Under the pieces are notes generated by a model, which saw nothing but the letters and a program-made list of their open reading frames with translations, searched no databases and was not told the origin of the DNA. DNA of 20,265 nt, from positions 1 to 20,265 of the IMG/VR virus record IMGVR_UViG_3300008262_000748; one strand, given 5' to 3'. Both the position numbers and the translations under genes were made by a program. This document shows positions 1 to 20,265 of the stretch, in pieces. The stretch is from a virus. Within the stretch, counting starts at the first letter, position 1. Each line of letters starts with the position of its first letter.

Positions 1-275
1 CCATTGTTGTCGTATTTGACAGTAATGGTTACTGCTGCGGTGTCTTTGTTTTCAATGAAAATCTTTTTGATGATTCTGCGAAAACCAGAAGCAGGAGCAG
101 CAACTACCACTACATCAGTGGACCCTGACAACGCGCCATCACTTGCGGCCTCTACAAAAGAAGTGCCGTTGTTGTCAGCAAAAGCTGCTGTGAAATCTGG
201 GTTTGCGGTTGCAGCCGCACCAGACATAGCCACCTGAATGGTCTTTGTGGTTGTATCAAGAACTAGTGTTGACAT
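1..275 (-). CDS. Hypothetical virion-associated protein, 3' end beyond window
   Basis: An open frame runs from ATG at 275 to the window edge without a stop, giving 91 visible residues that begin MSTLVLDTTTKTIQVAMSGA. A ribosome binding site (AGAGG) lies just upstream, and the fibre gene's stop is 9 bases before the start. The visible part is rich in Ala, Thr and Val and ends in an alternating pattern (IFIENKDTAAVTITVKYDNN) typical of a beta-sandwich strand. No signal peptide or membrane segment is seen. I recognise this style of small protein from the end of tail-fibre operons of aquatic phages, but I know no assigned function. The position directly after the fibre gene suggests a virion or fibre-associated part. 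That is inference. Confidence 0.75.
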   Translation of the reverse strand, partial: MSTLVLDTTTKTIQVAMSGAAATANPDFTAAFADNNGTSFVEAASDGALSGSTDVVVVAAPASGFRRIIKKIFIENKDTAAVTITVKYDNN

Positions 276-284
276 ATTTACCTC

Positions 285-1160
285 TTAAACGAGAAACCAA
301 GCGTAAGAATTACCTGCCCCGGTGCTACTAGCAACAGTTGCCCAAGAGGTATTTGTTCCATCAGTTGTCAAATACTTACCAGTATTGGTGGATTGGCTTG
401 GAACAAGTGCATTAAACGCATCGTTTGCTGTGTTTTGTCCTGTTCCACCGTTAGCAATAGCCACAATGCCTGTGACGTTTCCTGCCGTGCCTGTGGTGTT
501 CTGATTCAGCGTAGGAACGTCAGCAACTTGGATGCCTGACATCACTACGTTTGTACCATCACCACGCAAATAAGAGCCAGCCGTAACAGCACCAGCAAAA
601 GCATTCATTGCCGTTTGTGCAGTGGTTGCACCAGAGCCGCCATTGGCAATAGCAAGCGTTCCAGCAAGCGTAATCGTGCCAGCGCCAGTGATAGGGCCAC
701 CAGAGGTTGTAAGCCCTGTAGTGCCACCAGAAACATCTACAGAGGTCACCGTGCCGCCGCCATCGGCAACCCACTCCAAAGAAGTTGCACCAGAGTTCAG
801 GCCAAGCCGCTTGTTGCCGTTACCAGTGTAAGAAGGCAGCAAGTTCTGGATTGCAGCCGCAGCAGTTGTTGCGCCTGTACCGCCAGAAGCAATCGGCACT
901 GTGAGCAACGAAATGACGTTGCCAACAATGTTGATAGGCGATGTAGATGTGTAAGCAGTGCTGGTGATTGGTCCTACATCAGATACCGTTCCATCGGTGT
1001 AAGTAATGCGTAGATATTGAAGCGATCCAATCGTTACTGGAACGATGCTAACAATCCCGTTACCTGCAACACCACGATCAATCGTGATTGTCTGAGCAGG
1101 TGTAGGAGTGACTTGGCAAATAATGTTATTTGCGTCTGATGCAGTTACTTGGATTTGCAT
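285..1160 (-). CDS. Repeat-containing tail fibre protein
   Basis: This 291-residue protein looks like a distal tail fibre or fibre tip. Residues 1-88 form a unique N-terminal part, probably the attachment end. Three modules follow, each starting with a Gly-rich motif of the form (A)IA(S/N)GG(T/S)G (residues 90-100, 170-181 and 234-245), followed by TAxxAxNxL and ending in a YLRGDGTN or YLTTDGTN-like segment. Between modules 1 and 2 lies GTVTSVDVSGGTTGLTTSGG, a pattern common in beta-rich phage fibre shafts. There are no Cys-rich or enzymatic motifs. The start is an ATG preceded by TAAGGAAACGAC, where the upstream gene's TAA stop doubles as part of the ribosome binding site. It would act outside the cell in host recognition. 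The fibre class is well supported by composition and context; the receptor is unknown. Confidence 0.75.
   Translation of the reverse strand: MQIQVTASDANNIICQVTPTPAQTITIDRGVAGNGIVSIVPVTIGSLQYLRITYTDGTVSDVGPITSTAYTSTSPINIVGNVISLLTVPIASGGTGATTAAAAIQNLLPSYTGNGNKRLGLNSGATSLEWVADGGGTVTSVDVSGGTTGLTTSGGPITGAGTITLAGTLAIANGGSGATTAQTAMNAFAGAVTAGSYLRGDGTNVVMSGIQVADVPTLNQNTTGTAGNVTGIVAIANGGTGQNTANDAFNALVPSQSTNTGKYLTTDGTNTSWATVASSTGAGNSYAWFLV
426..893 (-). repeat. Three in-frame fibre repeat modules (Gly-rich motif cores)
   Basis: The cores lie at 861-893, 618-653 and 426-461 and encode IASGGTGATTA, AIANGGSGATTA and AIANGGTGQNTA. Each core is followed about 25-35 residues later by a YLxxDGTN or equivalent segment (KRLGLNSG in module 1). 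The spacing between cores is about 80 and 64 residues, so the modules are degenerate. They are protein-level repeats and not near-identical DNA repeats. Confidence 0.7.
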
Positions 1161-1169
1161 GTCGTTTCC

Positions 1170-1652
1170 TTAGATAACGACAATACCATCTGAACGAACA
1201 AGGAACATCAGAAAGATGATTCCGTCATCAGCAGGAGTGCCACTTACAGCAGGAAAGCTAACTTTGATGCGACCTGAAAAGCAAACAGGGTCTACAGCAT
1301 TGATGGCAAGTTCTGGGTCACTTGTAATGAGCGACCAAGCCGAATCATCAATGACCAAGGTAAAAGCACCTGCTGCATCGACACGATTGGTAATCGTCAG
1401 CGTAACAGGCGTTGGTGTTGGGGTGTAGTTGCCAATGTCAAACGACAACCCGTTGCGAGTGTCTTGAAGATTGGTAACTGTGCGTCTGACAATCTGTGCG
1501 TTGATTGTTGCGCCTGTCAGGTTGACAGGAGTTGCGCCATTTGTGAAAACCAAGTTCCAGTAGGTCGATTGGTTATAAACCAACTCACCCGTAATGAGAG
1601 GATTGTCAAACCCGCTTACTTGCGTGATGACGTTCTGAGAAAACACAGCCAT
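1170..1652 (-). CDS. BppU-like baseplate/tail-tip protein, hypothetical
   Basis: This is a 160-residue protein with no signal peptide or transmembrane segment. The N-terminal half reads as a beta-sandwich: after NQSTYWNLVFTNGATPVNLT comes GATINAQIVRR, resembling the N-terminal domain of BppU-type baseplate proteins of siphophages, which is also found in phages of Gram-negative hosts. It ends in a hydrophobic strand (GIIFLMFLVRSDGIVVI). It lies between the J-like tip protein and the fibre gene, which fits a role in joining fibre to tip. The ATG at 1652 has an AGGGAA ribosome binding site eight bases upstream. The family resemblance is by eye on a short motif, so the assignment is tentative; the virion-protein class is more secure. 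Confidence 0.6.
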   Translation of the reverse strand: MAVFSQNVITQVSGFDNPLITGELVYNQSTYWNLVFTNGATPVNLTGATINAQIVRRTVTNLQDTRNGLSFDIGNYTPTPTPVTLTITNRVDAAGAFTLVIDDSAWSLITSDPELAINAVDPVCFSGRIKVSFPAVSGTPADDGIIFLMFLVRSDGIVVI

Positions 1653-1740
1653 GATAATTCCCTGTACTCAGGTAGTAACGCTCCCCACGTACTCGCAGGG
1701 GACGATTCTTGTCATGTCTTTAGACTATTTTGCCAGAATT

Positions 1741-4700
1741 TTAACCACAAAGATAGATGCAAGAAACAAGTTGTACGTCTGTTGGCGAGACAAAAGTGAC
1801 GTTTTCACGAATCTTTGCAACAGTTGTATTCCGCACAATATCGTCAGATTGCTTCATACCTTTCCCGGCTGTTGATGAGCAAACAATCAAATCGCCAACT
1901 TGGAAGTTGCCGCCTTCACCGCACACGTTGATTTGCCCTTCACCCACAGAGTTAATGGCGATGTAGTCGTGAGTGTCAACAATTGGCTGGTAGATTGGGT
2001 TTAGTTCGTATTCGATAGTGTCAACCCACTCGTCATGCTCCCATTTGGGCACTACAACGGCCTCCTGCAAGATGTAAGGTGTGACGGTGCTGATAGTGGC
2101 AAACACCCCGATAGCACCCTTTTGGTTGGCAGTTGTGCTTGGTGTGACTTCAGTGATCGTATCGGTCACGCCAGACGTTGCAACGATAACGCCAGTGTCA
2201 ACAATGATGTCACCGGGAACAGCAGTAGTGTCTTTAAGCATCAAGCCATCGTGACAACCAGTAAACGGAGCAGTGCCGCCAACAACAGTCAGACCGTAGG
2301 TTGGGCCACCAGCAACAATGCCGCGCACATCAACACCGCTGGTATTGGTTGTAAACAAACGACCGCCGTAATGGTCGCTGCCTGACAAATAAGCCAAATA
2401 TGAATAAGCTGCGGTGTAAGTGCTTGGCGCTCCTTCAGATGTAGACGCACCTTGTTGGCTTTTACGTTGTGTAAATAAACCAAAATTTGGGCCAGCACAG
2501 GTCACGCCTGTAACAACATAAGTTGAACTGATGCTGTCATACCCATAGGTATTGGAAAACAAAGCGCCATATGAGCTTGTGGATGCTGTGTTGCCAGCAA
2601 TACCCACACTGTTTGTTGCAATACCAGCTAGACCAGCAGTTCCAGAGTTTGTGCTTTTAAAGAAGCCAGCCGTTGAAATTCCAAAAACAGACGTGCCAAG
2701 GCCAAAACCAAACGTGTTGCCGCTTTGAGTTGTGGTTGTGCCTGATTCAATTCTGTCAACGGTCAAGGTTTCGGCAATGATGTGCCCACCGTCAATAAAC
2801 GTCACGCCGCCTGATGGGTTTGTGCCTGATGGCGAGGCCATGTTGGTAAACGTGACAAGGCCATCAAAGTTGGTCCAGTTAAATACCGATGAAATTGTGA
2901 CCGTCTGAGCGCCGCCAAAGGTTGCCTCGGACACAGCGTATCTAGCCGCCCAAAACTTGTTGTTGTTTGTGTCAACAATGTTGGTGCTTGGCATCGAAAA
3001 CGATGTAGACCAGTTGGCAGTCAAAGTGGAAAACGCACCAGTTGTAAAGTCAAAGCCAGATGCTGTTGGCGCACTTGGGGCAGAACCTGATGCAAAGGCG
3101 TAATACAAGAAGCCGCTTGACGAGCGAGGGCCAGTAGAACCCGCTGTACCGTTCTGGCTGATGCTTTGCACTGCTGTACCACCAACAGTCCAGCTAAAGG
3201 TCGTTGTAGCGGCTCCTGTGGTATCGTTAAGCCATTTAAAGGCTTCCCAAAGCTGAAGCCCAGCAGTGCCGGGGTTTGTTGGAGCAGTTACGCGCCAAGC
3301 ATCTACGTTGTCGTAAACCTGAACACCTGTATTCCAAGTAAAGACCGATGTGCCTGTTGGGTTTGCAGGTTGAGTTGCAGCCCATTGGTACAACGCTGGA
3401 TATGCGTTTCTGCTACCAGTGGTGATTGGTGCCCATGCAAACGATGAACTGAGCGCACTGATTCGTGATTGACCAATGTTGTTGGCAACCACTACGCCAA
3501 AATAATATGTCCCAGTTGGCAAGACCTGATTCAGGAAATCAAATGTTGCGCCATTGGTGTAAGGCTGCGAGTTTGATTGCGTTGCAAATGCAAGCAGCTT
3601 CCAATCAGCGTTGGATGGCGTTGCAGATGTTGTGTAGTACAGGTTGATGCTCGTTACGCGCCCAGTGGCAGGAATGGTGACACGGACATCAAACGATGGA
3701 ATCTGAGCACTTGGGCGGCTTGCCAAAATTGTCGGTGCAGCCAATGTGCTGAAGTAGCTTGGGTTTGCAATGTTGCTGTTTGGCGCTGGTGTGAACTGAA
3801 CAATCGACACGTTGTCGTACACCTGTGCGTTGTACTCAGACATGTCCAATCGTGCGCCCAACGAGCCATCAGCCAATGTTGCTTCATTGACTTTGGTCAC
3901 ACGGAAAAGTTTATTGCTCCAGCCGTAGTCAGCATTGGTCACGCTCACCACATCACCAGCATCAACTTGAATGCCGTAATAAGTGGTGTTGAACGAAACA
4001 ATCAGGTCTTCCCGAGCTTGCTCAAGCAGCCGGTTTGACAAGTATTGCGCTTGGACAGAGTTGTTCACCAAGTCCAGCGTCATGGACAACTTGTTCACTG
4101 GCTCATTTGGATACAGCAAGCCAGATGGCGTTTGCAAGTTGACAAATGCAGGTTGGTCTTTGTTGTCCTTAAACGGGAACTTGGTTTCGATCTGGTTGAT
4201 GGAAGATGTGATGTCAGTTGCACTTACGCGAATTTCACCAATGATGTTGGTATCGTCAAACGAGTAAACATTTGCTTCTGCCTTGTTGATGACTATAGAC
4301 CATTTGCCAGACGCAGCGTTGTAGGTCATCCAGCTATCACACGCTGCCATGATCTTGTCGATGTTGTCCAACACAGATTGCCCTGCATCCAAAACGCCAT
4401 TGATGCGGTATCGGGCTTGCGTTGATGGAGTGCCTGTGTAGTCTGTGTAGGTGATTACTTCATCAGAGTACGTGTTCAGTGCAGTCGCACTGGCTGTGTC
4501 GATGTATGCAGGATCAATTGCGCCACCATATGCAACACTTGCAATGTAATCTTTCCAAACATCACCGGGCTTTGCAACGCCTGTGCCATTCAAATAATGA
4601 CGGGTTGCAAACGTGATTGGCGACAAAGAGGTTGTGTCAGCGTCACGGTTGTAATTCAGTTGAACAATGGCAAAAGCCAATCCGTTCATTTGTCGTGTGC

Positions 4701-5259
4701 CCGTCCATGCTTGACCAGATGGCAAGCCACGGGCTGTACTCATAATGTCAGATGGGAAAGTTCCAGCCGTGTTGTATGGAGATATTGTTCCAGAGGCATC
4801 GGACGTATACAGGTAAATCCAAAGGTTGCCATCAATTTTTGAGTCTTCGTTACCTGCTTGGTCAGTAAGTTTAACAACACGATTACCCAAGCCGCCACCG
4901 TCAAATGTCACCAAACGATCACCGTAGTAAAACTTGCTTTGATCGTATGTAAATTGTCCATTAGGGCTGATGCAACTAATCGCCATGACGTAATACATCG
5001 TCTTTTGATCGGTTGTCAAAACAGCGTCTACAAACGTGCCACCCAAGTACGCATCACCATAGACGATGGGGACGGCGTTAGATGAAGATGGCGGGACTTG
5101 CTGGCGCACTCCATTGTCTTGTGGGCCAGAAGATGAATCTCCAAACATTCGCGTAACAATTGTTGAGAGAGCAAAGTTCACAGCAAATACTGTTGCTGCG
5201 TATGCAATAGTTCCAGCTGTAAGGTTAAAAACGCCAACAGCAATCATCGTCCCAACCAT
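1741..5259 (-). CDS. Tail-tip (J-like) host-specificity protein with fibre-like C terminus
   Basis: The 1172-residue product is the largest in the window and has the architecture of lambda J-like central tail proteins. Residues 1-40 are strongly hydrophobic (NLTAGTIAYAATVFAVNFAL), a feature of several J-like proteins and possibly linked to the closed tip. Residues about 60-490 are hub-like, starting with AVPIVYGDAYLGG. Residues about 507-611 look like one fibronectin type III domain, ending near TGTYYFGVVVANNIGQS. Residues about 620-990 are Gly/Ser/Thr-rich and fibre-like. Residues 994-1172 form a separate module (FTGCHDGLM, PGDIIVDTG, then GEGGNFQVGDLIVC and GKGMKQSDD) of a kind found at the end of many phage fibre proteins; it loosely resembles Peptidase_G2-type autoprocessing domains. 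The start ATG has a clean AAGGA site. It binds the receptor and closes the tail tube. Confidence in J-like identity is high; the C-terminal reading is tentative. Confidence 0.85.
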   Translation of the reverse strand: MVGTMIAVGVFNLTAGTIAYAATVFAVNFALSTIVTRMFGDSSSGPQDNGVRQQVPPSSSNAVPIVYGDAYLGGTFVDAVLTTDQKTMYYVMAISCISPNGQFTYDQSKFYYGDRLVTFDGGGLGNRVVKLTDQAGNEDSKIDGNLWIYLYTSDASGTISPYNTAGTFPSDIMSTARGLPSGQAWTGTRQMNGLAFAIVQLNYNRDADTTSLSPITFATRHYLNGTGVAKPGDVWKDYIASVAYGGAIDPAYIDTASATALNTYSDEVITYTDYTGTPSTQARYRINGVLDAGQSVLDNIDKIMAACDSWMTYNAASGKWSIVINKAEANVYSFDDTNIIGEIRVSATDITSSINQIETKFPFKDNKDQPAFVNLQTPSGLLYPNEPVNKLSMTLDLVNNSVQAQYLSNRLLEQAREDLIVSFNTTYYGIQVDAGDVVSVTNADYGWSNKLFRVTKVNEATLADGSLGARLDMSEYNAQVYDNVSIVQFTPAPNSNIANPSYFSTLAAPTILASRPSAQIPSFDVRVTIPATGRVTSINLYYTTSATPSNADWKLLAFATQSNSQPYTNGATFDFLNQVLPTGTYYFGVVVANNIGQSRISALSSSFAWAPITTGSRNAYPALYQWAATQPANPTGTSVFTWNTGVQVYDNVDAWRVTAPTNPGTAGLQLWEAFKWLNDTTGAATTTFSWTVGGTAVQSISQNGTAGSTGPRSSSGFLYYAFASGSAPSAPTASGFDFTTGAFSTLTANWSTSFSMPSTNIVDTNNNKFWAARYAVSEATFGGAQTVTISSVFNWTNFDGLVTFTNMASPSGTNPSGGVTFIDGGHIIAETLTVDRIESGTTTTQSGNTFGFGLGTSVFGISTAGFFKSTNSGTAGLAGIATNSVGIAGNTASTSSYGALFSNTYGYDSISSTYVVTGVTCAGPNFGLFTQRKSQQGASTSEGAPSTYTAAYSYLAYLSGSDHYGGRLFTTNTSGVDVRGIVAGGPTYGLTVVGGTAPFTGCHDGLMLKDTTAVPGDIIVDTGVIVATSGVTDTITEVTPSTTANQKGAIGVFATISTVTPYILQEAVVVPKWEHDEWVDTIEYELNPIYQPIVDTHDYIAINSVGEGQINVCGEGGNFQVGDLIVCSSTAGKGMKQSDDIVRNTTVAKIRENVTFVSPTDVQLVSCIYLCG

Positions 5260-5261
5260 AC

Positions 5262-5708
5262 TTATTCCTTCACAAAATTCGCACCAACCGCTTTGTAGCC
5301 ACGCTTAGTGTAATCAATCAACGGACCAGATGCGGAAATGGATGTATACACACAATCAACATCACCGCGCTTTAACATTTCAGTCGCTGTTTGGTCATAG
5401 GCTTTCCAAAGCCTTCCACCAATCGACCCATTCCTGTGTTCTGGCTCAACCCACCACAACAACTCATGCAGTTCTTTGACGGATGGACACCAAATATTGC
5501 TTTGCTTTATCCCAATGATTGCACCATGCATGTGCTTATCAATGAAGATGAACCCTCGGCCCATGATGATGCTAAACAGCAATTGCTCAACGTGCTTTGG
5601 GTTGTGATTGTCTGGCTGACCAAGAATGCAGATTGGATTTTCGTAAGCGTATGCTTCAACAATTTCCAAAAGTCTTGGAATGTCATATCTTGTGGCTTGT
5701 CTTATCAT
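5262..5708 (-). CDS. GNAT-family N-acetyltransferase in the tail-tip operon
   Basis: This 148-residue protein has the typical GNAT opening IRQATRYDIPRLLEIVEAY, a central strand pair (GFIFIDKHMHGAIIGIKQS) and an acetyl-CoA binding motif A at residues 87-101 (VEPEHRNGSIGGRLW). The usual R-x-x-G-x-G loop reads R92-N-G-S-I-G, so the first Gly of the consensus is Ser. The C terminus (LIDYTKRGYKAVGANFVKE) matches the final GNAT strand. GNAT enzymes transfer an acetyl group from acetyl-CoA to an amine; the substrate here is unknown. It is coupled to both neighbours by 2-base gaps. In lambda- and gene-transfer-agent-like tip operons an NlpC/P60 cell-wall peptidase usually sits in this position. It could modify virion proteins or the host, or be carried as a small virion part. 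Confidence 0.75.
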   Translation of the reverse strand: MIRQATRYDIPRLLEIVEAYAYENPICILGQPDNHNPKHVEQLLFSIIMGRGFIFIDKHMHGAIIGIKQSNIWCPSVKELHELLWWVEPEHRNGSIGGRLWKAYDQTATEMLKRGDVDCVYTSISASGPLIDYTKRGYKAVGANFVKE

Positions 5709-5710
5709 TT

Positions 5711-6370
5711 TTATCCCGCTGGATCGTCATTTGAATTTTGTGAATTAATAATATTTTTAGCTGCTTGCGTAAAAGTGCTTGGTTGTTTGCCAAAGTCAAA
5801 ATATGTTGCAGAGATTTCAGCAACACGGTTCATGGATGTGTCCGATGTGCCGTAAAGAAATTGCCAACTGTTTTGGTTTGTCTTTACGCCAGAAATCCTG
5901 TTCTCCAAAATGCGCCTCATAGATGAGCAGGAGATGGAGCAAGTTGCAATCCGTTGGCGCAAGTTGGTGTTGAAGTCTTCAGTGATAGAGACATTGTTGA
6001 TGATGCCTTGATACCGCTTGAAAAACTGTGTTGTTGGCGTTGTGATGATCTGGTTGTTTGAGTCAAAGAACCCACGCCAAACTTCCACCAAAGAACCCTT
6101 GATGTCAGAAGACAAGATCAATGCAATGTTTGCTGAGTCGATGCCAGTTAGCGAAATGGTCATGTCATCAGAGGTTGCCTTCATGTCACGCTGGACATCA
6201 CCAACCATCAACAACGAGCCAAGGTTGCTGAATGTAATTCCACCTACCGTGATTGGCGATGCGGCATTGCAAAACGTGTAGATGGTCTGACTGCCAGTTT
6301 TACCAACTGTCAGCCGCACAAACTCAGAGTGCTGAATGCTTGGCGAGGTAACCGCATTGATTGTTGTCAT
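5711..6370 (-). CDS. DUF2163-like tail hub protein
   Basis: The product has 219 residues and no transmembrane or signal sequence. It opens HSEFVRLTVGKTGSQTIYTF, followed by a stretch ending in SNLGSLLMVGDVQRDMKA, then a beta-rich segment with VEVWRGFFDSNNQ. This order (surface strands, then a description of thickness or density-like offsets, then a Cys-containing segment ISCSSMRRILE) resembles DUF2163/BR0599-type tail hub proteins, which are usually nearer 290 residues, so this one is short. It overlaps the upstream gene by ATGA. Its place between the distal-tail-like gene and the J-like gene matches the hub position in the gene-transfer-agent-type tail tip. The family call is by eye. Confidence 0.6.
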   Translation of the reverse strand: MTTINAVTSPSIQHSEFVRLTVGKTGSQTIYTFCNAASPITVGGITFSNLGSLLMVGDVQRDMKATSDDMTISLTGIDSANIALILSSDIKGSLVEVWRGFFDSNNQIITTPTTQFFKRYQGIINNVSITEDFNTNLRQRIATCSISCSSMRRILENRISGVKTNQNSWQFLYGTSDTSMNRVAEISATYFDFGKQPSTFTQAAKNIINSQNSNDDPAG

Positions 6371-6963
6371 GTGATGTATTCCCGAAAAATGAATGGCTCA
6401 TCCCAATTGACGAAAGCACCGTTTGTCATGGGTGTCAAAGTATATGTCGGGCATCGTTCTGCCACAACATTAAACGTGCAAGCATTCCCAATTGATACAG
6501 TCGCACCAGACACAGGAGAGCCGATCAATGGCCTGTGAATGCTCACAGATGATCCAGCAGAGTCTGCTGTGATTTTGTAGGTGTAGCCGCCAACCATGAT
6601 GAAATCACCCGCCTTGAACGTGCCATTCGAGTTCAGGGCAAGCGTTTGCGTATTTGGCGTAGGCGTACCATTCAATGTGGCAGCAGTTGCCGTTCCAAGA
6701 GTTTTTGTAAACCAAGACAATTGGGGCGTATTGAAAGTAATGACTTCTGGCAACTGACGGTCTTTGTTGTCAATTGTCTGAATGATTGCCCTAGCTGTCG
6801 GGTAGTACAAGTAGTTGTTTGGCGTGACCGTGAACATCCAAGGCACTGCTGTCAAATACTGAGCAACTGTCATGTAGCCAGCCCGAGTGACCTGCTGTCC
6901 AACCATCCTACGGTTTTGCACCGTCATGGATTCTTGGTTTTGAAAGATTGTCTGAAAACTCAT
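6367..6963 (-). CDS. Distal-tail-like protein
   Basis: The product has 198 residues and starts MSFQTIFQNQESMTVQNRRM, with an insert around residues 95-165 that is rich in Gly, Thr and Ser and reads as an extra beta domain (FKAGDFIMVGGYTYKITADS). It ends TNGAFVNWDEPFIFREYIT. It is the first gene after the tape measure and precedes the hub-like gene, the position of the distal tail protein (Dit) or of lambda M/L. It overlaps the tape measure by ATGA and its downstream neighbour by ATGA, so translation is probably coupled across all three. It would form the ring connecting the tail tube to the tip. I assign it by position and overall look; there is no diagnostic motif. Confidence 0.55.
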   Translation of the reverse strand: MSFQTIFQNQESMTVQNRRMVGQQVTRAGYMTVAQYLTAVPWMFTVTPNNYLYYPTARAIIQTIDNKDRQLPEVITFNTPQLSWFTKTLGTATAATLNGTPTPNTQTLALNSNGTFKAGDFIMVGGYTYKITADSAGSSVSIHRPLIGSPVSGATVSIGNACTFNVVAERCPTYTLTPMTNGAFVNWDEPFIFREYIT

Positions 6964-9383
6964 GCTCTACCCCTTCCGACAGCCAAAGACTTGTTGGCAT
7001 ACTGATTAGCCGCCCAAATCGCACTAGAACTGCCTAGGAGCCGATCTTCAAACGATTTGGTATCAATGGCATTGATGTAGTTGTTTGTCACGTTGGTTGT
7101 GCTTCCCATGTTGCTTATCTGATTGTTTGGAATAACTGTTCCAGAGGTTCTTGGAACAAACAATTCAGGCCCACGCTCACCAACAACATATGGTGTGTTG
7201 GCATTGGCTGGACCGCCTTCAGCCAAGTATCCACCCAAATCTTGATTGCCGTAAGCATTGCCAGTTCCAAAACCACCACCAGAATACATGCTGAAAGCTG
7301 CATTGAGAAAGCGCAAGGCAGCAGCCTTCATCTGGATTGCGATCAAATCCTGAATGATGCTACGAGCCAAGTCCTTCATGTTCAACTTGCCGGTCTTGAC
7401 AAAGTTGTCGATGGCAGAAGACAAGTTGCCAAACACGCTGTCAAACACTTGCTGTGTGCGTTTTGCGCCTTCTTCCATCACTATGAACATCTTTGCCATT
7501 TGCTCTTGGCGATCAATCTGGTCAAGGTTAAATTGCTTGTCTGGACCTTCCTCGACTTCTTTGCGCTTTCTGGCGTACTCCAAAGAAATCTGAGCAAGAC
7601 GCTGCTCTTTTTCAGTGGCGTAAATTAATTGGTACTTCAATTCCAAGGACTCGCGCTGGTACTCCATGTCCCTTGTCTTTGATTGATTGCTAATGCGGAT
7701 TGCTTGAAGTCGATTTGATTCAGCAATTTCTGCATCCGTAATTTCCTTTTGCGTCCGAACGGATTCTTCGTACTCTGAAAGCCGATTTTTCTCGCGAATG
7801 CTCCTGATTTTTTCGTCACGCTTTAACTCTATGGTGTAAATCTCAGCATCTAACTGTCTTGCAAGCAATCCGCCAAAAGCTCGTTTTTCTTCAGAAGACC
7901 TTTTGCTAAATTCCAGACGTTTTTCTTCAAGCTCTTTTGCTGCTTCAAGTTCAATTCTTTGTATCTCGTTTGCGCCTTCTATGGCAATAAGATACTCGTT
8001 GTTTGCAACAGCTTTTGCAATTGCAGATTGAATCTCTATTTGTTTGCCGATGCCGCCAGCGCCAGAGTAGGCTTTGATTCTTGCTTGTTCTTCTTCTGCC
8101 TTTTTAGCTTTTGCTTCAGCAGCATCAAGAGCAGCCATTTCTTTACTGACAATGGCATTTAGCTCTGTTCTGAATGCAGAAAGAGCAGCTTGTTGCGAAC
8201 CAGTTTTCAAACCTTGTGTTTGTCTACGCTCAATTTCTTGAGTGACTTCATTGATTTTCTTTTCAAGCTCTTTTGCTCTATCAAGACCGCTTTCTCGACC
8301 CCAGCCCATCATTGCATCCCATGCAGCAGATGCAAAATTGGCTACGCCTTGCCAAGCCTTTTCTAAGTTGCCAAGTTCACGTTGTGTTGATTGCAAACTT
8401 TCATTAAGCAATGTGGCTTGTAATTTAGCAGCCTCTTGCAACTTACCTTGCTTCTCAAGCGCCTCAATGTTCTTGTACTGCTCAAGCGTCAAGAAATGAT
8501 ATTTGTCGTTCAGTTGCTTTGCAGAACTTGCTGTGCCATCCAGCAAAGGAATAAGTGTCTCAGCGGCTTTTACGGCATCTACGCCAGAAATCTTGGCAAA
8601 GCGCAGCACGACCTCGCCAACAGCTTCTATTGATGTTGCAGTGAACTTTCCTGATGCCGCCAATTGCTGCATCAAATCTCTTGCACTGCCAATCGATGCG
8701 TTTGTCTTTCCAGACAGGGCATCGCCAAGATTCAGCAACTTGTCGTAAGTGACTCCAGCAAAGCCACCTGTCAAAGTCATTGCATCTTTAAATTTGTCCA
8801 GATCGTCAATGGCTTTGTAAAAAGCATAACCAACAGTTCCAGCAGCAGTACCAACAAGAAGAAGACCAACTCTAAATGGCGTAAACATTGAGCCGATGGC
8901 TTTGAACATATTGCCCAAGCCACCCATCACATCCTTCAGTTGACCACCCTGCTGGAGAGCAGCAATAAATGGGCTTTGGCCTGAAGCGATCTGCGTCACA
9001 AAGTCAGTTGTCTGGTAGGTCAACTGAATCTTTTGCTGCTCGTTCATCTTGAACTGAGCATTGGTGGCGTTCTTTGCAGATGCAGCAATCTTGTCGTAAG
9101 CAGCGGCTTGCTGCAACAACCGATCTTTCATATCCTTTGTGGCATTCATGTATCGGCCAGAAGTGACCTCACGCTGAATCAACTCCACTTTGGTAAGAGC
9201 TTTGCCGTAGTCCTCTGTTGCATGAACAAGAGTTTTCAATTCGCCAGCAGCAGCATTCGTATCCCTGCGAATGGCATTTTTCAGTTTGGCGTTTTCTGAA
9301 ATGGCTTTGTCAATAGATGCCGTGAACTCAGCCGTATCCAGACCAAGGACAACGCCAAGTCGGGCAATGTTTTGTGAAGCCAT
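6960..9383 (-). CDS. Lambda-type tail tape measure protein
   Basis: The 807-residue protein sets tail length and is threaded through the tube before DNA ejection. The N terminus has the family look (ARLGVVLGLDTAEFTASIDK), and residues about 120-160 carry the conserved segment QTTDFVTQIASGQSPFIAAL. A hydrophobic stretch at about 172-189 (VGLLLVGTAAGTVGYAFY) could insert in the host membrane during ejection. Residues about 380-620 are long charged helices with coiled-coil character. Near residues 650-700 is the lambda tape-measure C-terminal pattern (VFGNLSSAIDNF, then DLARSIIQDLIAIQMKAAAL). At about 1.5 angstrom per residue the length predicts a tail near 120 nm before any C-terminal processing. 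The start has a strong GAAGGAG site and forms TAATG with the preceding stop. Confidence 0.93.
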   Translation of the reverse strand: MASQNIARLGVVLGLDTAEFTASIDKAISENAKLKNAIRRDTNAAAGELKTLVHATEDYGKALTKVELIQREVTSGRYMNATKDMKDRLLQQAAAYDKIAASAKNATNAQFKMNEQQKIQLTYQTTDFVTQIASGQSPFIAALQQGGQLKDVMGGLGNMFKAIGSMFTPFRVGLLLVGTAAGTVGYAFYKAIDDLDKFKDAMTLTGGFAGVTYDKLLNLGDALSGKTNASIGSARDLMQQLAASGKFTATSIEAVGEVVLRFAKISGVDAVKAAETLIPLLDGTASSAKQLNDKYHFLTLEQYKNIEALEKQGKLQEAAKLQATLLNESLQSTQRELGNLEKAWQGVANFASAAWDAMMGWGRESGLDRAKELEKKINEVTQEIERRQTQGLKTGSQQAALSAFRTELNAIVSKEMAALDAAEAKAKKAEEEQARIKAYSGAGGIGKQIEIQSAIAKAVANNEYLIAIEGANEIQRIELEAAKELEEKRLEFSKRSSEEKRAFGGLLARQLDAEIYTIELKRDEKIRSIREKNRLSEYEESVRTQKEITDAEIAESNRLQAIRISNQSKTRDMEYQRESLELKYQLIYATEKEQRLAQISLEYARKRKEVEEGPDKQFNLDQIDRQEQMAKMFIVMEEGAKRTQQVFDSVFGNLSSAIDNFVKTGKLNMKDLARSIIQDLIAIQMKAAALRFLNAAFSMYSGGGFGTGNAYGNQDLGGYLAEGGPANANTPYVVGERGPELFVPRTSGTVIPNNQISNMGSTTNVTNNYINAIDTKSFEDRLLGSSSAIWAANQYANKSLAVGRGRA

Positions 9384-9874
9384 TATTTTCTCCTTCGCGC
9401 CAGTTTCTTGGCGTATTCAGGGATTCTGACCGCCAACTGCGATTTTAGTTCAGTAAGCACTGTCTGAGAGTTTTCTTGCAGCGCAGGACGCAAGAAAGGG
9501 TTGGCCCCCATCCTTGATGTGCCAAACTCATTTGCAAGTGATACGGCACTCTTTTTTACAGACACCACAGCAATAGCTGAGTCAGTCTCGTTAACGTAAT
9601 CGCTACGCTTGTCCTTTTCGCTTGGAATACGAGCATCCAAACGAATGGTGTCTTTCATGTGAATGGGGTTTTTGCCATCCCTTGGCTTGTCACCAACAGG
9701 CGCTTTTGTTTTGGCAGAATTAAGCACAGATTCCATTGCAGCTTTTGATGATGGAACCAGTGTGTTTCGTGCAACCAAATCACCCCTGAACCCTTCAGCC
9801 ATGTCTCTCAACTGCTGCTCAAATTCGGCAAACCCTTCCAACTTGAAAGATTTACTTTGCGGGGTGTAGGCCAT
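9383..9874 (-). CDS. HK97 gp10-like neck/tail-completion protein
   Basis: The product has 163 residues. The C-terminal half has the family signature: AVSLANEFGTSRMGANPFLRPAL, here within residues about 115-140, is the EFG...PFLRPA pattern of HK97 gp10-like proteins. The N-terminal half is helical (EGFAEFEQQLRDMAEGF) followed by AKTKAPVGDKPRDG, also usual for the family. These proteins act at the head-tail joint or in tail completion, and their genes normally sit between the head-closure and tail-terminator genes. Here the gene is instead between the chaperone pair and the tape measure. The start ATG comes one base after the T stop. The C terminus is basic (KKLARRRK). The family call is firm; the precise role is less so. 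Confidence 0.8.
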   Translation of the reverse strand: MAYTPQSKSFKLEGFAEFEQQLRDMAEGFRGDLVARNTLVPSSKAAMESVLNSAKTKAPVGDKPRDGKNPIHMKDTIRLDARIPSEKDKRSDYVNETDSAIAVVSVKKSAVSLANEFGTSRMGANPFLRPALQENSQTVLTELKSQLAVRIPEYAKKLARRRK

Positions 9875-9875
9875 T

Positions 9876-10220
9876 TCACACTTTCAAGAATTCCTCCGAA
9901 CCGGGTCTGCTTGCAATGAAGTTCAGCAGTTGCTGATTAACTTGTTCTTGCTGCTGCTTTTCGGTCAAAGGCGGGACAATGTAGTCATGCGTTGAAGGCA
10001 AGACATCCCGCATTTGGAATGGCCTTGCCGTTTTCTGCATTTTCGAGTTTAGGTTGCCAGTGGTCAAGGAACTTAGCGCAAGCAGCAGCGCCTTGTTTCC
10101 GATCATGCCATCGCTCAACATAATCTCAATATTTCTCAAGTCATCCACTGGAACATCTTCAGGACACCCACCGTGAGCGTAGATGTACGCTCTAGCCTGT
10201 GAGTGAGCGTCCTGAATCAG
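9876..10220 (-). CDS. T domain of tail-assembly chaperone, made as G-T fusion by -1 frameshift
   Basis: After a -1 slip at the heptamer at 10226-10220 the frame continues LIQDAHSQARAYIYAHGG and then to the TGA at 9878-9876 without a stop, adding 114 residues to G for a fusion of 268 residues. No good independent start exists: the first plausible one is a GTG at 10148 without a convincing ribosome binding site, and it would drop the first 24 codons of an open frame that reaches exactly to the slip site. In lambda-like phages the G-T fusion binds the tape measure and recruits tube subunits; it is not found in the finished virion. The T part here is helical and Gln-rich (KQQQEQVNQQLLNF). The gene directly downstream begins one base later. 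Confidence 0.85.
   Translation of the reverse strand: MIQDAHSQARAYIYAHGGCPEDVPVDDLRNIEIMLSDGMIGNKALLLALSSLTTGNLNSKMQKTARPFQMRDVLPSTHDYIVPPLTEKQQQEQVNQQLLNFIASRPGSEEFLKV
10158..10216 (-). promoter_or_regulatory. Nested inverted repeat downstream of the frameshift site
   Basis: On the minus strand TTCAGGAC (10216-10209) pairs perfectly with GTCCTGAA (10165-10158). Inside lies a second perfect stem, GAGCGTA (10192-10186) and TACGCTC (10181-10175), with a 4-base loop. The outer arm starts 3 bases after the slippery heptamer, right after the stop codon of G. RNA structure in this place stimulates -1 frameshifting in known cases. Confidence 0.75.
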
Positions 10221-10681
10221 TTTTTTCGAGAATCCTTGTAGCCGGGTTGAATCGACTCAGTAATCTTTGCAATCATCTCAAGCTGAACTGGCATAGGCCA
10301 CTCAGCATCAATGTCTTCGTAAGTGATGTCATCAAGAGTGCCAACTTCAGGCACAAGCAGCCTGACAAATTGAACCATCCGATTTTCCATCATGATGATT
10401 TTCTTGACCAAATCTTTCGTGGATCGACCTTCGATAACCACATCATCTTCGGTAATCTCGACACCATCAATGACAGTCCCCGTGCGGAAACTGGCAGACA
10501 TCTTCTCGTAGCGAGATTGAAGTTCTTCAGGGTTGATTGTTTCAATGGCTTCTTCAATTTGCTCCATCTCTTTGGTCAAAGGGATGCGAACTTTGAAGAC
10601 ATGACCGCCAAGCTCAAACGTCTTGGTGCGGAGGTGTGCTTTTTGATAGCTGTCGCCAAAAGCGGATTGAATGCGTGACAT
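10217..10681 (-). CDS. Tail-assembly chaperone G
   Basis: The 154-residue product (MSRIQSAFGDSYQKAHLRTK...) is acidic and helical, with FELGGHVFKVRIPLTKEMEQ near the start, which resembles tail-assembly chaperones of siphophages. It is not expected in the finished virion. It lies between the tail-tube gene and the tape measure, the standard place. The last codons are CGA AAA AAC TGA, so a canonical slippery heptamer A AAA AAC directly precedes the stop. The start ATG has an AAGGAA site. The family is diverse and the sequence alone would be a modest call, but position plus the frameshift cassette make the identity strong. Confidence 0.85.
   Translation of the reverse strand: MSRIQSAFGDSYQKAHLRTKTFELGGHVFKVRIPLTKEMEQIEEAIETINPEELQSRYEKMSASFRTGTVIDGVEITEDDVVIEGRSTKDLVKKIIMMENRMVQFVRLLVPEVGTLDDITYEDIDAEWPMPVQLEMIAKITESIQPGYKDSRKN
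10220..10237 (-). promoter_or_regulatory. Programmed -1 frameshift site (AAGGA plus A AAA AAC)
   Basis: The heptamer A AAA AAC spans 10226-10220 in the correct phase (0-frame codons AAA AAC). A Shine-Dalgarno-like AAGGA lies at 10237-10233, six bases upstream, and the zero-frame TGA follows immediately. Together with the downstream stem this is the three-part layout known from E. coli dnaX, which uses the similar heptamer A AAA AAG. Confidence 0.85.
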
Positions 10682-10690
10682 GGTTTTTCC

Positions 10691-10912
10691 TTATCGTGTC
10701 GTTTTGATGATCTTGTCGTAAACGGCTTGGTTCAAGGCAATGGCGTAATCCACTGCTTGTTCAGGCCCAATTTTGTCTGCGTGATTTCGCGCAATGTCAT
10801 GCGCCAATGCAATCGCAGTGATGCGTTGCTGTGTAAACCCAAACCAATTCTTTGTGGAATCGGATTGGGCTACAAGGAAGTTTAGTAGGTCATTGCTGTC
10901 TTTTACTATCAT
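10691..10912 (-). CDS. Small conserved-looking tail-module protein, unknown
   Basis: This gene encodes 73 residues (MIVKDSNDLLNFLVAQSDST...), mostly helical, without membrane segments or metal-binding motifs. The middle part QQRITAIALAHDIARNHADK is an amphipathic helix. It is the last gene before chaperone G, nine bases upstream of its start, and follows the next small gene by six bases. Codon use and tight packing argue that it is real. I do not recognise a family. A small helical protein here might assist tube or chaperone assembly, which is inference from position only. Confidence 0.7.
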   Translation of the reverse strand: MIVKDSNDLLNFLVAQSDSTKNWFGFTQQRITAIALAHDIARNHADKIGPEQAVDYAIALNQAVYDKIIKTTR

Positions 10913-10918
10913 GTGTTT

Positions 10919-11143
10919 TTACTCTGTAGTGTCTGGCGGAGCCTCTGGTGCAACTTCTGGGATAACCACCACTGGTGCGGTGATGTTGTATTTTTTCAGC
11001 AGGGCCAAAGCAATGGCTTCTGCTGTGTCAGGTTTGGCTGTGGCTTTTGCAAGTTCAGCAGCGTTCACCTCCAAATTACGGGCAACAACTTCAATGTCGC
11101 CGTAGCTTGTCACGATTGCTTCGATGGCTTCTGATACTTTCAT
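10919..11143 (-). CDS. Small helical protein with acidic Pro/Glu tail, unknown
   Basis: The chosen start is ATG at 11143, which overlaps the tail-tube stop as TGATG. This gives 74 residues beginning MKVSEAIEAIVTSYGD. A longer start at 11197 would overlap the tail-tube gene by 55 bases and has no support. The first 50 residues are helical and Ala-rich (NLEVNAAELAKATAKPDTAE); the last 20 are Val, Pro and Glu-rich (VVVIPEVAPEAPPDTTE) and look disordered. I know no family. Tight translational coupling to the tail-tube gene suggests it is made together with tube protein, perhaps as an assembly factor or a decoration of the tube. Confidence 0.7.
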   Translation of the reverse strand: MKVSEAIEAIVTSYGDIEVVARNLEVNAAELAKATAKPDTAEAIALALLKKYNITAPVVVIPEVAPEAPPDTTE

Positions 11144-11661
11144 CAGTTGTTCGACCAGCCGTACTGGTTGCCTCGCGGATGGATTGTGAACATGCACTTG
11201 GCTTCAGCGCCGGGTGCGGAATCAATTTGGAATTGACCCACGCGACCATTGAACGCATAAGCGACAGTGTTTGTGCCTTCCACTGCTGCAACCACAAAAG
11301 TGCGGTCCACAACACCAGAATAGGCATCAGAACGAATCTGAAGCAAAGCAGCGTCATCAGGATTCCAAGCAGCCGTGATGGTCATGCTTGTAGGAGCCGC
11401 TTGCACAGGAATCTTGTCACTTTGACGAGAGCCAGCAACACCGAAACTTGCCACCGCATCATCCATGCCGAAAGCAGGGATTGCTTCGACAGGAACAGCA
11501 ACGCCAGCAGCGCCAGTGCCGTTGGCTACAGTGCCAACAATGGTGGTCACCTGACCAGCCCAAACACTCAGGTTTGCAGTGGTCAGTGGAGTTGGAGTCG
11601 CCGCCGATTGCATCCAGAGCGATGCACTAAAGCCGGGTAGGACTTTTGCAGGAATAGACAT
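11143..11661 (-). CDS. Major tail tube protein (candidate), intact copy
   Basis: The product has 172 residues, starts MSIPAKVLPGFSASLWMQSA and ends HPRGNQYGWSNN. It is rich in Ala, Val, Thr and Gly with a beta pattern, as expected for a tube-forming protein. The core is APTSMTITAAWNP followed by DRTFVVAAVEG and then FNGRVGQFQIDSAPGAEAKC. It lies after the tail terminator and before the chaperone pair, the usual position of the major tail tube gene, and has a good AAGGAA site. A second, broken copy lies just upstream. I did not match it to a named tube family, so the call rests on position, composition and the chaperone context. A tail-tube-like minor protein is the main alternative. Confidence 0.65.
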   Translation of the reverse strand: MSIPAKVLPGFSASLWMQSAATPTPLTTANLSVWAGQVTTIVGTVANGTGAAGVAVPVEAIPAFGMDDAVASFGVAGSRQSDKIPVQAAPTSMTITAAWNPDDAALLQIRSDAYSGVVDRTFVVAAVEGTNTVAYAFNGRVGQFQIDSAPGAEAKCMFTIHPRGNQYGWSNN

Positions 11662-11670
11662 GATGATTCC

Positions 11671-12040
11671 TTATGCGTTGTTGGACCAACCGTACTGGTT
11701 GCCACGGGGGTGAATGGTAAAAGTGCATTTTGCTTCTGCACCGGGGGCAGAATCAATCTGGAACTGGCCTACGCGCCCGTTAAAGGCGTAATAGACGATG
11801 CCTGTGCCATCGGTAGCGGAAACCACGAAAGTGCGGTCAATCACGCCAGAATAAGCATCGGCCCTCATCAACAACAGGTTGGTATCGGCAGGATTCCAAG
11901 CAGCAGTAATGGTCATGCTGGTGGGCGCGGCTTGCACGGGAATCTTGTCAGACTGACGCGAACCTGCGACACCGAAACTGGCAACTGCGTCATCCTAGTA
12001 CAGCACTAAAACCGGGGAGAACTTTGTTTGGTAAAGCCAT
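11671..12040 (-). pseudogene. Broken tandem copy of the tail tube gene
   Basis: The ATG at 12040 has an AAGGA site and begins MALPNKVLPGFSA, matching residues 1-13 of the intact neighbour (MSIPAKVLPGFSA). Seven bases later the sequence picks up at the equivalent of residue 67 (DDAVASFGVAGSRQSDK). The net loss is 152 bases, not a multiple of three: the upstream frame stops after 16 codons (TGA at 11992-11990), and the downstream frame has a TAG just before the rejoin (11997-11995). After that it is open to TAA at 11673. Over the last 87 aligned residues I count 14 differences from the intact copy, about 84% identity. No obvious start precedes the intact part except GTG at 11937. It could instead reflect an assembly error between the two copies. 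Confidence 0.8.
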
Positions 12041-12077
12041 TTTGAGTATCCTTCAAAAGTTGAACAATTGTCTTGTT

Positions 12078-12497
12078 TTAAGCTGGAATGTCAATGGTGC
12101 AATCCAAAAAGATTTGCGCCATCTTTTCTTCGTTGTTGTAGCTGTTATACAGCCACATCACATCTGCTTTGGCAATCCAAAACCCTTCGGCAGGACTTCC
12201 CAACACGCCACTGTAGCCATGCAAAGATTGCAGAATCTGATTTGATATTGTAAATCCGTCTTCAATCTGCTGAGTAAAGATCGAAATCTGAAAGACAGGT
12301 CGATCAATACCTTTGTTGCTTTGCTGCTGACCCGTATATACAGGCTGATGCACGTTTCTGAGCATCCAAGTAATGAACTTGGGCTGTGTTGCAAAATTTC
12401 GGTTGAACGATGCGTACACAGGCACAGGCGTGACAATGTTAGCCAGTTGGTACTGGATAGCTTTGCCGTAAACAACAGGGTTGAGTTGAGTTGCCAT
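12078..12497 (-). CDS. Tail terminator-like protein
   Basis: The start ATG at 12497 shares its A with the head-closure stop (TAATG); the longer frame from 12530 would overlap that gene and lacks support. The product is 139 residues (MATQLNPVVYGKAIQYQLAN...). It shows the alternating helix and strand layout of tail-terminator proteins (SPP1 gp17/DUF3168-like): an N-terminal helix, then a stretch with PVFQISIFTQQIEDGFTISN, a helix (QILQSLHGYSG) and C-terminal strands (KMAQIFLDCTIDIPA). These proteins cap the tail tube and join it to the head. The neighbours (head closure upstream, tube downstream) fit. I see no specific motif, so the family is inferred from layout. Confidence 0.65.
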   Translation of the reverse strand: MATQLNPVVYGKAIQYQLANIVTPVPVYASFNRNFATQPKFITWMLRNVHQPVYTGQQQSNKGIDRPVFQISIFTQQIEDGFTISNQILQSLHGYSGVLGSPAEGFWIAKADVMWLYNSYNNEEKMAQIFLDCTIDIPA

Positions 12498-12841
12498 TAG
12501 ACCGCCGTTACTGGATCGTTTCGATAGCAAGTGAACATGACAGTCATCCTATCATTTGACTCACGAGCATTGTCGATGCGCCAATCTTGATTTCGATACG
12601 TAATCGAATACAAGTTTTGACTAGCAACAATTGTCTTCATGTTGCGTGTGTAGTTCACAGTGAATGTCACCATGTCTTGATACAGCCGATACTTATCAGC
12701 GATCTTGACACTGTTGGCAACATCAGCAACTCTTGCGTAAGTGGCAAACCACAATGTTTGTGTCGTAGATTGCTCTCCAAAATCTGAACTAGCAAAAGCC
12801 AGATTGTTGATTTTGATATTTTCAAAACGAGCAATTGCCAT
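12497..12841 (-). CDS. Head-closure (head-tail adaptor) protein
   Basis: The product is 114 residues (MAIARFENIKINNLAFASSD...). The central part is a beta-barrel-like sequence (LWFATYARVADVANSVKIAD, then VTFTVNYTRNMKTI, then SITYRNQDWRIDNARES) of the kind in SPP1 gp16/HK97-type head-tail adaptor proteins. The segment YRNQDWRIDNA followed by FTCYRND matches the typical late strands. It begins one base after the connector stop and its own stop overlaps the next start. It would close the portal channel and present the tail-binding surface. Confidence 0.7.
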   Translation of the reverse strand: MAIARFENIKINNLAFASSDFGEQSTTQTLWFATYARVADVANSVKIADKYRLYQDMVTFTVNYTRNMKTIVASQNLYSITYRNQDWRIDNARESNDRMTVMFTCYRNDPVTAV

Positions 12842-12842
12842 G

Positions 12843-13514
12843 TCACATCACCAGTGGCTTGTACGGACGCAGCAACGTAGTCACGCCAAAAGGAATGTCC
12901 TTCAGCTTTGTCTCTGTTGCGTTGGCACGGTTGTTGTACAGGTGTGTCAGCAGCAGCAAAGCGGCTTGCTTAATCACAGGATACGCTGCCAATGGGTTTG
13001 CCACAGTGGAGTACTCCACAATGATCGGCGCAGTCATCACCGTGTTTATGTCAGTCGGCAGGTTGTTCACAATTACCTTGTTGCCAGAAGCATCGTAGTA
13101 ATAGTTGGTGTTTGTGATCGTTTGGAACACAGGCGGGAACGCATCGTTCCAATAACCCACCGAATTGATTGTGACACCGGGCTGACTTGGCGTTGTGTTC
13201 TGACTCACCTCTGGCAAGTCCAAACTGATGGGTGACGCTACAAGGCTCTCAGAGCCGTACCAGACGCGATAAGTCACCGGGAGGATAGACATCCCCAAGT
13301 AATCTTCAATCGCTTGTCTGGTGGCGATTCCAAGGCTTGCAATGTATGTGTCCTGACTTGTGTCATCAAACAAGTTCAGTTGGTTGGTCATTTCATCAAG
13401 AGTCAACCATTGAGTTGAACTATCACGACCAATCTGCTCAACCTTTGCATAGTTGAACGGATTGCGCGTTTGTGCCCCAAAGGGCGCAGCGTATTGATAG
13501 TTGTCAACGCTCAT
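12843..13514 (-). CDS. Head-tail connector (gp6/phiE125 gp8-like)
   Basis: This gene encodes 223 residues. The N-terminal half has a helical segment, LGIATRQAIEDYLGMSILP, the pattern (helix, aromatic, Gly) seen in gp6-like connectors that form a ring under the portal. The C terminus is diagnostic in style: VIKQAALLLLTHLYNNRANA followed by IPFGVTTLLRPYKP, as in the phiE125 gp8 group. The region between (residues about 100-170) is a Pro and Tyr-rich insert. The gene starts two bases after the second capsid gene and its stop is one base before the head-closure ATG. Confidence 0.8.
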   Translation of the reverse strand: MSVDNYQYAAPFGAQTRNPFNYAKVEQIGRDSSTQWLTLDEMTNQLNLFDDTSQDTYIASLGIATRQAIEDYLGMSILPVTYRVWYGSESLVASPISLDLPEVSQNTTPSQPGVTINSVGYWNDAFPPVFQTITNTNYYYDASGNKVIVNNLPTDINTVMTAPIIVEYSTVANPLAAYPVIKQAALLLLTHLYNNRANATETKLKDIPFGVTTLLRPYKPLVM

Positions 13515-13516
13515 GT

Positions 13517-14497
13517 TTAAGTCTCGATAGAACGAACACCAGCAAAAACGTCACGCACAGTGCTGACCATACGCTTTTCAGCATACATGGTCACGAAACC
13601 GGGCGTTGTTTGCTCCATTGCCTGAATGGTCATTTCTTCCACATCAGCAATGGTCATAAAACGAGGCCAGTTTGCAAGATAAATGGACTTGCAGCCCACT
13701 GTGCCAGTTGCGTCCAAATATGGGTTTGGAATCACAGGGAAACCATACACATGCAGCAACGAACCAGCTTCAGCCGAGCCAATGTCAGCAAATGAGTAGC
13801 CACCACTGCCATGAGCATAGTCACGCAATGTTTGAATGGCTGTTGGGTGCATCATCCAAGCAGTGCCGGGCATAGACCAGTATTGCGCTGGCAAAGCGTT
13901 TGCTATTGCCGACAAAGTTTCAGCCTCAAGGCCACCAGTGTTGTTGTAGCCAACAGTGCGGAGAGTATGCAAACCGTTTGTGATGGCTGTACCGCTTGTA
14001 CCGAAAGCAGCAGCAGCACCAGCAGCGCCGGGATAACTGTTCAGGCCGCACGATGCGCCTTCCAGTTGAGCAAATTCCATCATCAGGTCTTCAACCAATT
14101 CAGATTGCAGACCATTGACATCAGACAGAACAGCCGAGCGAACAGGCATCTGTGCCGTAATCACGCGAGTCGGCAACTGCCAAATGCTTGTGTCAATGTT
14201 CGGTGAACCACTGTTGGCGTTAATTGTGTAACCCCAAGGGTTTGTGCTGTTTGCAGCGTTACCAGTTTTGGCAACAAACTGAACAGCGGAATTACCGGGA
14301 ACCTTGATGTTCCGTGCGCCTTGGCGAAACGGGTTTGCATAACGCAGGGTAGCGAATGCGTCATCAAAGTGAGTGCGACCACCGACATTCAAGCCTGAAC
14401 CAGTGATAGCAGATGCCTCGCGCAAGTCAATCGTGACTTTATCGCCAGTTTCCAATGTTTGCTTAATTCCAGACAGGATGCGTTCGGTGATGGTCAT
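13517..14497 (-). CDS. Second HK97-fold capsid protein, no delta domain
   Basis: This 326-residue protein is a clear paralogue of the upstream capsid protein. REASAITGSGLNVGGRTHFD here aligns to KEASALTGGGDGKGGRTGYD there; both then have a WGYxI segment, an EDTSIWQL/NIDTSIWQL segment, AAFGTSGTxxTxGLH, ALPxQYW, and close with TTPGFVTMYAEKRM versus TLPGFITFFGEKRL. It has only 26 residues before the shared part, against about 105 upstream, so it lacks the scaffold (delta) domain. The loop between the mid segments is also shorter. It lies behind a strong terminator and has its own AGGAAC site. HK97-fold paralogues can act as penton or minor capsid subunits in other phages. A role as vertex or decoy subunit is inference. 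Confidence 0.85.
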   Translation of the reverse strand: MTITERILSGIKQTLETGDKVTIDLREASAITGSGLNVGGRTHFDDAFATLRYANPFRQGARNIKVPGNSAVQFVAKTGNAANSTNPWGYTINANSGSPNIDTSIWQLPTRVITAQMPVRSAVLSDVNGLQSELVEDLMMEFAQLEGASCGLNSYPGAAGAAAAFGTSGTAITNGLHTLRTVGYNNTGGLEAETLSAIANALPAQYWSMPGTAWMMHPTAIQTLRDYAHGSGGYSFADIGSAEAGSLLHVYGFPVIPNPYLDATGTVGCKSIYLANWPRFMTIADVEEMTIQAMEQTTPGFVTMYAEKRMVSTVRDVFAGVRSIET

Positions 14498-14519
14498 AAC
14501 AGTTCCTAAATTGTTGGCA

Positions 14520-14547
14520 CAAAAAGGAGGGGGAATTACCCCCCTCC
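14520..14547 (-). terminator. Intrinsic terminator after the first capsid gene
   Basis: On the minus strand a perfect 8-base stem, GGAGGGGG (14547-14540) and CCCCCTCC (14533-14526), closes a 6-base loop and is followed by TTTTTG. It lies six bases after the capsid stop. The plus strand also has a short T run after the stem, so it could act in both directions. It is the only clear terminator in the block. Confidence 0.9.
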
Positions 14548-14553
14548 GTTTTA

Positions 14554-15903
14554 TCAGGTCGCAGTGCCTGTCGAGCGATAGCGCACCAGTGCGTTTGGAT
14601 CACGAACTGATACCGCAAGCCTCTTTTCCCCGAAAAATGTAATAAATCCGGGTAATGTTTGGTCGTAGCGGCGCATCACCATGTTCAGACGATCAATGAT
14701 GGTGTGACCACGGCTCCAATCGCCAAAGTACATTGGGTACAGGCTAGTAGTGCCAGCAGAACCAGTTGTGGCTTGGCTTGGGTTGTCCAAGTACTTGTTC
14801 ATTACCACATCAAAGCCGAGCATTTGACCAATGATGCCATCGGGGTTCAACGACTCAGTAGAGTTGAAGATTGGACGGCCATTGGTGTCTTGCAGACCAC
14901 GGATAGCTTGAGCCAAGATTGGGCTGACCATGAACTTGGCGTTCGTAGTCCAGTACTGTTGTGGCAAAGCGTAGATCGTGTTGATAACGTCTTTGTACTG
15001 GATGTTGTTAGCACCCACAGTGTTGGCGTTGGTGGTGATCTGGTCGTAAGTAGCCAGCGAATGCAGACCGCTTGTAGAGCCAGTACCAGAAGTGCCGAAC
15101 GCAGCAGTAGACGATGTACCACCAGTGTAGGTAGCGTTAGAACCAGCGTACTGATCCAGACCACGCAGACCGTTTGTACCACCGTAAGGGTTGGTGCTGG
15201 ACTGAGCGGCTTGGTCATTATTCTGAATCATCGAAAGTGCCTCGCTCTGGGCGAATGAGGCCAGCATGTCATCAACAACAACAGCTTCCAAACCATCAAT
15301 GTCATCCAGCGCAGCAGTACGGATTGGGAACTGCACGTTCAAGTCTTGCAGAACCAATTGCCAGATGCTGGTGTCTTCAGTAGTGGCTGCACCGTTGTTC
15401 TGGATCGCATAGCCCCATGCTTCACCCGGGTTGCCCGTGCGCACACGAAACTGGTACGAGGAACCGTCAGTTGCCACAGTGCGCGACAGACCACGCATTG
15501 GGTTCATCAGACGCAGTGCTGTAAAGGTAGGATCGTAGCCAGTACGACCACCCTTGCCATCACCACCACCTGTCAGAGCCGAGGCTTCTTTCAGGTAAGC
15601 GTCCATTTGGCTTTCGTCTGCAAAGATTTGCAGTTCTTTTTCCAAACGGCTGTTGCCTTTGTAGAAAGTAGCCAATTGCTCACGCACAGAACGGTTCACA
15701 TCTTGGCGAACGGTCTTGGCAGGGGCGCGAATGAACTCAGGCATCTGGATAGAAGCAACTTTAGCTTCCAGAGCAGCGACTTTTTCAGCCATTTCAGCTT
15801 TGACAGCCTCAACAGCAGCGGGGATTTTTGCTTCAACAGCAGTGATGCTTTCGGCTTGTTTAGCTTCGATAGCATCCAATTTTTCGATGATTTCTTTGGA
15901 CAT
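14554..15903 (-). CDS. Major capsid protein, HK97 type, with delta domain
   Basis: The product is 449 residues. Residues 1-55 are a predicted coiled coil (EAKQAESITAVEAKIPAAVE, then AEMAEKVAALEAKVASI), the scaffold-like delta domain, with a linker to about residue 105. The capsid core follows (KEASALTGGGDGKGGR onwards) and ends with GFITFFGEKRLAVSVRDPNA, the typical P-domain close. The prohead protease directly upstream would remove the N-terminal part during maturation; I cannot place the exact site. The start ATG comes three bases after the protease stop, with an AAGG site. A terminator follows at once, so this gene is likely the last highly expressed one in the head transcript. Confidence 0.93.
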   Translation of the reverse strand: MSKEIIEKLDAIEAKQAESITAVEAKIPAAVEAVKAEMAEKVAALEAKVASIQMPEFIRAPAKTVRQDVNRSVREQLATFYKGNSRLEKELQIFADESQMDAYLKEASALTGGGDGKGGRTGYDPTFTALRLMNPMRGLSRTVATDGSSYQFRVRTGNPGEAWGYAIQNNGAATTEDTSIWQLVLQDLNVQFPIRTAALDDIDGLEAVVVDDMLASFAQSEALSMIQNNDQAAQSSTNPYGGTNGLRGLDQYAGSNATYTGGTSSTAAFGTSGTGSTSGLHSLATYDQITTNANTVGANNIQYKDVINTIYALPQQYWTTNAKFMVSPILAQAIRGLQDTNGRPIFNSTESLNPDGIIGQMLGFDVVMNKYLDNPSQATTGSAGTTSLYPMYFGDWSRGHTIIDRLNMVMRRYDQTLPGFITFFGEKRLAVSVRDPNALVRYRSTGTAT

Positions 15904-15906
15904 GAT

Positions 15907-16707
15907 TTAACCTTTAAGGCGTTGGTCAAGGAGTTTCAGAAGTTCACGTTGCTCAAGAGCCGCGAGAATTTCCGCTTCGGTTGCCTCCGCATCAGAATCA
16001 CTCTGAGTTGGCGCATTTTCAATAGGCTCCTTTACAGCATCACGCTGCTCAATCACCGTCTTGAATACAGATGCGGCGGCAACCGACATCTGCTTGGACA
16101 GACCTGCATCCCGCAAGGCTTCTTCCAATACTTTCAAGTCAGCAGAACCATCAGGTCGGAAATACTCCAACTTTTTGATTTCTGCCTTCATGTTATTTGG
16201 GTGCATCACTACGCTGGTTTCACGCAAACCACCTTTGGTGATTTGGAAATAACCAGACTCGTATGGGTCATCAGAACCAATAGTCATTGGCGTACCGTCT
16301 TCTTTGACCCACTGATATTCTTCAGCATAAGCGCCAACAGAAACGCCGCCAAACATATTGGGGCTTTCTTTCATCACTTGGTACAAATCAGAGCCAGCAG
16401 TGGTGTTGACGTACAGACGGCCGCAAGCATTCATGCCATCGTCATCCATCTCAAAACTCGTCCACTCCCCAACGGGAATAGCATCTGAATTGTGGTTGAC
16501 GTACATTGGAAGTGGTCGGCCCATCTTGGCAAACTCGCTAGCCCATTGCATAAAGCCTTCTGGCTTGTAGAAGAACTTGCGACCATCAGCGCCTTCTCGC
16601 GCACCCCAAGTCGTGATACGAGCCTCAATCAGTCCAGACGATTCGCCGCTTTCGGCTTTCTCGTTCAAGTTCAGTTTGGCTTCGCAGATTAGATTCAATG
16701 TCTTCAT
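15907..16707 (-). CDS. HK97-family prohead protease
   Basis: The 266-residue protein is a herpesvirus-assemblin-like serine protease that cleaves the capsid delta domain inside the prohead. The N-terminal core has ITTWGAREGADGRKFFYKPE, then PMYVNHNSDAIPVGEWTSFE with the likely catalytic His72. GGVSVGAYAEEY carries the likely catalytic Ser123 in the family's G-x-S strand, and LRETSVVMHPNN has the likely third residue Glu163. After about residue 180 is an acidic tail (PTQSDSDAEATEAEILAALE) that may scaffold. The start ATG has AGGGG six bases upstream; this site is part of a potential RNA switch. It is flanked by portal and capsid genes, the standard HK97 order. Confidence 0.92.
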   Translation of the reverse strand: MKTLNLICEAKLNLNEKAESGESSGLIEARITTWGAREGADGRKFFYKPEGFMQWASEFAKMGRPLPMYVNHNSDAIPVGEWTSFEMDDDGMNACGRLYVNTTAGSDLYQVMKESPNMFGGVSVGAYAEEYQWVKEDGTPMTIGSDDPYESGYFQITKGGLRETSVVMHPNNMKAEIKKLEYFRPDGSADLKVLEEALRDAGLSKQMSVAAASVFKTVIEQRDAVKEPIENAPTQSDSDAEATEAEILAALEQRELLKLLDQRLKG

Positions 16708-16840
16708 TGATTGCCCCTAAAGCAATAGATTGATTATTGTCCTGTATTTTAGGGGGTTGCCCTAGCAATACAGGCAACTGTTTTGTAGGTCGCTTGACCT
16801 GTTTCGCTAATGCTAACAGATATTGTGTATCAGTACGCAT
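16625..16840 (-). CDS. Possible small gene between portal and protease
   Basis: An ATG at 16840, six bases past the portal stop, opens 71 codons (MRTDTQYLLALAKQVKRPTK...) that end 83 bases inside the protease gene in another frame. The first 44 codons lie in the gap. There is no convincing ribosome binding site (only TTAAAA), the overlap is long for this tightly packed operon, and the gap also holds strong inverted repeats that would constrain the same bases. The last third is likely a shadow of the protease frame. I do not recognise it. Confidence 0.25.
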   Translation of the reverse strand: MRTDTQYLLALAKQVKRPTKQLPVLLGQPPKIQDNNQSIALGAINEDIESNLRSQTELERESRKRRIVWTD

Positions 16841-16846
16841 TTTTAA
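16708..16846 (-). promoter_or_regulatory. Structured leader of the protease gene, possible RNA switch
   Basis: This 139-base gap is the only sizeable non-coding stretch in the head module. On the minus strand CCTGTATT (16774-16767) pairs with AATACAGG (16748-16741), with an inner TAGGG/CCCTA stem (16764-16760 and 16754-16750). A second hairpin, AGGTC/GACCT with a 4-base loop, lies at 16800-16787. An alternative 8-base pairing joins CCCCTAAA (16755-16748) to TTTAGGGG (16721-16714), which contains the protease ribosome binding site. The two pairings share bases and exclude each other. No U run follows either stem, so they are not terminators. Confidence 0.5.
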
Positions 16847-18244
16847 TCAAGTTGTACCGATGTTCATCTTTTTGGTCTGATTGCCACCGCCGCCACCAGT
16901 ATCTTGGGCGCTTGAGCCGGGTACAGGTTCAGCATCTTTGGCATCTTTGACCAACTCGTCACCACCCTCAACAGATGGCAAATTCATGTAGTTACGTGCT
17001 TCGTTTGGTGTCATAATGCCACCCTTTACGCCAGCAGTCGCAAAGTTCATCTGGTCCAAAGGCGCACCCTTCAAGAAGTCCTTGGTGTCAAACTCGACAC
17101 ACAGAGAAGGATAGCCATCAAGCAAATGCTGCGTCAATTTCTGCTGAATATTGACGATTGTCGGGTACATGGTGGTTTTGTAGAACTCGTCCAACGCCGT
17201 TTGGCTGTTGTTGAACTTGCCATCATGGATGCCGATCATGGAAGGCGGCACACCAAACAAACCACAGATGCGGCGCATGGTCTGTAGCTTCAAAGCAGCG
17301 GCATCAGCGTCTTGCAGCGTCAGCATCTCCAGCTTCTGATACTTCATGCCCTGATCCAGCAACATGCCTTGACCCGGCTTGCTTGGGTCGCTGGTTTTGC
17401 TGCCTGTCATGTTGTTCCACGCCTCTTTAAGACGGGCGGCAATCTCTTTGTACTTGCCATCAGGAATAATCTGGTCGGTCACAAACATGCCAGATGGTTT
17501 TGCGCCATTCTGCATGACAAAGTTGGCGTACAAGTCAATGTCTTGGTCCAAGCCAACCAACTCAGTTGCCAAAATCGCCTTGTTGAAACCAGCCGAGCCT
17601 TGCCACGCCATTTCCTTGCTGTGCATGACTTGGTAATACTTGAACTCATGGTCTTTGTTGAAACCATAGCTAGGCGTAGACAGACGGAAGGTCGGATAGC
17701 GTGTAGGCGTGATGTTCACCGCAATCAGCGTTGAATCCAGCACATACATTTCCAATGGTGTTTCGGTCGAACTGTTCTGGTCTTTTCTCCACCACAGGGT
17801 AAAAGCCTCACCAGACAATTCGTACCACATTAACCACTGATACCAGAACTCGTATTTGCTCTGGAAGTTGTTGGGCGTATTCAGCAGCTTGGCAACTTGC
17901 TTGGCCTTGGCCTTGTCTCGCGTACCAACACCCTCGCCACGGATGGCATCAACGGTTTTACCGTCTGCTGTCTCGCAGCAAATCTTGATTGGCAACTGAG
18001 CCAAAGCCCGTGCTTTCACGCCCACACACGACATGATGGTGCTGTTTCGCGTCAGCACCGACATATCCACCGGGCGACCAGCAGTTGTGGTGCTGGCAGT
18101 GGTCACATAGAGGATTTGAGTGTTTACGCCGGCACGTTTGTCACTGCCTTGATAAACAATGTTGTTACCCAAGGCTGTCTGACCGAACAACGTATTGCTC
18201 TCAGACTGAGTGTTTTTACGCTTGAAAATGTCAAGAATTGCCAT
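16847..18244 (-). CDS. Portal protein, HK97 family
   Basis: The 465-residue portal forms the dodecameric ring at one head vertex, through which DNA enters and leaves. Family features in order: IMSCVGVKARALAQLPIKIC at residues 70-89, the helical stem region around 226-250, GQGMLLDQGMKYQKLEM at 291-307, then a wing/crown helix LQTMRRICGLFGVPPSMIGI at 320-339, SQTALDEFYKTTMYP at 347-361, and the C-terminal MTPNEARNYMNLPSVEGGDE at 411-430. The last 30 residues are Gly-rich and disordered. The start has a GAGGGGAA site 24 bases after the terminase stop. Confidence 0.93.
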   Translation of the reverse strand: MAILDIFKRKNTQSESNTLFGQTALGNNIVYQGSDKRAGVNTQILYVTTASTTTAGRPVDMSVLTRNSTIMSCVGVKARALAQLPIKICCETADGKTVDAIRGEGVGTRDKAKAKQVAKLLNTPNNFQSKYEFWYQWLMWYELSGEAFTLWWRKDQNSSTETPLEMYVLDSTLIAVNITPTRYPTFRLSTPSYGFNKDHEFKYYQVMHSKEMAWQGSAGFNKAILATELVGLDQDIDLYANFVMQNGAKPSGMFVTDQIIPDGKYKEIAARLKEAWNNMTGSKTSDPSKPGQGMLLDQGMKYQKLEMLTLQDADAAALKLQTMRRICGLFGVPPSMIGIHDGKFNNSQTALDEFYKTTMYPTIVNIQQKLTQHLLDGYPSLCVEFDTKDFLKGAPLDQMNFATAGVKGGIMTPNEARNYMNLPSVEGGDELVKDAKDAEPVPGSSAQDTGGGGGNQTKKMNIGTT

Positions 18245-18268
18245 GATTTCCCCTCAATTTCCAATACT

Positions 18269-19954
18269 TTACCACTCCAGCGATCTAAAGCCAAATGATT
18301 CGCTGACAAATACGTTATCCAAATGGCAGTGCAAAGCCATAATCATGGCAATAATCCCGTCCACTTTGGCTGACGGGTCTGCTTCGTTCTTCCTGACCTT
18401 CACGTTGCCGTTGACATCAGTGTAAACCTCGCAGTTGCCTAGCTGCCAGCCCACAAATGGGTTGCCATCATGGTGGATTGCCTTCTTCAGGATCAGTTGC
18501 TCAGTTGTCTTGGATGGGTTTGACAGCATAGCCATACCCTGACCCACCTTTTTCACGGGCAACCCATCGGCATACAGGTTTGCCACCAAAGCAGCAGCGT
18601 TGTACGGGTCATAGGCAATTTCCTTGACATCGTATTTCTCGCACTGCTGCTTGATGTACTCCTGAATCTCGTTCAGGTCGGTGACGTTACCCGGCGTGAG
18701 CCTCAAAATGCCACTGGCGTGAGCCTGAGAGAAAATGCTCTTGTAGTGGTTCGGGATCAGCTCAATCGACTCTTGCGGCAGGAAGAATTGGAACTTGGCA
18801 TAGAAGTTTTCTTCACTGTACCTGTGCAAAGTACAGACAGCGTTCAAGTCTCGGGTGTGCGCCAAGTCAAACGCAACAAATGTCGATTCTGGCTTGTCTT
18901 CAGGTAGCGGCGTAATCGACTCATCCCAATATCTACGGTCAACCCAAGCGGTGTTGGCAGAGACATAGATGTTCAGTTGCTTGCACAGGAACTCGTTCAG
19001 CGAGGCTGGTTTTGCCCCGGCTTCTTCAGCCATCTGCTGAATGTGCTGAGTCGTGACCGAAACCCCAAGCATCGGGTTCGCTTTGCCCCATACCGCAGGA
19101 TCAGCCCAATTGTCTCCGGGATCAATGCTATAGAGTAGACCAAACCAGCGGAAAGAATCAGCAGCAGCGCCACGCAGGACACTGCGAAAGTGTGAAAGGT
19201 CTTCAAAGAACTTGGTTTCCTTGGTGAAGCTGGCAGTGGTCAGGTACATCCGCAGCGGGTTCTTCCGTGCGCCCATACCCGAGTGCAACACCTCAATCGA
19301 CTGTCTCTCAGTGATCTGAGCCGCCTCGTCAATCATGGCGCAGGACGGGTTTTTACCGTCACCAGTTTTACGGTTTTCCCGTGACAGCGCCCGATAGGTA
19401 GAGGTCGAGTCGCCAGCCTTCTTCAGTTCGCTGCGGTAGGCAATGAACTTGGAGGCCAACTCAGGCTTCATGTTTTCTACGATTGCCTTGGACGAGTCAA
19501 AGCAAATAGTCGCCTGATCCCGGTTGGTAGCCAGAGTAAACACTTCAGCGCCAGCATCACCAAACTGCAACTCATACAGCGCAATGATGGACGCAATGGT
19601 TGTCTTGCCTGACTTGCGAGGAACGAACAAAATGACATCAGTGACATAACGGTATGAGTGGTCACGCCTGTCGCGGAACCCGTAGATAGCCGCTAAGTAC
19701 ATGACTTGAAACGGCTGTAGATCAATCGGCTTTCCAGCGTCTGGCCCTTTGACATGGCGGCAGAAACGGACAAACTTCAGGATGTGTTCGGCTTTGGCAG
19801 GGACAAATTCATAGGGCGCATCCTTGCGCTCCACCATGTCCAAAAACCTTTGGCAAGCCAGTTTGACATCCTCACACGCTTGGATGTCGCCCCTTGTCAC
19901 CGCAACCGCATACTCAAAAGCCGGGTTAAGCAGTGGCGAATAGCTCATCGACAT
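18269..19954 (-). CDS. terL: Terminase large subunit
   Basis: The product has about 561 residues and is the packaging motor. The ATPase half has a Walker A motif PRKSGKTT (about residue 112), Walker B CAMIDEAAQ (about 205-213, acidic pair DE) and the coupling motif LTTAS near 239. The nuclease half has the expected acidic residues: Asp in VAFDLAH (about 363), Asp in AYDPYN (about 449) and Asp in KVDGIIAM (about 532). The start is one of GTG 19957, ATG 19954 or ATG 19948; I give 19954, and none has a strong ribosome binding site. It overlaps the small-subunit gene by about 29 bases, so coupling is likely. It is of the HK97/P27-associated type; the end-type (cos, pac or direct repeats) cannot be read from here. 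Confidence 0.95.
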   Translation of the reverse strand: MSMSYSPLLNPAFEYAVAVTRGDIQACEDVKLACQRFLDMVERKDAPYEFVPAKAEHILKFVRFCRHVKGPDAGKPIDLQPFQVMYLAAIYGFRDRRDHSYRYVTDVILFVPRKSGKTTIASIIALYELQFGDAGAEVFTLATNRDQATICFDSSKAIVENMKPELASKFIAYRSELKKAGDSTSTYRALSRENRKTGDGKNPSCAMIDEAAQITERQSIEVLHSGMGARKNPLRMYLTTASFTKETKFFEDLSHFRSVLRGAAADSFRWFGLLYSIDPGDNWADPAVWGKANPMLGVSVTTQHIQQMAEEAGAKPASLNEFLCKQLNIYVSANTAWVDRRYWDESITPLPEDKPESTFVAFDLAHTRDLNAVCTLHRYSEENFYAKFQFFLPQESIELIPNHYKSIFSQAHASGILRLTPGNVTDLNEIQEYIKQQCEKYDVKEIAYDPYNAAALVANLYADGLPVKKVGQGMAMLSNPSKTTEQLILKKAIHHDGNPFVGWQLGNCEVYTDVNGNVKVRKNEADPSAKVDGIIAMIMALHCHLDNVFVSESFGFRSLEW

Positions 19955-20265
19955 CACTCACTTTCGCTTTCAACTTCGGACGGCCACGGGCAACAAGGCC
20001 AAGTTCTGCCAACATCTTGATAGCCTTGTCAGCCATCTCAGTGCGAATCTTGTACCAAGCTGTCACGCCTTCGTTGTTTCCGTAGACCGTGACATGGCCC
20101 ATCGTTTTGATGTTGATTTCGGCAGTCAACAGGCTGTCCACCGTGATGACCAGTGCGCCAACCAACAACTCATCAGATGCCGTGAGTGTTCCTGTCGATG
20201 CTTCGACTTCTGCGCGAATGGCTGTTTCAAACGCAGCCCTGTCCCATGTGTCAGGGTTGTTTAAA
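19926..20265 (-). CDS. terS: Terminase small subunit, P27 type, 5' end beyond window
   Basis: The frame is open from the window edge to TAA at 19928-19926, giving 112 visible residues. The visible start reads NNPDTWDRAAFETAIRAEVE; the true start lies outside. The C-terminal part, TAWYKIRTEMADKAIKMLAE followed by LGLVARGRPKLKAK, is the P27-family pattern (helix, then LGL-x-x-x-x-R). P27-type small subunits recognise the packaging site on phage DNA and load the large subunit, whose gene overlaps this one. A TTG inside the frame at 20168 is not needed as a start. Confidence 0.85.
   Translation of the reverse strand, partial: LNNPDTWDRAAFETAIRAEVEASTGTLTASDELLVGALVITVDSLLTAEINIKTMGHVTVYGNNEGVTAWYKIRTEMADKAIKMLAELGLVARGRPKLKAKVSDVDELFATA

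Follow-up and report, generated by a model that had tools for sequence, protein, structure and literature searches.

Why should a small tailed phage carry, side by side, two genes for HK97-fold capsid proteins, and what might the second of them do? The question is raised by a 20,265-base IMG/VR record (hereafter the window, meaning the whole stretch of DNA that was analysed), in which the structural genes lie on the minus strand in the order TerS, TerL, portal, S78 protease, MCP1, MCP2, head-tail adaptor, other neck genes, and tail genes. The features of the locus are collected in Table 1. The two capsid genes, MCP1 and MCP2, are separated by a spacing of only 56 nt.

Table 1. Features of the capsid locus, with positions in the window and the basis of each assignment.
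Feature	Position	Strand	Basis
Portal protein	16847..18244	-	PF04860 8.8e-60
Prohead protease (S78 family, Peptidase_S78), directly upstream of MCP1	15907..16707	-	PF04586 3.4e-7; PHROG head maturation protease
MCP1, HK97-fold major capsid protein, 449 aa, N-terminal helical (delta-like) domain	14554..15903	-	PF05065 3.7e-30; PHROG major head protein
MCP1 residues 1-62, predicted long helix and linker, putative delta/scaffold region without MCP2 counterpart	15718..15903	-	low-confidence AF2 model; sequence/profile comparison
Intrinsic-terminator-like GC-rich hairpin, 9-bp stem, 4-nt loop, TTTTTG tail	14526..14547	-	sequence
MCP2, second HK97-fold capsid protein without long N-terminal domain, 326 aa	13517..14497	-	PF05065 1.9e-18; PHROG major head protein
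MCP2 residues 2-17, conserved short N-terminal helix	14447..14494	-	AF2 model; alignment
GGCCTGAACA, site of contig-specific 63-nt deletion (21 codons) relative to L002/L003	14038..14047	-	contig comparison
Head-tail adaptor/connector, directly downstream of MCP2	12843..13514	-	PF05135 3.9e-5; PHROG head-tail adaptor

Both products match the Pfam family Phage_capsid (PF05065), with 105.7 bits for MCP1 and 67.3 bits for MCP2 against a curated cut-off of 24.2. In a direct BLASTP comparison, residues 104-441 of MCP1 align with residues 25-322 of MCP2 at 35% identity (E 9e-55), and a profile-profile comparison of the two gives a probability of 100 (E 2e-86); chance or distant similarity is ruled out by these two values. 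Since both proteins match Phage_capsid and each other, the pair of neighbouring HK97-fold paralogues noticed in a preliminary description of the sequence is confirmed, and the gene adjoining MCP1 is indeed that of a prohead protease, as a Peptidase_S78 match indicates.

The AF2 model of MCP2, built for a 347-residue form of the protein, reaches a pLDDT of 75 and a pTM of 0.76. In a fold comparison (VIA) it scores Z 21.4 to the GTA capsid over 260 residues and 16.4 to HK97 (1ohg), and it matches the GTA capsid, cf-PICI, HK97, D3, and encapsulins, with chains 9bje/9bix of a Family 2B encapsulin from Streptomyces lydicus among the structures listed. The MCP1 model is weak (pLDDT 55) and has the same fold matches. 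At the sequence level, the nearest solved relative of MCP1 is the Rhodobacter GTA capsid (6tb9, 5e-6), and a PDB sequence search with MCP2 gave no match. As modelled, MCP2 has the elements of a whole shell subunit. Furthermore, 62 positions are both conserved and identical in the two paralogues, and 12 are fixed but different.

The length of 326 residues first given for MCP2 is true of the window contig but not of its nearest relatives, in which the usual length is 347. Contigs L002 and L003 match the window at 100% identity over 4-6 kb to one side and at 99.9-100% to the other, and their MCP2 genes carry 63 extra nucleotides exactly between two copies of GGCCTGAACA, whereas the window has an in-frame deletion there. 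Most complete relatives listed have an MCP2 of 342-349 residues, and some ORFs are given as longer and have other possible starts upstream. Two further small indels, in both directions, separate the window from L003 in neighbouring genes. Small indels in both of these otherwise identical contigs point to assembly artefacts or microdeletions, and the MCP2 deletion in the window is likely an assembly error or a population microdeletion. In the same region, two neck-gene ORFs of the window (12497-12841 and 12078-12530, minus strand) are fused into one in L003 (7616-8347), from which about 32 nt of the window sequence are missing.

Tandem paralogy was also observed among the tail genes, where two ORFs resembling a major tail protein follow each other (window 11143-11661 and 11671-11937, minus strand; L003 8385-8879 and 8889-9407). 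This pair is 74% identical in L003, and the window's first copy is truncated by a deletion of about 125 nt. Of the 190 spanning loci among the matches listed, 98 carry both ORFs and 92 a single one.

The capsid paralogues differ at their N-termini. The low-confidence AF2 model of MCP1 shows a long helix (residues 2-50) and a second helix (66-82) before the core, and the MCP2 model shows one helix at residues 3-17 and then the core. MCP1 residues 1-62 are without counterpart in MCP2, in line with the earlier view that the second copy lacks the scaffold region. The accompanying claim that MCP2 starts exactly at the shared core, as if pre-processed, does not hold: about 24 residues come first, among them a conserved predicted helix in which I7, L8, and K12 are nearly invariant in the alignment. 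In a profile scan, MCP2 residues 2-17 fit best on MCP1 from residue 64 (rank 1 among all offsets, z 3.5), and the match between the MCP2 model and HK97 prohead I (8fqk) starts at residue 2 of the former and at residue 76 of the latter, a position in the C-terminal portion of HK97's delta domain. These results are suggestive of a correspondence between the MCP2 N-terminal helix and MCP1 from residue 64, and of a capsid protein that has shed the distal scaffold helix and kept the last segment, rather than of a pre-processed core. An origin of the first MCP2 residues from the extreme tip of MCP1, as in one alignment, was rejected, as the profile scan prefers MCP1 64-80. According to the preliminary description, the second protein may join only through the scaffold domains of the first copy; the conserved helix leaves room for prohead contacts of MCP2's own.

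Six scans of IMG/VR with MCP1 or MCP2 sequences of different branches yielded several hundred loci among the matches listed. Linkage was counted over loci found through MCP1 only, with repeats removed by MCP1 3' sequence and at least 700 nt required downstream. MCP2 is present in all 274 of the 274 distinct MCP1 loci with downstream room (IMG/VR, among the matches listed), as it was in an earlier subset (188 of 188 MCP1 loci, likewise among the matches listed). Within the group as sampled, the two genes are an obligate pair; the sample reaches as far as the peptide patterns used, to an MCP1 pairwise identity of about 58% and up, so more distant single-gene relatives could exist. Median dN/dS is 0.14 for MCP1 and for MCP2, with no pair above 0.5, and both genes are under similar purifying selection. 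Their divergences correlate (r 0.72, with none as high in 999 permutations), MCP2 being the faster. The preliminary description had considered selection on both genes probable and would have been contradicted by a second gene decayed or missing in close relatives; selection on both is borne out, and neither decay nor loss of the second gene was seen among the matches listed. Two apparent irregularities of MCP1 were dismissed. Introns were considered for tblastn spans of about 1900 nt (L109, L145, and others), in which the MCP1 ORFs proved intact with no Rfam hit and which most likely represent MCP1 joined with part of MCP2; an inserted domain was considered for spans of 1600 nt (L299, L324, L444), in which ORF lengths are normal.

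The group that carries the pair is a large, almost uncultured set of small tailed phages with genomes of about 38 kb. The sole cultured member found is Methylophilaceae phage P19250A (KX815270), with a circular genome of 38,749 bp, and several group contigs measure 36-41 kb. In P19250A, MCP1 (59%) and MCP2 (52%) are adjacent with a hairpin between them, and the phage's record annotates MCP2 only as "hypothetical protein", with no role proposed. A search of a genome collection gave a single match, contig L082 (JAHEYD010000010.1), filed under a Candidatus Nitrosotalea MAG; it is a typical group contig with MCP1, hairpin, and MCP2, and probably a mis-binned phage contig.

The origin of the pair was addressed with a tree of 25 MCP1/MCP2 pairs and four single-capsid phages as outgroup. 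MCP2 forms one clade (support 100/100) whose stem branch is 1.4 changes per site long, and MCP1 and MCP2 together split from the outgroups at 100/100. A single, fully supported MCP2 clade on a long branch points to one ancient duplication, the exact root of which inside the group is not fixed because MCP1 forms no clade of its own in most bootstraps. In the single-capsid outgroups, the place of MCP2 is taken by small or unrelated genes.

The hairpin between the two genes is a regular feature of the locus. Among the matches listed, 252 of 269 distinct sequences have it no more than 75 nt from the MCP1 stop. Compared by junction, again among the matches listed, a hairpin follows MCP1 in 255 of 271 loci, and TerL, portal, protease, MCP2, or adaptor in 0-2 of about 190-260 each; shuffled sequences contain one in 6 of 801 cases. 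The stems vary but stay paired, with 73 distinct complementary arm pairs and with G-C, C-G, A-T, and T-A pairs all found at most stem positions. This variety illustrates covariation and is no test of it, because the hairpin finder requires pairing; the real test is the contrast with the other junctions and with the shuffles. The related single-capsid outgroup phages have a hairpin after their capsid gene too, at the same place, and it was therefore discarded as a signature specific to the pair. The element would be older than the pair, or simply common. Given its occurrence in single-capsid phages, it probably works for MCP1 in any case and suggests no more than that MCP2 is not required in amounts like those of MCP1. 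The hairpin may end transcription or stabilise the mRNA; with MCP2 beyond it, it would be a boundary that presumably favours MCP1 and leaves MCP2 on the low-expression side. In some loci the stretch between the MCP1 hairpin and MCP2 holds an insert of about 600 nt, in which an ORF encodes about 200 residues (L015 5360-5992; similar in L017, L040/L228, and L055). The ORF looks GIY-YIG-like by eye, has no Pfam hit, and is possibly a free-standing homing endonuclease.

The interpretation that we prefer, with middling confidence, is that MCP2 may serve the capsid as a specialised subunit in few copies, most likely as the penton, in a role like that of T4 gp24 and with an independent origin. MCP1 and MCP2 go back to one capsid gene of HK97 type that was duplicated in tandem long ago. 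MCP1, with its scaffold-like (delta) region, the protease gene next to it, and the terminator-like hairpin behind it, is the main shell protein, while MCP2 would be read from the transcripts that pass the hairpin, along with the connector and tail genes, and thus be made in smaller amounts. It would join the prohead of MCP1 as a dedicated low-copy subunit, most likely in pentons at the non-portal vertices. For genomes of HK97 size (~38 kb) a T=7 head is expected, in which 11 MCP2 pentamers (55 copies) would stand beside about 360 MCP1 copies in hexamers. We infer the lower expression, the co-assembly, the T number, and the penton location; pentons or a minor class of capsomer, the roles suggested in the preliminary description, would fit everything seen.

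The vertex role is favoured because T4 gp23 and gp24 show a similar N-terminal asymmetry. Gp24 forms the vertex pentamers of T4, was probably duplicated from gp23, and has a propeptide of 10 residues versus 65 in gp23 (PMC9958956). In both systems one phage encodes two diverged HK97-fold paralogues, and the N-terminal region is long in the main protein and short in the minor one; the short conserved helix of MCP2 is a candidate counterpart of the gp24 propeptide. In contrast, T4 is a large myovirus with a prolate head and a separate core scaffold, whereas the genomes described here are of about 38 kb, with an S78 protease and HK97-type gene order, and a vertex location of MCP2 is putative. In a Pfam scan, MCP2 matched PF05065 only and not the gp23/gp24 sequence family. 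Likeness in fold and in gene order (TerL-portal-protease-capsid-connector) exists to HK97 gp5, the Rhodobacter capsulatus GTA protein Rcc01687, and D3, all of them among the best fold matches of MCP2. The shells of the GTA and D3 are built by one protein, as is that of HK97, while a second dedicated gene is always present in this group. According to a 2026 review, HK97, P22, and other phages with genomes of about 40 kb make pentons and hexons from one gene product (PMC13185644), so a separate penton protein is not required by capsid geometry.

MCP2 might be part of the virion in places other than the vertices, mixed into hexamers as a mosaic shell or set in a special ring, for example in capsomers around the portal. 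Such mixing is known from the Family 2B encapsulin of Streptomyces lydicus, in which two HK97-fold proteins co-assemble in variable composition (PMC12407261), and the whole-subunit elements in the MCP2 model would make contacts with MCP1 plausible. However, this encapsulin is a cellular compartment and an irregular mixture rather than a phage head, without portal, terminase, or protease. An encapsulin gene would also be sought outside a phage structural operon, whereas MCP2 lies between the capsid and adaptor genes of a TerL-portal-protease operon. The strictly conserved presence of MCP2 at one set position suggests that its role is a defined one, though compatible with a mosaic or a ring, and we consider such an arrangement unlikely but a serious contender.

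A role confined to assembly, in nucleation, size control, or alternative small heads, with MCP2 rare or absent in mature infectious virions, appears more doubtful still. It would agree with the missing long scaffold region and with the presumed minor-side expression, and in satellite systems accessory head proteins are able to change the size of the capsid. Against it, MCP2 keeps the full HK97 fold under the same constraint as MCP1, and the 62 positions conserved and identical between the paralogues are as expected of a shell subunit. It is highly improbable that MCP2 is a mere duplicate, redundant or in decay, with nothing of its own to do. Compared with its relatives, the window's copy is short by 21 codons, but the reading frame is kept across the deletion, contigs that are nearly identical elsewhere lack it, and decay is contradicted by the unbroken linkage among the matches listed (274/274) together with a dN/dS of 0.14 and no pair above 0.5.

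A literature search of open-licence papers found no published account of such a capsid pair in HK97-type phages. We tentatively propose, with slightly less assurance than for the preferred interpretation of MCP2 itself, that this widespread group of phages, with HK97-type head genes and genomes of about 38 kb, independently evolved a dedicated penton protein without a delta domain. Separate vertex and hexamer capsid proteins are so far firmly known mainly from the much larger T4, which the 2026 review names, for its larger genome, as the phage better able to house a separate penton protein (PMC13185644). Here, a smaller-genome group has an obligate second capsid gene, with no exception in the sample, that is currently hidden as a hypothetical protein; with one cultured member, P19250A, the pair is testable. 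The group offers a compact system for studying why capsid genes duplicate, how their dose is set, and how an HK97-type prohead takes in a subunit without most of the delta region. If the proposal is true, the division of labour between pentons and hexons would not be confined to large T4-like heads.
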